Of a stretch of DNA of 64,000 nt, positions 1 through 64,000 are shown piece by piece. A program made the position numbers and the translations under genes. The notes below the pieces were generated by a model. That model ran no database searches. It worked only from the letters and a program-made list of their open reading frames with translations, and had not been told where the DNA came from. How positions within the stretch are numbered: position 1 is the stretch's first letter; every line of letters begins with the position of its first letter. The stretch lies in assembly GCF_000717915.1 (NCBI RefSeq), contig NZ_JOCX01000031.1:62001-126000 (forward strand), written 5' to 3'. The DNA comes from Streptomyces sp. NRRL S-244 (GTDB taxonomy: Bacteria > Actinomycetota > Actinomycetes > Streptomycetales > Streptomycetaceae).

Positions 1-354
1 GTTCCGGCTTGCCGATGTTGATCGTGTACGAGGCGTCCGCGTAGAACCGTGCCGACTTCGACCGCTCATCGAGTTCACCGGGCATGGCGCACTCGACGAA
101 CACGCTCTTCGCCTCGGGCTCGCCCGAATCGCACGACGACATCGGCCCCGATGCCGTTGAGGGCGCCGGCCGCCGCGCCGATGTCATGGGCCCGGAGTGA
201 CCGCCTTGACCGTGTCCGCGATCCGCTGCGTCCGGGACCGCTCGACCTCCGGGAGGTCGGGGTCGTGGCGGATCGCCTTCGCCGTGTCCGGGTCGGCCTT
301 GCCGAAGTCGTAGCTCGCGACGCCTGCGTCCGAGACCTTCATACGGGCGGTCAC
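1..354 (-). pseudogene. Frameshifted remnant of an unrecognised protein, cut by the window edge
   Basis: Coding-like sequence (codon third positions nearly all G/C) runs through this stretch on the minus strand but changes frame twice. From a GTG at 354 it reads MTARMKVSDAGVASYDFGKA and continues to a TGA at 186-184. Protein-like sequence then resumes in a second frame (AHDIGAAAGALNGIGADVVV) and, from about 130 to the window edge, in a third frame (SGEPEAKSVFVECAMPGELD). An ATG overlaps the TGA (ATGA at 187-184), so two coupled short genes are an alternative. The more likely reading is one gene with two indels, either a decayed gene or uncorrected sequencing errors. I do not recognise the family. 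Confidence 0.4.
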
Positions 355-468
355 GGCATCGGCGCCTTCGTCAGACCGGTCGCGAACGGCACCGCTCCCC
401 CTCGCACTTCGCCCACGTGATCAAGGCCACCCGCCACCCTGGCCAGCCGCCGGCAGGGCTCCCGGCGC
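355..468. other. Short intergenic gap, nothing recognised
   Basis: Gap between the frameshifted remnant and the 3' end of the thiamine-diphosphate enzyme gene. No convincing gene, promoter or strong hairpin was seen. Confidence 0.4.
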
Positions 469-2154
469 TCAGAGGTGTGTGGGCGCGAACATGCGGAGTT
501 CGGCCGGAAGGACGACCACCGAAGGGCCCGGGGTCTTCAGGGACTTGGTGAGGTCCTCGCGGAGGGTTTGGGGGGTCGTCGTCGATGCCGGGACTCCGAA
601 GGATTCGGCCAGGGCCGTGAAGTCCGGGCGGGCGAGGTCGGTGCCCGTCGTGCGGCCCTCGAAGGAGTCCGCCATGTACTCGCGCAGGATGCCGTAGCCG
701 CCGTCGTCCACGATCAGCCAGGTCACGTCGAGGTCGTGCTGCTTCGCCGTCGCCAGGTCCGCGATCGAGTACATCGCCCCGCCGTCGCCCGAGACCGCCA
801 GGACCGGGGTGCCCGGTTCCGCGACGCAGGCTCCGAGGGCCGCCGGGAAGGCGTAGCCGAGGCCGCCGGCGCCCTGCGCCGAGTGCATCGTGTTGGGGTG
901 CTTCGCGTCGAACGCCGACCAGGCCCAGTACGACAGGATCGTCATGTCCCAGAAGGACGGGGAGCGGGCCGGGAGCGCCGCGCGGATCGAGGTGAGGAGC
1001 CCGCGCTCCAGCGATACGTCCTGCGTCGACAGGCGGGTTTCGATCTCCGAGAGGAGCAGGCGCACGCGTTCCGGTGCGTGGGTGTCCTGGCGTTCCCCGA
1101 CCGTCTCCAGGAGGGCCTGGAGGGCCAGGCGGGCGTCCGCGTGGATGCCGAGGGCCGCGTGGTTGGACTCCAGCTTGCCGAGGTCCGCGTCGATCTGGAC
1201 GACCCGGCCCGTCGGGAAGAACGTGTGGTAGTTCGAGCTCAGTTCGCCCAGGCCGGAGCCCACGACGAGGAGGACGTCCGCGTCCTCCAGGAAGTCCGTC
1301 ATGTGGCGGTCCTCCAGCCAGGACTGGAGGGACAGCGGGTGGGTCCACGGGAAGGCGCCCTTGCCGCCGAACGTGGTGACCACCGGGGCGTTCAGCCGCT
1401 CCGCCAGCCGGCGCAGCTTGCCCGCCGCGTCCGAGCGGATCACCCCGCCGCCCGCGATGATCACGGGGCGGGCGGCCCGCTCCAGCCAGTGCGCCGCGAG
1501 CGCGGTGAGCTCGGGGCGCGGGACCAGCTCGTGCGGGGTCGCGTCCACGCCCGTGACCTGCGGGATCACCGTCTCCGCGCGCAGCACGTCCTCCGGGATC
1601 TCCACCCAGACGGGGCCGTGCGGAGCCGTCAGCGCCGATTCCCAGGCCTCCGCGATCACCGAGGGGATCTGCGACGGGGTGCGGGCCGTGTGGACCGACT
1701 TCACCACGTCCCGGAACGACGCCGACTGGTCCCGCAGTTCGTGCAGGTGCCCGCGCCGGCCGCCGCCCAGGCCCGCCACCGGGACCTGCGAGGCGATGGC
1801 GAGGACGGGGGCCGAGGCGGCGGCCGCCTCCGCGAGGGCCGGCAGGGCCATCAGCGCGCCCGGACCGGTCGAGAGCAGCAGAGGAACCGCCTCGCCCGTG
1901 ATGCGGCCGTACGCGTCCGCCGCGAAGCCGGCGTTGTTCTCCGTCCGCAGCCCGACCAGCCGCAGGTCGGAGCGGCCCACCGCGTCGAAGAGGGCGAGTG
2001 CGTGCTGCCCCGGCAGACCGAAGACCGTGGTCGCGCCGAGGCCGCGGAGCGTCTCCACGACCAGGTCCCCGCCCGTCCGCCCCGGCGGCGGCGCGAGGGC
2101 GGCCGCCCTCTGGGCCTCGGTGGGACGGAGTACCAGGTCGTGGTCGTGCGTCAC
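469..2154 (-). CDS. Thiamine-diphosphate-dependent enzyme (acetolactate synthase/benzoylformate decarboxylase-like)
   Basis: The 561-residue protein has the three-domain layout of the ThDP enzyme superfamily. An N-terminal PYR domain carries the conserved glutamate in RTENNAGFAADAYGR (about E72). A central domain follows, then a C-terminal PP domain with the ThDP/Mg motif SGDGGAMYS and the matching acidic end VDDGGYG. Such enzymes decarboxylate or ligate 2-oxo acids; the substrate cannot be read from sequence. The gene starts at a GTG, 26 bases after the agmatinase-type gene, so the two are probably one transcript. This suggests a role in guanidino or arginine-derived compound breakdown (inference). 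It is unlikely to be the biosynthetic acetolactate synthase, because no ilvN-type small subunit is adjacent. Confidence 0.85.
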   Translation of the reverse strand: MTHDHDLVLRPTEAQRAAALAPPPGRTGGDLVVETLRGLGATTVFGLPGQHALALFDAVGRSDLRLVGLRTENNAGFAADAYGRITGEAVPLLLSTGPGALMALPALAEAAAASAPVLAIASQVPVAGLGGGRRGHLHELRDQSASFRDVVKSVHTARTPSQIPSVIAEAWESALTAPHGPVWVEIPEDVLRAETVIPQVTGVDATPHELVPRPELTALAAHWLERAARPVIIAGGGVIRSDAAGKLRRLAERLNAPVVTTFGGKGAFPWTHPLSLQSWLEDRHMTDFLEDADVLLVVGSGLGELSSNYHTFFPTGRVVQIDADLGKLESNHAALGIHADARLALQALLETVGERQDTHAPERVRLLLSEIETRLSTQDVSLERGLLTSIRAALPARSPSFWDMTILSYWAWSAFDAKHPNTMHSAQGAGGLGYAFPAALGACVAEPGTPVLAVSGDGGAMYSIADLATAKQHDLDVTWLIVDDGGYGILREYMADSFEGRTTGTDLARPDFTALAESFGVPASTTTPQTLREDLTKSLKTPGPSVVVLPAELRMFAPTHL

Positions 2155-2180
2155 GTGCGCTTACTCGCCCTTCTCGGGTC

Positions 2181-3149
2181 CTACTTCGTCCTCGACGCCG
2201 CGATCTGACGGCTCATGATCGTCGTCAGCTCGTACGCGGTGTGCGAGGCCGCGACCGAGGTGATCTCGGCGTGATCGTACGCCGGGGCGACCTCGACGAC
2301 GTCCGCCGAGACCAGGTTGCAGGAGGACAGGCCGCGGATGATCTCCAGCAGCTCGCGGGAGGTCATGCCGCCCGCCTCCGGCGTGCCGGTGCCGGGCGCG
2401 TGCGCCGGGTCCAGCACGTCGATGTCGATCGAGATGTACAGCGGGCGGTCGCCGATGCGCTGGCGCAGCTGGTCCGCGACCTCGTCGGCGCCGCGCCGGT
2501 AGACGTCGGCCGAGGTCACGATGCCGAAGCCCATCTTGGCGTCGTCGTCCAGGTCCTGCTTGCCGTACAGCGGACCGCGCGTGCCGACGTGGGACAGCGC
2601 CTCGGTGTCGAGGATGCCCTCCTCCACGGCGCGGCGGAACGGCGTGCCGTGCGTGTACTCGGCGCCGAAGTACGTGTCCCAGGTGTCCAGGTGCGCGTCG
2701 AAGTGCAGCAGCGCGACCGGGCCGTGCTTCTTCGCGACGGAGCGGAGCAGCGGGAGGGCGATGGTGTGGTCGCCGCCGAGGGTCATCAGGCGGGAGCCGG
2801 CACCGAGGAGCTCGTCCGCGGCCGCCTCGACCGTCTCGACGGCCTCGTTGATGTTGAAGGGGTTCACGGCGATGTCACCGGCGTCCGCCACCTGGGCGAG
2901 CGCGAACGGGGAGGCGTCCTGCGCCGGGTTGTACGGGCGCAGCAGGCGGGAGGCCTCGCGGATCGCGTTGCCGCCGAAGCGGGCACCGGGGCGGTACGAG
3001 ACGCCCGAGTCGAACGGGACACCGACGACGGCGACGTCCGCCGAGCCGACCTCGTCCAGGCGGGGCAGCCGGGCGAAGGTCGCGGGGCCCGCGTAGCGCG
3101 GGATGCGGGAGGAGTCGACCGGTCCGCGCGGCGTCTGCTCGTTGCTCAT
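2181..3149 (-). CDS. speB: Agmatinase/guanidinobutyrase (ureohydrolase family)
   Basis: Ureohydrolase of 322 residues that hydrolyses a guanidino compound (agmatine, 4-guanidinobutyrate or similar) to urea and an amine. All di-manganese motifs are visible: GGDHT at about 125-129, DAHLDTWD at about 151-158 and SIDIDVLDP further on. The ATG at 3149 follows a purine-rich ribosome site (GGACCTCCAGAAGGGC) and gives the usual family N-terminus [20 protein letters not shown]. It is first in a two-gene unit with the ThDP enzyme and is divergent from a PucR-type regulator, a common pairing for catabolic genes of nitrogen compounds. Which guanidino substrate it prefers cannot be decided here, so the symbol is a family-level one. 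Confidence 0.85.
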
Positions 3150-3265
3150 CGGGGTGTGCCCTTCTGGAGGTCCTTCGGTGCGGTCCTTCGAGCGTAAGCC
3201 GCGGGTGCCGGGGCGCGAAGTGTACGTTTTATCCACCGAACGACCTCGAACTGTACGGAGCATCC
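3150..3265. promoter_or_regulatory. Divergent promoter region between speB-type gene and pucR-type gene
   Basis: This 116-base gap separates two divergent starts and must hold both promoters. A comparatively AT-richer stretch, TGTACGTTTTATCC (from about 3220), and a second CTGTACGG at 3251-3258 form a loose repeat of TGTACG that could be regulator contact sites. This is a sequence observation only; no consensus for this PucR is known to me. Confidence 0.4.
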
Positions 3266-4912
3266 ATGCCGAAGCCTGCGGGGGCCGACAGCCCGCCCAC
3301 GCCCGCGGTCGGGCTCGGCGCGCTGCTCGCCGACCAGGCACTGGAGCTGCGGCTGGTCGCCGGGCCGGAGCGGGCGGAGGTGCACGGGGTGCACGCCTCG
3401 GAGATGGCGGACCCGTCCCCCTACCTCCTGGGCGGCGAGCTGCTCCTCACGGCGGGGGCGGGCGACGCCGCCGATGCCGCCGATGGCGCCGACGCGTACG
3501 TGCGGCGGCTGGTCGGCTCGGGGGTGGCCGCGCTCGGGTTCGGGGTGGCGCCGCTGCACGCGGAGGTGCCGCCCGCCCTGGCCGAGGCCTGCGTCCGGCA
3601 CGGGCTGCCGCTGCTGGAGGTCCCGCCGCAGACCCGGTTCACGGCCGTGGCCCGCGCCGTGTGGCGGCTCATGGCCGAGGCGCGGACGCGCGAGCTGCGC
3701 CGGGTCACCGAAGCCCAGCAGGCCCTCGCCGCCGCGGCCGCCCGCCCCGACCCGGTCCCGGCGGTGCTGGCCCGCCTGGCGGCCAGCCTGAGCGGGTGGG
3801 CGGCCCTGCTGACCCCGGCCGCCGCCCCGGCGGGAGGATCGGACCAAGCGGTCAGCCGGTCCGGCGCCGGGGCGGCCGGGTCAGGCCCGGCGCCCGGCCC
3901 GGCCGGCGCCGCGGCAGAAGGATCAGGCCCCGCGGGCGGTCTGCCCGGCCCCGGAGCCGCCGCGGGCCCACCCGGCGGCCCGGCCGGATCCGGAGCTTCC
4001 GGGGTCGCGCCGGGCGGGCCGGCCGTGTCCGACGCCGCGGCGGCAACCGCCGGAGCGCCCGTCGGGGTGGTGCGGGCCGCCGGGGCGGGACCGGCGGAGG
4101 AGGCGCTCGTCGCCGTCCGGGGGCTGGCGCGGCGGGTGGCGGGCGGGGCGGCGGCCACCGCCACCGACGCCGTCGGCGGGACGCACCTCGCCGTCTACAC
4201 CGTCGGCGGGGGGCGGGTGCTGGCCCTCGCCGCCCCGGTCCGGGCCCCGGGCGACCACGCCATCGCCTCCATCGCCGCCGTCCTGCTGGCCCTGCTCACC
4301 GCCGACCGGCCGGCCGGGGCCGAGGCCGCCGCGCTGGCCCGGCTGCTGCTGGGCGGCTCCCCCGCCGCGGCGCTGGGCGGGCCCGGGCCCTGGTACGCGG
4401 TCCACGCGCGCGGCGGCGCCGATCCGCAGGCCCTCGCCGCCGCGCTGGGCACCGTACTGCTGGACCCGGACGGCCCGGCCGTACGGCTCCTCACCGACCG
4501 GGAGCCGTCCCCGCAGCCCGGGTGGCGGCTCGGGGTCAGCGCCCCGGCCGGGCCCGACGCGCTGGCCGGCGCCGACGCGCAGGCCCGCCGGGCCCTGGAC
4601 CGCGCGGAGGCGGCCCGGACCCTGCTGGCCCGGCACGCCGACTCCGGCTTCGCGGGGCTCGTCGGCGAAGCCGAGGCCCGCGCCCACGCCGAGGCCCTGC
4701 TCGGCCCGCTCTCCCCCGCCCTGCGGGACACCCTGCGCGCCTGGCTGGCCCACCACGGCAGCTGGGACCGCAGCGCCGCGGCCCTCGGGGTGCACCGCAA
4801 CACCGTCCGCCAGCGCATCGCCCGCGCCGCGAGCCTCCTCGGCCGCGACCTCGACGACCCGGACACCCGGATGGAGCTGTGGTTCGCCCTGCGACGGGCG
4901 CCGGAGGCCTGA
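3266..4912 (+). CDS. PucR-family transcriptional regulator
   Basis: The 548-residue regulator has an N-terminal PucR domain (about residues 15-150, typically a ligand-sensing region) and a C-terminal PucR-type helix-turn-helix. The latter is recognisable in [20 protein letters not shown] followed by [19 protein letters not shown], about residues 490-540. Between them lies an unusual Gly/Ala/Pro/Ser-rich insertion (about residues 190-265) that is probably a disordered linker. Its gene is divergent from the ureohydrolase/ThDP-enzyme pair and most likely controls it (inference from layout). The ATG lies 116 bases from the divergent start; I see no strong ribosome site before it. Confidence 0.85.
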
Positions 4913-5072
4913 CCGGCCCGGGCCACCGGCCATCCGGGGCCACCGGCCCGGCCCGGGGCAGCTCCGCCGTACGGATGGACTCGGGCCGTACGGCAGCGGG
5001 TGCGCCGCCCCGCGGCGCATGGCGGCCTACGTTCGCACTGCATCCCCCACCCCACCTCGAAAGGCAGTACTC

Positions 5073-5399
5073 GTGCGATCGATCCGCCCCGCCCTGACCG
5101 CTCTCGCCGTCGGCGGCATCATCCTGGCCGGCGCGTCCGCCGCCTCCGCCGACGACACCTTCACCGTGTACGCGCCGATCGACAACACGTACTCGATCGT
5201 CTTCGGCGACCTGTCCCAGGTGGCCGGCGACGACGTGTTCAACGCCGGCCGCGACAACACGGTCGGCTCCCACAACGGCACGGCCCCGGCGGCCGGCGAC
5301 ATCGGCATGAAGGCGCTGCCCGGGACCCGGGTCCTGAGCAACGAGGCCCTGATGCAGGGCGCCGCCGGCCAGTGGACCGGCAAGATCCTCGGCAAGTAG
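5073..5399 (+). CDS. Small secreted protein of unknown function
   Basis: The 108-residue precursor begins with a clear Sec signal peptide (VRSIRPALTALAVGGIILAG followed by ASAASA-DD). The mature part of about 80 residues lacks cysteine. It is rich in D, N, G and T and reads DDTFTVYAPIDNTYSIVFGD onward. The GTG at 5073 is preferred over an ATG at 5019 because a GAAAGG ribosome site sits 7 bases upstream and the signal peptide then starts correctly. I do not recognise the family; it is not a chaplin or rodlin by visible motifs. A long GC hairpin downstream suggests a monocistronic unit. Confidence 0.7.
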   Translation: MRSIRPALTALAVGGIILAGASAASADDTFTVYAPIDNTYSIVFGDLSQVAGDDVFNAGRDNTVGSHNGTAPAAGDIGMKALPGTRVLSNEALMQGAAGQWTGKILGK

Positions 5400-5482
5400 G
5401 ACCCGGCAAGCACCACCGAGCGCGACCAAGCGGAACCAAACAGCACCGAGCAGCACCAGCAGAACCAAGCAGGACTCGGCGT

Positions 5483-5510
5483 CGGCCGGCCGGCACGGGC
5501 CGGCCGGCCG
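5483..5510 (+). terminator. GC-rich hairpin after the small secreted protein gene
   Basis: A perfect 12-base stem (CGGCCGGCCGGC with its complement 5499-5510) and a 4-base loop. There is no T-run, as is common in Streptomyces terminators. It is preceded by an A/C-rich simple stretch with AGCACC and GAACCAAGCAG repeats (5405-5475). Confidence 0.55.
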
Positions 5511-5602
5511 GCGCTCCGCCCCGGCCGACATGGGCCGGACATCACACCCGGTCCCCCTCCGCGACTCTGGACAGCCCACCCGACCCACCGGTAACTTAGT
5601 AG

Positions 5603-5627
5603 TCTGAGCAAGCGCTTAGACACGGCG
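5603..5627. promoter_or_regulatory. Possible TetR-type operator upstream of acyl-CoA dehydrogenase
   Basis: The sequence GAGCAAGCGCTTAGAC contains a perfect 8-base palindrome AAGCGCTT. It lies in a short AT-richer island (AACTTAGTAGTCTGAG) about 45 bases before the GTG start of the acyl-CoA dehydrogenase gene. Short palindromes of this kind are typical TetR-family sites near fatty-acid genes. No cognate regulator is adjacent, so this is a weak call. Confidence 0.3.
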
Positions 5628-5664
5628 CGACAGCGCGACGGGCGACAGGATCGAGGAGGCGGCT

Positions 5665-6822
5665 GTGCGCCGTACCGTTTTCAACGAGGACCACGAAGCG
5701 TTCCGCGAGACCATCCGCGCCTTCATAGAGGCCGAGGTCGTCCCCGTCTACGACGAGTGGTTCGCGGCCGGCCAGGCTCCGCGCGACTTCTACTACAAGC
5801 TCGGCGAGCTGGGCATCTTCGGCATCAACGTCCCCGAGGAGTTCGGCGGCGCGGGCCTGGACACCCACAAGTTCGAGGCCGTCCTGTACGAGGAGACCGC
5901 CCGCGCGGGCGTGAACTTCGGCGGCTCCGGTGTGCACGTGCTGCTCGCCCTCCCCTACATCAAGATGCTGGCCGACGTCGAGCAGAAGAAGCGCTACCTG
6001 CCGAAGTTCGTCTCCGGTGAGGAGATGTGGGCCCTCGCCATGACCGAGCCGGGCACCGGCTCCGACGTCGCGGGCATGAAGACCACCGCCAAGCTCTCCG
6101 AGGACGGCACGCACTACGTCCTCAACGGCTCCAAGACCTTCATCACCGGCGGCGTGCACGCCGACCGCGTGATCGTCTGCGCCCGCACCTCCGCCCCGCG
6201 CGAGGACGACCGCCGCTTCGGCATCTCGCTGTTCGCCGTGGACACCAAGTCCGAGGGCTACTCCATCGGCCGCAAGCTCGACAAGCTGGGCCTGCGCACC
6301 TCCGACACCGCCGAGCTGGCGTTCGTCGACGTCAAGGTCCCGGTCGAGGACCTGATGGGCGAGGAGGGCAAGGGCTTCTACTACCTCGGCCACAACCTGG
6401 CCTCCGAGCGCTGGGGCATCGCGTTCGGCGCGTACGCCCAGGCCGCCGCGGCCGTCCGGTTCGCCCAGCAGTACGTCACCGACCGCACCGTCTTCGGCAA
6501 GCCGGTCGCGCACTTCCAGAACACCAAGTTCGAGCTGGCCGCCTGCCAGGCCGAGGTGGACGCCGCCCAGGCCGTCGCGGACCGCGCCCTGGAGGCCCTG
6601 GACGCCGGCGAGCTGACCCCCGCCGAGGCCGCCTCGGCGAAGCTGTTCTGCACCGAGGTCGCGCACCGCGTGATCGACCGCTGCCTCCAGCTGCACGGCG
6701 GCTACGGCTACATGAACGAGTACCCGATCGCCCGCCTGTACGCCGACAACCGCGTCAACCGCATCTACGGCGGCACCAGCGAGATCATGAAGTCCATCAT
6801 CGCCAAGTCGATGGGCCTGTAA
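5665..6822 (+). CDS. Acyl-CoA dehydrogenase (long-chain-type)
   Basis: FAD flavoenzyme of 385 residues that introduces the alpha-beta double bond in acyl-CoA during beta-oxidation, passing electrons to ETF. The GTG start follows a strong GAGGAGG site. Family signatures include WALAMTEPGTGSD and the C-terminal QLHGGYGYMNEYPIARLYAD. At the place where short/medium-chain enzymes have the catalytic Glu (YEGT), this protein has IYGGTSEIMK. This matches the long-chain subgroup, where the base comes from the earlier helix, here most likely E248 in LASERWG. It is followed 42 bases later by an acyl-CoA thioesterase gene, consistent with a fatty-acid catabolic unit. Confidence 0.9.
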   Translation: MRRTVFNEDHEAFRETIRAFIEAEVVPVYDEWFAAGQAPRDFYYKLGELGIFGINVPEEFGGAGLDTHKFEAVLYEETARAGVNFGGSGVHVLLALPYIKMLADVEQKKRYLPKFVSGEEMWALAMTEPGTGSDVAGMKTTAKLSEDGTHYVLNGSKTFITGGVHADRVIVCARTSAPREDDRRFGISLFAVDTKSEGYSIGRKLDKLGLRTSDTAELAFVDVKVPVEDLMGEEGKGFYYLGHNLASERWGIAFGAYAQAAAAVRFAQQYVTDRTVFGKPVAHFQNTKFELAACQAEVDAAQAVADRALEALDAGELTPAEAASAKLFCTEVAHRVIDRCLQLHGGYGYMNEYPIARLYADNRVNRIYGGTSEIMKSIIAKSMGL

Positions 6823-6864
6823 GGCCCGTCGGACCAGGGACACGAGGGACTTACCCTTCCCCCC

Positions 6865-7743
6865 ATGAACGAGGCACTGACGACGCTCCTCGATCTGCTC
6901 GACCTGGAGCAGATCGAGGAGAACATCTTCCGCGGTACCAGCCGTTCGGCGCTGGTACCGCGCGTCTTCGGCGGCCAGGTCGCGGCCCAGGCCATGGTCG
7001 CGGCCGGGCGGACCGTGCCCGAGGACCGCACCGCGCACTCGCTGCACTCGTACTTCCTGCGCGCCGGGGATCCCGGCGCGCCGATCGTCTACGCGGTCGA
7101 CCGGATCCGCGACGGGCGCTCCTTCACCACCCGCCGGGTCGTCGCCGTCCAGCACGGCCAGCCGATCTTCCACCTCTCCGCGTCCTTCCAGACGTACGAG
7201 GAGGGCCTCGACCACCAGGCCGCGATGCCGGACGCGCCCGATCCGGAGACCCTGCCGACGGCCGCCGAGGCGCTTCCGGCGTACCGGGAGATCTTCCGCG
7301 ACCCGGGCACGGTGGAGCGGCTGATCGAGGCGCGCGACGCCGTGGACCTGCGGTACGCGACGGTCCCGCCCTGGGGCAGCGTCGGCAAGCCGGTCGAGCC
7401 GCGCTCGCAGGTGTGGTTCCGTACGGCCGGGAAGCTGGAGAGCGACGACGCGCTCCTGCACACCTGCCTGGCCACCTACGTCTCGGACATGACCCTGCTC
7501 GACTCGGTGCTGCTCGCGCACGGCCGGGGCGGCTGGGCGGTCGGCGACGTGGTGGGCGCCTCGCTGGACCACGCGATGTGGTTCCACCGGCCGTTCCGCG
7601 CCGACGAGTGGCTGCTGTACGACCAGGAGTCCCCGACCGCGGCCGCCGGGCGCGGCCTCGGCCAGGCCCGGATCTGGACCCGGGACGGACGCCTCGCCGT
7701 GACGGTCATCCAGGAGGGCGTCGTACGCGTCCCGCGCGCGTAA
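6865..7743 (+). CDS. tesB: Acyl-CoA thioesterase II
   Basis: The 292-residue double-hotdog thioesterase hydrolyses acyl-CoA to free fatty acid and CoA. Family sequence includes VFGGQVAAQAMVAAGRTV and HSLHSYFLRAGDP in the first hotdog. The second hotdog holds ASLDHAMWFHRPFRADEWLL, whose aspartate contributes to the TesB active site. The length matches the family (about 285-290). It lies just downstream of an acyl-CoA dehydrogenase gene in the same direction and converges on a DUF4253 gene with only 13 bases between stops. Confidence 0.9.
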   Translation: MNEALTTLLDLLDLEQIEENIFRGTSRSALVPRVFGGQVAAQAMVAAGRTVPEDRTAHSLHSYFLRAGDPGAPIVYAVDRIRDGRSFTTRRVVAVQHGQPIFHLSASFQTYEEGLDHQAAMPDAPDPETLPTAAEALPAYREIFRDPGTVERLIEARDAVDLRYATVPPWGSVGKPVEPRSQVWFRTAGKLESDDALLHTCLATYVSDMTLLDSVLLAHGRGGWAVGDVVGASLDHAMWFHRPFRADEWLLYDQESPTAAAGRGLGQARIWTRDGRLAVTVIQEGVVRVPRA

Positions 7744-7756
7744 CGCCCACTGCGCG

Positions 7757-8647
7757 TCAGTCCCACCAGAACGCCCAGTGCTCCGCGCCGGTCACGGCCT
7801 CGTCGGCATACGCGCGGACGCTGCCCGAGCCCTGCCACACGTTGTCGGGGCAGAAGGCGAAGTGCTCGGCGGCGACCGGCAGCGCCGCGACCCTCGTCGG
7901 GAGCGGGGCCGCCACGGACAGGTGGACCTCGTCGAAGCCGAGTGCGATGACGCGGGCCCCGAACCGCTCCTCCCACGAGCGCATGACGGTGGTGAGCAGA
8001 GCCGTGTCGTTCTCGTGGTTCGCCGCGCCCTGCCAGCCCATCGCGGTGGGTACGTCGGCTCCCCGGGCGGCGGGGACCAGCGCGAGCCGCGGGCTCGGCA
8101 GGACCCCGTCCCGGATCAGCCCGTCGGCGAGGGCGAGGGCGAGGGCCTCCGGGTCCTCCCGCGGGGTCCGGCGCTCGGCGAGGCCCGGCCAGTCGCGGCC
8201 GAAGGGGGCTATGAGCCCGGCCCCGTCGGGGCCTTCTCCCTCCTCCGGATCGGGGACGACCCCGGCCCAGAACTCGCGCAGCACCGGCTCGACGTGGTGG
8301 TCGTCGGGGTCGGACATCGAACCGGGGCACAGCTCGCCGCGGTTCCACCACTCCTCCAGGCCGCGCCGCTCCTGGAGCAGCACCGCCTGAAGGCCCGCGC
8401 CGGTCCGGGCCAGGCGGGAGCGGCAGGCGGCGAGCACGCCGACGCCGACGGGCTCGTCGGAGACCCACAGCAGCGGCTCGCGCCGCGCCCGGGACCACAG
8501 CGGGGTCCGCCCGGCGGGCCCGTCGACGACCGTGCCGGGCGGCAGGTCCAGCCCCAGGGCCCGGCCTTGCGGATCCTCGGCCAGCGGGGACAGCGCGTTC
8601 TGGTTCTCCGGCGGTTTCGTCACGCCTTCGACGCTAGCCCCCGGCAC
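7757..8647 (-). CDS. DUF4253 domain-containing protein
   Basis: The 296-residue cytosolic protein has a C-terminal DUF4253 domain (about residues 185-296). It is recognisable by GWQGAANHENDTALLTTVMR, the region ALPVAAEHFAFCPDNVWQG and the terminal HWAFWWD. The function of this domain is unknown; it is found scattered in actinobacteria. Several starts are possible. The GTG at 8647 is chosen because an AAAGGG ribosome site lies 8 bases upstream; a TTG at 8653 and a GTG at 8623 have poorer spacing. It is convergent with tesB and no functional link is evident. Confidence 0.75.
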   Translation of the reverse strand: MPGASVEGVTKPPENQNALSPLAEDPQGRALGLDLPPGTVVDGPAGRTPLWSRARREPLLWVSDEPVGVGVLAACRSRLARTGAGLQAVLLQERRGLEEWWNRGELCPGSMSDPDDHHVEPVLREFWAGVVPDPEEGEGPDGAGLIAPFGRDWPGLAERRTPREDPEALALALADGLIRDGVLPSPRLALVPAARGADVPTAMGWQGAANHENDTALLTTVMRSWEERFGARVIALGFDEVHLSVAAPLPTRVAALPVAAEHFAFCPDNVWQGSGSVRAYADEAVTGAEHWAFWWD

Positions 8648-8690
8648 TGACAACGCCCTTTCGGCGAGAGGGCGGTGGGACCGGGGCCGG

Positions 8691-9152
8691 CTACGCCTCG
8701 GGCTGGGCCTTGAGCTTGGCCCAGATCGCCTCCAGCGCGGCTATGTCCGCGTCGTCGAGGCGGTCGTCGAAGGCCTCGGCGAGGGCCTCGCGGCGGGTGG
8801 CGTCGGCCTCCGCGAAGGCGCGGCGGCCCGCCTCGGTGAGGGTGATGCCCACGGACCGGGCGTCCGTCGGGGACGGGACCCGTTCGATCAGGCCGCGGGC
8901 CCGGAGCGAATCGGCGACACGGGATACCTGGCTGCGGCTGAGCAGGGTCCTGGTGCCCAGCTCGGAGGGGGCGACCGGCTCTTCCTGGATGCTCAGCCAC
9001 AGCATGACCTCGAACCACGACAGCGGCAGGTCGTGCCGGCGCGTGAGCGCCTGGTCGACCCGGGCGGTGAGGGTGGTTCCGGCCCAGACCAGGCCGTAGA
9101 AGGCGTGGTCGCGGGCGGTGAGACCGTTCAAGTTGAGATTCGCGTGCGCCAT
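8691..9152 (-). CDS. MarR-family transcriptional regulator
   Basis: A winged-helix MarR regulator of 153 residues. The recognition region reads LGTRTLLSRSQVSRVADSLR and the wing reads ERVPSPTDARSVGITLTEAG. The DARSVGI(T)LT pattern is the typical MarR wing. It is transcribed away from an SDR gene, and the 78-base gap between them carries striking palindromes that are probably its operators, so it likely represses both itself and the SDR gene. The ATG at 9152 (MAHANLNLNG) is chosen; upstream in-frame residues would lie within the operator. Confidence 0.85.
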   Translation of the reverse strand: MAHANLNLNGLTARDHAFYGLVWAGTTLTARVDQALTRRHDLPLSWFEVMLWLSIQEEPVAPSELGTRTLLSRSQVSRVADSLRARGLIERVPSPTDARSVGITLTEAGRRAFAEADATRREALAEAFDDRLDDADIAALEAIWAKLKAQPEA

Positions 9153-9170
9153 GGGGGCAGGATACCGGGT

Positions 9171-9213
9171 TGCGTGCACGCACACACATCGTTAATGTGT
9201 GTGTGCACGCACA
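9171..9213. promoter_or_regulatory. Palindromic operator array between marR-type gene and SDR gene
   Basis: Three superimposed symmetries are visible. TGCGTGCACGCA (9171-9182) is a perfect 12-base palindrome. CACACACAT and ATGTGTGTG (9181-9189 and 9195-9203) form a perfect 9-base inverted repeat around CGTTA. A near-copy of the first palindrome, TGTGTGCACGCACA, lies at 9200-9213. The arrangement suggests two MarR dimer sites flanking or overlapping the SDR promoter. Binding by the adjacent MarR protein is inferred. Confidence 0.7.
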
Positions 9214-9230
9214 AATCTAGGGAGCCTTCC

Positions 9231-10091
9231 ATGAGCAACAAGACCACCGCCAAGACCGTCCTCATCACCGGCACGTCCTCGGGCATCGGCCTGGCCGCCG
9301 CGGTCGCCTCCGCCCGGGCGGGCTGGCACACCGTCGCCACCATGCGGGACACCACCCGCGCCGACGCCCTGAACAAGGCCGCCGCCGAAGCCGGCGTCGC
9401 CGACCTCGTCCAGGTCAAGCGGCTCGACGTGACCGACGCGGAATCGGTCGCCACGTGCGTCGCCGAGGTCGTCGCCGAGCACGGGCACCTCGACGCGGTC
9501 GTGAACAACGCGGGCGCCGGCTTCGTGGGCACGATCGAGCAGCACAGCATGGAGCAGCTGCGGAAGGTCATGGAGGTCAACTTCTTCGGCGTGGCCGAGC
9601 TCACCCGGACCGCGCTCCCGCACCTGCGCGCCTCGGGCGGCCGGGTCATCACCGTGACGAGCGTCGGCGGAATGATCGGCCAGCCGTTCAACGAGTCCTA
9701 CTGCGCGGCCAAGTTCGCCGTCGAGGGCTTCATGGAGTCCCTGGCCCCGGTCGCCGCGTCCGCGGGCGTCCAGGTGGCCGTCGTCGAACCGGGCGCCGTC
9801 GCCAGCGAGTTCGTGAACAACGTCGGGCTCGACATCCCGACGCTGACCGCCCAGGCGGGTCCGTACGGCCCGGCGCTCGAGGGCTACATCAACCACGCCC
9901 TGGAGGTCTTCGGCAGCGGCACCGCCCAGACCTCGGAGCAGGCGGCGGCGCCGGTCATCGAGGCGCTGACCGCCGAGAAGATGCCGTTCCGGATCCAGAC
10001 CTCCGACTGGGCGCGCGACTTCGTGGGCATGAAGCTCGCGGACCTCGACGGCTCGGCCGTCCAGACCGCGATGACCGCCTGGCTCGGCTGA
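9231..10091 (+). CDS. Short-chain dehydrogenase/reductase
   Basis: Classical SDR of 286 residues with the Rossmann cofactor motif TGTSSGIG (13-20), the NNAG motif, and the catalytic Tyr157-x3-Lys161 in YCAAK. These enzymes oxidise or reduce alcohols and ketones with NAD(P)H; the substrate is not readable. A GGGAG site precedes the ATG at 9231. The gene is divergent from a MarR-type regulator with a palindromic operator array between them, so expression is probably derepressed by a small phenolic or lipophilic inducer (inference from the MarR family). Confidence 0.9.
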   Translation: MSNKTTAKTVLITGTSSGIGLAAAVASARAGWHTVATMRDTTRADALNKAAAEAGVADLVQVKRLDVTDAESVATCVAEVVAEHGHLDAVVNNAGAGFVGTIEQHSMEQLRKVMEVNFFGVAELTRTALPHLRASGGRVITVTSVGGMIGQPFNESYCAAKFAVEGFMESLAPVAASAGVQVAVVEPGAVASEFVNNVGLDIPTLTAQAGPYGPALEGYINHALEVFGSGTAQTSEQAAAPVIEALTAEKMPFRIQTSDWARDFVGMKLADLDGSAVQTAMTAWLG

Positions 10092-10098
10092 GCGCGAC

Positions 10099-10144
10099 CC
10101 GGCTCCGCGCCTCCGACGTTCCACCGGAGGCGCGCGGGAGCCGG
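10099..10144. terminator. Bidirectional hairpin between convergent genes
   Basis: CCGGCTCC pairs with GGAGCCGG, and inside it GCGCCTCCG pairs with CGGAGGCGC. The long, slightly bulged stem sits directly after the SDR stop and before the stop of the convergent phosphatase-like gene. Confidence 0.65.
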
Positions 10145-10151
10145 ACGCGCC

Positions 10152-10949
10152 CTACAGCAGGCCGGCCGCCGACAGCAGGTACGCCACCACCGGGTCGTAG
10201 AAACGCGGGTCGCGGACGTGGTCGTCGAGGGGGACCGCCACCTGGAGGGTGCCCTCCGCCTCGCCGAGGAAAAGCGCCGGGTCGTTGCAGTCCGCGTACC
10301 CCACCGCGTCCAGCCCGCGCTGCGCCGCGCACCCCGCCCAGCCGTGGTCGGCGACGACCAGGTCCGGCTGGGGGCGGTCCTCCGCCGCCAGGCCGTCCAG
10401 GATCGCGGCCATCGGCTCCGGGGAGTGGGTGTGCCACAGCGTGGCACCCCGCTCCAGCACCGCGACGTCCGCGAACTGCCACACCGAGCCCTCGTCCGCC
10501 ACCAGCCCGGACGGGATCACCACGATGTCGCAGCCCGCCGCGCGCAGCGCCGCCGCCGTCGCCCGGTGGACGTCCAGCAGCCCGCCCGGGTGCCCCGTGG
10601 CGAGCAGCACGCTCTGCCGGTCCAGGGCCGCCTTCCGCAGCCGCACCGCCATCCGGTCCAGGCCGGAGACGGTCAGCTCCGGGTCGATCGTGTCCTGGCC
10701 GAAGCGGTACGCGGCGTCGTCGACGACCCCGACCCGCTCCGCCATCACGGCGAGCACGTCCTGCTCGTCCGCCCAGCGGTCGCCCAGCTCCAGGCCCAGC
10801 CAGTAGTGCCGGTCGCCGTTGGCGAGCTTGCGGTAGTGCGACAGGTTGTTCTCGCGGGGCGTCGCGACCTGACCCGAGATCCGGGTGCGGACCAGATGGT
10901 CGACGAGTTCGGCGCGGCTCGGTACGTGCGTCTCTATCGGCTTCGGCAT
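10152..10949 (-). CDS. Conserved actinobacterial phosphatase-like protein
   Basis: A 265-residue cytosolic protein of a family that I recall as widespread in Streptomyces and annotated only as phosphatase. Visible conserved stretches are ATPRENNLSHYRKLANGDRH, GQDTIDPELTVSGLDRM, ATGHPGGLLDVHRATAAALR and DLVVADHGWAGCAAQRGLD. The His/Asp-rich ATGHPGG and VADHGWAG segments could form an active site, but no tested function is known to me. The ATG at 10949 (MPKPIE) is used; an in-frame ATG nine bases upstream is equally possible. It is convergent with the SDR gene and co-directional with the tetR-type gene upstream. Confidence 0.6.
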   Translation of the reverse strand: MPKPIETHVPSRAELVDHLVRTRISGQVATPRENNLSHYRKLANGDRHYWLGLELGDRWADEQDVLAVMAERVGVVDDAAYRFGQDTIDPELTVSGLDRMAVRLRKAALDRQSVLLATGHPGGLLDVHRATAAALRAAGCDIVVIPSGLVADEGSVWQFADVAVLERGATLWHTHSPEPMAAILDGLAAEDRPQPDLVVADHGWAGCAAQRGLDAVGYADCNDPALFLGEAEGTLQVAVPLDDHVRDPRFYDPVVAYLLSAAGLL

Positions 10950-11025
10950 ATGGCCCATTCTGCCGCCGCCGGGCTCCGGGCGGCGGTGCCATTTCGACCA
11001 GCGGACGCGCCGCCTCACCTCCGCC

Positions 11026-11604
11026 TCACCCCGACAGCGCCCCGAACGCCCCGTGCGCCAGGCGCCGCAGCAGCGATTCCGTTGCCTCCCGGCCGAGCGC
11101 CGCCAGGTGCGGGGTGGAGTTGAGCAGGCCGAACACGGCGTGCACGGACACCCGCACCTCCGCCTCGCCGACCTCCGGGTGCAGTTCCCGTACGACCTCC
11201 ACCCACAGCTCCACGTACTGCCGCTGCAGCTGCCGTACGAGCTTGCGGTCGGCCTCCCGCAGCCGGTCCAGCTCCCGGTCGTGGAGCGTGATCAGCGCCC
11301 GGTCGTCGAGGGCGAAGTCGATGTGCCCGTCGATCAGGGAGGCCAGGACGCCGTCCGGATCGCCCGCGGCCTCGGCCACCCGGTGGCGGCCGCCCGTCAG
11401 CAGCCGCTCGCTGATCCCGACGAGCAGCTCGGCGAGCATCGCGTCCTTGCCCGCGAAATGGCGGTAGAGCCCGGGGCCGCTGATGCCCACGGCGGCCCCT
11501 ATCTCGTCCACGCCGACGCCGTGGAATCCGCGCGCGGCGAAGAGACGGGCGGCCTCGCTGAGGATCTGCTCGCGACGGGTCGGGGCGGCGGCTCTGGTGC
11601 TCAT
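11026..11604 (-). CDS. TetR-family regulator of the leucine-catabolism operon
   Basis: The 192-residue TetR protein has its helix-turn-helix near the N-terminus: ILSEAARLFAARGFHGVGVD, then EIGAAVGISGPGLYRHFAGK. The C-terminal ligand domain is typical of regulators beside acyl-CoA carboxylase genes. It is divergent from the mccB-type gene. Two matching 16-base palindromes in the 99-base gap are very likely its operators, which would give repression of both the operon and itself, released by an acyl-CoA (inference). Confidence 0.88.
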   Translation of the reverse strand: MSTRAAAPTRREQILSEAARLFAARGFHGVGVDEIGAAVGISGPGLYRHFAGKDAMLAELLVGISERLLTGGRHRVAEAAGDPDGVLASLIDGHIDFALDDRALITLHDRELDRLREADRKLVRQLQRQYVELWVEVVRELHPEVGEAEVRVSVHAVFGLLNSTPHLAALGREATESLLRRLAHGAFGALSG

Positions 11605-11627
11605 GGGAATCCATTCTAGACAGGGCC

Positions 11628-11674
11628 GTTAGCGCTCGTTAACCTAGGCGGTACATGCGTTAACGCTCATTAAC
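11628..11674. promoter_or_regulatory. Pair of TetR operators (GTTAACG-type palindromes)
   Basis: Two near-identical 16-base palindromes, GTTAGCGCTCGTTAAC (11628-11643) and GTTAACGCTCATTAAC (11659-11674), lie 31 bases apart, about three helical turns. Each is an inverted repeat of GTTAACG with two central bases. The second ends 29 bases before the carboxylase start. Their position between the divergent tetR-type gene and the carboxylase operon strongly suggests autoregulation plus operon control. Confidence 0.75.
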
Positions 11675-11703
11675 AGCGTGCACCGAGCAAGGGAGCTCGA
11701 CCG

Positions 11704-13320
11704 ATGCAGCAGGCACCAGTGCTGACGAGCGCCGCGGACCCGGCGTCCGAGGCCTGGCGGACCAACGAGGCCGCCCACCGCGAGCTGACCGAGGGGCTGC
11801 GCGCCCGGCTCGACGCGGCCCGGCTCGGCGGCGGCGAGAAGGCCCGCGCGCGCCACACCGCCCGCGGGAAGCTGCTCCCCCGCGACCGCGTGGACACCCT
11901 CCTCGACCCCGGCTCGCCCTTCCTGGAGCTGGCCCCGCTGGCCGCCGAGGGCATGTACGGGGGCGCGGCCCCGGCTGCCGGGGTCATCGCCGGCATCGGC
12001 CGGGTCAGCGGCCGCGAGTGCGTGATCGTCGCGAACGACGCCACCGTCAAGGGCGGCACGTACTACCCGATGACCGTCAAGAAGCACCTCCGCGCGCAGG
12101 AAGTGGCCCTGGAGAATCGTCTCCCCTGCCTCTACCTGGTCGACTCGGGCGGCGCCTTCCTCCCCATGCAGGACGAGGTCTTCCCCGACCGGGAGCACTT
12201 CGGCCGCATCTTCTACAACCAGGCGCGCATGTCCGGCGCCGGCATCCCGCAGATCGCCGCCGTCCTCGGCTCCTGCACGGCCGGCGGCGCCTACGTCCCG
12301 GCGATGAGCGACGAGGCCGTCATCGTCCGCGGCCAGGGCACGATCTTCCTCGGCGGCCCGCCGCTGGTGAAGGCCGCCACCGGCGAGGTGGTCACGGCCG
12401 AGGAGCTCGGCGGCGGGGAGGTCCACTCCCGGATCTCCGGCGTCACCGACCACCTCGCGGAGGACGACGCGCACGCGCTGCGGATCGTACGGAACATCGT
12501 GGCGACCCTGCCCGAGCGCGGGGCCCTGCCCTGGTCGGTCGAGGCTCCGGAAGAGCCGAAGGTGGATCCGTACGGGCTGTACGGCGCGGTCCCGGTCGAC
12601 TCGCGCACCCCGTACGACGCCCGCGAGATCATCGCCCGGATCGTGGACGGCTCCCGCTTCCAGGAGTTCAAGGCCGAGTTCGGCACGACGCTGGTCACCG
12701 GCTTCGCGCGGATCCACGGCCACCCGGTCGGGATCGTCGCCAACAACGGCATCCTGTTCTCCGAATCCGCCCAGAAGGGCGCGCACTTCATCGAGCTGTG
12801 CGACCAGCGCGGGATCCCGCTCCTCTTCCTCCAGAACATCTCGGGCTTCATGGTCGGCCGCGACTACGAGGCCGGCGGCATCGCCAAGCACGGCGCCAAG
12901 ATGGTCACGGCCGTGGCGTGCACGCGGGTCCCGAAGCTGACGGTGGTCGTCGGCGGCTCGTACGGAGCCGGCAACTACTCGATGTGCGGGCGTGCGTACT
13001 CGCCCCGCTTCCTGTGGATGTGGCCCAACGCCAAGATCTCCGTGATGGGCGGGGAGCAGGCGGCCTCGGTGCTCGCGACGGTCAAGCGCGACCAGATCGA
13101 GGGCGCGGGCCAGGAATGGCCCGCCGAGGACGAGGAGGCCTTCAAGGCCCCGGTCCGCGCGCAGTACGAGGAACAGGGCAACGCCTACTACGCCACGGCG
13201 CGGCTGTGGGACGACGGGGTCATCGACCCGATGGAGACCCGGCAGGTGCTGGGACTGGCCCTGACGGCTTGCGCCAACGCTCCCCTGAGCGACTCCGCTT
13301 TCGGCATCTTCCGCATGTGA
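11704..13320 (+). CDS. Acyl-CoA carboxylase beta subunit (methylcrotonyl-CoA carboxylase type)
   Basis: The 538-residue carboxyltransferase subunit moves carboxyl from biotin to the acyl-CoA. Family signatures include PLYL-type crotonase fold segments, [32 protein letters not shown] and [20 protein letters not shown]. With the following biotin carboxylase subunit, HMG-CoA lyase and an acyl-CoA dehydrogenase it forms a leucine/isovalerate degradation operon. Methylcrotonyl-CoA is therefore the likely substrate rather than propionyl-CoA (inference from context). It is first in the operon, divergent from a TetR regulator with twin operators. The next start follows after 16 bases. Confidence 0.9.
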
Positions 13321-13336
13321 CGTGAGGACCTCTTCG

Positions 13337-15436
13337 ATGTTCAGCACTGTTCTGGTCGCGAACCGGGGCGAGATCGCGGTCCGGGTCATCCGCACGCTGC
13401 GGGAGCTCGGCATCCGCTCCGTGGCCGTCTTCAGCGACGCCGACGCGGACGCGCGGCACGTACGGGAGGCCGACACGGCCGTCCGGATCGGCCCGGCGGC
13501 GGCCGCCGAGAGCTACCTGTCAGTGGAGCGGCTGCTCGACGCCGCCCGGCGGACGGGCGCCGAGGCGGTCCACCCCGGGTACGGGTTCCTCGCCGAGAAC
13601 GCGGCCTTCGCGGCCGCGTGCGCGCAGGCGGGACTGGCCTTCATCGGGCCGCCGGCCTCGGCGATCTCCCTGATGGGCGACAAGATCCGCGCCAAGGAGA
13701 CGGTGAAGGCGGCGGGCGTGCCCGTGGTGCCGGGCTCCTCGGGCAGCGGCCTGTCGGACGCCGAACTCGTCGCGGCGGCCGAGGCGATCGGCATGCCGGT
13801 GCTGCTGAAGCCCTCGGCGGGCGGCGGCGGCAAGGGCATGCGGCTGGTCCGCGAAGCCGGTCTGCTGGGCGAGGAGATCGCGGCGGCGCGCCGCGAGGCG
13901 CGGTCCTCGTTCGGCGACGACACGCTGCTCGTGGAGCGGTGGGTGGACCGGCCGCGGCACATCGAGATCCAGGTGCTGGCGGACGCGCACGGGAACGTGG
14001 TGCACCTGGGTGAGCGCGAGTGCTCGCTCCAGCGGCGCCACCAGAAGGTGATCGAGGAGGCCCCGTCGGTCCTGCTCACGCCGGAGCTGCGGGCCTCGAT
14101 GGGCGCGGCGGCGGTGGAGGCGGCGCGCTCGTGCGGGTACGTCGGCGCGGGGACGGTGGAGTTCATCGTCCCGGGCGGGGACCCGTCCTCGTACTACTTC
14201 ATGGAGATGAACACCCGGCTCCAGGTGGAGCACCCGGTGACGGAGCTGATCACCGGGCTGGACCTGGTGGAACAGCAGCTGAGGGTCGCGGCGGGCGAGC
14301 GGCTGGGCTTCGGCCAGTCGGAGGTCCGGCTGACGGGCCACGCGATCGAGGCCCGCGTCTGCGCGGAGGATCCGGCGCGGGGCTTCCTGCCGTCCGGCGG
14401 TACGGTGCTGGCCCTCTCGGAGCCGGACGGCGGGGCGGTGCGTACGGACTCCGGGCTGGTGGCGGGCGTCGACACGGGGTCGACGTACGACCCGATGCTG
14501 TCGAAGGTGATCGCGTACGGCCCGGACCGGGCGGCCGCCCTCCGGGTGCTGCGCGGTGCGCTCGCGGACACCGTGATCCTGGGCGTCCAGACGAACGCCG
14601 GGTTCCTGCGGAGGCTGCTGGCCCACCCGGATGTCGTGTCGGGCGACCTCGACACCGGCCTCGTCGAGCGGGACCTCGCCTCCCTCCTCCCGGATTCGGT
14701 GCCGCCGGAGGTGTACGCGGCGGCCGCGCTGCTGGATGTCCCCCGCCCCGCCCCTTCCCGAAACCCTGCCGGGGGCTCGGGGGACCCGGGCTGGGTGGAC
14801 CCGTTCGGGGCGGCCGACGGCTGGCGCCTCGGCGGTACCCCGGCCTGGACGGTCCGCCACTTCCGGCTCCCGGGTCAGGAGCCGGTCCAGGTCCGCACCC
14901 GCCCCCTGGGCGCGGAGACCGAGCTGACCGTTTCCGATGCCGCCGGGGCAAACCCGGCCCCGGCGGCGAGTGAGGCGCGGGGTCCGGGGCAGAGCCCCGG
15001 GGCGCCGGCCCTCGGCCGGATCGTCAGCCGCACCCGGAGCCACCTCACCATCGAGCTGGACGGCGTCACGCACCGCTTCGCCCACGCCGCTTCCCCGGAG
15101 GGGGTCTGGCTCGGCCGCGACGCGGACAGCTGGCACGTCCAGCGCCACGACCCCGTCATCGCCGCCCTCACCGGGGCCGGGCACGCCGGCGCCGACACCC
15201 TCGCCGCCCCCATGCCCGGCACGGTCACCGTCGTCAAGGTCGCCGTCGGCGACAAGGTGGTCGCGGGGCAGAGCCTGCTCGTCGTCGAGGCGATGAAGAT
15301 GGAGCACGTCATCTCCGCCCCCCACTCCGGCACGGTCACCGAGCTGGACGTCTCCCCCGGTACCACCGTCGCCATGGACCAGGTCCTGGCCGTCGTCACC
15401 CCGGACGAGGATGAGAAAGAGGAGGAGGGCGCGTGA
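13337..15436 (+). CDS. Acyl-CoA carboxylase alpha subunit (biotin carboxylase + BCCP)
   Basis: The 699-residue subunit carboxylates its own biotin with ATP and bicarbonate. The N-terminal biotin carboxylase domain begins FSTVLVANRGEIAVRVIRTL and contains the ATP-grasp Gly-rich loop KPSAGGGGKGMR and EMNTRLQVEH. The C-terminal biotinyl domain carries the target lysine K654 in VVEAMKMEHVI. A Pro/Gly-rich linker (about residues 470-500 and 530-560) joins them. The ATG at 13337 has a GTGAGGA site upstream. Its stop overlaps the HMG-CoA lyase start (GTGA), implying translational coupling. It pairs with the preceding beta subunit. Confidence 0.92.
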   Translation: MFSTVLVANRGEIAVRVIRTLRELGIRSVAVFSDADADARHVREADTAVRIGPAAAAESYLSVERLLDAARRTGAEAVHPGYGFLAENAAFAAACAQAGLAFIGPPASAISLMGDKIRAKETVKAAGVPVVPGSSGSGLSDAELVAAAEAIGMPVLLKPSAGGGGKGMRLVREAGLLGEEIAAARREARSSFGDDTLLVERWVDRPRHIEIQVLADAHGNVVHLGERECSLQRRHQKVIEEAPSVLLTPELRASMGAAAVEAARSCGYVGAGTVEFIVPGGDPSSYYFMEMNTRLQVEHPVTELITGLDLVEQQLRVAAGERLGFGQSEVRLTGHAIEARVCAEDPARGFLPSGGTVLALSEPDGGAVRTDSGLVAGVDTGSTYDPMLSKVIAYGPDRAAALRVLRGALADTVILGVQTNAGFLRRLLAHPDVVSGDLDTGLVERDLASLLPDSVPPEVYAAAALLDVPRPAPSRNPAGGSGDPGWVDPFGAADGWRLGGTPAWTVRHFRLPGQEPVQVRTRPLGAETELTVSDAAGANPAPAASEARGPGQSPGAPALGRIVSRTRSHLTIELDGVTHRFAHAASPEGVWLGRDADSWHVQRHDPVIAALTGAGHAGADTLAAPMPGTVTVVKVAVGDKVVAGQSLLVVEAMKMEHVISAPHSGTVTELDVSPGTTVAMDQVLAVVTPDEDEKEEEGA

Positions 15437-16368
15437 ACGGGCTGCCCATGACCTTCCCGGCCCCCGAGCTGCCGGCCCGCGTCCGCATCCACGAGGTCGG
15501 CGCCCGTGACGGGCTGCAGAACGAGAAGTCGGCCGTACCCACCGCCGTCAAGGCCGAGTTCATCCACCGGCTGGCCGCCGCCGGCCTCAACACCATCGAG
15601 GCCACCAGCTTCGTGCACCCCAAGTGGGTGCCCCAGCTGGCCGACGCCGAGCAGCTGTTCCCGGAGCTGCACGACCTCGCCGGGGTGCACCTGCCCGTCC
15701 TCGTCCCCAACGAGCGCGGCCTCGACCGCGCGCTCGCCCTCGGGGCCACCCGTATCGCCGTCTTCGGCTCGGCCACCGAGACCTTCGCCTCCCGCAACCT
15801 CAACCGGACCGTCGCCGAGTCCCTCGCCATGTTCGAGCCCGTCGTGGCCCGCGCCAAGGAGGGCAGGGCGCACGTCCGCGGCTACCTCTCCATGTGCTTC
15901 GGCGACCCGTGGGAGGGGCCGGTCCCGGTCCACCAGGTGGTCCGGGTGGCCAAGGCCCTGCTCGACCTCGGCTGCGACGAGCTCAGCCTCGGCGACACCA
16001 TCGGCGTCGCCACCCCGGGCCATGTCCAGACCCTCCTCAGCGAGCTCAACGAGGAGGGCGTGCCGACCGACCGGATCGGCGTGCACTTCCACGACACCTA
16101 CGGCCAGGCCCTGTCCAACACCCTCGCCGCGCTCCAGCACGGGGTCACCACCGTCGACGCCTCCGCAGGCGGCCTCGGCGGATGCCCGTACGCGAAGAGC
16201 GCCACCGGCAACCTCGCCACCGAGGACCTGGTGTGGATGCTCGACGGCCTCGGCATCGAGACCGGCGTCGACCTGGCCGCCCTCACCGCCACGAGCGTGT
16301 GGATGGCCGAACAGCTGGGACGCCCCAGCCCCTCCCGTACCGTCCGCGCGCTCTCCCACAAGGAGTAA
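15433..16368 (+). CDS. Hydroxymethylglutaryl-CoA lyase
   Basis: HMG-CoA lyase of 311 residues that splits HMG-CoA to acetoacetate and acetyl-CoA, the last step of leucine breakdown. It has the DRE-TIM barrel start VRIHEVGARDGLQNEK, the metal-binding histidines in GVHFHDTYGQALSN and the active-site cysteine loop GGLGGCPYAKSATGN. The start is taken as the GTG at 15433, overlapping the preceding stop by four bases with a GAGGAGGG site just upstream. An ATG at 15448 is an alternative that shortens it by five residues. Confidence 0.93.
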   Translation: MNGLPMTFPAPELPARVRIHEVGARDGLQNEKSAVPTAVKAEFIHRLAAAGLNTIEATSFVHPKWVPQLADAEQLFPELHDLAGVHLPVLVPNERGLDRALALGATRIAVFGSATETFASRNLNRTVAESLAMFEPVVARAKEGRAHVRGYLSMCFGDPWEGPVPVHQVVRVAKALLDLGCDELSLGDTIGVATPGHVQTLLSELNEEGVPTDRIGVHFHDTYGQALSNTLAALQHGVTTVDASAGGLGGCPYAKSATGNLATEDLVWMLDGLGIETGVDLAALTATSVWMAEQLGRPSPSRTVRALSHKE

Positions 16369-16376
16369 CGAAGACC

Positions 16377-17537
16377 ATGTCCCTCGACCACCGGCTCACC
16401 CCCGAGCACGAGGAACTCCGCCGTACCGTCGAGGCGTTCGCCCACGACGTCGTCGCCCCCAAGATCGGCGACCTGTACGAGCGGCACGAGTTCCCGTACG
16501 AGATCGTCCGCGAGATGGGCCGCATGGGCCTGTTCGGCCTGCCCTTCCCGGAGGAGTACGGCGGCATGGGCGGCGACTACCTCGCCCTCGGCATCGCCCT
16601 GGAGGAGCTGGCCCGCGTCGACTCCTCTGTCGCGATCACGCTGGAGGCGGGCGTCTCGCTCGGCGCCATGCCCCTCCACCTCTTCGGCACCGAGGAGCAG
16701 AAGCGGCAGTGGCTGCCGAAGATGTGCTCCGGCGAGATCCTCGGCGCCTTCGGCCTCACCGAGCCGGACGGCGGCTCCGACGCCGGCGGCACCCGCACCA
16801 CGGCCGTCAAGGACGGCGACGAGTGGGTGATCAACGGCTCGAAGTGCTTCATCACCAACTCCGGTACGGACATCACCGGCCTGGTCACCGTCACCGCCGT
16901 GACGGGCCGCAAGGCGGACGGCCGCCCGGAGATCTCCTCGATCATCGTCCCGTCCGGCACCCCGGGCTTCACGGTGGCCGCGCCGTACTCCAAGGTCGGC
17001 TGGAACTCCTCGGACACGCGGGAGCTGGCCTTCGACAACGTACGGGTGCCGCTGGCCAACCTGGTCGGCCAGGAGGGCCGCGGCTACGCCCAGTTCCTGC
17101 GCATCCTCGACGAGGGCCGTATCGCGATCTCGGCGCTCGCCACGGGCCTGGCCCAGGGCTGCGTGGACGAGTCGGTGAAGTACGCGAAGGAGCGCAAGGC
17201 CTTCGGCCGGCCCATCGGCGACAACCAGGCCATCCAGTTCAAGCTGGCGGACATGGAGATGCGTGCCCACATGGCCCGCATCGGCTGGCGTGACGCGGCC
17301 TCCCGCCTCGTGGCCGGGGAGCCGTTCAAGAAGGAGGCGGCGATCGCGAAGCTGTACTCCTCCACGGTCGCGGTGGACAACGCCCGGGACGCCACGCAGA
17401 TCCACGGCGGCTACGGGTTCATGAACGAGTACCCCGTGGCGCGCATGTGGCGGGACTCCAAGATCCTGGAGATCGGCGAGGGCACCAGCGAGGTGCAGCG
17501 CATGCTGATCGCCCGCGAGCTGGGCTTCGCCGGGTAG
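16377..17537 (+). CDS. acdH: Acyl-CoA dehydrogenase (isovaleryl/branched-chain type, AcdH-like)
   Basis: FAD acyl-CoA dehydrogenase of 386 residues. It has the signatures GAFGLTEPDGGSDAGGTRTT and IHGGYGFMNEYPVARMWRDS, and the C-terminal catalytic-base motif EIGEGTSEVQRMLI, with E368 at the standard short/branched-chain position. It is the last gene of the leucine/isovalerate operon, nine bases after the lyase stop, with an AAGGAG site overlapping that stop. By position it corresponds to the gene called acdH in S. coelicolor, where it acts on branched-chain acyl-CoA (from memory). A short imperfect hairpin follows the stop. Confidence 0.88.
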   Translation: MSLDHRLTPEHEELRRTVEAFAHDVVAPKIGDLYERHEFPYEIVREMGRMGLFGLPFPEEYGGMGGDYLALGIALEELARVDSSVAITLEAGVSLGAMPLHLFGTEEQKRQWLPKMCSGEILGAFGLTEPDGGSDAGGTRTTAVKDGDEWVINGSKCFITNSGTDITGLVTVTAVTGRKADGRPEISSIIVPSGTPGFTVAAPYSKVGWNSSDTRELAFDNVRVPLANLVGQEGRGYAQFLRILDEGRIAISALATGLAQGCVDESVKYAKERKAFGRPIGDNQAIQFKLADMEMRAHMARIGWRDAASRLVAGEPFKKEAAIAKLYSSTVAVDNARDATQIHGGYGFMNEYPVARMWRDSKILEIGEGTSEVQRMLIARELGFAG

Positions 17538-17557
17538 TCATCCGTACGGGGACGACC

Positions 17558-17579
17558 GCCGGGCCGCGATCGGTCCGGC
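17558..17579. terminator. Small hairpin between convergent acdH and dynamin-like genes
   Basis: GCCGGGCC and GGTCCGGC form an eight-base stem with one mismatch and a six-base loop in the 60-base gap between convergent stops. It is a weak terminator candidate. Confidence 0.35.
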
Positions 17580-17597
17580 GGCCGTTCCCGTTCGCGA

Positions 17598-19670
17598 CTA
17601 CTGCTCGCGCTCCGCCTCGGAGACGAAGGGCTGGAGGAAGCTCGCGATGTGCTGCTCGACGTCGGTGATCCGCTGCTCGAAGGCGTAGAGCTGGTCCCGC
17701 ATGCCCGCCTTGGCCTGCTCGTCCTGCCGCGACTCCTCGATGTTGCGCTGGACGATGCCGATGAGGTCCTGGAGCTGGACGTGGAGCGTTCCGCTGATCC
17801 CGCCCCACATCTCGCGCAGGTCCGCGGCGCGGCTGCCCGCGTACTGGCGGGCGGTCTGGGCCGCCGAGTCCTTCACGTGGACGGCGAACTCCTCCGCCGC
17901 TCGCGTCTGAAGCTTGCCGTCGGCGAAGAAGACCGCCCCCGAGGCCAGCAGCGGTCCGATCGCCGCGCCGATGGCCACCGCCACGCCGACCGGCGGAACG
18001 GCCAGGCCCAAACTGATCAGACCGGCCGCCGCGGCGGCCGTCGCCCCGCCGGCGACCACCGCGCCGCCGCCCGCGCCGAGCGCCATGAGCGAGCTGGGGC
18101 GGAACATCAGCGGCACGTCGTCGCTGTGGCGGCGCCCGTCGCGGCCCGCCTTGCCCTTGCCCGCCGCGATGGCCAGCGTGTAGATCAGGTAGTTCTGGTC
18201 CCGTTCGGACTGCGAGCCGGTAAGTTCCGCGCGCAGCTTGTCGAGGAGGTCGGCGTGCGCCCGGATCAGCGGTTCGAGCTGGCGCACCAGGTCCCCCTGC
18301 CGCTCCTCGATGACCTGGTCGAGCTCCTGGGCGCAGAAGACCTGCATGCGTTCCTGGAGCTGGACCGTGTACGCGTCCATCAGCTCGTGCTGGGCCGCGA
18401 CGCGGCCGCCCTTGGTGAAGGAGCGCACGGCCCGGGTCAGGCGCCCCGGGCCGGTCGTGACGTGCCATTCGCCGATCTCGCGGCTGATCTCGGTCAGGAA
18501 CGCGGCGAACCTCAGCTGCAGTTCGTTCTCGATGCCGAGGATCTTGGTGCTGACGATGTCGCGGATCGCGTCGGCGCTGGCGCGCAGCTGGTCCTGGGTG
18601 GACTGGCTGCGGTCGAGGAGTTCGCGCAGCTCCGCAGTCGACTTCATCAGGACCGCGCCCTCGTCGTGCAGGCGCACGCGCAGGTTGACGGCGTTGTGGC
18701 GCAGGAACTCGGCGAGCCGGACGAACTTCACCCGGGCCGCGTCGCGCATGCAGAAGACCTCCAGGGCGGACTCCAACTGCCCGATCCCCGAGGCCTTCAG
18801 GGCCTCCTCGTTGCCGTCGGTCCGCGCGCGCAGGGCCTGGAGGGCGCTGATGAAGAAGACGTTGGGGGTGGCGCCGCCGGATTCCCCGCTGAACTCGGCG
18901 ACCGAGTTGCGGCAGCGGCTCATCACCTCCGCCCGCTCCTCCTCCTCGATGCGGTCGAACTGGTTCACCACGAAGAAGATGTCGCGGTGGCCCAGCTTCC
19001 TGACCCGGGAGAGATAGTTCTCGGTCTCGTGGAGGGTGAACGGCCGTCCCGCGTCCGTGACGAAGAGGACGGCGTCCACCTCCTCCAGGTAGCGCAGGGT
19101 CACCAGCTCGCGGTCGGAACTCTCGTTGATCCCTGCCGAGTCGACGATCTCGACGGACCTGCGCAGCAGCTCCAGCGGCTGCTCGACGACGGCCAGCGCG
19201 AAGGACGGGGTGCGGGGCGCGCCCTTCGCGTCGATCTGGAGGGCGACCTCCCGCTTGAACTCCTCCGTGGTGACGGCCGTCTCGCCGCTGCGCCGGTCCC
19301 CGTCCCGGTAGAGCCAGGCCCGCTCGGTCTCGCCCCAGCGCAGGACCGTGGTGAAGGCGGTGGCCGGATTGGCCTTGGTGGGCAGCAGTCGCTTGCCGAG
19401 CAGGGCGTTGATCAGGGTGCTCTTACCGCTGCTGAACTCGCCGAGCACCATGATCCGGAAGGTCTCGCGCTCGAAGACCGCCCCGTTGATGCCGAGGTCC
19501 AACGGCCCGCCCGGGGTGCCGGGCGGGGCGATGACGGCCGCGGCCTCGCCGGCCACCTGCTGGAGGCGCTGGTAGTACGAACGCAGCGTTCCGATGTTCT
19601 CGCTCCAGCCGCGGAATTGCGGGGCCGGTGATTCCTGGCCGGCCGTTAACCGCCGGTTCTCTTGCGCCAT
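17598..19670 (-). CDS. Dynamin-like GTPase, second gene of the pair, with a TTA codon
   Basis: The 690-residue bacterial dynamin-like protein has an N-terminal GTPase domain: P-loop GEFSSGKS at 77-84, switch motif VDSAGINESSD, and NQFD for guanine specificity. A long helical stalk follows. Near residues 495-560 there is a hydrophobic hairpin rich in A, G, V and L (including AVPPVGVAVAIGAAIGPLL), probably the membrane-inserting paddle. The start ATG shares its A with the TGA of the upstream gene (TGATG) behind an AAGGGG site, so translation is coupled. Codon 8 is TTA (19649-19647), the rare leucine codon read by bldA tRNA. It resembles the DynA/DynB pair that stabilises FtsZ rings during sporulation septation in Streptomyces. 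I cannot assign which member this is. Confidence 0.88.
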   Translation of the reverse strand: MAQENRRLTAGQESPAPQFRGWSENIGTLRSYYQRLQQVAGEAAAVIAPPGTPGGPLDLGINGAVFERETFRIMVLGEFSSGKSTLINALLGKRLLPTKANPATAFTTVLRWGETERAWLYRDGDRRSGETAVTTEEFKREVALQIDAKGAPRTPSFALAVVEQPLELLRRSVEIVDSAGINESSDRELVTLRYLEEVDAVLFVTDAGRPFTLHETENYLSRVRKLGHRDIFFVVNQFDRIEEEERAEVMSRCRNSVAEFSGESGGATPNVFFISALQALRARTDGNEEALKASGIGQLESALEVFCMRDAARVKFVRLAEFLRHNAVNLRVRLHDEGAVLMKSTAELRELLDRSQSTQDQLRASADAIRDIVSTKILGIENELQLRFAAFLTEISREIGEWHVTTGPGRLTRAVRSFTKGGRVAAQHELMDAYTVQLQERMQVFCAQELDQVIEERQGDLVRQLEPLIRAHADLLDKLRAELTGSQSERDQNYLIYTLAIAAGKGKAGRDGRRHSDDVPLMFRPSSLMALGAGGGAVVAGGATAAAAAGLISLGLAVPPVGVAVAIGAAIGPLLASGAVFFADGKLQTRAAEEFAVHVKDSAAQTARQYAGSRAADLREMWGGISGTLHVQLQDLIGIVQRNIEESRQDEQAKAGMRDQLYAFEQRITDVEQHIASFLQPFVSEAEREQ

Positions 19671-21457
19671 CAGGCCCCTTCCAGGGGAGAGAGGTGGGCG
19701 TGCACGGCGCGGCTCAGCGTCCGCGCCGTGCTCCGCAGTGAACGCCAGTGGTCGAGGGATTCCGGCTGGGCGGCGACGGCGGTGGTGTGCAGCCGCCACC
19801 ACTGCTCGTCGCGTTCCCGCGCCTGGCCGAGCAGGCGGTCGTAGACCTGGCCGATGCGCGACTCGGTCCGTGCCACCTGCTCCGTGAAGGCCGCCTCGAC
19901 GATCCGTTCCAGGTCGTCGATGGCGCGCTCGCGGCGCTCGGCCTGGCCGTGTTCGAGGGCTTCCGTCACCAGCGCCGTACCGGCCGCGCCCGCGATCTGG
20001 CCCACGACCTCGGCGGACATGGGCGTCAGCACGCTCTCGATGGCGGTGCCGACGAACTCCGGCAGCCAGGAGGCGTCCCAGGCGGTGGCGCTGCGCGATT
20101 CGGCGGCGGCGGCCTCCTCGGCGACCGGGGGCAGGGCCGCGGCCGGTACGACCCGCCCGGCGCCGGGGGCGGCCAGGCCCTGGAACAGTTCCTCGCCGGG
20201 CCGGTTGCGGAGCAGGGCGGCGCGCAGCCGGCGGATGTCCTCTTCGAGGGCCCGGTCGACGGCTTCGGTGATCCACGCCTCGAAGTGCTGGAGGGCCTCG
20301 GCGGTGTACGGGATCGCGTGGAGGCGTATGAAGTGCTGCTCCTCCGGCGTCTCCAGCATGGCGGAGAAGCGCGCGGCGAGTTCGCGCGCCGTGGCGGCGC
20401 GGCGCCCGCGCGCCTCGGCGCCGATCGTCTGGACGAGGGTGGCGCGCCACTCCCCGGCATCGGCGCTGAGCACGATCCAGTGGAACCGGGCGCTCTCGTG
20501 GGCGGTGTGCCAGATCTGGGCGGCCCGCGTCCGGACGGGGTCGGGCCGGTGCACGTCGGCCAGCGCCCGTCCGGCGGCTTCGTCCACGAGGGCGCAGGTG
20601 GCCGCGAGGAGGTGCAGCCTGCGGATGGTGCGCAGCGCGCGGCGCAGCCGGATCCCGGCGAGGTGGCCCAGTACGGCGCGGAGCGGGTCGATGCCGTCGG
20701 GCTCCCCGGCGGCGGGGGCCGGGACCGGTCCGGTCAGTACCAGCGCCTCGGGGGCCAGGACCGAGACGAGGTGGTTGACGCGGCGCAGGATGTCGGGCGC
20801 CTCGTCCTCGACCTCGGCGAGCTTGGTGACGACGACGGCGAGCGGCGGGCTGTGCGGGGCGGCGGCGAGCGCCTTGATCCGGGCCTGTTCGGTGGCGAGC
20901 ATCGCGCGGCGCGCCTCGGTGACGACGACCACCACGTCGCAGTCGCCGACGATCCGGGCGAGGGCGGCGGTGTCGGGCTGCCGTACCCCGGACCAGCCCT
21001 CCCAGCCCGGGGTGTCGACGAGTTCCACCCCGGTACGGGCCGCCCAGGACCCGGACGGCACCTCGACGCGTACGGTACGCAGGCCCGCCGGTTCGGGGTC
21101 CCCGGGAGCGGGGGTGTCGCCCGGCCCGGCGAAGTGGCCGGTTTCCGCCGGTGCGGCGGACCCGGCGGACCCGGCGGACCCGGCGGTGAACGGGCGTACC
21201 ACCACGGGCGACCCGTCCGTCGGGTGCACGGACACCGGCACGCACGCCGCGCCGACCAGCTCGTTGACGAGCCGGGACTTGCCGACGTTGCTGCCGCCGA
21301 TGACGCAGATCCGGGCCCTCGGGGATTCCGCGCGGCGGGCCGTGCGGCGGATCAGGGAGGCGGCGGAGTCCGCCCCGGCCCGGTCCGCCAGCAGGGCCAC
21401 CTGTTCGGCGAGTTCGGCCTGGCGCAGCTCGCGCTCATGCTCCTCCGTACCGGCCAC
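19670..21457 (-). CDS. Dynamin-like GTPase, first gene of the pair
   Basis: The 595-residue GTPase has P-loop GGSNVGKS (54-61), G3 motif DTPGWEG (about 130) and G4 TKLAEVEDE, followed by a mostly helical region. Between G1 and G3 there is a Gly/Ser/Ala/Pro-rich insertion (TAGSAGSAGSAAPAETG). The GTG at 21457 is chosen because it gives a compact N-terminus MAGTEEHEREL; the ribosome site is weak. It is coupled to the second dynamin-like gene by TGATG, so the two probably form a heteromeric membrane-remodelling complex like DynA/DynB (family knowledge). The gene is divergent from desE. Confidence 0.85.
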   Translation of the reverse strand: MAGTEEHERELRQAELAEQVALLADRAGADSAASLIRRTARRAESPRARICVIGGSNVGKSRLVNELVGAACVPVSVHPTDGSPVVVRPFTAGSAGSAGSAAPAETGHFAGPGDTPAPGDPEPAGLRTVRVEVPSGSWAARTGVELVDTPGWEGWSGVRQPDTAALARIVGDCDVVVVVTEARRAMLATEQARIKALAAAPHSPPLAVVVTKLAEVEDEAPDILRRVNHLVSVLAPEALVLTGPVPAPAAGEPDGIDPLRAVLGHLAGIRLRRALRTIRRLHLLAATCALVDEAAGRALADVHRPDPVRTRAAQIWHTAHESARFHWIVLSADAGEWRATLVQTIGAEARGRRAATARELAARFSAMLETPEEQHFIRLHAIPYTAEALQHFEAWITEAVDRALEEDIRRLRAALLRNRPGEELFQGLAAPGAGRVVPAAALPPVAEEAAAAESRSATAWDASWLPEFVGTAIESVLTPMSAEVVGQIAGAAGTALVTEALEHGQAERRERAIDDLERIVEAAFTEQVARTESRIGQVYDRLLGQARERDEQWWRLHTTAVAAQPESLDHWRSLRSTARTLSRAVHAHLSPLEGA

Positions 21458-21632
21458 AGCGCCGCCACCCCACCCCGTCAGGTCCTCCCGGCAGGGCCAT
21501 GATGCCAACGGACGGAGCCTTGCGCCTCCGGTTCGGCGGGAAGGGCACCTCGTACGCGCGGGGAAGGAGCGGCGGCAGGGGCGCGGGAGAAGGCGCCCGG
21601 GAAAACTTAGGCCCCCCTTACCAGTTTCGGCC

Positions 21633-21649
21633 AAGGTTAGGCTAACCTT
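21633..21649. promoter_or_regulatory. Iron box upstream of desE
   Basis: AAGGTTAGGCTAACCTT is a perfect 17-base palindrome matching the Streptomyces iron box bound by Fe(II)-DmdR1/IdeR (DtxR family; consensus TTAGGTTAGGCTAACCTAA). It lies 51 bases before the desE ATG, within the expected promoter region, so desE-desF should be repressed by iron. Confidence 0.92.
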
Positions 21650-21700
21650 CCCTCCGAACGGCCCCGTGGCCGCCCGGCACGCACGAAAGCGGACATAGAC

Positions 21701-22741
21701 ATGCCCAAGTCCCGTACCTCCCACCTCTCCCGCCGCGGCCTCATCGCCGCCGGCGGAGCGCTCGGCCTCGTCGCGGCCCTCACCGCGTGCGGCGGATCCG
21801 GCTCGGCGAAGGGCGAGGCGGGCGACAAGGACAAGGGCGCCGCCGCCTCCGGCCCCTGGACCTTCAAGGACGACCTCGGCAAGGACATCAGCCTCAAGGC
21901 GAAGCCGAAGAACATCGTCGCGTTCACCGGCACCGCCGCCGCGCTGTACGACTACGGCATCCAGGTCAAGGGCGTCTTCGGCCCGACCAAGACCGCCGAC
22001 GGCAAGCCCGACGTCCAGGCCGGCTCGATGGACATCTCCAAGGTCGAGATCCTCGGCAACGTCTACGACGAGTTCAACGTCGAGAAGTACGCGTCCCTCC
22101 AGCCCGAGCTGCTCGTCACCAACACCTGGGACGGCACCTACTGGTACGTGCCCGAGGCCTCCAAGGACAAGATCCTGAAGCTGGCCCCGGCCGCCGCCGT
22201 CGGCGTCGGCGGCGACGTCTCCATGGACAAGGCCCTGGAGCGCACCGCGGACCTCGCCAAGTCCCTCGGCGCCGACCTGAACTCCAAGTCCGCCGCCGAC
22301 GGCAAGGCCCGCTTCGACGCCGCGGCCGCCAAGGTCCGCGAGGCCACCAAGGCCAACCCGGGCATCAAGGTCCTCGTCGGCTCCGGCTCCGCCGACCTCT
22401 TCTACGCCTCCTCCCCCGACACCTCGGCCGACCTGAAGTACTTCAAGTCCCTGGGCGTCGAGTTCATCACCCCGGACAAGCTGGGCGAGGGCAACTTCTT
22501 CGAGAGCCTGAGCTGGGAGAACGCCGGCAAGTACAAGGCCGACCTGGTCCTGCTCGACAACCGCACCGGCACCCTCCAGCCGGAGGAGCTGAAGGCCAAG
22601 CCGACCTGGGCCGAGATGCCCGCCGTCAAGGCCGGCCAGGTCGCCCCGCGCGTGACCGAGCCGATCTACTCGTACGACAAGTGCGCCAAGATCCTGGAAG
22701 ACCTCGCGAAGTCCATCCAGAGCGCCAAGAAGGTCAGCTGA
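21701..22741 (+). CDS. desE: Ferric-siderophore ABC transporter substrate-binding lipoprotein
   Basis: The 346-residue lipoprotein has a twin-arginine-like/Sec signal SRRGLIAAGGALGLVAALTA ending in a lipobox Cys (LTAC), then a two-lobed periplasmic-type binding fold. It binds ferrioxamines outside the membrane for import. Position directly before desF and the desABCD genes, with its own iron box, matches desE of S. coelicolor. The permease and ATPase genes are not adjacent. Confidence 0.92.
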   Translation: MPKSRTSHLSRRGLIAAGGALGLVAALTACGGSGSAKGEAGDKDKGAAASGPWTFKDDLGKDISLKAKPKNIVAFTGTAAALYDYGIQVKGVFGPTKTADGKPDVQAGSMDISKVEILGNVYDEFNVEKYASLQPELLVTNTWDGTYWYVPEASKDKILKLAPAAAVGVGGDVSMDKALERTADLAKSLGADLNSKSAADGKARFDAAAAKVREATKANPGIKVLVGSGSADLFYASSPDTSADLKYFKSLGVEFITPDKLGEGNFFESLSWENAGKYKADLVLLDNRTGTLQPEELKAKPTWAEMPAVKAGQVAPRVTEPIYSYDKCAKILEDLAKSIQSAKKVS

Positions 22742-22812
22742 CCCTCGGCAGGCCCACCGGCCTCCGGCGCCCCGACCAGGCGCCGCTTCCACTCCCAGGG
22801 GGGACTCTCCGC

Positions 22813-23733
22813 ATGACCGCCACCGCGTCCGACACGACTGCCTCCGAAGCCGTCCCGGCTGCCGCCCACTTCCGCTTCTTCGAACTCGAAGTGCTGCGCA
22901 CCCGCCGGCTCGGGCACTCGTTCCTGCGCGTCACGTTCGGCGGGGAGTCCCTCGCGGGCTTCCGCTCGGGCGGCTACGACCAGAGCCTCTCGCTCTTCCT
23001 GCCGCCCGCCCACGAGGAGCACACCGTGCTCCCGTCCACCGACGAGGACACCTGGTTCGCCGCCTGGCGCGCGATGCCCGACGCCGACCGCCCGGTGATG
23101 CGCTCGTACACCGTGCGCGAGCAGCGCCGTACGCCCGAGGGCGTGGACGAGGTCGACATCGACTTCGTCCTGCACGGGGACTCCTCTCCGGCCTCCCACT
23201 GGGCCGGACGGGCCGTCACCGGCCGCCGGATCATGGCGATCGGCCCGGCCGTCACGGAGAACAAGTCCGTACGTTTCCAGCCACCGGCCGCCACCGACGC
23301 GCTGCTGATGTACGCGGACGAGACGGCGCTCCCGGCGGCCGCAGCGATCCTGGACCGGCTCCCCGCCGGCACCCGGGTCGCGGCCTGGTTCGAGGTCCCG
23401 CACGCCGACGACCGGATCGGCCTCCCCACCTCCGCAGACGCGGACATCACCTGGATCGTGCGGGAGAGCGGCGCGGGCAAGCAGCGCACCGAGCGCGTGC
23501 TGGAGGCGCTCCGGTCAGCAGAACTCCCGGTCGCGAAGGCTCCGTACGTCTGGCTCGCGGGCGAGGCGGGAACCGTTCGGGCGGTCCGCAGGCACTTCGT
23601 GCAGGAACGTTCCGTCGACCGGCGCGCGGTGCGTTTCACCGGCTACTGGCGTCTCGGTGCGAGCGAGGAGGAACTCCTCGCCGAGGCGTACGCGGGACAG
23701 GCGGCCAGCGAGGACCCCTCCTCCGCGCTGTAG
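22813..23733 (+). CDS. desF: Siderophore-interacting protein (ferric-siderophore reductase)
   Basis: FAD-binding siderophore-interacting protein of 306 residues that reduces and releases iron from ferrioxamine in the cytosol. It has the FAD segment RPVMRSYTVREQ (family R-x-Y-T) and a C-terminal NAD(P)H-binding-like part with YVWLAGEAGTVRAVRRHFVQ. A GGGGGG ribosome site precedes the ATG. It is 71 bases after desE, so the two are probably cotranscribed from the desE iron-box promoter. A strong terminator follows. Confidence 0.93.
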   Translation: MTATASDTTASEAVPAAAHFRFFELEVLRTRRLGHSFLRVTFGGESLAGFRSGGYDQSLSLFLPPAHEEHTVLPSTDEDTWFAAWRAMPDADRPVMRSYTVREQRRTPEGVDEVDIDFVLHGDSSPASHWAGRAVTGRRIMAIGPAVTENKSVRFQPPAATDALLMYADETALPAAAAILDRLPAGTRVAAWFEVPHADDRIGLPTSADADITWIVRESGAGKQRTERVLEALRSAELPVAKAPYVWLAGEAGTVRAVRRHFVQERSVDRRAVRFTGYWRLGASEEELLAEAYAGQAASEDPSSAL

Positions 23734-23763
23734 CGCCAACTCCCTTTATCCACACCCCTGCTG

Positions 23764-23800
23764 AGAGATGGGCCCCGGCTTCCGGCCGGGGCCCATCTCT
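23764..23800 (+). terminator. Strong hairpin terminator between desF and desA
   Basis: A perfect 16-base stem (23764-23779 with 23785-23800), a five-base loop (TTCCG), then ATTT. It separates desEF from desABCD, which has its own promoter. Confidence 0.88.
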
Positions 23801-23814
23801 ATTTGGCGTGACAC

Positions 23815-23833
23815 TTAGGTTAGGCTAACCTAA
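23815..23833. promoter_or_regulatory. Iron box upstream of desA
   Basis: TTAGGTTAGGCTAACCTAA is a perfect 19-base palindrome identical to the DmdR1/IdeR consensus. It ends 46 bases before the desA ATG. Iron-replete repression of desABCD is expected. Confidence 0.95.
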
Positions 23834-23879
23834 GGGACGTCTTCCCCACCCCCCTCTCCCCGTGCCCGGAGGAACGTTG

Positions 23880-25370
23880 ATGCGCTCGCATCTGCTGAAT
23901 GAGACGACCGCGGACCTTTACCGGCGTTCCGTCACGGAAGGCGTCGAGCGCGTCGCCGCCAAACTCGCGACCACGGAGCGGCCCCACACCGGCATATCCG
24001 TCGACGAACTCGCCCCGGTCATCAACGGGATCGACCTGGACCGGCCGCTCGAAGACGCGGCCGCCGTCCTCGACGAGCTGGATGAGGTCTACCTGCGCGA
24101 CGCGGTGTACTTCCACCACCCGCGCTACCTCGGTCACCTCAACTGCCCGGTCGTCATCCCCGCCGTCCTCGGCGAGGCCGTCCTGTCGGCCGTCAACTCC
24201 TCGCTGGACACCTGGGACCAGTCCATCGGCGGCACGCTCATCGAGCGCCGCCTGATCGACTGGACCGCCGAGCGCATCGGCCTCGGCCCGGACGCGGACG
24301 GCATCTTCACCTCCGGCGGCAGCCAGTCCAACTTCCACTCCCTGCTGCTGGCCCGCGACGAGGCCTGCCGCACGGTCATGCAGCGCAGCGAGCGCCCGCC
24401 GGCGAAGTCCGAAGTCCTCCCGAGGCTGCGCATCTTCACCTCCGAGGCCAGCCACTTCAGCGTCAAGAAGTCGGCCGCCATGCTCGGGCTCGGCTACGAG
24501 GCCGTCATCGCCGTCCCGGTCGACCGCAACCGCCGCATGGACACCTCCGTGCTCGCCCTGGAGCTGGAGAGCTGCGTCCGCGAGGGCCTGGTCCCGATGG
24601 CCGTCGTCGCCACCGCCGGCACCACCGACTTCGGGTCCATCGACCCGCTCCCCGAGATCGCCCGCCTGACCGCCGAGCACTCCACCTGGATGCACGTGGA
24701 CGCCGCGTACGGCTGCGGACTGCTGGTCTCCCCGACCCGCCGGCACCTGCTCGACGGCATCGAGCACGCGAACTCGGTCACCGTCGACTACCACAAGTCG
24801 TTCTTCCAGCCGGTCAGCTCCAGCGCGATGCTGGTGCGCGACCGCGACACCCTCAAGCACGCCACGTACCACGCCGACTACCTCAACCCCCGCCGCATGG
24901 CGGAGGAGCGGATCCCCAACCAGGTCGACAAGTCCATCCAGACCACGCGCCGCTTCGACGCGCTCAAGCTCTGGATGACCCTGCGCACCATGGGCGCCGA
25001 CGGCCTCGGCTCGCTCTTCGACGAGGTCATCGAACTGGCCGCCGCGGGCTGGGACATCATCGACGCCGATCCCCGCTTCGAGGTCGTCGTCCGCCCGCAG
25101 ATCTCCACCCTGGTCTTCCGCTACGTACCCCGTCTCGAAGGCGTCGACGTGCGCAAGGACCTCGTCGACGAGGCCAACCTGCACGCCCGCAAGGCGCTGT
25201 TCGCCTCCGGTGAGGCCGTCGTCGCGGGCACCAAGGTGGACGGGGACCAGTACCTGAAGTTCACCCTCCTCAACCCGCAGACCACGACGGCCGACATCGC
25301 GGCCGTCCTCGACCTCCTCGCCGCACACGCCGAGCAGTTCCTGGGAGAATCCCTTGCCGTCCACCACTGA
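23880..25370 (+). CDS. desA: L-lysine decarboxylase of desferrioxamine synthesis
   Basis: PLP-dependent group II decarboxylase of 496 residues that converts lysine to cadaverine, the first step of desferrioxamine biosynthesis. The PLP lysine is K306 in [11 protein letters not shown], and the cofactor-binding region includes [19 protein letters not shown] and [16 protein letters not shown] site precedes the ATG at 23880. First gene of desABCD; its 3' end overlaps the desB start by 17 bases. Confidence 0.95.
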
Positions 25371-26655
25371 GCCCCACGACTTCATCGGTATCGGCCTCGG
25401 TCCCTTCAACCTGGGACTCGCCTGCCTGACCGCGCCGATCGCCGAGCTCGACGGTCTCTTCATCGAGTCGAAGCCGCACTTCGAGTGGCACGCCGGGATG
25501 TTCCTGGACGGCGCCCACCTGCAGACGCCGTTCATGTCGGACCTGGTCACCCTGGCCGATCCGACCTCGCCCTTCTCCTTCCTGAACTACCTGAAGGACA
25601 AGGACCGGCTGTACTCCTTCTACATCCGGGAGAACTTCTACCCGCTGCGGACCGAGTACAACGACTACTGCCGCTGGGCCGCCGACCGCCTCGACAACGT
25701 GCAGTACTCCACCTCCGTCACGGAGGTCACGTACGACGAGCAGGCCGAGGTGTACGAGGTCCACACCGACCGCGGCGAGACCCACCGCGCCCGCCGCCTG
25801 GTCCTGGGCACCGGCACCCCGCCGTTCGTGCCGCAGGCCTGCGCCGGCCTGGGCGGCGACTTCACGCACAACTCCGCGTACATGCAGAACAAGGCGGAGC
25901 TCCAGCAGAAGAAGTCGATCACGCTCGTCGGCTCCGGCCAGAGCGCGGCCGAGATCTACTACGACCTGCTGTCCGAGATCGACGTGTACGGCTACCAGCT
26001 CAACTGGGTCACCCGCTCCCCGCGGTTCTTCCCGCTGGAGTACACGAAGCTGACGCTGGAGATGACCTCGCCGGAGTACGTGGACTACTTCCACGCGCTC
26101 CCCGAGGAGACCCGCTACCGGCTCGAGACCCAGCAGAAGAACCTCTTCAAGGGCATCGACGGCGAGCTCATCAACGCCATCTTCGACCTGCTCTACCAGA
26201 AGAAGGTCACCTCGCCGGGCCCGGTCCCGACCACCCTGCTGACCAACACCTCGCTGAACTCCGCGGCGTACGACACCACCACGGGCACCTACGCCCTGGG
26301 GCTGCGCCAGGAGGAGCAGGAGCGCGACTTCTCCCTCGCCACCGAGGGCCTGATCCTCGCGACGGGGTACAAGTACACGCTGCCGGAGTTCCTGAACCCG
26401 GTGCGCGAGCGCCTCGCCTTCGACGGCCACGGCCGCCCCGACGCGGCCCGCAACTACAGCATCGACGTGACCGGCCGCGGGGTCTTCCTCCAGAACGGCA
26501 CGGTGCACAACCACTCCATCACCTCGCCCGACCTGGGCATGGCCGCGTACCGCAACGCGTACATCGTCGGAGAGCTCCTCGGCCGCGAGTACTACAAGGT
26601 CGAGAAGTCCATCGCGTTCCAGCAGTTCGCGGCCCCGGAAGGCACCCACGCATGA
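25354..26655 (+). CDS. desB: Cadaverine N-monooxygenase
   Basis: Flavin monooxygenase of 433 residues (lysine/ornithine N-hydroxylase family) that makes N-hydroxycadaverine with FAD, NADPH and O2. It has the FAD motif [11 protein letters not shown] at about 12-22 and the NADPH motif [13 protein letters not shown]. The start is TTG at 25354, overlapping desA by 17 bases, with GGGAGA upstream; no suitable ATG or GTG is nearby, and this start gives the expected N-terminus ([13 protein letters not shown]). The stop overlaps the desC ATG. Confidence 0.95.
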
Positions 26656-27239
26656 GCACCACCACGGAAAACCTCTACACGCGCAACGACGCCGTCCTCG
26701 GCAGCTTCGCGATCCGCCCGCTGGACCCCTTCGCCGACGCGGAGCTGCTCCACGGCTGGGTCACGCACCCCAAGGCCTCGTTCTGGATGATGCAGGACGC
26801 CTCGCTGCCGGACGTCGAGCGCGAGTACATGCGCATCGCCGCCCACGAGCACCACGACGCCTTCATCGGCCTCCACGAGGGCCGCCCGGCCTTCCTGATG
26901 GAGAAATACGACCCGAGCCGGCTGGAGCTGGTCGGCCTGTACGAGGCGCAGCCCGGCGACGTGGGCATGCACTTCCTCGTCGCGCCGAGCGAGCGGCCGC
27001 TGCACGGGTTCACCCGCGCCGTGATCACCACGGTGATGGCCGCGCTGTTCGCCGACCCGAAGACCGAGCGCGTCGTGGTGGAGCCGGACGTGGAGAACAA
27101 GGCGGTGCACGCCCTGAACGAGGCGGTCGGCTTCGTCCCCGACGGCCCGGTCCGCAAGCCCGAGAAGACGGCCCTGCTGAGCTTCTGCACCCGCGCGCAG
27201 TTCGAGGCGGCCACCGGCCTGACGGGAGCCTCCATATGA
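26652..27239 (+). CDS. desC: N-hydroxycadaverine acyltransferase
   Basis: GNAT-type acyltransferase of 195 residues (IucB/RhbD-like) that transfers succinyl or acetyl from CoA to N-hydroxycadaverine. Recognisable segments include [20 protein letters not shown] and [20 protein letters not shown]. Both ends overlap neighbours by ATGA (desB stop/desC start and desC stop/desD start), so translation is coupled throughout the operon. Confidence 0.95.
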
Positions 27240-29038
27240 GCCTCGCCGACGCGATCTCGCACCTCTCCCCCGAGCTGTGGGCCCGCGCGAACCGCGCGCT
27301 GGTCCGCAAGGCCCTGGCGGAGTTCTCGCACGAGCGCCTGCTGACCCCGAAGCCGCTCGACGGCGCCGCCTCCGGCACCGGCACTGCGTACTCGGTCCTC
27401 AGCGACGACGGCTCGGTCGAGTACCGCTTCACCGCGGCCCGCCACGCCCTGGACCACTGGGCGGTGGACGAGGCCTCGGTCACCCGTCTCAAGGACGGCG
27501 CCGAGCTCCCGCTGGACGCCCTCGACTTCCACATCGAGCTGCGCGAGGCCCTGGGCCTGAGCGCGGAGGTCCTGCCGGTCTACCTGGAGGAGATCTCCTC
27601 CACCCTGGCCGGCTCGGGCTTCAAGTACACGAAGCCGCAGGTCCCGTCCGCCGTGCTCGCGAAGTCCTCCTTCCAGGACATCGAGACCGGCATGACCGAG
27701 GGCCACCCCTGCTTCGTGGCCAACAACGGCCGGCTCGGCTTCGGCGTGCACGAGTACCTCTCGTACGCCCCGGAGACGGCGAGCCCCGTCCACCTGGTGT
27801 GGGTCGCGGCCCGCAAGGACGTCTCCACCTTCACGGCCGGCGCGGGCCTGGAGCACGACGCGTTCATGCGCGAGGAGCTGGGCGAGGCCGCCATCGCGGG
27901 GTTCGAGGCCAAGCTGTCCGCCCTGGACCTGGACCCGGCGGACTACCACTTCCTGCCGGTCCACCCCTGGCAGTGGTGGAACAAGACCACCGTCACCTTC
28001 GCGGCCGAGATCGCGAACCGCCGTCTGGTGCTGCTCGGCGAGGGCGAGGACGCGTACCTGGCCCAGCAGTCGATCCGTACGTTCTTCAACACCACGACGC
28101 CGGCCAAGCACTACGTGAAGACCGCCATCTCGGTCCTCAACATGGGCTTCATGCGCGGCCTGTCGGCGGCGTACATGGAGGCCACCCCAGCGATCAACGA
28201 CTGGCTGCACCAGCTGATCGAGGGCGACGAGGTCCTGCGGTCGGTGGACTTCTCGATCATCCGCGAGCGCGCGGCGATCGGCTACCACCACCGCCAGTAC
28301 GAGCGCGCCACCGACCGGTACTCGCCGTACCGCAAGATGCTGGCCGCCCTGTGGCGCGAGTCCCCGGTCAACCACCTGCGGGACGGCGAGCGCCTGGCGA
28401 CGATGGCCTCGCTGCTGCACGTCGACTCCGAGGGCAAGTCCTTCGTGGGCGCGCTGATCGAGGAGTCGGGGCTCACCCCGTCGCAGTGGCTGAAGCCGTA
28501 CCTGAGGGCCTACCTCCTCCCGCTCCTGCACTGCTTCTACCAGTACGACCTCGCGTACATGCCGCACGGCGAGAACACGATCCTCGTCATCGAGAACGGC
28601 GTGGTGAAGCGGGCGATCTTCAAGGACATCGCCGAGGAGATCGTGGTCATGGACCCCGACGCGGTGCTCCCGCCGGCCGTCGAGCGCGTCAGGGCCGACA
28701 TCCCGGAGGACATGAAGCTCCTGTCGATCTTCACGGACGTCTTCGACTGCTTCTTCCGCTTCCTGGGCTCGATCCTCGTCTCGGAGGGCATCTGCGAGGA
28801 GGAGACCTTCTGGCGCGCGGTCGCGGACTGCGGCCACGAGTACCAGGAGTCGATGCCGCAGCTCGCGGAGCGCTTCGAGCGGTACGACCTGTTCGCCGAG
28901 GAGTTCCAGCTGTCCTGCCTGAACCGGCTCCAGCTGCGCAACAACAAGCAGATGGTGGACCTCGCCGACCCGGCGGCCGCCCTCCAGCTGATCGGCACCC
29001 TCAAGAACCCCGTCGCGCCTTACGCATCGCGACGGTGA
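27236..29038 (+). CDS. desD: Desferrioxamine synthetase (NIS synthetase, IucA/IucC family)
   Basis: ATP-dependent NRPS-independent siderophore synthetase of 600 residues that oligomerises and cyclises N-hydroxy-N-succinylcadaverine to desferrioxamine E/B. Family motifs include FVANNGRLGFGVHEYLSYAP, HFLPVHPWQWWN, the ATP region SIRTFFNTTTPAKHYVKTA, and AYMPHGENTILVIENG. It starts at ATG 27236, overlapping the desC stop by four bases. Last gene of the des operon; the next gene is convergent. Confidence 0.96.
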   Translation: MSLADAISHLSPELWARANRALVRKALAEFSHERLLTPKPLDGAASGTGTAYSVLSDDGSVEYRFTAARHALDHWAVDEASVTRLKDGAELPLDALDFHIELREALGLSAEVLPVYLEEISSTLAGSGFKYTKPQVPSAVLAKSSFQDIETGMTEGHPCFVANNGRLGFGVHEYLSYAPETASPVHLVWVAARKDVSTFTAGAGLEHDAFMREELGEAAIAGFEAKLSALDLDPADYHFLPVHPWQWWNKTTVTFAAEIANRRLVLLGEGEDAYLAQQSIRTFFNTTTPAKHYVKTAISVLNMGFMRGLSAAYMEATPAINDWLHQLIEGDEVLRSVDFSIIRERAAIGYHHRQYERATDRYSPYRKMLAALWRESPVNHLRDGERLATMASLLHVDSEGKSFVGALIEESGLTPSQWLKPYLRAYLLPLLHCFYQYDLAYMPHGENTILVIENGVVKRAIFKDIAEEIVVMDPDAVLPPAVERVRADIPEDMKLLSIFTDVFDCFFRFLGSILVSEGICEEETFWRAVADCGHEYQESMPQLAERFERYDLFAEEFQLSCLNRLQLRNNKQMVDLADPAAALQLIGTLKNPVAPYASRR

Positions 29039-29168
29039 TCAAAGGGGGTGGGTGCGCTGCCGAATACGGTCCCTCGGCAGCGCACCCGCCCCTCCTGCCC
29101 GAGGACGTGTCTGCGGAGCCCTGACTGGCCCTCTTCGCGGACACGCCTCGGGCATCCCGTTCTCCCGG

Positions 29169-30749
29169 CTACGGCCAGGGGACGTCCGGTGCCCGGTAGT
29201 ACGTGATGTCCTGGGCGTCCAGCCTCGGGCCCTGCGCCGCCACCCGCTGCCGGTACTCCGCCCAGTTCCGCGGGCCCGGGCTCCAGCCCAGTTCCGCGAG
29301 GCCCAGCACCCGCGGGAAGGCCATGAACTCCAGGTCCGCGCGGGTCGCGATCGTCTCCGTCCACAGCGGTGCCTCGACGCCCAGGACCGCGGACTCCGGG
29401 ACTCCGGCCGCGGCCAGGTACGTCCCCGGGTTCCAGTCGTAGGCCCTGCGCACCGGGACAAAGCCCGCCCACGCCAGACCCGGCTTCGTCGTCAGGTCGT
29501 ACTTCATGTCCAGGTACAGCCGGTCCGCCGGCGACAGGATCAGCGGGTGGCCCGCCTTCGCCGCCGCGGCCACCGCCGCCTTCTCCGCGGCCGCCGTCCC
29601 GTCGTGGCCCCAGTACTGGAGCACCGCCCCGGGCGCCGGGCGGGCCGTGGCGAGCTGGTGCCAGGCCACCACCGTCTTGCCGTGGCGCCCGACGATCTGC
29701 TGGGCCCGGTCCATGAAGGCCGCGTAGTCCGCCGCCGGAGTCGAGTGCGCCTCGTCGCCGCCGATGTGCAGGTAGCGGCCCGGCGTCAGCTCGGCCAGTT
29801 CGCCGAGCACGTCGTCGATGAACTCGTACGTCCGCTCCTTGCCGACGCACAGCGAGCTGAAGCCGACCTTGATCCCGGTGTAGCGCTCGCGCGCCTTCCC
29901 GTCGCAGTTCAGCTCCGCGTAGGAGGCCTGGGCGGCGTTCACGTGCCCCGGCATGTCGATCTCCGGGACCACGTCCACGTACCGCTCGCCCGCGTACGCC
30001 ACCAGGTCCCGGTACTGGTCCTTCGTCCAGTACCCGCCCGGCCCGCCGCCGACCTCGCTGCCGCCGCCGTACTCCGCCAGCCGCGGCCAGGAATCGATCG
30101 CGATGCGCCAGCCCTGGTCGTCGGTCAGGTGCAGGTGCAGCGTGTTGACCTTGTACCGGGCCAGCTGGTCCACGTACCGCTTGACCTGCTCCGCCGTGAA
30201 GTGGTGGCGGGCGATGTCCAGCATGGCCCCCCGGTACGCGAACCGGGGCGCGTCGGCGATCTCGCCGCCGGGCACCGTGCCCGGTCCGGCCACCGGCAGC
30301 AGCTGCCGCAGCGTCTGCCCCGCGTGGAAGAGCCCCGCCGGGGTCCGGGCGGTCAGCGTGACCCCGCCCGGACCGGACTCCAGCCGGTACCCCTCGGTGC
30401 CGGTCCCCTCCGCCTGCTCGTCGAGCCGCAGCCGGATCCCGTCGCCGTCGGCCCCGTCGACCACCGGCAGCGGGAGCCCGCTGGGGCCCCTGAGCTGCTC
30501 CGCGAGGAGCTCGCCGACCCGCCGGACCTCCTCGCCGCCCGGGCCGGTACGGATGACCGTGCCCGCGCCGACGACGTACCCGGGGCCTTCGGCGCGTGCG
30601 GAGGCGGGCGCCGGCAGGAGCTGTGCGTAGGGGGCGAGGGCGGCCGGGCGCCCGTCCCCGGGTCTGGCGTCGGCGTCGGGGGACCCGGCGCAGGAAACGG
30701 CCGCGCCGAGGACGAGGAGTGTGCCGAGCGTGCGTCGCAGGACTCTCAT
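29169..30749 (-). CDS. Secreted beta-N-acetylhexosaminidase (GH20 lipoprotein)
   Basis: Glycoside hydrolase family 20 enzyme of 526 residues that releases terminal GlcNAc from chitin or peptidoglycan fragments. The N-terminus is a lipoprotein-like signal (LRRTLGTLLVLGAAVSCAGS). A GH20b-like domain precedes the catalytic barrel, whose Asp-Glu catalytic pair is D332-E333 in HIGGDEAHS. ATG 30749 has no ribosome site, but a TATACC hexamer ends six bases upstream, suggesting a leaderless message. A DasR-like site overlaps this promoter. It corresponds in position to SCO2786 of S. coelicolor (from memory). Confidence 0.9.
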   Translation of the reverse strand: MRVLRRTLGTLLVLGAAVSCAGSPDADARPGDGRPAALAPYAQLLPAPASARAEGPGYVVGAGTVIRTGPGGEEVRRVGELLAEQLRGPSGLPLPVVDGADGDGIRLRLDEQAEGTGTEGYRLESGPGGVTLTARTPAGLFHAGQTLRQLLPVAGPGTVPGGEIADAPRFAYRGAMLDIARHHFTAEQVKRYVDQLARYKVNTLHLHLTDDQGWRIAIDSWPRLAEYGGGSEVGGGPGGYWTKDQYRDLVAYAGERYVDVVPEIDMPGHVNAAQASYAELNCDGKARERYTGIKVGFSSLCVGKERTYEFIDDVLGELAELTPGRYLHIGGDEAHSTPAADYAAFMDRAQQIVGRHGKTVVAWHQLATARPAPGAVLQYWGHDGTAAAEKAAVAAAAKAGHPLILSPADRLYLDMKYDLTTKPGLAWAGFVPVRRAYDWNPGTYLAAAGVPESAVLGVEAPLWTETIATRADLEFMAFPRVLGLAELGWSPGPRNWAEYRQRVAAQGPRLDAQDITYYRAPDVPWP

Positions 30750-30752
30750 AGA

Positions 30753-30768
30753 GCAGGTATAGGCCAAC
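30753..30768. promoter_or_regulatory. Degenerate DasR (dre)-like site at the hexosaminidase promoter
   Basis: On the minus strand TGGCCTATACCT matches 9 of 12 core positions of the dre consensus TGGTCTAGACCA. It overlaps the likely -10 of the hexosaminidase gene and lies 35 bases before the divergent DUF4429 gene. Control of a GlcNAc-releasing enzyme by DasR fits known Streptomyces biology. Binding here is inferred. Confidence 0.5.
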
Positions 30769-30800
30769 TGGCGTGCCGGGGCCGGTGCGAGAATCGACGG

Positions 30801-31706
30801 ATGGCGGAAATCATCCAGAAGGACGGCACATGGACCTTCGACGGGGACGCGGTGCGGATCGTGCCCGGTCGGGACAAGGGGGTGGGGCTGCTGCGCCAGA
30901 CGCTGGGCGAGGTGGTCGTCCCGCTGCGCGCGCTCGCCGGGATCAGCCACGAACCGGGGCGCAGGACGGGCCGGTTGAGGCTGAGGCTGCGTGACGGCGC
31001 CGACCCGCTGCTCCAGGTGACGGGCGGGCGGCTGCCGGAGGCCTCCGACCCGTACCGGCTGACGGTGGACACGGACCGGACCGGGGTGGCGGAGTACTTC
31101 GTGGACGAGGTGCGCAACGCGCTGCTGCTGGACCAGGTGGACCCCGGCCCGGCGGACGCGTACCTGCTGCCGGGGCCGGCCGTGCCGATCACGGTGGCCG
31201 CGGGGGACGGGACGGTGGCCTTCGACGGCGACCGGGTGGCGCTGGACTGGAACTGGACGACGGAGGAGGCCAAGAGCTCCGGCGGGCCGCGCGAGTTCCG
31301 GGTCGCGGACCTGCGGGTGGTGGAGTGGTCCCCCTCGAAGGGCCTGGACAACGGATGGATCCGGTTCACGCTGGCGGGCGCCCCGGCGGCTCCCGCGCCC
31401 AAGTACGACCCGTACACGGTGGAGCTGTTCGGCTTCAAGAAGGACCCGCTGATGGCGCTGGTCGCGGCGGCCGTGGCGGTACGGATGCCCCATCCCCGGG
31501 GCGCCGCGGCCCCGGCCGAGCCCGCCCCGGCCCTGTCGAAGCCGCCGGTGCCGGAGCTGGCGGCCTCGGCCCCCGAGCCGGCGGCCCCGGAGGACCACGA
31601 CGCCCTGCTGCGGCGGCTGCGCGAGCTGGGCGATCTGCACCAGGGCGGCATCCTCACGGCCGAGGAGTTCGCCGCGGCCAAGCAAGCCGTTTTGCGACGT
31701 TTCTGA
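30801..31706 (+). CDS. DUF4429 domain protein with C-terminal SHOCT motif
   Basis: The 301-residue protein contains two related beta-rich halves typical of DUF4429: GTWTFDGDAVRIVPGRDKGV near the N-terminus, and a second copy beginning GDGTVAFDGDRVALDW near residue 140. After an Ala/Pro-rich linker comes a SHOCT-like short C-terminal motif LLRRLRELGDLHQGGILTAE-EF. The function is unknown; SHOCT segments are thought to aid oligomerisation. It is divergent from the hexosaminidase and shares its promoter region. The start ATG at 30801 has only a weak ribosome site. Confidence 0.8.
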   Translation: MAEIIQKDGTWTFDGDAVRIVPGRDKGVGLLRQTLGEVVVPLRALAGISHEPGRRTGRLRLRLRDGADPLLQVTGGRLPEASDPYRLTVDTDRTGVAEYFVDEVRNALLLDQVDPGPADAYLLPGPAVPITVAAGDGTVAFDGDRVALDWNWTTEEAKSSGGPREFRVADLRVVEWSPSKGLDNGWIRFTLAGAPAAPAPKYDPYTVELFGFKKDPLMALVAAAVAVRMPHPRGAAAPAEPAPALSKPPVPELAASAPEPAAPEDHDALLRRLRELGDLHQGGILTAEEFAAAKQAVLRRF

Positions 31707-31746
31707 CCTTTACCTTCGCTTTTCGGTGACCGGATTTACGCATTCC

Positions 31747-31762
31747 ACTGGTCTGGACCAGA
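31747..31762. promoter_or_regulatory. DasR-responsive element (dre) upstream of the small ORF-glmS unit
   Basis: ACTGGTCTGGACCAGA contains the inverted repeat CTGGTC-TG-GACCAG and differs from the dre consensus ACTGGTCTAGACCAGT at two positions. It sits 30 bases before a good promoter (TTGCGT-17-CAGTAT, 31792-31820). DasR is the GntR repressor that senses GlcN-6-P/GlcNAc-6-P in Streptomyces, so a link to glmS, which makes GlcN-6-P, is biologically coherent. It could alternatively act on readthrough from the DUF4429 gene. Confidence 0.7.
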
Positions 31763-31764
31763 GG

Positions 31765-31790
31765 GATCCTGCCCGATTCCGGGCAGGATC
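31765..31790 (+). terminator. Hairpin after the DUF4429 gene
   Basis: A perfect 11-base stem (GATCCTGCCCG with CGGGCAGGATC), loop ATTC, followed by TTTG. It probably ends the DUF4429 transcript before the next promoter. Confidence 0.75.
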
Positions 31791-31791
31791 T

Positions 31792-31820
31792 TTGCGTTCC
31801 CGGCCGCGGCCAGTCAGTAT
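31792..31820 (+). promoter_or_regulatory. Sigma-70-type promoter for a leaderless small ORF
   Basis: TTGCGT and CAGTAT are separated by 17 bases. The GTG start of the small ORF lies 7 bases after the -10 hexamer, where transcription should begin, so the message is probably leaderless. Confidence 0.55.
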
Positions 31821-31826
31821 CTACGG

Positions 31827-32102
31827 GTGCTCGACCGCCGCCCGTCTCATGACGATCTCGTCGACCACCTGGTGCGCAGCACCGCGCTGCAGCGCGGCGA
31901 GGCCGCCCGGGTGGTGCTCGACGTACTCGCGTACTTCGACGAGACGACCGAGGAATTCGTGCGCCGCCGCCACCGTGAGCTCCAGTCCGGCGGCGCGGTC
32001 AACGCGGAGATCTTCGAACGGATCGCGGCCGAGCTGCCGCACCGCGCCGTGGCGCCGCCGGAGCTCTCGCTCCGGCAGTTGCGCCGCATCGTCTACGGCT
32101 GA
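31827..32102 (+). CDS. Small conserved protein upstream of glmS
   Basis: A 91-residue, mostly helical cytosolic protein (DLVDHLVRSTALQRGEAARV, then VLDVLAYFDETTEEFVRRRH). No recognised domain; there are no cysteines and no membrane segment. It starts at GTG without a ribosome site but with a promoter positioned for leaderless expression, and precedes glmS by 77 bases in the same direction. Cotranscription with glmS and possible DasR control are inferred from position. Confidence 0.7.
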   Translation: MLDRRPSHDDLVDHLVRSTALQRGEAARVVLDVLAYFDETTEEFVRRRHRELQSGGAVNAEIFERIAAELPHRAVAPPELSLRQLRRIVYG

Positions 32103-32179
32103 GCGACAGGGCCGGCCGACGGCCAGGCGCGGCGACAACAGCGGCAAGGGCAACCGAACTTCAGGAGGGGCAAGACTTT

Positions 32180-33997
32180 ATGTGCGGAATCGTGGGTTAC
32201 ATCGGCAAGCGTGACGTGGCACCGCTGCTGCTGGAAGGCCTGCAGCGACTGGAGTACCGCGGTTACGACTCCGCGGGCATCGTCGTCAACAACCCGAAGT
32301 CCCCCGCGCTCAAGGTGGTCAAGGCCAAGGGCCGCGTCCGCGAGCTGGAATCCCGGGTCCCCAAGCGCTTCGCGGGCACCACCGGCATCGCCCACACCCG
32401 CTGGGCCACCCACGGCGCGCCGAGCGACATCAACTCGCACCCGCACCTCGACGCCGAGAACAAGGTCGCGGTCGTCCACAACGGCATCGTCGACAACGCC
32501 GCCGAGCTCCGCGCCAAGCTGGAGGCCGAGGGGGTCGTCTTCGTCTCGGAGACCGACACCGAGGTCATCGTCCACCTGATCGCCCGCTCCCAGGCCGACA
32601 CCCTGGAGGAGAAGGTCCGCGAGGCCGTCAAGGCGATCGAGGGCACGTACGGCATCGCCGTCATGCACGCCGACTTCGCCGACCGCATCGTCGTGGCCCG
32701 CAACGGCTCCCCGGTGATCCTCGGCATCGGCGAGAAGGAGATGCTCGTCGCCTCGGACGTCGCCGCGCTCGTCGCCCACACCCGCCAGGTCGTCACCCTC
32801 AACGACGGCGAGATGGCCACCCTGAAGGCCGACGACTTCCGCACCTACACCACCGGTGGCGCCACCACCACGGCCACGCCGGAGACCGTGGAGTGGGAGG
32901 CCGCCTCGTACGACATGGGCGGCCACGACACGTACATGCACAAGGAGATCTCCGAGCAGCCCGACGCGGTCGACCGCGTGCTGCGCGGCCGGATCGACGA
33001 CCGCTTCAACACCGTGCACCTGGGCGGCCTGAACCTGGACCCGCGCGAGGCGCGCGGCATCCGCCGGGTCAAGATCCTGGGCTGCGGCACCTCGTACCAC
33101 GCGGGCCTGATCGGCGCCGGCCTCATCGAGAGCATGGCCCGCATCCCCGCGGACGCCGAGCCGGCCTCCGAGTTCCGCTACCGCAACCCGGTCGTGGACC
33201 CCGACACGCTCTACATCGCCGTCTCGCAGTCCGGTGAGACGTACGACGTGCTGGCCGCCGTGCAGGAGCTCAAGCGCAAGGGCGCCCGCGTCCTCGGCGT
33301 CGTCAACGTGGTGGGCTCCGCCATCGCCCGCGAGGCCGACGGCGGCGTGTACGTGCACGCCGGTCCCGAGGTCTGCGTCGTCTCCACCAAGTGCTTCACC
33401 AACACGGTCGTGGCCTTCGCGCTGCTCGCCGTGCACCTGGGCCGGATCCGGGACCTGTCGGTCACCGACGGCAAGCGGATCATCGAGGGCCTGCGCAAGC
33501 TGCCCGCGCAGATCCAGGAGATCCTCGAAGGCGAAGAGGACATCAAGAAGCTGGCGGCCGAGTACGCCGAGGCCAAGTCGATGATGTTCATCGGCCGGGT
33601 CCGCGGCTACCCGGTGGCCCTGGAGGCCTCCCTGAAGCTCAAGGAGATCTCCTACATCCACGCCGAGGCCTACCCGGCCTCCGAGCTCAAGCACGGCCCG
33701 CTCGCGCTCATCGAGCCGGCGATGCCGACGGTCGCGATCGTCCCGGACGACGACCTGCTGGAGAAGAACCGCGCGGCGCTGGAGGAGATCAAGGCCCGCA
33801 GCGGCCGGATCCTCGCGGTCGCCCACCGCGAGCAGGAGAAGGCCGACCACACGATCCTCGTGCCCAAGAACGAGGACGAGCTGGACCCGATCCTGATGGG
33901 CATCCCGCTCCAGCTGCTGGCGTACCACACGGCCCTGGCCCTGGGCCGGGACATCGACAAGCCGCGCAACCTGGCGAAGTCCGTCACGGTCGAGTAG
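32180..33997 (+). CDS. glmS: Glutamine-fructose-6-phosphate aminotransferase (isomerising)
   Basis: GlmS of 605 residues that makes glucosamine-6-phosphate from fructose-6-phosphate and glutamine, the entry to peptidoglycan precursors. The N-terminal glutaminase starts MCGIVGYIGKRD with catalytic Cys2. The isomerase half has two SIS domains (GCGTSYHAGLIGAG; SQSGETYDVLAAVQELKRKG) and ends in the typical LAKSVTVE. A strong AGGAGGGG site precedes the ATG. The DasR-like site upstream and a hexosaminidase nearby suggest linkage to GlcNAc metabolism. A long hairpin follows. Confidence 0.97.
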   Translation: MCGIVGYIGKRDVAPLLLEGLQRLEYRGYDSAGIVVNNPKSPALKVVKAKGRVRELESRVPKRFAGTTGIAHTRWATHGAPSDINSHPHLDAENKVAVVHNGIVDNAAELRAKLEAEGVVFVSETDTEVIVHLIARSQADTLEEKVREAVKAIEGTYGIAVMHADFADRIVVARNGSPVILGIGEKEMLVASDVAALVAHTRQVVTLNDGEMATLKADDFRTYTTGGATTTATPETVEWEAASYDMGGHDTYMHKEISEQPDAVDRVLRGRIDDRFNTVHLGGLNLDPREARGIRRVKILGCGTSYHAGLIGAGLIESMARIPADAEPASEFRYRNPVVDPDTLYIAVSQSGETYDVLAAVQELKRKGARVLGVVNVVGSAIAREADGGVYVHAGPEVCVVSTKCFTNTVVAFALLAVHLGRIRDLSVTDGKRIIEGLRKLPAQIQEILEGEEDIKKLAAEYAEAKSMMFIGRVRGYPVALEASLKLKEISYIHAEAYPASELKHGPLALIEPAMPTVAIVPDDDLLEKNRAALEEIKARSGRILAVAHREQEKADHTILVPKNEDELDPILMGIPLQLLAYHTALALGRDIDKPRNLAKSVTVE

Positions 33998-34020
33998 TCG
34001 CAGCGGCGCACCGAGCACGC

Positions 34021-34055
34021 GGAACGGCCCCCGGGGATTCCCCGGGGGCCGTTCC
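34021..34055. terminator. Long bidirectional hairpin after glmS
   Basis: A perfect 16-base stem (GGAACGGCCCCCGGGG with 34040-34055) and a three-base loop, between the glmS stop and the stop of the convergent transporter-type gene. Confidence 0.85.
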
Positions 34056-34095
34056 CGTACTTCCGCTTCCGTCCTTCCGCTTCCGTACTGCGCCC

Positions 34096-34665
34096 TCAGC
34101 TCGCGGCGACCGTGCCGCGGCCCGAGGCCTTGCCCAGTGCGGTGGGCCAGTGGGCCAGCGCCGCGGTGGCGCCGTACCAGAACAGCAGCCCGGAGAGCGC
34201 GGCCGCCCAGCCGGCCGCCTTGGCGAGCCCGCCGCTGTCGGCGAAGGAACCGACCGCGAGGAGCAGCAGGGAGAGGGTGAGCAGGGCGTACGCGCCCTGG
34301 CCGAACAGTCCGCTCGTGGCGCTCACGGTGAGGGTCAGCGCGAGCAGGGCGAAGAGGACCAGGAACAGTCCGGCGGCGTGTGCCGAAACCTTTCCGTCCG
34401 CCCCCGATGCCCAGGTGAACCAGAAGGCGCCGAGGCCCGCGAACGCCGTGCCGTTGAAGCCGTTGCCGCCGCGGAATTCGAGGACTCCGAGGACGAACAG
34501 GGCGAGACCGCCGACGTAGGTCGCGAGTGACACGGAGTTGGCGACGGACACGCCGCTGACGACGGCGGTGTGGCCGATACCGAATGCGAGAAGGGTGAGA
34601 CCCAGGGCTATGTTCCCGAGGGTCGAAGTCGAGGCCGTGCTTCCCGCAGAGACACCATTGTCCAC
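34096..34665 (-). CDS. GPR1/FUN34/YaaH-family membrane protein (acetate/succinate transporter type)
   Basis: A 189-residue protein with six hydrophobic segments, matching the size and layout of the SatP/YaaH acetate uptake family. The family N-terminal motif is present in altered form (TLGNIALGLTLLAFGIGH instead of NPAPLGL-type), and the aromatic stretch FAGLGAFWFTWASGADG is typical. Transport of acetate or other short monocarboxylates is a family inference. It lies alone between convergent glmS and a co-directional universal stress protein gene. Confidence 0.8.
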   Translation of the reverse strand: MDNGVSAGSTASTSTLGNIALGLTLLAFGIGHTAVVSGVSVANSVSLATYVGGLALFVLGVLEFRGGNGFNGTAFAGLGAFWFTWASGADGKVSAHAAGLFLVLFALLALTLTVSATSGLFGQGAYALLTLSLLLLAVGSFADSGGLAKAAGWAAALSGLLFWYGATAALAHWPTALGKASGRGTVAAS

Positions 34666-34764
34666 GGCGGGCTCCCTTCGATCTGCAGTTGTTTGCTGCG
34701 TCCCAGCAGCATTTATCTACCCTTTACATGGGGGTTCACAACCGCACGACCGACGTACAGTGGG

Positions 34765-35295
34765 TTACGGAATGACAACGACCGGTCGCTGTGCGCGCTT
34801 GGCCAGCCGGCCCGCCACGGAGCCGAAGATCCGGCCCACGATCCCGTGCGTCGAGCCCACCACGATGGCGTCCGCCGAGTACTCCCGGCCGACCTCCTCC
34901 AGCTCGTGGCAGATGTCCCCGCCCCGCTCCACCAGGATCCACGGCACCTCGGAGAGGTAGTCCGCGCAGGCGAGCTCCAGCCCCAGCACCTCGGTGCGGT
35001 GGTCCGGTACGTCCACGAATACGGGCGGCTCGCAGCCGGCCCACACGGTGGTGGGCAGCCGGTTGGCCACGTGCACGATGATCAGGCCGGATCCGGAGCG
35101 GCGGGCCATCCCGATCGCGTACGCCAAGGCGCGCTCACTGGACGTGGAGCCGTCGAACCCCACCACGACCCCGTGCCGGAAGGCCGGGTCGCAGGGATGA
35201 CGTGTCTGTTCCGCCGCGCGCAGGTCGCTCGACGTGTGGTCGGCGAGCGGTTTGCGCTTGCGGTCCGCGGGTTCGGGAAGTTCGTGACCGGCCAT
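34765..35295 (-). CDS. Universal stress protein (UspA family)
   Basis: Single-domain UspA protein of 176 residues with an N-terminal extension of about 40 residues before VVVGFDGSTSSERALAYAIG. The ATP-binding C-terminal signature GSTHGIVGRIFGSVAGRLAK is intact (G-2x-G-9x-G-S/T type), so it belongs to the nucleotide-binding group. The ATG at 35295 gives MAGHELPEPADRKRK; upstream reading frame continues but is not coding-like. Role in dormancy or stress is a family inference. Confidence 0.85.
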   Translation of the reverse strand: MAGHELPEPADRKRKPLADHTSSDLRAAEQTRHPCDPAFRHGVVVGFDGSTSSERALAYAIGMARRSGSGLIIVHVANRLPTTVWAGCEPPVFVDVPDHRTEVLGLELACADYLSEVPWILVERGGDICHELEEVGREYSADAIVVGSTHGIVGRIFGSVAGRLAKRAQRPVVVIP

Positions 35296-35660
35296 GGATG
35301 TCTCGGCGAAAGGTCCTCGGGGGAAGGGACAAGGCGACGGAGCGGCAATGGGCGGAAGCAACGATTGAAAAAACGACGACTCAGGGTGACGGAGCACTGT
35401 CCGGGAAGCATCTTCCCAAGCCCATACCCACCAGGGTACGGCGACACTCCTGTCCTGCACAGGGCATGCCGCCCTTGGAGAGCGTCCCAGGGAGCATGCC
35501 GGAGCGAGGGCTCCTTGGCAATGGCCGCTGTCCCCTACAGCCAGTGACGAGTTGCCGCACGAGCCACTTCTGCGCCACCCGTGCGCGCAGTGACCGAGCG
35601 CGGCCGCGCGCCGTTGGACAGGCGTCCGACCGTCCAGGAAGAGCCCGCAGGGAGCACGCC
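35296..35660. other. Non-coding gap between divergent universal stress protein and small membrane protein genes
   Basis: This 365-base region must carry the promoters of both genes. An inverted repeat GGGAA-GCATC-TTCCC (about 35403-35417) and an A-rich tract (GATTGAAAAAACGACG at about 35363) stand out. No small gene could be supported and no sigma-factor consensus was convincing. Confidence 0.4.
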
Positions 35661-36104
35661 GTGCCCGGCCATCCGGTTCACCCCGTCCAGCCCGCTCACC
35701 CGACCCACTCCGCCCGGTCCGCCCGGTCCGCCCGGCACGCCCACACGACACCGCATTTCACGCCCGCTCCCGTTCACTCGTCCGTGCACCCGCCGAGACA
35801 CGCCCATGACGACCCCGCGGGTGACGTGGTCCGCTGGGCCGCCTTCAGCTGCCTGCTCGTGCCCGTGGTGCTCGTCGTGTACGGAACCTCCTTCGGCGGG
35901 GCCGCCGTCGCCACCCTCGGGCTGGTCGCGGTCACGGCGGCGTGCCGGGCGATGCTGCGCTATTCGGAGAAGGCGGAGCGGGCCTCCCTGGTTCTCGCGG
36001 AGGACCGGCTGCCGCCGGGCAGGCGCCGCCGGCATTCGCGCGCCGGGAGCGGGTCCGGGGGCCGCGGCTGCCACTCGTCCGGTGGAATCTCCCCAGAGGA
36101 CTGA
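35661..36104 (+). CDS. Small membrane protein of unknown function upstream of adpA
   Basis: The 147-residue product has a His/Pro/Ala-rich N-terminal half (HPVHPVQPAHPTHSARSARS), one or two hydrophobic segments (VVRWAAFSCLLVPVVLVVYG and GGAAVATLGLVAVTAACRAM), and a basic C-terminal tail (PPGRRRRHSRAGSGSGG). The GTG at 35661 is selected because CAGGGAGC lies just upstream. The family appears in Streptomyces next to adpA, as far as I recall, without known function. The tail could contact nucleic acid or the membrane surface. Confidence 0.6.
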   Translation: MPGHPVHPVQPAHPTHSARSARSARHAHTTPHFTPAPVHSSVHPPRHAHDDPAGDVVRWAAFSCLLVPVVLVVYGTSFGGAAVATLGLVAVTAACRAMLRYSEKAERASLVLAEDRLPPGRRRRHSRAGSGSGGRGCHSSGGISPED

Positions 36105-36478
36105 CTGATTCGTACACCCACACCCGCATATTTTCAGCCAACTTCCCGGAACAGTGCCGGTCTTGCCGGAATGCCCCCTCAACCCCCCTACCACCAGCGA
36201 CGACAGCGGCGAGGGGGCTCCGAGACCCTACGGGTACTGGCCATGGCCGGAGGGCGAGCTTCCCACTCCGGTAGCGGAGTGGAAGGCTTCCTGATCGAAT
36301 GCTTTTCGCCAAGTTGCCAAGTCGACATAGCGCTGCGTGCTGAACTTGTCACGCCGACACCACGGGACGCAGTAGATTCGATCATGTATTTACGGCGGGG
36401 GATCCACGTGCAAGGCCGAGGGGAAACGTGCAGGTGCGACCAGACCAAGGAGTCGCGACACCCAAGGGGGGCTTAGCC
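36105..36478 (+). promoter_or_regulatory. Long adpA leader and promoter region
   Basis: A 374-base gap upstream of adpA, in line with the long regulated leaders of adpA in other Streptomyces. Possible elements are TTGTCA (36346-36351), TAGATT (36373-36378, spacing 21, longer than ideal) and a direct repeat of GCCAAGT at about 36308-36322. No clear gamma-butyrolactone-receptor palindrome was seen. No gene was supported in it. Confidence 0.4.
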
Positions 36479-37651
36479 ATGAGCCAGGATTCCACCGCCG
36501 TCGTCGCGGACGCCGGCAGGAAGCTCGCGGGGCGTCGCCGCAGGGAGATCGTCGCGGTGCTGCTGTTCAGCGGCGGCCCGATCTTCGAGAGCTCCATTCC
36601 ACTTTCCGTGTTCGGCATCGACCGGCAGGACGCGGGAGTTCCACGCTATCGACTGCTCGTCTGCGCCGGGGAGGACGGTCCGCTGCGGACCACCGGCGGA
36701 CTCGAGCTCACCGCGCCGTACGGGCTGGAGGCGATCGCCCGGGCAGGCACGGTCGTCGTTCCGGCCTGGCGCTCGATCACTTCACCGCCGCCTCCCGAGG
36801 CGCTCGACGCACTGCGTCTGGCGCACGAGGAGGGCGCCCGGATCGTCGGACTGTGCACGGGGGCCTTCGTGCTCGCCGCCGCCGGTCTGCTGGACGGCCG
36901 GCCCGCCACGACGCACTGGATGTACGCGCCGACGCTGGCCAAGCGGTACCCGTCCGTCCATGTCGATCCGCGCGAGCTGTTCGTCGACGACGGCGACGTG
37001 CTCACGTCCGCGGGCACCGCGGCCGGAATCGACCTGTGCCTGCACATCGTGCGCACGGACCACGGCAGCGAGGCGGCCGGGGCACTGGCCCGCCGGCTCG
37101 TCGTCCCGCCGCGCCGCACGGGCGGCCAGGAGCGCTATCTCGACCGGTCGCTGCCGGAGGAGATCGGCGCCGACCCGCTGGCCGAGGTCGTCGCCTGGGC
37201 CCTGGAGCACCTCCACGAGCAGTTCGACGTGGAGACGCTCGCGGCCCGCGCGTACATGAGCCGGCGCACGTTCGACCGCCGGTTCCGCTCGCTGACCGGC
37301 AGCGCGCCGCTCCAGTGGCTGATCACCCAGCGGGTGCTCCAGGCCCAGCGGCTTCTGGAGACCTCCGACTACTCGGTCGACGAGGTCGCCGGGCGCTGCG
37401 GGTTCCGCTCGCCGGTCGCCCTGCGCGGTCACTTCCGGCGGCAGCTGGGGTCCTCCCCGGCCGCCTACCGCTCGGCCTACCGGGCACGCCGGCCGCAGGC
37501 CGAAGTGTCCCAGGTCAGCGAGATGCCGGGGGGCCCGGTGCCGCACCAGCGCACCCCGCAGCCCCAGCGTGCGGCGGCCGCCCTGGCCGCGGCCGGCCCG
37601 ACGGTGACGGAGCTGTACGCCCCGAACCGGGTCCTGCGCGAGCACGCGTAG
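36479..37651 (+). CDS. adpA: Central developmental regulator AdpA (BldH)
   Basis: AraC/GlxA-type regulator of 390 residues. It has an N-terminal DJ-1/PfpI-like dimerisation domain (about 22-190; AVLLFSGGPIFESSIPLSVF, GLCTGAFVLAAAGLLDGRPA) and an AraC DNA-binding domain (about 220-320; SRRTFDRRFRSLTGSAPLQW, GRCGFRSPVALRGHFRRQLG). The sequence is nearly identical to known AdpA proteins, and ornA follows as in other Streptomyces. It activates aerial growth and secondary metabolism genes. AAGGGGG precedes the ATG. Unlike the usual adpA, the gene has no TTA codon in any position; the inter-domain leucine in ERYLDRS is CTC. BldA dependence is therefore not expected at this gene. Confidence 0.97.
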   Translation: MSQDSTAVVADAGRKLAGRRRREIVAVLLFSGGPIFESSIPLSVFGIDRQDAGVPRYRLLVCAGEDGPLRTTGGLELTAPYGLEAIARAGTVVVPAWRSITSPPPPEALDALRLAHEEGARIVGLCTGAFVLAAAGLLDGRPATTHWMYAPTLAKRYPSVHVDPRELFVDDGDVLTSAGTAAGIDLCLHIVRTDHGSEAAGALARRLVVPPRRTGGQERYLDRSLPEEIGADPLAEVVAWALEHLHEQFDVETLAARAYMSRRTFDRRFRSLTGSAPLQWLITQRVLQAQRLLETSDYSVDEVAGRCGFRSPVALRGHFRRQLGSSPAAYRSAYRARRPQAEVSQVSEMPGGPVPHQRTPQPQRAAAALAAAGPTVTELYAPNRVLREHA

Positions 37652-37743
37652 CTCCCGCCACGGGCACTGCCTGACGGAGGTCCCCCGCATCGGTCACCAC
37701 CGAAGCGGGGGACCTTCCGCGTTATCCGCATAAGCTGGGCCGC

Positions 37744-38346
37744 ATGAACGATCGCATGGTGTGGATCGACTGCGAGATGACCGGGCTCTCGTTGACGGAC
37801 GACGCACTTATCGAGGTGGCCGCACTGGTCACCGACTCGGAGCTCAACGTGCTCGGCGAAGGCGTGGACCTCGTGATCCGCCCGCCGGACGCGGCCCTGG
37901 AGACCATGCCCGACGTGGTGCGCGAGATGCACACCGCCTCCGGACTGCTCGACGAGCTGGCCGGCGGGATCACCCTCGCGGACGCCGAGGCGCAGGTCCT
38001 GGCGTACGTACGGGAACACGTGAAGGAGCCCCGCAAGGCGCCGCTCTGCGGAAACTCGGTCGGTACCGACCGCGGGTTCCTGCTGCGCGACATGCCGGCG
38101 CTGGAGAGCCACCTGCACTACCGGATCGTGGACGTGTCCTCGGTCAAGGAGCTGGCGCGCCGCTGGTACCCGCGGGCGTATTTCAACAGTCCGCCGAAGA
38201 ACGGCAACCACCGGGCGCTCGCGGACATCAAGGAGTCCATCGCCGAGCTCCGGTACTACCGGGAGGCGGTCTTCGTCCCGCAGCCGGGGCCCGACTCGGA
38301 CACCGCCCGGGCGATCGCCGCCAAGCACACCCTGTCCGCCGAATAG
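37744..38346 (+). CDS. ornA: Oligoribonuclease
   Basis: DEDDh 3'-5' exonuclease of 200 residues that degrades short RNA and linear pGpG, so it also finishes c-di-GMP turnover. Exonuclease motif I holds D9 and E11 in [10 protein letters not shown]; later motifs are [17 protein letters not shown] and the final [20 protein letters not shown] with the catalytic His and Asp. It follows adpA by 92 bases, as in other Streptomyces. Confidence 0.96.
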
Positions 38347-38427
38347 GACCCGGCGGGAGCCTCCGGAGGCGGGGCGGGGGAAAGGGGGGCGCGAGCACCC
38401 TCCCGGACCCTGTACCCTTTTCTTCGG

Positions 38428-38447
38428 CCGGTCGGTTTTCCGACCGG
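38428..38447 (+). terminator. Hairpin between ornA and tRNA-His
   Basis: An eight-base stem CCGGTCGG/CCGACCGG with a TTTT loop, lying five bases before the tRNA. It may be the ornA terminator or a processing signal. Confidence 0.4.
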
Positions 38448-38452
38448 ACATG

Positions 38453-38525
38453 GTGGGTGTAGCTCAGCTGGTAGAGCACCTGGTTGTGGTCCAGGTGGCC
38501 GCGGGTTCAAGTCCCGTCACTCACC
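38453..38525 (+). tRNA. tRNA-His (GTG anticodon)
   Basis: Full cloverleaf: acceptor GTGGGTG pairs with CACTCAC, D-arm GCTCAGCTGGTAGAGC, anticodon loop TTGTGGT with anticodon GTG, T-arm GCGGGTTCAAGTCCCGT. A G at position -1 (38452) faces the discriminator C, the histidine identity feature. CCA is not encoded. Confidence 0.97.
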
Positions 38526-38530
38526 CTGCG

Positions 38531-38568
38531 AGAGGGCCCCGGTCCGCGAAAGCGGACCGGGGCCCTCT
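38531..38568. terminator. Strong hairpin after tRNA-His
   Basis: A perfect 17-base stem with a GAAA tetraloop (38548-38551), followed by GCATTTT. It lies between the tRNA and the convergent Rpf-domain gene and probably serves both. Confidence 0.9.
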
Positions 38569-38604
38569 GCATTTTCCTCATTCTGCTCCTGCGCGACCGT
38601 CCTC

Positions 38605-42508
<3,904 letters not shown>

Positions 42509-42569
42509 GGCAAGTCTCCTGGAATCGGGCATGGCGGTGCCGTCTCAGTGGCGTGGGAAGTTCAGAAGC

Positions 42570-42836
42570 TCAGGGGGCGACGGTGTAGCCGTGCGCGGCG
42601 AAGGGGGTGTCCACCCGGGTGAGCAGGGTGCGCATCTGCTCGAGGGCCGAGGCGTCGCAGTCGGCTCGTACGAAGAGGAAGAGGTCCAGACCGTGCTCGG
42701 TGGGGCGGGGCCGGATGTGTTCCAGGCCCTCTGCCTGCGTGGCGTGCGCCCAGAGCAGGTCGTGGATGAGGTGGGAGGACCCCGCGGGGGCCGGCCCGGG
42801 GAGGGTGCGGTGCAGGGAGGCTTGGATCACCCGCAC
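42570..42836 (-). CDS. Small protein of unknown function downstream of the VIGWD peptide gene
   Basis: An 88-residue soluble protein, compact and without a signal peptide (RVIQASLHRTLPGPAPAGSS, ADCDASALEQMRTLLTRVD). It starts at GTG 42836, only six bases after the stop of the VIGWD-repeat peptide gene, so the two are surely cotranscribed. The predicted alternation of strands and helices could be a ferredoxin-like fold. I do not recognise the family. A chaperone, immunity or processing role for the peptide is possible but unproven. Confidence 0.65.
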   Translation of the reverse strand: MRVIQASLHRTLPGPAPAGSSHLIHDLLWAHATQAEGLEHIRPRPTEHGLDLFLFVRADCDASALEQMRTLLTRVDTPFAAHGYTVAP

Positions 42837-42842
42837 GGGTCG

Positions 42843-43043
42843 TCAGTCCCAGCCGATGACGCGCTTGTTCGCGGCCGGGGAGTCCCACCCGATGACGGAG
42901 GCGGAGGCGGAGACCGCGTGGTACGAGTCCCAGCCGATCACGCCGGCGGGTGCGGCAGGAGCGGCGACGGCGGCGGAGGCGGCGCCGATCGAGAACAGAG
43001 CGGTGAGGCCGGCGGCAGCGATGAAGTGCGTGGTGCGAGACAT
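42843..43043 (-). CDS. Exported peptide with three VIGWD repeats
   Basis: The 66-residue precursor has a clear Sec signal (MSRTTHFIAAAGLTALFSIG, then AASAAVAAPAAPA) and a mature part of about 33 residues that is almost wholly VIGWD-S repeats: GVIGWDSYHAVSASAS, VIGWDSPAANKR, and a terminal VIGWD. A dibasic KR precedes the last copy. The ATG follows AGGGGAA at 5 bases. It is followed at six bases by the 88-residue gene, then by two secreted cell-wall enzymes, and is divergent from a TrmB/LuxR-type regulator. I know of no characterised homologue. The repeat layout suggests a processed signal peptide or a small surface peptide (inference). Confidence 0.75.
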   Translation of the reverse strand: MSRTTHFIAAAGLTALFSIGAASAAVAAPAAPAGVIGWDSYHAVSASASVIGWDSPAANKRVIGWD

Positions 43044-43316
43044 GACGTTCCCCTGAGCGTGAAAGCGGTGCGGTGCGGGTGGTGCGCGCTGCTCCGGTCC
43101 GGCCTTTCGGCCCTGGCCTGGGGTGGGGCTTCCGTGCCCCGCCGTCCCGGTGATCAATATCTTGCTGCCCGGGTGGGAGGCCCGGAAGGGGTTCGGGCTG
43201 GCACCGTGCTGCCCGGCAGCTTGGTGTCACCTGACCGAAATGCCGCAGGGGCCGACTAAGATCATCCAATGGCCGTCTGACCTGGCCGTCTGCACGAAAC
43301 AGCTGGGGGGCTGCGC
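43044..43316. promoter_or_regulatory. Divergent promoter region of the VIGWD peptide and LuxR-type genes
   Basis: A 273-base gap. An AT-rich island TGATCAATATCTTG (43151-43164) with a TGATCA palindrome stands out in the GC-rich background and could supply the -10 of the peptide gene. Toward the regulator, CTAAGATCATCC (about 43256) is a possible -10 region. No confirmed operator. Confidence 0.4.
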
Positions 43317-44303
43317 ATGCTGGAAGCGTTGGGATTCGATGGGGACGTGGAGTCCGTGTACCGGGGGATGCTGGCGGATCCGTCGGGCGGGCTGGCCGAA
43401 CTGGGCGCCCGCATCGCGCTCCCGGAGGCCCGCGTACGGGACGCGCTGGACCGGCTCGTCGACCTGAACCTCCTGACCTCCTCGCGCGAGAGCTCGGGCG
43501 GGCTGCGGGCCGTCAGCCCCGAGGTGGGTCTGGAACTGATCCTGCGCCGCCAGGAGGAGGACCTGGCGCGGCGCCAGCAGCAGCTCGCCGCGAGCAAGGC
43601 GGCGGCCGCGCAGGCCATCGCCGAGTACGCCGGACTGCGGCCGAACACGGAGACCGACGGCACCGAGCGGCTCGTGGGGATCGACGCCATCCAGGCGCGG
43701 CTGGAGGTCCTGACCCAGGACCTCGCCGAGGAATGCCTCGCCATCATCCCGGGCGGGGCGCAGTCACAGGCCAGCCTGGACGCATCACGCCCGCTGGACG
43801 AACGGGCCATGGCCCAGGGCGTCGACCTCCGGGCCGTCTACCAGGACAGCGTCCGCAACGACCCGGCCACGCTGGGCTACGCCCAGTGGACCACCGAGCG
43901 CGGCGGCCAGGTGCGCACGAGCCCGATGCTGCCGCCGCGGCTGCTGGTCTTCGACCGGACGACCGCCATCGTCCCGATCGACCCGGCCAACTCCCGGCTC
44001 GGCGCGCTGTGCACGACGGCGCCGGGCATCGTCGCCTCGCTGATCACGCTGTTCGAGCAGACCTGGGAAACGGCGGTACCGCTCGGCGCCGACCTCAAGC
44101 AGCCGGCGCAGGACGGCATCACCGCCGGCGAGCGGGAGCTGCTGAAGCTGCTGGCGTCCGGGCTGACGGACGAGGCCGCCGGCAAGCGCCTGGGCGTCTC
44201 GCTGCGCACCGTACGCCGCCAGATGGCCGGCCTGATGGAACGCCTGCACGCCACGAGCCGTTTCGAAGCCGGCCTCAAGGCAGCCCAGCGCGGCTGGCTG
44301 TGA
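43317..44303 (+). CDS. TrmB-like/LuxR-type transcriptional regulator
   Basis: The 328-residue regulator has an N-terminal TrmB-like winged helix (about 10-60; LGARIALPEARVRDALDRLV) and a coiled-coil stretch (LILRRQEEDLARRQQQLAAS). A phospholipase-D-like sensory middle follows, then a C-terminal LuxR helix-turn-helix (about 265-325; LLKLLASGLTDEAAGKRLGV, SLRTVRRQMAGLMERLHATS). CTGGGGGG precedes the ATG. It is divergent from the VIGWD peptide gene, whose operon it may control. The combination of TrmB head and LuxR tail is common in Streptomyces, but ligands are unknown. Confidence 0.85.
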   Translation: MLEALGFDGDVESVYRGMLADPSGGLAELGARIALPEARVRDALDRLVDLNLLTSSRESSGGLRAVSPEVGLELILRRQEEDLARRQQQLAASKAAAAQAIAEYAGLRPNTETDGTERLVGIDAIQARLEVLTQDLAEECLAIIPGGAQSQASLDASRPLDERAMAQGVDLRAVYQDSVRNDPATLGYAQWTTERGGQVRTSPMLPPRLLVFDRTTAIVPIDPANSRLGALCTTAPGIVASLITLFEQTWETAVPLGADLKQPAQDGITAGERELLKLLASGLTDEAAGKRLGVSLRTVRRQMAGLMERLHATSRFEAGLKAAQRGWL

Positions 44304-44331
44304 CCGCACGCGCCGCCCACGCCGCCCACGA

Positions 44332-44949
44332 CTAGCGGCGGCGTTGGCCCGCGTAGAGGAGGGTTGCGGCGGTCAGGGCATAGAGGCCCGCGGTGATGCC
44401 CAGGCCGACGGGGTCGGCGGCGCGGTTGTCCGTGGCCTCGATCCACGGGTCCAGGCCGCCCAGCCGGTCCTTGAAGAGGACGACGCGCCGCCCCGTCGCG
44501 AACTGGCCGTGGCAGTTCTGGATGTCGCCCAGCTCCGCGCGGCTTCCCGCATCGTCGAGGACCCGGCAGAAGTGCCGTACGTCGCCCTTGACGTTGACCC
44601 GCTCCCCCGCCTCCACGACCACCGCGCCCGTGCTTTCACCGAGCTGCTTGAGGTACGTCTCGTTGAGGTTGGACCCTGCGAACAGCCCCAGCGCGAACAC
44701 GGCGAAGCCCACCAGGGTCGCGGCGCCCGCCCGCTGCCAGACCGAGCCCGCCACGATCGGGCCCGCTGCCGCGGCGGCGAGAACGATCAGGACTCCGACC
44801 CACAACATGCCGTAGGGGTACTGGCTGACGAAACCGCCCACGGTGGCCGCCGTGGGGATCAGCGCGGCCCAGAACAGCGTGTTCGCCGTCCGCCGCGGCC
44901 GCCCGGCCACGGCCTCCTCCGGACTCCCCGGTATACCGATCTTCTGCAT
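44332..44949 (-). CDS. Integral membrane protein of unknown function
   Basis: The 205-residue protein has three hydrophobic segments in its first half (LFWAALIPTAATVGGFV, YGMLWVGVLIVLAAAAAGPI, GAATLVGFAVFALGLFAG) and one near the C-terminus (GITAGLYALTAATLLYAG). Between them lies an exposed domain of about 70 residues with two cysteines (RHFCRVLDDAG, DIQNCHGQFA) that may form a disulfide outside the membrane. Family not recognised. It is convergent with the LuxR-type gene. Confidence 0.65.
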   Translation of the reverse strand: MQKIGIPGSPEEAVAGRPRRTANTLFWAALIPTAATVGGFVSQYPYGMLWVGVLIVLAAAAAGPIVAGSVWQRAGAATLVGFAVFALGLFAGSNLNETYLKQLGESTGAVVVEAGERVNVKGDVRHFCRVLDDAGSRAELGDIQNCHGQFATGRRVVLFKDRLGGLDPWIEATDNRAADPVGLGITAGLYALTAATLLYAGQRRR

Positions 44950-44958
44950 CCGGACACC

Positions 44959-45789
44959 CTAGGCACTTGGGGCGCGGAACGCCTCCACGTGGTCACGGGC
45001 CCAGGTTTCGAAGGAGCGGGCCCGGTGGCCGGTGAGGTGCTCGACGGCGTCGGTGATCTCCACCGGGAGCCCGTCACTGGCCGCCCAGTAGTCGAGGAGG
45101 GCGTCCGCGTAGGGGCCGGATATGTGCCCGTCGACCTCGGCCTTCCACTGCTCGGCGGTGACGGACTCGAACGGTATGGGGGCGCCCAGGACCCCGCCGA
45201 GTATCGCGAGTTGGGTCGCGAACGTCAGCGACTGCGGTCCCGTCAGGTGGTACGCGCGGCCGGCGAGGGCCGGGTCGGTCAGGACGGCGAACGCGGCCTC
45301 GGCGAGGTCGGCCTCATGGACCGGGTCGCAGTGCGAGCCCGGGTAGGGCAGGTGGACCGGGCGGCCGGACTTCAGCGACCAGGCCCAGCCGAGGGCGTTG
45401 CTCGCGAAGGAGCCGGGGCGCAGCAGGGTGGTGCGCAGCGGGGAGGCCAGCAGGGCTTCCTCCACGACGAGGTGGGAGGCGGCCAGCGGGCTGTCGGCGG
45501 CGCCGGGGGCGAGCACCGACGACGAGGAGAGGAGCACGACGTGCTCGACTCGGGCGGTGACGGCCTCCTTGACGAAGGCGTCGATGGCGGAGGCCTCGGC
45601 GTAGAGGAAGACGGACCGGACTCCGGCCAAGGCGCCCGGGAAGGTCGCGGGATCGCTGAGATCGCAGCGGACGGTGTCTGGTGTGTCCGGCTCGCGGGAG
45701 GCGAGGCGGTGGGGGATGCCGCGGGCGGCGAGGAGGGGGACGAGGCCGCGGGCGACGGAGCCGCGGGCACCGGTGACGAGGATCGACAT
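44959..45789 (-). CDS. NmrA-like NAD(P)-binding protein
   Basis: The 276-residue atypical SDR has an N-terminal Rossmann motif ILVTGARGSVARGLVPLLAA and the NmrA/HSCARG-like layout (VEHVVLLSSSSVLAPG, LRTTLLRPGSFASNALGWAW). It lacks the Tyr-x3-Lys of classical SDRs, so redox sensing or quinone/flavin chemistry is as likely as classical dehydrogenation. AGGAA precedes the ATG. It is divergent from a MarR-type regulator across an AT-rich gap with direct repeats, a common arrangement for redox or electrophile-inducible genes. Confidence 0.85.
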   Translation of the reverse strand: MSILVTGARGSVARGLVPLLAARGIPHRLASREPDTPDTVRCDLSDPATFPGALAGVRSVFLYAEASAIDAFVKEAVTARVEHVVLLSSSSVLAPGAADSPLAASHLVVEEALLASPLRTTLLRPGSFASNALGWAWSLKSGRPVHLPYPGSHCDPVHEADLAEAAFAVLTDPALAGRAYHLTGPQSLTFATQLAILGGVLGAPIPFESVTAEQWKAEVDGHISGPYADALLDYWAASDGLPVEITDAVEHLTGHRARSFETWARDHVEAFRAPSA

Positions 45790-45870
45790 GGCGGGTTCCT
45801 GCTTCCTGTTCCAGTTCGTGTTCGTGTTCATGAGCACGGGTACGTCACCCACGCTAGGATTGATACGTGG

Positions 45871-45909
45871 CACAGATTCTGCACGATAAATATTCTGCGT
45901 CACACAGAT
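45871..45909. promoter_or_regulatory. AT-rich operator candidate between nmrA-like and marR-type genes
   Basis: Direct repeats ATTCTGC at 45876-45882 and 45892-45898 (16 apart) and CACAGAT at 45871-45877 and 45903-45909, within an unusually AT-rich stretch (GATAAATATTCTG). Probable promoter/operator shared by the divergent genes; binding by the MarR protein is inferred. Confidence 0.5.
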
Positions 45910-45932
45910 AAATTTCAGGCATGGAGAAGCCG

Positions 45933-46439
45933 ATGTCAACCGATTCCCCTCGTTCGAGTGACGGCGCCCGCGATGAGTGGAGCCGCGCCGAGCTGCTCGC
46001 GCGCATCGTCACCGAGAGCCAGCGGCACTACGCCGACTACTCGCTCTTCGCCCAGGCGATGGCCGACCACGTCGGCCTGCACCCCACCGACATGCAGTGC
46101 GTCGGGCTCCTCGACATGGAACCCGGCCCCGTCAGCACCGGGGACATCGCCCGCCTCACCGGCCTGACCTCCGGCTCCGCCACCCGCCTCGTCGACCGGC
46201 TCGTCAAGGCCGGCATCGTCGAGCGCCTCGCCGACCCCCACGACCGGCGCCGCTCCCTCGTCGCCCTCGCCCCCGAGGCCCGCCGGCGGATCGGCGAGGC
46301 CTGGGACACCCCCGGCCGGGCCTTCGGCGCCGTCCTGGAGAGCTACTCCGACTCCGAACTCGCCGTCATCGCCGACTACCTGCACCGCGCCGCCGAGGTC
46401 GGCCGGTCCCAGGCCCGGCGCCTGAACTCCGGCGGCTGA
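45933..46439 (+). CDS. MarR-family transcriptional regulator
   Basis: A 168-residue winged-helix regulator. The recognition region is GDIARLTGLTSGSATRLVDR and the wing is ERLADPHDRRRSLVALAPEA (DxRR-type). The ATG at 45933 is preferred over the one at 45921 because GGAG lies six bases upstream of it. It is divergent from an NmrA-like gene, likely its target. Confidence 0.88.
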   Translation: MSTDSPRSSDGARDEWSRAELLARIVTESQRHYADYSLFAQAMADHVGLHPTDMQCVGLLDMEPGPVSTGDIARLTGLTSGSATRLVDRLVKAGIVERLADPHDRRRSLVALAPEARRRIGEAWDTPGRAFGAVLESYSDSELAVIADYLHRAAEVGRSQARRLNSGG

Positions 46440-46499
46440 CCGCCGTCGCACCGGTGGCGGCCGCACACACAGTGGCGGCCGCCGGCCGGGTACGGGCGC

Positions 46500-46802
46500 T
46501 CAGCCCCGCGCGCTCTGCAGCTGCGACAGTCCCTTCGCCAGGTCGTCCGCGTTCATCACCGGGCTGACCTCGATCTCGGCGTTCAGCTCTGCGAACAGGT
46601 CCTCGAACAGCGGCGGCATCTCCGCGCTGTCCTGCATGTCGAAGACGATCCAGCAGGTCCGGACGCCCTCGGAGGGGCCGAAGTACGCGGCTTCCGGCTT
46701 GAGCTTGTCCATGAGCTTCTTCATGGCCTGGGGCAGGGCGCCGGTCTTGATGGCCTCATTGCCGGCCGGTGTGTCGATGTGGGCCCGGAGCATGACTCTC
46801 AT
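46500..46802 (-). CDS. Small conserved protein, possibly dimeric alpha/beta-barrel type
   Basis: A 100-residue protein beginning MRVMLRAHIDTPAGNEAIKT with a central KPEAAYFGPSEGVRTCWIVF strand region. The size and alternating pattern suggest a small ferredoxin-like/DUF3303-type fold, but the assignment is uncertain. An AGGAG site lies six bases before the ATG at 46802. It is co-directional with an oxidoreductase-like gene upstream, about 108 bases away. No function assigned. Confidence 0.6.
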   Translation of the reverse strand: MRVMLRAHIDTPAGNEAIKTGALPQAMKKLMDKLKPEAAYFGPSEGVRTCWIVFDMQDSAEMPPLFEDLFAELNAEIEVSPVMNADDLAKGLSQLQSARG

Positions 46803-46910
46803 GCCTGACTCCTTCCGTCGGGCCCACACTCGGCGGGGCCACCGGGACCGGCAACATCTCCTCGCCCATCCGGCCCCAGCCCCACCCCCGCCCCCACCCC
46901 CGCGAAGAAC

Positions 46911-47585
46911 TCAGTCGCTCCCCGCCGCGCCCTGGATGTGGAAGTTGAAGTCCGCGTGTCCGAGGGCGCCCATCATGCGGAGCCAGATGGGCAGGAGCAT
47001 CTCGGTGCCGCGGGCCGACTCGATGCCGCCGAGGTCGAGGACGCTCGCCTCCGGCCAGCCGAAGGAGTACAGCAGTTCGCGTACGGACTTCTTGGCGTCG
47101 GCGTCCTCCCCCGACAGGAACACGGTGTGCTCGCCCGCCACCCGCGCCGGTTCGACCATGACGCGGCAGTTCATCGTGTTCAGCGTCTTCACCACCCGCA
47201 GCCCCGGGAACGTCCGCTGGAGCAGCTCCCCCAGGCTGTCGTCGTTCACCGGGTCGAGGGTGGGCGGGAACCCCCGCGAGAAGTCCAGCGGGTTGGCGAT
47301 GTCGATCAGCACCTTGCCGTCCAGGTGCGCGGCGTCCGCCTCCGTCAGCGCGGCGACGCTGACCTGCCCGCCGGTGGCGTTGACCAGGACGTCGCCCTGC
47401 CGGGCGGCGTCGGCGAACGGAGCGAGGCCCACCTGCGGGTGGGCCTCCTGCCATTCGGCGTACTCGGTACGGGCGCGGGTGGCCCCGGGGTCCCGGGTGC
47501 CGATGACCACCTCGTGCCCGAGCGAGACGAGGCGGGCGGCCACCGTACGGCCGACGATGCCGGTGCCGAGGACTGCGTAGCGCAT
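46911..47585 (-). CDS. NAD(P)-binding oxidoreductase (F420-NADP reductase-like)
   Basis: The 224-residue protein has an N-terminal Rossmann motif YAVLGTGIVGRTVAARLVSL and the basic NADP-selecting stretch IGTRDPGATRAR. Later it has KVLIDIANPLDF and VVKTLNTMNCRVMVEPARVA, typical of the NpdG/FNO-like dinucleotide-binding group. Whether it uses F420 or only NADP cannot be told. The ATG at 47585 has GGAA six bases upstream; an ATG four codons earlier is possible. Confidence 0.75.
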   Translation of the reverse strand: MRYAVLGTGIVGRTVAARLVSLGHEVVIGTRDPGATRARTEYAEWQEAHPQVGLAPFADAARQGDVLVNATGGQVSVAALTEADAAHLDGKVLIDIANPLDFSRGFPPTLDPVNDDSLGELLQRTFPGLRVVKTLNTMNCRVMVEPARVAGEHTVFLSGEDADAKKSVRELLYSFGWPEASVLDLGGIESARGTEMLLPIWLRMMGALGHADFNFHIQGAAGSD

Positions 47586-47647
47586 GACCGGTTCCATTCC
47601 GTTGGGGGAAGGGACGAAGGACGACCAACAACCCCGTACGGTACGCG

Positions 47648-49036
47648 TCAGCCGCGCCGCTTGCGCCGGCTGACCCGGCGCGACCGTACGCCGCCCGACC
47701 CGCCCCGCGCCCGGTCGTCCAGGGCGATCCACACCCTGACCTCGGTCCCGCCGAGCATCGAGCGGCCGATCCGCACGTCGCCGCCCGTCGATTCCGCGAC
47801 CCGGCGCACGATGTCCAGCCCGAGCCCCGTCGAACCGTCCCGCCCGCCGTCGTTGCCGCGCCGCAGCGCCGCGTCCGGATCGGCGATCCCGGGACCCGCG
47901 TCCGAGACGAGCACGATGACCGCGTCCCCCGCGTCGTGGACGTCCACCGCGAACGGGGTGCCCTCCGGGGTGTGCCGGAACACGTTGCCGAGCAGGGCGT
48001 CGAGGGCCGCCGCGAGCTCCGGGCGGGCGACCGGGAGCCGTACCGTACGGTCCACGCCCGCGAGCCGCACCTCGCGGCCCTCGTCCTCCGCCAGCGCCGA
48101 CCAGAAGGCCATCCGGTCGCGGATCACCTCCGAGGCGTCGCAGCCCGCCCCGGCCCCGCCGCCCGCCGCGGAAGCCGGCGCACGCTGTTCACGGGCGGTA
48201 CGGATGATCGTGTCGACCTCCCGTTCCAGCTGCTCCACCGCCGCCCGGGTCTGCTCCGCGGCCGGCCCGTCACCGAGCGAGGCCGTGTTGAGCCGCAGCA
48301 CCGTCAGCGGCGTCCGCAGCCGGTGCGAGAGGTCGGCGGCCAGCTCCCGCTCGTTGGCGAGGAGTTCCACCACCTGGTCCGCCATCGAGTTGAACGCGAC
48401 GGCCGCCGAGCGGAGTTCCTTCGGCCCGTCCTCCGGCACCCGCGCCCCCAGCCGGCCCTCGCCCAGCTGGTGCGCGGCGTCCGCGAGCCGCTCGGCCGGC
48501 CGCACCAGCCGGGCGCCGAGCCGGTCGGCGACCGCCACCGAGCCCACGATCAGCGCCAGTCCCACGCCCGCGAGGACCACCCAGGCCGTCGCGACGCCGT
48601 TGCTGACCTCGCTCTCCGGTACGAAGATCTCCACGACCGCGATGTCCCCCGAGCCCAGGGCGGTCGGCTGGAGCAGCGCCGAACCGCCCCCCGCCAGCCG
48701 GGCCGTCATGGCCCGCCCCATCCGCCGGGTCTCCTCCACGGCGTGCGCCCCGGCCCGCGTGGTGCCGATCTCCACCGGCGCGCCGCCGCCGATCGCGGGC
48801 ACGTGGACCGCCATCCGCCGGGCCGCGCCCATCTGCGTGGACTCGACCGCCTTGCGCAGCTGCCCCGGGTCGGTGGTGATGGACAGGGTCGGCCCGATCG
48901 TGGCGGCCTGCCGCTCGGCGTTGGAAAAGGCCCGGTCACTGGCCATCTCCTGGACGACGAGCCCGAGCGGTACGGCGAAGGCCACGACCACCATGGCCGT
49001 GACCGCGAGGCACACCTTGACCAGCGCCCATCTCAC
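47648..49036 (-). CDS. Two-component sensor histidine kinase
   Basis: The 462-residue membrane kinase has TM1 (about 6-27; VCLAVTAMVVVAFAVPLGLV), an extracellular sensor loop of about 120 residues, TM2 (about 150-172) and HAMP. The dimerisation domain carries the phospho-accepting His in ADLSHRLRTPLTVLRL, and the HATPase has LLGNVFRHTPEG (N box), SDAGPGIADP (G1) and GSTGLGLDIVRRV (G2). The GTG start overlaps the response-regulator stop (GTGA), so they form a coupled pair. The basic tail (RSRRVSRRKRRG) is unusual. The signal is unknown. Confidence 0.92.
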   Translation of the reverse strand: MRWALVKVCLAVTAMVVVAFAVPLGLVVQEMASDRAFSNAERQAATIGPTLSITTDPGQLRKAVESTQMGAARRMAVHVPAIGGGAPVEIGTTRAGAHAVEETRRMGRAMTARLAGGGSALLQPTALGSGDIAVVEIFVPESEVSNGVATAWVVLAGVGLALIVGSVAVADRLGARLVRPAERLADAAHQLGEGRLGARVPEDGPKELRSAAVAFNSMADQVVELLANERELAADLSHRLRTPLTVLRLNTASLGDGPAAEQTRAAVEQLEREVDTIIRTAREQRAPASAAGGGAGAGCDASEVIRDRMAFWSALAEDEGREVRLAGVDRTVRLPVARPELAAALDALLGNVFRHTPEGTPFAVDVHDAGDAVIVLVSDAGPGIADPDAALRRGNDGGRDGSTGLGLDIVRRVAESTGGDVRIGRSMLGGTEVRVWIALDDRARGGSGGVRSRRVSRRKRRG

Positions 49037-49722
49037 TGCGGCGGCTCCAGCTTGACGCCGACCCCCCGCAGGGTGTGCAGGTACCGCGGCCGCGCCGCCG
49101 TTTCGCCCAGTTTGCGGCGCAGCCAGGACAGGTGCACGTCGATCGTCTGGTCGTCCCCGTACGACTGCTGCCAGACCTCGGCGAGCAGCTCGCGCCGGGC
49201 CACGACCACCCCGGGCCGCCCGGCGAGGAAGGCCAGCAGGTCGAACTCCCGCCGCGTGAGGTCGAGTACGGCCCCGTCCAGCTCGGCCTGGCGCCGCAGC
49301 GGATCGATGGCCAGCCCGCCCACCCGCAGCACGCGCGAGGGCGGCTCGGCCCCGGCGGCCGCCCGGGCGCGGCGCAGGACTGCGGACATCCGGGCGGAGA
49401 GGTGCTCCACGGAGAAGGGCTTGGTCAGGTAGTCGTCGGCGCCGTCGTTGAGGAGCCGGACGATCTCGGCCTCGTCGTCGCGCGCGGTGGCGATGATCAC
49501 CGGTACGTCGGTGATGCCGCGCAGCATCTTCAGCGCCTCCGACCCGTCGAGGTCGGGCAGCCCGAGGTCGAGGATGACCACGTCGAACCGGTGGTGGGCG
49601 ACCTCGCGCAGCGCCTCCAGGGCCGTACCGACGCTCCGCACGGTGTGCGAGGCCTCGGTCAGGTGCCGGATCAGGGCGGAACGCACGAACTGGTCGTCCT
49701 CGACCACGAGCACACTTGCCAT
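49033..49722 (-). CDS. OmpR-family response regulator
   Basis: Response regulator of 229 residues. The receiver domain (1-120) has acidic pocket VEDDQFV, phospho-Asp in VVILDLGLPDLDG and Lys in DDYLTKPFS. The C-terminal winged helix (about 135-225) has TRREFDLLAFLAGRPG and VDVHLSWLRRKLGE-type segments. It is cotranscribed with the downstream histidine kinase through a four-base overlap. ATG 49722 gives MASVLVVEDD. Confidence 0.93.
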   Translation of the reverse strand: MASVLVVEDDQFVRSALIRHLTEASHTVRSVGTALEALREVAHHRFDVVILDLGLPDLDGSEALKMLRGITDVPVIIATARDDEAEIVRLLNDGADDYLTKPFSVEHLSARMSAVLRRARAAAGAEPPSRVLRVGGLAIDPLRRQAELDGAVLDLTRREFDLLAFLAGRPGVVVARRELLAEVWQQSYGDDQTIDVHLSWLRRKLGETAARPRYLHTLRGVGVKLEPPQ

Positions 49723-49801
49723 GGGCCGCACCGTAGTCCATTCGGGGGACCCGGCGGGGTGTCGGGCCGCCTCTCGGACCGGTGGTGCAGTATGTGCCCT
49801 G

Positions 49802-50347
49802 ATGCACCGAGGACTTGTTCACGCACTCGCCTGGACGCTGGCCACCGGGGCGGCGGTGACGCTGTCCTGGTGGGGCGTGCACACGGTCATGTCCGGAACT
49901 GCCTACGATCCGCCGCTGGCGGTGCCGCTCACCACGCAGCCGCTGTCCTCCTCGACGCACCGCGCGGCGGAGCCCTCGCCTCCGCCGGCCTCGGACGCGC
50001 CGTCCCCGTCCGCCGCCTCCCCCTCGGCTTCGCCCTCCGCCGGCGCCTCCCCCGCGAAGCCCCCGCAGAAGGCGGCCCCGCCGAGCCCGCGCCAGGACGA
50101 GCAGCGGGGCGACGGCGGGGACCAGGGCAACGTGAAGGCCTATCCGGTCACGGGTGGCCGGGTGGTCTTCGACCTCGGTACGTCCTCGGCCGAGCTGGTC
50201 TCGGCGACGCCGGACGCCGGATGGCAGATGCAGGTGTGGAAGCAGCCGTACTGGATCCGGGTCACCTTCACGAAGGCGGGCCGGGAGATGTCGGTCTTCT
50301 GCACCTGGAACGACCACCCGCCGATGGTGGAGACGTACGAGGGCTAG
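49802..50347 (+). CDS. Membrane-anchored or secreted protein with Pro/Ser-rich linker
   Basis: The 181-residue protein has an N-terminal hydrophobic segment (LVHALAWTLATGAAVTLSWW), an Ala/Pro/Ser-rich linker of about 60 residues, and a C-terminal domain of about 70 residues (NVKAYPVTGGRVVFDLGTSS to FCTWNDHPPMVETYEG). The protein is probably extracytoplasmic. It is divergent from the two-component system and could be its target or a sensor accessory. I do not recognise the domain. The ATG has no clear ribosome site. Confidence 0.65.
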   Translation: MHRGLVHALAWTLATGAAVTLSWWGVHTVMSGTAYDPPLAVPLTTQPLSSSTHRAAEPSPPPASDAPSPSAASPSASPSAGASPAKPPQKAAPPSPRQDEQRGDGGDQGNVKAYPVTGGRVVFDLGTSSAELVSATPDAGWQMQVWKQPYWIRVTFTKAGREMSVFCTWNDHPPMVETYEG

Positions 50348-50382
50348 GCCGTCCCTTTCGGATCAGGCCGGGACGCCCGGCG

Positions 50383-50589
50383 TCAGGCCATGACGGTGAT
50401 GTTCGTCGCCTGCGGCCCCTTCGCGCCCCTGCTGACGTCGTACTGGACCTTCTGGTTCTCCTGGAGCTCCTTGAAGCCGGTCCCCTGGATCTCGCTGTAG
50501 TGGGCGAAGACGTCCGCGCTGCCGTCCTCGGGCGCGATGAACCCGAAACCCTTCTCGGCGTTGAACCACTTGACGGTGCCGTTGGCCAT
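50383..50589 (-). CDS. Cold-shock protein (CspA family)
   Basis: A 68-residue cold-shock domain that binds single-stranded nucleic acids as an RNA chaperone. It has RNP1 KGFGFIAP and RNP2 DVFAHY (the more usual form is VFVHF/VFAHY). GGGAGA lies eight bases before the ATG. The gene stands alone, downstream of a spermidine-synthase-like gene and separated from it by a hairpin. Confidence 0.93.
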
Positions 50590-50698
50590 GTTCCTGTCTC
50601 CCTGCTGCCTGCTGATGTCCGCTCGCCCCGGCGGGACGTTCGACTCGCAGACATACCCGCCCGCGGGCCGGTCGGAGCGCAAGGTCATCCGTACGAGG

Positions 50699-50734
50699 GC
50701 GTGTCGCGACGGGTCGCTGCCCCCCGGGACACGC
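50699..50734 (-). terminator. Hairpin between spermidine-synthase-like gene and csp gene
   Basis: GCGTGTC (50699-50705) and GACACGC (50728-50734) form a seven-base stem with a large GC loop directly after the stop of the upstream minus-strand gene. Confidence 0.4.
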
Positions 50735-50735
50735 T

Positions 50736-51647
50736 CTAGCGAAAGACCGACGGCGGGGGCTCCGGCGAGGCCACCGCCGAGGCGTCCGCGACCGGGGCCG
50801 CCCCGCCCGCGAAATCGGCGAGGGCCCGGCCGTGCTCGACCCGGCCGGGATGCGGGTCGCTCGCGACCCGGCGGGTGAACTCGGCGACCGGCAGCTCCCG
50901 GTCGGCGGCCACCAGCACCGCATTGCCGAACCGTTTCCCCCGCCACACCACCGGGTCGGCGGCCAGCGCCAGGTGCTCGAAGCGCGACGCGGCCGTCGCG
51001 ATCTGGCCCTTCAGGTGCGCGAGCGGCGGACCGTCCGCGAGGTTGGCCACGTACCACCCGCCCGGCGCGAGGGCCCGCCGTACGTCGTCCAGGAACTCGG
51101 CGCTCGTCAGGTGCGCCGGGGTGCGCGCGCCGCTGAACACGTCCGCGATCACCAGGTCGGCCCAGCCGTCCGGAACCTTGGCCAGGCCCGCCCGCGCGTC
51201 CACCGCCCGGACCCGGACCCGCGCCTGCGGGTCCAGCGGCAGGTGTTCCCGTACGAAGGCCACCAGGGCGGCGTCGATCTCCACGACCTGCTGGGTCGAG
51301 CGGGGCCGGGCGGCGGCCGTGTAGCGCGCGAGGGTGAAGGCGCCGCCGCCCAGGTGCACCACGTTCAGGGGCTGCCGGGCGGGCGCGACGAGGTCGATGA
51401 GGTGGCCGATCCGGCGCTGGTACGCGAAGTCCAGGTGCCCCGGATCGCCCAGGTCCACATGCGACTGCGGGGCTCCGTCGATGAGCAGCGTCCAGGCCTG
51501 CGCGCGCTCCCGGTCCGGAGCCAGCTCCGCCGTGCCGCCGCCCACCTGCCCGACGACCGCCCCGGAGCCCGCGCTCCCGCTCCCGCCCGCGCGCCCGCGC
51601 TGCCTGCCGCCGCCGCTTCCGCTGCCTTTGCCCTTGCCTGCCACCAC
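50736..51647 (-). CDS. Spermidine-synthase-like methyltransferase-fold protein
   Basis: The 303-residue protein has a Gly/Ser-rich N-terminal stretch, then a spermine/spermidine-synthase Rossmann fold: [20 protein letters not shown] (SAM-type glycine loop), [20 protein letters not shown] and [19 protein letters not shown]. The DA(F/P) polyamine motif of true synthases is not clear, so it may be one of the widespread fused-MFS/spermidine-synthase relatives with unknown substrate. The start is GTG 51647; a shorter start within the Gly-rich stretch is possible. It is co-directional with the primase-polymerase-like gene just upstream (14 bases). Confidence 0.75.
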
Positions 51648-51661
51648 CCCATTGTCGCCGG

Positions 51662-52114
51662 TCAGCGACAGTTGTCCGCCGCCTCGATCAGGCGGGCGGC
51701 CTCGCCGAGCGCGGCGCGCAGCACCTCCGGATCGGTGACCGGACCGACGGCTTCCGGGGGGAGCAGCCAGCCGGTGTCGCCGGCGGTGGGCGAGACGTCA
51801 CCGAAGCGCATGCCGCGTCCGTTGGTCTGGGTGCAGGCGCTGCCCGGCATGTCCCAGGCGTCGGCGGTGCCGGGCGGGACGAGGAAGCCGAGGGTGTCGT
51901 CGGAGCCGTCGTGCAGCACCGGGCCGACCCCGCCGGGCAGGCCCGCGGCGCGGCGGATGATGTCCACGGCCTCCAGGCCCTGCCGGGTGGGCACGGTCAC
52001 CAGGTCCGGCGCCTCGGCCGGAGCGACCGCCACGGCGGTCGCGGCGGTCGCTCCGGCCGGGACGGGGGTCGCACCCGAAGACGCGGGCGCGGTGTTCATT
52101 CCTGTGTTCTCCAT
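51662..52114 (-). CDS. Short primase-polymerase-like protein (paralogue of the 59997 gene)
   Basis: The 150-residue protein with conserved stretches [40 protein letters not shown] and [20 protein letters not shown]. The pattern (V-D-x-x, [19 protein letters not shown]) matches the C-terminal half of actinobacterial proteins annotated as bifunctional DNA primase/polymerase N-terminal domain. The catalytic acidic residues of a true Prim-Pol cannot be located with confidence, so activity is doubtful. GGAGGG lies four bases before the ATG at 52114. Confidence 0.55.
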
Positions 52115-52391
52115 GCCGCCCTCCACCAAGGGAACCCCTCCTCGATCCGCGTACGAGCGGGTGCGGGAGTCAGCTCACACCCCGCACGGGCTCAACGCGC
52201 GAAAACGTCAACGGGTGCGGTGGCAAGACGCTGCAAAGGATGGCACTTCATGGCGGATCGCGGGTGAGATATCCCTTTTGTAGCCAAACACCGCATCAAC
52301 CACCCGCCTCTGGCGGTACGTTCATGCGCGCCGGACCCGGCTCCATCCCGCGGAACCCGGCGGTGCGTCCCTTGCCAGAGAGGCCACGTCC

Positions 52392-53687
52392 ATGGCGGCG
52401 TTCCCCCACTCACCCAATCAGACGTTCCGGCGGCTGCGCGGCCGGCACTCCCCGGCCGAGTTCGCGGGCATGGTGCGCCGGGCCGCGAAGGAGATCGGAG
52501 AAACGGTTTCCTGCGACGCCCGCTACATCGGCCGGGTCGAGTCCGGCGAGATCCGCTGCCCCAACTACGCGTACGAGCGGGTCTTCCTGCACATGTTCCC
52601 CGGCCGGACCCTGGCCGATCTGGGCTTCTCCCCGCGCGAGGCGGTCCGCGGCCGGTCCGCGCAGCGCTCCGCCCCTTTCACCCACAAGGAGAGCGACGTG
52701 CTGCGTCGCGCGTTCATGGCGGGCGGTTCCGCGACCGTGGCGGCCGCCACGATCGGCTTCACGCTGCTCGGCGACACCCGCCGGCCGCCCTCCCGGGCCG
52801 GCGAGTCCGAGGCGGCCGCGGTCGAGGAGGCCGTACGCCAGATCCGGCTGCTGGACGACCGGCACGGGGCCGACGCCCTGTACCGCAAGGCCGCCGAACC
52901 CCTGCGCACCGCCTACGCGTTGCTGGACGCCGGGGCCTCCCGGCAGTCCACCGAGGACCGGCTGCACGCGGGCGCCGGTGAACTGGCCATCTCCGTGGGC
53001 TGGCTGGCGCACGACTCCGGCCGCTTCGACGACGCCCGCTCGCACTACGCGGAGGCGCTGGCGACGGCCCGGGTCGCGGGGGACGCCGGCCTGGAGGCGC
53101 ACGCCTTCAGCAACATGGCCTTCCTGGCCCGGGACTGCGGCCGGCCCCGGGAGTCCGTACGGGCGGCCCAGGCGGGCCGCCGCGCCGCCCGCTCCCTCGG
53201 TTCCCCGCGGCTGCTGTCGCTGCTCGCGCTGCGCGAGGCGGGCGGCTGGGCGGGGCTGGCCGACCGCAAGGCCTGCGAGGAGGCGCTGACGCGGGCGCAC
53301 ACGGAGTTCTCCCGCGGCACGGCGGCCGCGGACCCGGAGTGGATGTCCTTCTTCGGCGAGGCCGAGCTGGAATCGCTGGAGTCGCGGTGCTGGGCGGCCC
53401 TCGGGGAGTACGCCCGCGCGGCCCGGCACGCCCGCCGCGCGGCGGACCTCCAGGATCCGCACTTCGCCCGGAACGTGGCCCTCTACACGGCCGAGCTGGC
53501 CGACGACCTGGCCCGCGCGGGCGCCCCGGACGAGGCGGCCTGGGCGGGCGGACGGGTCCTGGACCTGCTCACCGAGGTCCAGTCCACCCGGATCCGGTCC
53601 ATGCTCTCGGGCACGGCCCGCGTCCTGGTCCCGCACCAGCGCAGCCCGCGGGTGGCGGCCTTCCTGACCCGCCACGCGACGGCCTGA
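52392..53687 (+). CDS. XRE-like transcriptional regulator with TPR-type repeats
   Basis: The 431-residue protein has an atypical N-terminal helix-turn-helix (about 10-75; TVSCDARYIGRVESGEIRCP) and a short hydrophobic region (FMAGGSATVAAATIGFTLLG). A long helical C-terminal part follows with tetratricopeptide-like units (RFDDARSHYAEALATARVAG, HAFSNMAFLARDCGRPRESV). This layout is widespread in Streptomyces regulators; targets are unknown. It is divergent from the primase-polymerase-like gene by about 277 bases. AGAGAGG precedes the ATG. Confidence 0.8.
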   Translation: MAAFPHSPNQTFRRLRGRHSPAEFAGMVRRAAKEIGETVSCDARYIGRVESGEIRCPNYAYERVFLHMFPGRTLADLGFSPREAVRGRSAQRSAPFTHKESDVLRRAFMAGGSATVAAATIGFTLLGDTRRPPSRAGESEAAAVEEAVRQIRLLDDRHGADALYRKAAEPLRTAYALLDAGASRQSTEDRLHAGAGELAISVGWLAHDSGRFDDARSHYAEALATARVAGDAGLEAHAFSNMAFLARDCGRPRESVRAAQAGRRAARSLGSPRLLSLLALREAGGWAGLADRKACEEALTRAHTEFSRGTAAADPEWMSFFGEAELESLESRCWAALGEYARAARHARRAADLQDPHFARNVALYTAELADDLARAGAPDEAAWAGGRVLDLLTEVQSTRIRSMLSGTARVLVPHQRSPRVAAFLTRHATA

Positions 53688-53769
53688 CCACCCGACCACC
53701 CCGGTCACCCCGGTCACCCCGACCACCCAACCAGCAACCCCGGCAAGGGACTTCGGGCTACGGCTTGGG

Positions 53770-54366
53770 CTACAGGTCCAGGTGGCCCGTGTCGTTCCAG
53801 CGCTCCAGGGCGGGGGCTCCGTACGCCCAGCCCAGGACCGAGAGGGACGTGGGCTCCAGGCGGATGCGGGCGCCGAAGGAGGCCTCCAGGCCGAGCCAGC
53901 GGGCGGCCAGGGTGCGCAGGATGTGCCCGTGGGCGAAGACCAGCACGTCGCGCTCCGCCGAGCGGGCCCAGGCGACGACCTCGTCGGCCCGGGCCGCGAC
54001 GTCGGCCACGGACTCGCCGCCCGGGACCCCGTCGCGCCAGATCAGCCAGCCCGGCCGGACCGCCTGGATCTCGGCCGGGGTCATGCCCTCGTAGTCCCCG
54101 TAGTCCCACTCCATCAGCGCGTCCCACGGATCCGCCTGGGCTCCGAAGCCCGCCAGGTCGCAGCTCTCGCTCGCGCGGACCAGCGGGCTGGTGCGGACCT
54201 CCACACCGGGCAGGCCGTTCCAGGGGGCGCGGGACAGCCGCTCGCCGAGCAGCTTCGCGCCGCGCCTGCCCTCCTCCAGCATGGGCACGTCCGTGCGGCC
54301 GGTGTGCTTGCCGAGCTGGGACCACGCCGTCTGGCCGTGCCGGGCCAGGAGGATGCGGGGGGCCAT
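53770..54366 (-). CDS. Histidine phosphatase family protein (phosphoglycerate-mutase-like)
   Basis: A 198-residue phosphatase with the catalytic RHG motif in [20 protein letters not shown], the acid Glu in [11 protein letters not shown], and the second His in [20 protein letters not shown]. It hydrolyses phosphomonoesters; the substrate is unknown. GGGAGAG precedes the ATG at 54366. It is convergent with the TPR regulator. Confidence 0.9.
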
Positions 54367-54483
54367 AGGGAACTCTCCCGGTAAGTAGTGTTTCGTACGA
54401 CTTTGGGCGATTGCGTCGTCCATCCATCATCCATCACATGAACACCAGGCAACCCACTCCGTCGCACAAGCGTCCTACGGCGT

Positions 54484-55377
54484 ATGACTAATCGGCAGAA
54501 GCCCACCCGCTGGTGGGCCGAACTGCTGCTCCTGGGGCTCGTCTACGGCGCGTACACCGGTGGCAGACTCCTCGCCAGGGGCGACGTGCACCTCGCCGTC
54601 GGCCACGGGCTCTCGATCCTCCGGGCCGAGGAACTGCTGGGTCTCGACTTCGAACGACCGCTCAACCGGCTGTTCTCGCGGCAGGGGCTGCTCGGCATAC
54701 CCGCCGACTTCGTCTACGCCTCCCTGCACTACCTCGTCACCCCGGCCGTGCTGGTCTGGCTGTACCTGCGCCGGCCGCAGCACTACCGCAGCGCCCGTAC
54801 GTGGCTCGTCGTCTCCACCCTCCTCGGGCTCGTCGGCTTCACCCTGATGCCCACCTGCCCGCCGCGGCTGCTGGACGCCGCGCAGGGGTTCACCGACACG
54901 ATGGCCCAGTACAGCGCGTACGGCTGGTGGGGCGCCGAGGCCAGCGCGCCGCGCGGGCTCGGGGGCCTGACCAACCAGTACGCGGCCATGCCGAGCCTGC
55001 ACGTCGGCTGGGCCCTGTGGTGCGGGGTCCTGCTCTGGCGGCACGGGCGCCACCCGCTGCTGCGGGGGCTCGGCATCGCCTATCCCGCCGTCACCGCGCT
55101 CGTGGTCATGGGCACCGCCAACCACTACTTCCTGGACGCGGCCGCCGGAGCCGCCGTGATGGCCGCCGGGTACGCGATCACGCGCCGGCCGCCCGCGCGA
55201 GCGGCCCGGCCGGGAGCCCGGCCGGGAGCGCAGCCGGGAGCCCGGCCGGGAGTCCGAGCAGCCGGTTTCCGCGGTACCGCCCCGATTGTCAGTGGCGGAT
55301 GGGACACTTCCGCCCGTGAGCTCCTACCCGCCCAGCGGCCCGCCCCCGACGACGACACTGCGGCAGCGGCTCGCTGA
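54484..55377 (+). CDS. PAP2-family membrane phosphatase (phospholipid/inositol type)
   Basis: A 297-residue membrane protein with several hydrophobic segments and the PAP2 motifs MPSLHVGWALWCG (SxxH) and GTANHYFLDAAAG (SxxHxxxD-like, with N in the first position). These enzymes dephosphorylate or transfer on lipid phosphates. After the last membrane helix there is a low-complexity tail of PGARPGAQPGARPG repeats and a further 45 residues that overlap the start of the next gene by up to 62 bases, so the C-terminus is probably not conserved. Confidence 0.82.
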   Translation: MTNRQKPTRWWAELLLLGLVYGAYTGGRLLARGDVHLAVGHGLSILRAEELLGLDFERPLNRLFSRQGLLGIPADFVYASLHYLVTPAVLVWLYLRRPQHYRSARTWLVVSTLLGLVGFTLMPTCPPRLLDAAQGFTDTMAQYSAYGWWGAEASAPRGLGGLTNQYAAMPSLHVGWALWCGVLLWRHGRHPLLRGLGIAYPAVTALVVMGTANHYFLDAAAGAAVMAAGYAITRRPPARAARPGARPGAQPGARPGVRAAGFRGTAPIVSGGWDTSARELLPAQRPAPDDDTAAAAR

Positions 55378-56473
55378 CCTGCGCGGCCCCGCCGTGCCGC
55401 CCCGCCCCCTCGATGCCCGCGCGCTGGCGGCGCTCGCCGCCAACCCCGGATGCGGCAGACGAGCCCTGCTCGACGGCGCCGGGGTGGACAAGACCGCCCT
55501 GGCCTCCGCCCTCGGCTCGCCCGCCCCCTTCGGCCAGTCGCAGTTCGCGATCGTCCGCGGGAACTCCTTCGAGGCCAAGGTCAAGGGCGACGGCGGAGCC
55601 GAGCTCCTGCGGCTCGTGTACGAGCACCTCGGCGCCGGCGGCGAGCCCCCCGGCCCGGGCGCCCGCGTCCCCGACCTGACCGCCGCCGGGCCCGAGGGCC
55701 GCGCCGCCCGCACCGCGCTCGCGCTGCGCGAGGCGACCGCCGCCGGGGACGCCGCCGGCCCCGCCGCCGGTACGTGGACCCTGCTGGACCACCCGATGCT
55801 GGCCCTGGAGGTGGCGGGTTCCCCCGCCTATCTGGAGCCGGACGCCGTCGTGGTGCATCCCGACGGCCGCTGGACCGTCGTGGAGATCAAGTCGTTCCCG
55901 ATGATCGACGGGGCGGCCGACGCCGCGAAGGTGGGCGCCGCCGCCCGGCAGGCCGCCGTGTACGTCCTGGCCCTGGAGAAGACCGCCGAGAAGCTGGCCT
56001 CCGCCGTGGTCGGGCACACCGTACTGCTCGTCTGCCCCAAGGACTTCTCCAACCTGCCCGCCGCCGCGCCGGTCGACATCCGCCGCGAGCGGGCCGTGAC
56101 CCGCCGCCAGCTGGAGCGGCTGACCCGGGTCGAGGAGCTGGCCGCCGCCCTCCCCGAGGGGCTCAGCTTCGACCCGGCGCGGCCCGCCGAGGAGCTGACC
56201 GAGGCGGTCGCGGCCGTCACCGCCGCGTACGCCCCCGAATGCCTGGCCGCCTGCGAGCTGGCCTTCCACTGCCGGGAGCGGGCCCGCGCCGCCGACGCGG
56301 TGACCGCGCTGGGCCGTTCCGTACGGGGGGAGCTCGGCGCGCTCACCACCGTCGAGGAGGCCCTCGCGGCCGCCGCCGGCTCCGGCCGCCCCGACGACCC
56401 GACGGCGGCCTCCCTGCACCACGCGGCCCGGCTGCGCGCCGAGGCCCTGGAGGCGGCCGCATGTCCCTGCTGA
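55316..56473 (+). CDS. RecB/Cas4-like nuclease with a predicted Fe-S cluster
   Basis: The 385-residue protein has a PD-(D/E)XK nuclease core: Asp176 in LEPDAVVVHPDG and E190-x-K192 in TVVEIKSF, followed by a Q-containing helix (AARQAAVYVLALE). Four cysteines are placed as in Cas4, AddB and Dna2: Cys46 (NPGCGRR) and Cys309-x3-Cys313-x5-Cys319 (ECLAACELAFHC). A 4Fe-4S cluster is therefore predicted. It starts at GTG 55316 inside the PAP2 gene end (an earlier TTG/GTG is possible) and overlaps the next gene by 13 bases. Context with an SF1 helicase suggests a DNA-end or flap-processing complex. Experimental function is unknown to me. Confidence 0.8.
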   Translation: MSSYPPSGPPPTTTLRQRLADLRGPAVPPRPLDARALAALAANPGCGRRALLDGAGVDKTALASALGSPAPFGQSQFAIVRGNSFEAKVKGDGGAELLRLVYEHLGAGGEPPGPGARVPDLTAAGPEGRAARTALALREATAAGDAAGPAAGTWTLLDHPMLALEVAGSPAYLEPDAVVVHPDGRWTVVEIKSFPMIDGAADAAKVGAAARQAAVYVLALEKTAEKLASAVVGHTVLLVCPKDFSNLPAAAPVDIRRERAVTRRQLERLTRVEELAAALPEGLSFDPARPAEELTEAVAAVTAAYAPECLAACELAFHCRERARAADAVTALGRSVRGELGALTTVEEALAAAAGSGRPDDPTAASLHHAARLRAEALEAAACPC

Positions 56474-58026
56474 ACACCCTCGCGCGCCTGGAGGCCGTCC
56501 GGGCGGGCCGGGCCCGGCCGCTGGCGACCGTACGGCACCGGCATCTGGGCGCACGCCCGCTGGTCCTCGTACCCCTGACGACGGCGGGCGAGGCCGGGGC
56601 CCCGCTCGGCGCGCTGGTCGGCACGGATCCCGAAGAGCCGCGGCTGCTCGTGGTGGCGCAGCCGCGCGACCGGGACCTGCGCTGGGCCTTCCTGGCGGAC
56701 CTGGCCGACGTGGTCCTGCCGTACGTGGACGGGTACGCGGACGACGTCGAGTACGTGGAGCGGACCGAGACCGACCCGGACACCGGCGCGAAGAGCAAGG
56801 TCGCCGCCGAGCTCTGCCTGGACGCGCCGCAGCTGATCGTGCCGAGCCGGGCCGGCATCGAGTACGTGCGGCTGCTGGGGCGGTCGATGCGGTTCCGGCG
56901 TACGGCCGAGGAGGATCCGGAGAATCCGTATCCGGCGCCCACCCGGGTGCCGCTGCTGGGGCGCTGGTTCACGCACCTCGGCGAGCGCTCCCGGGTCCCG
57001 GGGGCCTCGATGCTGCTGTCGGCGACCGAGCTGCTCGGGCGGCACTGGGCCACCGGCCAGAGCAATCTGGAGGACCAGCACCTGGGCGCGCTGCTGTCGT
57101 GGATAGCCCCGCCGGAGGGGGAATCGGGCGCGGAGGCCGCCCTGCGGGCCGAGCTGGGCCGCGACCGGGCCGGTCAGCTGCTCCTGCCGCCCGCAGGGCC
57201 GGCCACCGACCCGGCCTTCGACAACAAGCTGCTGGCCCCGGCGATGGCCCGCTACGACGCGGCGCGCGCCGGGGACGACCCGAAGGCGGCGGACCGGGCC
57301 GAGGCGGCCGTCCGGGAGCTCGTCGCGGAGCAGATGCGGCCCACCTGGCGGGCGGTGTGGCAGTCGCTGGAGCTGCTGCGCGCGCTGCCGGCCGGGGAGC
57401 GGGCCGAGGAGCGCTGGACCCGCGACCGCTGGTCGTACACCGGCCACCGGGACCGGGTCCGGGCGGGCGAGCCCCCGCAGCCGCGCCGCGACGACGCGGT
57501 GACGGCGGCGCAGAAGCTGGCGACGCGGGAGACCGAGCAGGTGCGGCTCGACGCACAGGAGGCGCTGGACGATCCGCTGGTGATGGCGGGCCGGCGGCTG
57601 TCCGGCGAGGCCTTCGCGGGCGAGGTCACCGAGGTCGTGATGGAGTGGACGGAGTCGAAGCGGCCGAGTCCGCGCCCGCTGGTGACGGTGGCCACGGAGG
57701 ACCGTCCGCAGCTCGCGGAGGGCGGCGGCGGCAAGGTGTTCCGCTCGCTGGAGGGCCGCCCGCAGTCGGCGCAGTTCGTCCGCTTCGAGGAGGACGGGCG
57801 GCTCGTGCTGCGGCTGCTGGACAAGATGGGCCGCGGCCGGGAGCCGGAGCCGGGCTCGGTGCCGGAGAAGGGCGACCGGGTCTGCTGGACGCTGTTCGAG
57901 CACGACGCGCGCGGCGGCCCGAAGCTGCCGGACCCGGAGCGGACCCCGTGGACGCACGGCGGCCCGCCGGGATCCGCGACCGCCGCTCCGCCGCCCGACG
58001 CCGTGACCGATGAGGACATCCTGTGA
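56461..58026 (+). CDS. Unrecognised protein of the nuclease-helicase operon
   Basis: The 521-residue soluble protein is rich in charged residues, with no motif I can name. Notable stretches are VEYVERTETDPDTGAKSKVA, SMLLSATELLGRHWATGQSN and AELGRDRAGQLLLPPAG. It starts within the nuclease gene (13-base overlap), and its stop overlaps the helicase GTG by four bases, so the three products are translationally coupled and probably interact. A structural or DNA-binding subunit is a guess from context. Confidence 0.75.
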   Translation: MSLLNTLARLEAVRAGRARPLATVRHRHLGARPLVLVPLTTAGEAGAPLGALVGTDPEEPRLLVVAQPRDRDLRWAFLADLADVVLPYVDGYADDVEYVERTETDPDTGAKSKVAAELCLDAPQLIVPSRAGIEYVRLLGRSMRFRRTAEEDPENPYPAPTRVPLLGRWFTHLGERSRVPGASMLLSATELLGRHWATGQSNLEDQHLGALLSWIAPPEGESGAEAALRAELGRDRAGQLLLPPAGPATDPAFDNKLLAPAMARYDAARAGDDPKAADRAEAAVRELVAEQMRPTWRAVWQSLELLRALPAGERAEERWTRDRWSYTGHRDRVRAGEPPQPRRDDAVTAAQKLATRETEQVRLDAQEALDDPLVMAGRRLSGEAFAGEVTEVVMEWTESKRPSPRPLVTVATEDRPQLAEGGGGKVFRSLEGRPQSAQFVRFEEDGRLVLRLLDKMGRGREPEPGSVPEKGDRVCWTLFEHDARGGPKLPDPERTPWTHGGPPGSATAAPPPDAVTDEDIL

Positions 58027-59369
58027 GCACCGCATCCGACCGGGGATTCGATCCGGGTACGGCCGCCGCCGAGGCGACCGCGGCCATCCTGCGCGACACC
58101 CTGCACGGGAGCGAGCGCGGCGTGGTCGTCGACTCCCCGCCCGGGGCCGGCAAGTCCACGCTGGTGGTGCGGGCCGCCCGGGAGCTGGCCGCGGCCGGGC
58201 GGCGGCTGATGGTGGTCGCGCAGACCAACGCGCAGGTCGACGACCTGGTGCTGCGGCTCGCCGACAAGGATCCGGAGCTGAAGGTCGGCCGGCTGCACAG
58301 CAGCGACGGCGAAGCGTACGATCCGGCGCTGCGCGAGCTGCCCTCGGTCACCCTCTCGGCGAAGCCGGGGGACCTGGCCGAGCTGCCGATCACCATCTCG
58401 ACGGCGGCGAAGTGGGCGTACGTGAAGGACGCGGAGCCCTGGGAGCACGCCATCGTCGACGAGGCGTACCAGATGCGCTCCGACGCGCTGCTGGCCGTGG
58501 CCGGGCTGTTCGACCGGGCGCTGTTCGTGGGCGACCCGGGGCAGCTGGACCCGTTCAGCGTGGTCGGCGCCGAGCAGTGGGCCGGGCTGTCGTACGACCC
58601 TTCGGCGAGCGCCGTCAGCACCCTCCTCGCACACAACCCGCACCTCCCGCAGCACCGGCTGCCGGTGTCCTGGCGGCTCCCGGCGTCGGCCGCGCCGCTG
58701 GTCTCGCGGGCGTTCTACCCGTACACGCAGTTCCGCAGCGGTACGGGCCCGGGCGAGCGGCGGCTGTCGTACGGGGTCGCGGGCGACGGCTCGGGCCCGG
58801 ACCGGGTGCTGGACGAGGCCGCCGAGTCGGGCTGGGGCCTGCTGGAGCTGCCCGCGCGGCACACCCCGCGCACCGACCCCGAGGCCGTACGGGCGGTGGC
58901 CCTGGTGGTCCGGCGGGCGCTGGACCGGGGGGCGGTGACGGCGGACGAGCAGTCCGAGGCCCCGGCCCCGCTGACCGCCGACCGGATCGCGGTCGGCACG
59001 GCGCACCGGGACCAGGCGGCGGCCGTCCGGGCCGCCCTCGCGGACCTCGGCGTCGCCGGGGTCACGGTGGACACCGCGAACCGGCTCCAGGGGCGGGAGT
59101 ACGACCTCACGGTGGTGCTGCACCCGCTGTCGGGCCGCCCGGACGCGACGGCGTTCCACCTGGAGACGGGCCGCCTGTGCGTGCTGGCCTCGCGGCACCG
59201 GCACGCCTGTGTCGTGGTGGCCCGGGCGGGGATAGCGGAACTGCTGGACGACCACCCCTCCACGGAACCGGTCCAGTTGGGCGTGACGGTGAAATTCCCG
59301 GACGGCTGGGAGGCGAACCACTCGGTCCTGGCCCACCTGGCGGAGCACCGGGTGGCCTGGAGGCCGTGA
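58023..59369 (+). CDS. SF1B DNA helicase (Dna2/Upf1-like)
   Basis: A 448-residue helicase of superfamily 1. It has Walker A SPPGAGKST (38-46), motif Ia VVAQTNAQVDDLVLR, motif II IVDEAYQM, motif III FVGDPGQLDPF, motif IV-like VSWRLPASA, motif V VDTANRLQGREYDLTVV and motif VI VLASRHRHACVVV. These fit the Upf1/Dna2 branch better than UvrD. It begins with GTG overlapping the previous stop. Together with the upstream Fe-S RecB-like nuclease it recreates the two activities that are fused in eukaryotic Dna2. Confidence 0.88.
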   Translation: MSTASDRGFDPGTAAAEATAAILRDTLHGSERGVVVDSPPGAGKSTLVVRAARELAAAGRRLMVVAQTNAQVDDLVLRLADKDPELKVGRLHSSDGEAYDPALRELPSVTLSAKPGDLAELPITISTAAKWAYVKDAEPWEHAIVDEAYQMRSDALLAVAGLFDRALFVGDPGQLDPFSVVGAEQWAGLSYDPSASAVSTLLAHNPHLPQHRLPVSWRLPASAAPLVSRAFYPYTQFRSGTGPGERRLSYGVAGDGSGPDRVLDEAAESGWGLLELPARHTPRTDPEAVRAVALVVRRALDRGAVTADEQSEAPAPLTADRIAVGTAHRDQAAAVRAALADLGVAGVTVDTANRLQGREYDLTVVLHPLSGRPDATAFHLETGRLCVLASRHRHACVVVARAGIAELLDDHPSTEPVQLGVTVKFPDGWEANHSVLAHLAEHRVAWRP

Positions 59370-59423
59370 CGGGCCGAGCCGGCGGCGGCCAAGGGCTGCA
59401 GCCCCTGGAGGCCGTGACAGGCC
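59356..59423. repeat. 20-base direct repeat around the helicase stop
   Basis: CCTGGAGGCCGTGACGGGCC (59356-59375, containing the helicase stop) recurs at 59404-59423 with one mismatch, spaced 48 bases. A small local duplication; GGGCTGCAGCCC between the copies is a palindrome that might help termination. Confidence 0.5.
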
Positions 59424-59502
59424 CGAAGGCGGCGCTCTTGCGCGGCGTTGGACAATGGAGGGTGGCCCGGAAGGATCCCGAACGCGCAGCAGGAGGACAC
59501 GC

Positions 59503-59853
59503 ATGGCAGAGCCCGAGCGGACGACCGAGCGGAAGCTGCGGCCCGCGCCGCTGCTCTTCGAGCCCTCGGAGGCCGCCACGGACCCGGAGCACTTCTTCGA
59601 CCTGGAGTCGATCGAGGACCCGCGGGAGCTGCTGGCCCGCGCCACCGAGCTGACGCTCGCCTTCCGGGCGGCGCAGGAGCGGGCGGTGGAGTTCCAGGCG
59701 CTGGCCGCCGCGCAGCTCGCCGATCCGCGGCGGTTCGACCGGCTGCCGCCGGCGGAGATCGCCGCGCAGGCGGACTGGACCGAGGACTACGCGCTCAAGA
59801 TGATCGAGTTCGGCGAGTCCCTCCAGCGCGAAGCCGGCCCGGACGCCCCGTAA
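59503..59853 (+). CDS. Small acidic protein downstream of the helicase
   Basis: A 116-residue soluble, mostly helical acidic protein (DPEHFFDLESIEDPRELLAR, FDRLPPAEIAAQADWTEDYA). No recognised domain. A strong AGGAGGA site precedes the ATG. It follows the helicase by 133 bases in the same direction and may have its own promoter, so membership of the nuclease-helicase operon is uncertain. Confidence 0.7.
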   Translation: MAEPERTTERKLRPAPLLFEPSEAATDPEHFFDLESIEDPRELLARATELTLAFRAAQERAVEFQALAAAQLADPRRFDRLPPAEIAAQADWTEDYALKMIEFGESLQREAGPDAP

Positions 59854-59996
59854 TCCCGCCGCCGGGTGCGGCGGGCACCACCTCCGACGTCGCACCTGGC
59901 ATATGCGGGGCGCAACATAGCCCACCATCCCCCGCCCTGTCCCGGTTTTCCGTAACTCCCGGAAACCGGATCGCTACGCCCGGTAGACCGGTCCGC

Positions 59997-60548
59997 ATGA
60001 CGACGCTGACGACGGCACCCGCCTGCCCCGCCCCTCACGCACGCACCGCCACCCACGTCACCCCCCAGGGCGCCGCCTGGCTCGCCTCCGCGTCCGCGCA
60101 CCCGCACAGCACCCTCGCGCGCTGGGAGGCCCGGGCCACCGCCCCCGCCGTACTGCCCTGCGGGACCGCCTTCGACGTCGTCAACGTCCCGCTCGTCCTC
60201 GGCCGCCGCATGCTCGACCTGCTCTGGGCCGAGGGCCCCGGCTCCGGGCCCGTGGCCGTGCACCGCGGGCGGATGCTGCTGTTCACCTCCACCGGCACCG
60301 CGCACCGCCTCCCCGCGCTGCTCGCCTGGGAGGAGTGGGGCAGCCGCGTGCCCGCGCCCCTGTGCCACGGCCGCGGCGACGCCGTCACCGTCCCGCCGCT
60401 CGACGCGACCCCCGGCGCGTCCCGCTGGGTCGTCGCCCCCGACACCCGCACCCCCTGGCTGCCCGGACCCGAGGCACTCCTGTGGGCGTACCTCCGCGCC
60501 GCCCGAGCTGCGGATATCGATTTTTCCTTCCGGCCATCTCCCTGCTAA
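59997..60548 (+). CDS. Primase-polymerase-like protein (Prim-Pol N-terminal domain family)
   Basis: A 183-residue protein with the layout of actinobacterial proteins annotated as bifunctional DNA primase/polymerase: GTAFDVVNVPLVLGRRMLDL, GPVAVHRGRMLLFTSTGTAH, LCHGRGDAVTVPPLDATPGA and PWLPGPEALLWAYLRAARAA. The catalytic acidic residues are not obvious, and no helicase domain follows, so it may not be an active primase. It ends 18 bases before a tRNA-Lys gene. A shorter relative lies at 51662-52114. Confidence 0.6.
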   Translation: MTTLTTAPACPAPHARTATHVTPQGAAWLASASAHPHSTLARWEARATAPAVLPCGTAFDVVNVPLVLGRRMLDLLWAEGPGSGPVAVHRGRMLLFTSTGTAHRLPALLAWEEWGSRVPAPLCHGRGDAVTVPPLDATPGASRWVVAPDTRTPWLPGPEALLWAYLRAARAADIDFSFRPSPC

Positions 60549-60566
60549 TGTCTTCCTCGTCAGCAA

Positions 60567-60640
60567 GCGCCGCTAGCTCAGTTGGTTAGAGCAGCTGACT
60601 CTTAATCAGCGGGTCCGGGGTTCGAGTCCCTGGCGGCGCA
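60567..60640 (+). tRNA. tRNA-Lys (CTT anticodon)
   Basis: Full cloverleaf: acceptor GCGCCGC with GCGGCGC, D-arm GCTCAGTTGGTTAGAGC, anticodon loop ACTCTTAAT with CTT, T-loop TTCGAGT, discriminator A. CCA is not encoded. No integrated element was seen at its 3' end. Confidence 0.97.
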
Positions 60641-60646
60641 CAGACG

Positions 60647-60680
60647 GAAGAAGGCCCTCACGCGAGTGGGGGCCTTCTTC
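60647..60680. terminator. Hairpin after tRNA-Lys
   Basis: A 15-base stem (60647-60661 with 60666-60680, one G-T pair) and a GCGA tetraloop. It lies between the tRNA and the stop of the convergent metalloprotease gene. Confidence 0.8.
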
Positions 60681-60707
60681 GTCATGCCGTGACGCTAGGT
60701 CGTGGCG

Positions 60708-61943
60708 CTAGGTCGTGATCTTGACCGTGTACGCGCCCGACGGGGTCCGGTCCGCCACCTCGATCCTGATCCGCTCCCCCGGCACCGTGAACGACTCCCC
60801 CACTTCCAGCGGCGCGTCCGCCAGCGGCGGGTACACCGAGCGGTCCCAGCAGGCCTCCGAGCCCGGATGCCCGTCGAGCACCTCGATCGGCCCGCCGCCC
60901 GACGCCGCCTCGTTGCGCACCCGGTAGACCAGGACCCCCTCCGTACAGATGTCCCCGTCGTTGCCGGCGGAGCCCCGCGCCTCGACCGCGATCGCGCTGC
61001 CGGTGCCCGTACGGATCACCGCGAGCCGGGTCCCGCCCGTGGCACCGGGGGCCGGGGCCTGGGCCAGCGGCAGCAGGGTGTGCAGCGAGGAGCCGGACTG
61101 CACGCAGTCCACCTGGGAGGAGGACAGCCAGCCGAGCTTCCACTTGTGCCAGGCGAACAGGTCCGGCGCCATCCCGAACTGGCTGCCCATGACGTCCCAG
61201 TCGCCGACGTACGTGTCCCAGTCGCCCTTGCCGTCGGTCGGCCGGTGGTAGAGGTCGGGCAGGTCGAAGACGTGCCCGGTCTCGTGCGCCAGGACGTTGC
61301 GGTCCGGCGGGTGCCGCTCGAAGACGGTCACGATCCGCCGCAGGTCCGTCCCGTCCGCCCGGATCGGCCGGTCGAAGTTGACGACCTTGGTGGCGTCCGA
61401 GTCCACTCCGGGCGCGTCCGGGTCGGCGACGAAGTACACGACGTCGTACTGCGAGAAGTCCACCTCCCGGTCGGCGGCCGCGACCGCGTCCCGCAGGTAC
61501 GCCGCCCGGTCCTGGGCCGCCCAGTCACGCTGTATCCCGTACGCCGTCGACGGCTTGGGCATCTGGATCCACTGCCCCTGCGGGTGCGGTTCCAGCCGGA
61601 ACCTCCCGTACGAGGCCCGCTCGAAGAAATCGCTGGTCGCGGGGAAGTAGTCGCCGGTCAGCTGCTCGGTCGTGAGGGTGGCCCGGTGGTCGGGGAACGA
61701 GAGGAAGACCATGACCGCGTGGAGGGTGCGCTCCGGCTTGGGGTAGGAGCGGTTCCAGGTGTCCAGACCCAGGGAGTGGTGCGCCGAGGTGCGGGCCAGG
61801 GCGCACGGCCCGGCCCCCGGATCGGCGACCGCGGGACCGGCGACGAGCGACATGGCGGCGAGTGCCGTCAGGGAGGTGAGCGCGGCCGCCGTGCTTCTGA
61901 TGCGGGAGCGTTCCACTCCCCCGGGTGTCTCCTGTCGCGGCAC
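60708..61943 (-). CDS. Secreted M6-family metalloprotease
   Basis: A 411-residue exported protease. After a signal peptide (RSTAAALTSLTALAAMSLVA, then GPAVA) comes an immune-inhibitor-A/M6-like catalytic domain with zinc motif VLAHETGHVFDLPDLYH (HExxH plus D) and the Met-turn-like WDVMGSQFG. A beta-rich C-terminal part follows (LVYRVRNEAASGGGPIEVLD). The GTG at 61943 is chosen since GGAGG lies five bases upstream; a longer GTG start at 61982 lacks support. Confidence 0.85.
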   Translation of the reverse strand: MPRQETPGGVERSRIRSTAAALTSLTALAAMSLVAGPAVADPGAGPCALARTSAHHSLGLDTWNRSYPKPERTLHAVMVFLSFPDHRATLTTEQLTGDYFPATSDFFERASYGRFRLEPHPQGQWIQMPKPSTAYGIQRDWAAQDRAAYLRDAVAAADREVDFSQYDVVYFVADPDAPGVDSDATKVVNFDRPIRADGTDLRRIVTVFERHPPDRNVLAHETGHVFDLPDLYHRPTDGKGDWDTYVGDWDVMGSQFGMAPDLFAWHKWKLGWLSSSQVDCVQSGSSLHTLLPLAQAPAPGATGGTRLAVIRTGTGSAIAVEARGSAGNDGDICTEGVLVYRVRNEAASGGGPIEVLDGHPGSEACWDRSVYPPLADAPLEVGESFTVPGERIRIEVADRTPSGAYTVKITT

Positions 61944-62289
61944 ATCGACCTCCGGTGGTGGATTCGTACCATCTCGTCCCACCCTGCGGCGATTGTCTTA
62001 CTAATGCCCTGTTCCGCTGCCCCACACGAGTGAGCACTACGGCAAGCCGGTGACCCGGGGGGTTCACCCACATGCCTACAGAACGTCACGACCGATCACC
62101 GGAGATCATCCAGGAGCTTTCGCTGCTCAGAGCCGTGCAGAAACGATCGCCCGGGATGCGGCCGGCGGGCCGTCAGCACGCCGAAGTCCCGTGCCCCGCA
62201 CGGCGACGGAGCTGGATAGGGCCGTACGGTGCCTCTATGATCGGCACACTTTCCTGCACGGACACTCACGAGCAATGCGGGAGCCAACG
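61944..62289. promoter_or_regulatory. Divergent intergenic region of the M6 protease and cdgA-like genes
   Basis: A 346-base gap holding both promoters. AGTGA (62031-62035) and a later TTCACCC (about 62062) recall the half-sites of a BldD box (AGTGA-n-TCACC), but the spacing is large. In S. coelicolor cdgA is a BldD target (from memory), so this deserves checking. No gene was supported here. Confidence 0.35.
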
Positions 62290-64000
62290 GTGAGCGGAAC
62301 CTCAGAGGGAACCGGTTCGGCGGCCGACAGCACCCGATCGGCCATTACGGAGCGTCACCAAGCAGTGCCGCCCAGGCCGACGACGCCGAGCTTCACCGCG
62401 TCCGAACTGCGCGATTACCGCGCCGCCTTCAACGCGGCCCACCTCGCGATGGCCGTCGTCGACCGCTCGGGCCACGTCGTCGCCGCCAACGAGGCGCTGG
62501 GCGGGCTCCTCGGGACCGAGCCGCACGCGCTCGTCGAGCAGAACGCGGCCGACCTGGTCGACCTGGGCGCCGAGGCCCGTACCTGGCAGGCGTACCAGGA
62601 GGTGCTCCGCGGCCGGCAGGCCAGGCTGCGCTGCACCCGCCGCCTCAAACACCCCGACGGGCACTCCCTGTGGACCGAGGTCACCCTCGGCCCGGTGCCC
62701 GGCACCCGGGACGTGCTGCTGTCCGTCGCCGACATCAGCGACCGCCGCGACCTCCAGGCCCGGCTGCGCCACCTCCAGATGCACGACCCGGTGACCCGGC
62801 TGCCCAACCGGGCGCTGTTCTTCGAGCGGCTCTCCGCCGCCCTGGAGGCCTCCTCGTACGAGCACGGCGGCACCGGGCGGATCGGCCTGTGCTACCTCGA
62901 CCTCGACGGGTTCAAGGCCGTCAACGACACCCTGGGCCACCGGGTCGGCGACCGGCTGCTGACCGCCGTCGCGTCCCGGCTGACGCAGTGCGCCGACCAG
63001 TCCGGCTACGGGCGCACCGGCGGGCACCTGGTGGCCCGCCTCGGCGGCGACGAGTTCGCCCTGCTGGTCGAGGACTCCACCGGCACCGAGCAGCTCGTCG
63101 ACCTGGCCCGGAGCGTACTGGCCGCCGTACAGGAGCCGTTCGACCTGGCCGGGCAGCGATTGTCGGTCTCGGCGTCGATCGGCGTCGTGGAGCGGGCCGC
63201 GGACGGGACCTCGGCGACCGGGCTGATGCAGGCCGCGGACACGACCCTGTACTGGGCGAAGGCGGACGGCAAGGCCCGCTGGACGCTGTTCGACCCGGAG
63301 CGCAACGCGCACCGCATGACCCGCCAGGCGCTGACCTCGACCCTGCGGCCGGCCGTGGAGCGGGGCGAGTTCGCGCTGGAGTACCAGCCGCTCGTGGACC
63401 TGGAGAGCGGGGCGGTGCGCGGGGTGGAGGCGCTGGTCCGCTGGAACCACCCGCAGTTCGGCATGCTGACGCCGAATCGGTTCATCGGGATCGCCGAAGA
63501 GGACGGCTCCATCGTCCAGTTGGGGCGGTGGGTGTTGCGGACCGCCTGCCGGCAGGCCCGGCGCTGGCAGATCGAACGGCCCAGCGACTCCCCGGTCTTC
63601 GTCTCCGTCAACGTGGCGGTCCGCCAGGTGTGGGACTCCGACCTCGTCGGCGACGTGGCGGGGATCCTGGCCGAGACCGGGCTGGCCCCGCAGCTGCTCC
63701 AGCTGGAGCTGACCGAGTCGGCGGTGATGGGCTCCGCCGGGCGCCCGCTCCAGGCCCTCCAGGCGCTGAGCGACATGGGCGTGCGGATCGCCATCGACGA
63801 CTTCGGCACCGGGTACTCGAACCTGGCGTACCTGAGCCGGCTGCCGGTGTCCGTGCTGAAGCTGGACGGCTCCTTCGTACGGGGCTTCCGCTACGAGGAG
63901 GGAACCCACCCGAACCCGGCCGACGAGACCATCGTCGAGGCCCTGGTGCAGCTCGCGCACCGGCTCGGGCTGACCGTGACGGCGGAGTGCGTGGAGACGG
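62290..64000 (+). CDS. cdgA: PAS-GGDEF-EAL c-di-GMP enzyme, cut by the window edge
   Basis: The 570 residues visible contain a PAS domain (about 40-150; FNAAHLAMAVVDRSGHVVAA), a GGDEF diguanylate cyclase domain (about 165-325) with intact GGDEF at 252-256, and most of an EAL phosphodiesterase domain with E380-A-L and the IAIDDFGTGYSNLAYLSRLP segment. It makes and/or breaks c-di-GMP, which controls development in Streptomyces through BldD. The GTG at 62290 follows GGGAG at seven bases. The architecture and location not far from adpA agree with cdgA of S. coelicolor; RmdA/RmdB are alternatives. The 3' end lies beyond the window. Confidence 0.8.
   Translation, partial: MSGTSEGTGSAADSTRSAITERHQAVPPRPTTPSFTASELRDYRAAFNAAHLAMAVVDRSGHVVAANEALGGLLGTEPHALVEQNAADLVDLGAEARTWQAYQEVLRGRQARLRCTRRLKHPDGHSLWTEVTLGPVPGTRDVLLSVADISDRRDLQARLRHLQMHDPVTRLPNRALFFERLSAALEASSYEHGGTGRIGLCYLDLDGFKAVNDTLGHRVGDRLLTAVASRLTQCADQSGYGRTGGHLVARLGGDEFALLVEDSTGTEQLVDLARSVLAAVQEPFDLAGQRLSVSASIGVVERAADGTSATGLMQAADTTLYWAKADGKARWTLFDPERNAHRMTRQALTSTLRPAVERGEFALEYQPLVDLESGAVRGVEALVRWNHPQFGMLTPNRFIGIAEEDGSIVQLGRWVLRTACRQARRWQIERPSDSPVFVSVNVAVRQVWDSDLVGDVAGILAETGLAPQLLQLELTESAVMGSAGRPLQALQALSDMGVRIAIDDFGTGYSNLAYLSRLPVSVLKLDGSFVRGFRYEEGTHPNPADETIVEALVQLAHRLGLTVTAECVET

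Follow-up and report, generated by a model that had tools for sequence, protein, structure and literature searches.

What does a small, apparently exported peptide carrying three VIGWD cores do between an 88-residue partner and a divergent regulator? The question is raised by a locus of Streptomyces sp. NRRL S-244, contained in a stretch of 64,000 nucleotides that was analysed as a whole (contig NZ_JOCX01000031.1, positions 62,001 to 126,000, hereafter the window). Streptomyces are among the main sources of antibiotics, and the signals known to pass between their cells are mostly small lactones. Comparing the sequence of the locus with those of its relatives, we propose, with a probability of roughly two in three, that it is a peptide-pheromone module: an exported propeptide would release a C-terminal Trp core, which would be re-imported and recognised by the cytosolic regulator acting as receptor. 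By the same comparison, the locus seems to be one member of a large and apparently undescribed family of modules made of a peptide, a partner and a regulator. Such a module looks like a peptide pheromone with its own intracellular receptor, in bacteria better known for small-molecule signals.

The propeptide gene (42843-43043, minus strand) encodes 66 residues (MSRTTHFIAAAGLTALFSIGAASAAVAAPAAPAGVIGWDSYHAVSASASVIGWDSPAANKRVIGWD) with an export-type N-terminus, which on visual inspection and by a simple rule for hydrophobicity is taken to be a Sec-type signal sequence. The signal covers approximately residues 1-28 (MSRTTHFIAAAGLTALFSIGAASAAVAA; 42960-43043, minus strand); the leader is conserved in homologues, and the cleavage point is a predicted one. 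Three VIGWD cores follow on the same strand, at residues 35-39 (42927-42941), 50-54 (42882-42896) and 62-66 (42846-42860), the last directly before the stop codon, where the core usually lies in relatives. Synonymous codons differ among the three cores (GTGATCGGCTGGGAC, GTCATCGGGTGGGAC and GTCATCGGCTGGGAC). When the peptide was searched against a set of 5.8 billion proteins, 15 proteins were retrieved at E<=1 among 47 candidates, and the 11 of them with a given name are all from Streptomyces. Setting aside P0009, which is evidently frameshifted, all 14 other relatives end exactly in VIGWD, nine having three cores and five having two. The open reading frame and these relatives confirm the precursor as described in the earlier note, namely 66 residues with a signal peptide and three VIGWD cores, the last at the C-terminus. 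The gene order given there, with the next gene starting six bases on, two secreted cell-wall genes behind it and the regulator divergent, is confirmed as well. The weight that the same note placed on the repeats and on a dibasic KR before the last core fared less well: both are present in the window peptide, but neither is essential, many relatives being single-copy and KR often missing. KR precedes the last core in 10 of the 14 VIGWD relatives and is missing from most further relatives that we read, so it is not a general feature. What the peptides have in common, as far as their sequences tell, is a Trp near the C-terminal end, in a core that often occurs just once. A self-assembling surface peptide, another suggestion made earlier, is a poor fit with one-copy members such as ...DMIWQ.

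The divergent gene (43317-44303, plus strand) encodes a regulator of 328 residues, in which a TrmB winged helix (about residues 2-69) is followed by a long helix (68-105), a PLD/TrmB-like sensor domain (about 111-258) and a LuxR/GerE helix-turn-helix (HTH, about 265-328), an order given by a confident structural model (pLDDT 92.3). Pfam recognises GerE (E=5.7e-6) and, for this single protein, TrmB at only E=0.013; TrmB is found at E<=0.001 in 38 of 66 members of the regulator family. By sequence, TrmBL2 is matched weakly over residues 10-253 (E 0.005) and NarL/DevR-type HTHs over approximately residues 257-321. A receptor for acyl-homoserine lactones of the LuxR type was considered and rejected: no autoinducer-binding domain was found before the HTH among the ten Pfam families matching the window regulator at E<=1, and a PLD-like fold is modelled in its place. 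Since no membrane segment was seen by eye in the regulator, its ligand should reach the cytosol. Between the divergent genes lies an imperfect palindrome with arms of 15 nucleotides, 80% complementary (43199-43229, no strand assigned; clade consensus approximately CACCAAGnTGCCtGGCACCTTGGTG), which is a likely, predicted operator. It recurs within three mismatches in 16 of 148 regulator loci, 15 of which belong to the 22-locus clade of the window, and its exact pattern occurs once in the source genome, in the window intergenic region. This recurrence within the clade and uniqueness within the genome point to local autoregulation, at the level of sequence. We also observed that the regulator itself ends in ..RGWL (44283-44303), and that across the 66 members G326 and W327 hardly vary (90% or more conserved); this end resembles the xGWx cores, perhaps by coincidence or perhaps as a built-in imitation of the ligand.

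How general is this arrangement? A search with the peptide alignment in 392 genomes of the genus gave matches in 215 at E<=1, most of them weak, and 30 loci were fetched. A peptide was recognised in 16 of these, and 15 of the 16 have a divergent regulator within 3 kb. The peptides read contain two to five VIGWD copies, with weak-scoring others carrying VISWD, GIGWD, SINWD (four copies) or DSGWD, and one carrying DIGW eleven times, ten of them as DIGWD. Peptide, 88-residue family and regulator, whose association the earlier note had suspected, do therefore occur together, and among the loci fetched the peptide was not seen to be widespread without these neighbours. The exception, L011 (L240), is a VIGWD x4 orphan lying between genes that look by eye like a ribonucleotide reductase and a deformylase; no family regulator was found on 20 kb around it, and that genome has only distant ones. 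This orphan may be an eavesdropper, a decoy or a relic.

The same question was asked from the side of the regulator, collected from 15 chosen genomes (E<=1e-10; 5-14 matches per genome) and from 295 genomes of the genus, 132 of which have one at E<=1e-60. A part of the matches listed was taken up as loci (30 of the 121 from the 15-genome scan, together with 28 new loci and 80 stretches among those listed for the 295-genome scan), and the 159 loci with a regulator match gave 148 distinct ones once identical regulators were removed; 12 of the 148 are filed under the peptide search and five of these were found by it alone. Stretches reaching about 1.5-2 kb upstream were then read with a rule that makes no use of Trp (30-130 residues, basic start, hydrophobic stretch, GC-rich third codon positions). 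On the divergent strand the rule picked 98 exported-type ORFs in 94 of the 148 loci, and Trp is exactly penultimate in 64 of the 98, against a background of about 4 in 100; it is followed by Q in 31, D in 21, G in 5, S in 4, E in 2 and A in 1. Trp lies within the last three residues in 69 loci. Leaving out the five loci found by the peptide search alone hardly changes the proportion (61 of 93 ORFs, 143 loci). Among same-strand ORFs of exported type it is 3 of 43 (L146, L151 and L167, all with the same core type), and shuffled sequences gave 0 of 9. For the remainder of the loci and the window, the count is 16 of 112 ORFs: nine are ends of regulator frames (..GWL or ..GWV), three are member-like (L089, L041 and L047) and four are background.

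As a peptide finder, the rule gave 85 peptides, of which six were discarded on visual inspection as false hits or wrong picks (L069, L094, L098, L099, L118 and L168). The 79 kept (76 divergent, three on the same strand) and 18 added by eye, among them another ORF in each of L098, L099 and L118, bring the loci with a Trp-core peptide to 97 of 148. No peptide was recognised by rule or eye in the other 51 regulator loci, 15 of which have the 88-residue family. The source genome illustrates the multiplicity of the modules, as it encodes five convincing paralogues of the window regulator (33-48% identity, E<=1e-24; two more matches cover only the HTH). Three of these paralogues have a small divergent exported-type peptide: one that ends in TYGLIWD and has an 88-residue relative directly behind it, one with DPGWS twice and one with DSGWR twice. 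No peptide was recognised near the other two, L036 and L037. The DPGWS module (L034) adjoins a membrane protein and a ubiquitin-like domain protein, neighbours that resemble an ESX/type VII locus.

The 97 peptides carry 53 different five-residue cores, for example VIGWD, SINWD, GIGWD, DAGWQ, DMIWQ, TTVWE and DPGWS. The earlier suggestion that the repeats, the 88-residue protein and the regulator together serve a short exported signal thus gains from their comparative co-occurrence, but VIGWD is only one of at least 53 cores and a core is often present in a single copy. Where cores are repeated, they agree closely within a peptide (0.91 over 46 peptides before cleaning, 0.93 over the 43 cleaned) compared with 0.28 between peptides, and in one clade the copies have changed together (TTAWE x2 in L097, TTVWE x4 in L117, TTGWQ x2 in L120). 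At the DNA level no difference separates 56 of the 122 core pairs, and the agreement at fourfold third bases is 0.75 vs 0.44 expected by chance; the identity of cores within a peptide would thus partly reflect young duplication or conversion. Mapped on the regulator tree (FastTree, with several long branches), the core requires 56 changes, compared with a lowest value of 78 and a mean of 82 in 100 shuffles. The core therefore follows the regulator, as is expected for any linked gene pair. Yet between regulators 70-80% identical, only 23% of 149 pairs have a common core. Modules with the same core are about as frequent within a genome (1 of 34 pairs) as between genomes (134 of 4622), hence no sign of selection against crosstalk. 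The relative divergence of the sensor domain is 0.99 for pairs with different cores vs 0.90 for pairs with the same core, a comparison that ignores descent, and these sequences do not clearly single out the sensor domain as what varies with the core.

An exported propeptide, a C-terminal core, a divergent regulator with a ligand-type domain, a palindrome and private variants together form the arrangement of an import-type peptide pheromone. In the mechanism that we propose, the 66-residue propeptide would be exported through Sec, and proteases would release its C-terminal Trp core, about VIGWD and five to seven residues long, three times per precursor. The free peptide would build up, re-enter through an oligopeptide permease and, once in the cytosol, bind the divergent regulator at its PLD/TrmB-like sensor domain. 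Acting at the intergenic palindrome, the regulator would then switch the presumed peptide-88-residue-CHAP-transglycosylase operon, which would result in positive feedback and in a cell-wall response. Private channels (pherotypes) would arise as core and regulator change together between loci. The results that weigh most against this reading are the 51 regulator loci in which no peptide was recognised, L036 and L037 of the source genome among them, and the orphan L011. In addition, no importer or dedicated protease was seen adjoining the module, and the ligands known for TrmB relatives are sugars or DNA rather than peptides.

The partner gene (42570-42836, minus strand) starts with GTG 6 nucleotides after the peptide stop codon. 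Its 88-residue product carries no export signal and is predicted to adopt a ferredoxin-like fold (pLDDT 94.0), for which structural neighbours were uninformative. A profile iterated on the loci found relatives in 86 of 148 (46, 82, 87 and 87 ORFs in successive rounds), a figure into which weak members may have been drawn because the model was built on the same loci; the last few members score between E 1e-8 and 7e-5. Of the 87 ORFs, 85 lie on the strand opposite the regulator. A relative accompanies 71 of the 97 peptides and none was found within the stretch around the other 26. Nor was one found in nine loci of a distant clade, most of which have an MLRSVLA-like leader. In the two of these that were read closely, L026 and L035, a different small protein occupies its place, that of L035 with a sub-threshold Rieske match. 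Such a partner raises the possibility that the secreted Trp peptide inhibits competitors, with the 88-residue protein as immunity protein and the regulator controlling production. A coupled partner lacking an export signal and variable cores are also seen in bacteriocin systems, and at E<=1e-10 the regulator family has matches in 121 plasmid records. We nevertheless regard a toxin-immunity pair as improbable, because 21 of the 79 rule-found peptide loci have no 88-residue relative in the 1.5-2 kb or so upstream, nor do the nine loci of the distant clade, because the peptide goes with a one-component regulator bearing a ligand-type domain, and because a core of some five residues whose end is fixed is small for a toxin. 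Within the peptide-pheromone reading, the 88-residue protein would most probably assist the same circuit from the cytosol, perhaps by binding the peptide or the regulator.

In most members the conserved Trp is the penultimate residue, and together with its neighbour it could be a modification site, the mature product then being a modified peptide (RiPP type), antibiotic or signal. There is a precedent in ComX of Bacillus, a linear pheromone with pherotypes, whose modified Trp lies close to a variable C-terminus. ComX needs a prenyltransferase (ComQ) and a membrane histidine kinase (ComP), neither of which adjoins the peptide here: its neighbours are the 88-residue gene, the CHAP and transglycosylase genes and the one-component regulator. 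An ORF that looks by eye like a sensor kinase is found at 47.6-50.3 kb, about 5 kb from the peptide. One of five plasmid stretches, L181 (NZ_CP130682, a 56-kb linear plasmid), does have a regulator and an 88-residue relative beside two ATP-grasp genes and an MFS transporter, with no peptide recognised. No modifying enzyme was recognised among the window neighbours or in the plasmid stretches L178, L179 and L182, the fifth stretch, L180, carrying no annotation, and the leader is of the export type. An enzyme encoded elsewhere in the genome could do the work, but we judge a RiPP-type product just as improbable as a toxin; a modified pheromone would in any case be a sub-case of the peptide-pheromone reading.

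Behind the partner, with its ATG 61 nucleotides downstream, lies a gene for a secreted-type protein with CHAP, Big_7 (Ig) and FG-GAP domains (39722-42508, minus strand), and the next gene of the presumed operon encodes a secreted-type Transglycosylas (PF06737) and FG-GAP protein (38605-40455, minus strand). The CHAP/FG-GAP frame does not stop after its FG-GAP part but continues for about 300 codons (about 39722-40674), covering the beginning of the transglycosylase gene, which is read in a different frame, with a Pro-rich junction near 40.6 kb; perhaps a deletion took away its normal end. These genes could suggest a role at the cell wall, in which the peptide would bind or inhibit the enzymes encoded with it or form a coat on the wall, and the regulator would do no more than sense the state of the wall. 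The association is not restricted to the window, since a plasmid of Streptomyces sp. NBC_00998 has the entire arrangement, with GIGWD x3 and both cell-wall genes in the same order, and tblastn found CHAP and/or transglycosylase relatives in 6 of 21 other named loci (L179, L183, L184, L186, L188 and L194). Yet the other 15 gave no such match in their stretch, L182, L185, L190, L191, L195 and L197 among them having peptide and regulator, and the cores follow the regulator, which makes a cell-wall function a rather remote prospect. Least probable of all is that the peptides are small leader ORFs whose translation or nascent chain tunes the next gene, as the 6 nucleotides to the partner start and tiny leaderless members such as MFFAFFGLIWD might suggest, because most recognised members have an export-type N-terminus, 43 have repeated cores that a nascent-chain device would not need, and some lack a recognised 88-residue gene or lie on the strand of the regulator.

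How does the proposed pheromone module compare with known systems? In the RRNPP systems of Bacillota (Rap, Rgg, NprR, PlcR and PrgX, with pairs such as SHP/Rgg and ComRS), the active part lies at the C-terminus of the propeptide and has strain-specific variants. As here, a small exported propeptide adjoins the gene of a cytosolic regulator, and several systems may exist per genome and on plasmids, as stated in two papers (PMC10075063, PMC13220807). The differences are a Trp core, an often present third gene of 88 residues, a host among the Actinomycetota and a receptor with a TrmB winged helix, a PLD/TrmB-like sensor and a LuxR HTH. No TPR match was found among the ten Pfam families at E<=1 for the window regulator, nor among the 25 of 30 families listed for the 66 members. 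Membership of RRNPP was therefore rejected, the receptor being apparently of another fold, and we liken only the working of the two. To TrmB and TrmBL2 the window regulator is alike in its winged helix and PLD-like ligand domain and differs in the additional C-terminal LuxR HTH and in having a small secreted-type peptide as partner.

We know of no report of a precursor gene for the peptide imported through BldK in Streptomyces. Signals of Actinomycetota are described as typically enzyme-made small molecules in PMC10075063. Streptomyces are nevertheless held to import a signalling peptide, in likeness to the present proposal: according to PMC9640686, BldK takes up a 655-Da peptide, a presumed signal, in Streptomyces coelicolor, and the low conservation of BldK binding proteins led its authors to suggest that strains may use different peptides. 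Some of the Trp-core peptides may be the signals that BldK-type importers are thought to take up. Within a partial coverage of the literature, core strings appeared only in papers that are unrelated by title, and no description of the module was found in work on Streptomyces peptide signalling, TrmB/LuxR regulators or BldK; the remark in the earlier note that no system like the VIGWD module had been described holds to that extent. If the proposal is true, a whole family of receptors would have the ligand gene as a neighbour, and the ligand could be deduced from roughly the final five residues, so that the peptide could be ordered and tested strain by strain. A set of new peptide switches would be a further gain, as would a receptor fold new for peptides.

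The module extends beyond the genus. In a class-level scan the regulator was found at E<=1e-30 in 80 of 296 genomes and 23 of 114 genera, peptides outside the genus being recognised in few loci only (L041, ..GLIWD; L044 and L212, ..NLGWQDRTEP). Of 22 further named loci, 13 gave a peptide, including Streptomyces wedmorensis (GIIWD), S. xanthochromogenes (SISWD), S. actuosus (VIGWD), two of three Kitasatospora (GIGWD and SIGWD) and Actinospica durhamensis (..CAGCWS). Also among the 13 are plasmid peptides, in S. clavuligerus pCLA1 (DLPWT x2) and in a plasmid of S. europaeiscabiei (TTGWQ). Taking the loci together, we lean towards the view that Streptomyces and their relatives possess an unrecognised superfamily of peptide pheromones with cytosolic TrmB-LuxR receptors, in which dozens of Trp cores would serve as private channels and which would include modules on giant plasmids as well as leaderless and cysteine sub-types.

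Several members depart from the common form. In L096, L103 and L106 the tiny leaderless ORF MFFAFFGLIWD lies directly before an 88-residue relative and recalls the short hydrophobic peptides of streptococci. A pair of cysteines surrounds the core in L044 (ACAGCWAQA) and in the Actinospica locus L196 (CAGCWS, at the C-terminus); judging from these residues, such members are perhaps a disulphide-closed variant. Lastly, a distant clade (L019, L026, L035, L061, L064, L067 and L068) has the MLRSVLA-like leader and mostly internal repeats (DIGW x11, DSTW x9, NTSWP x2 and others); most of these peptides do not end at the core, and that of L061 does.
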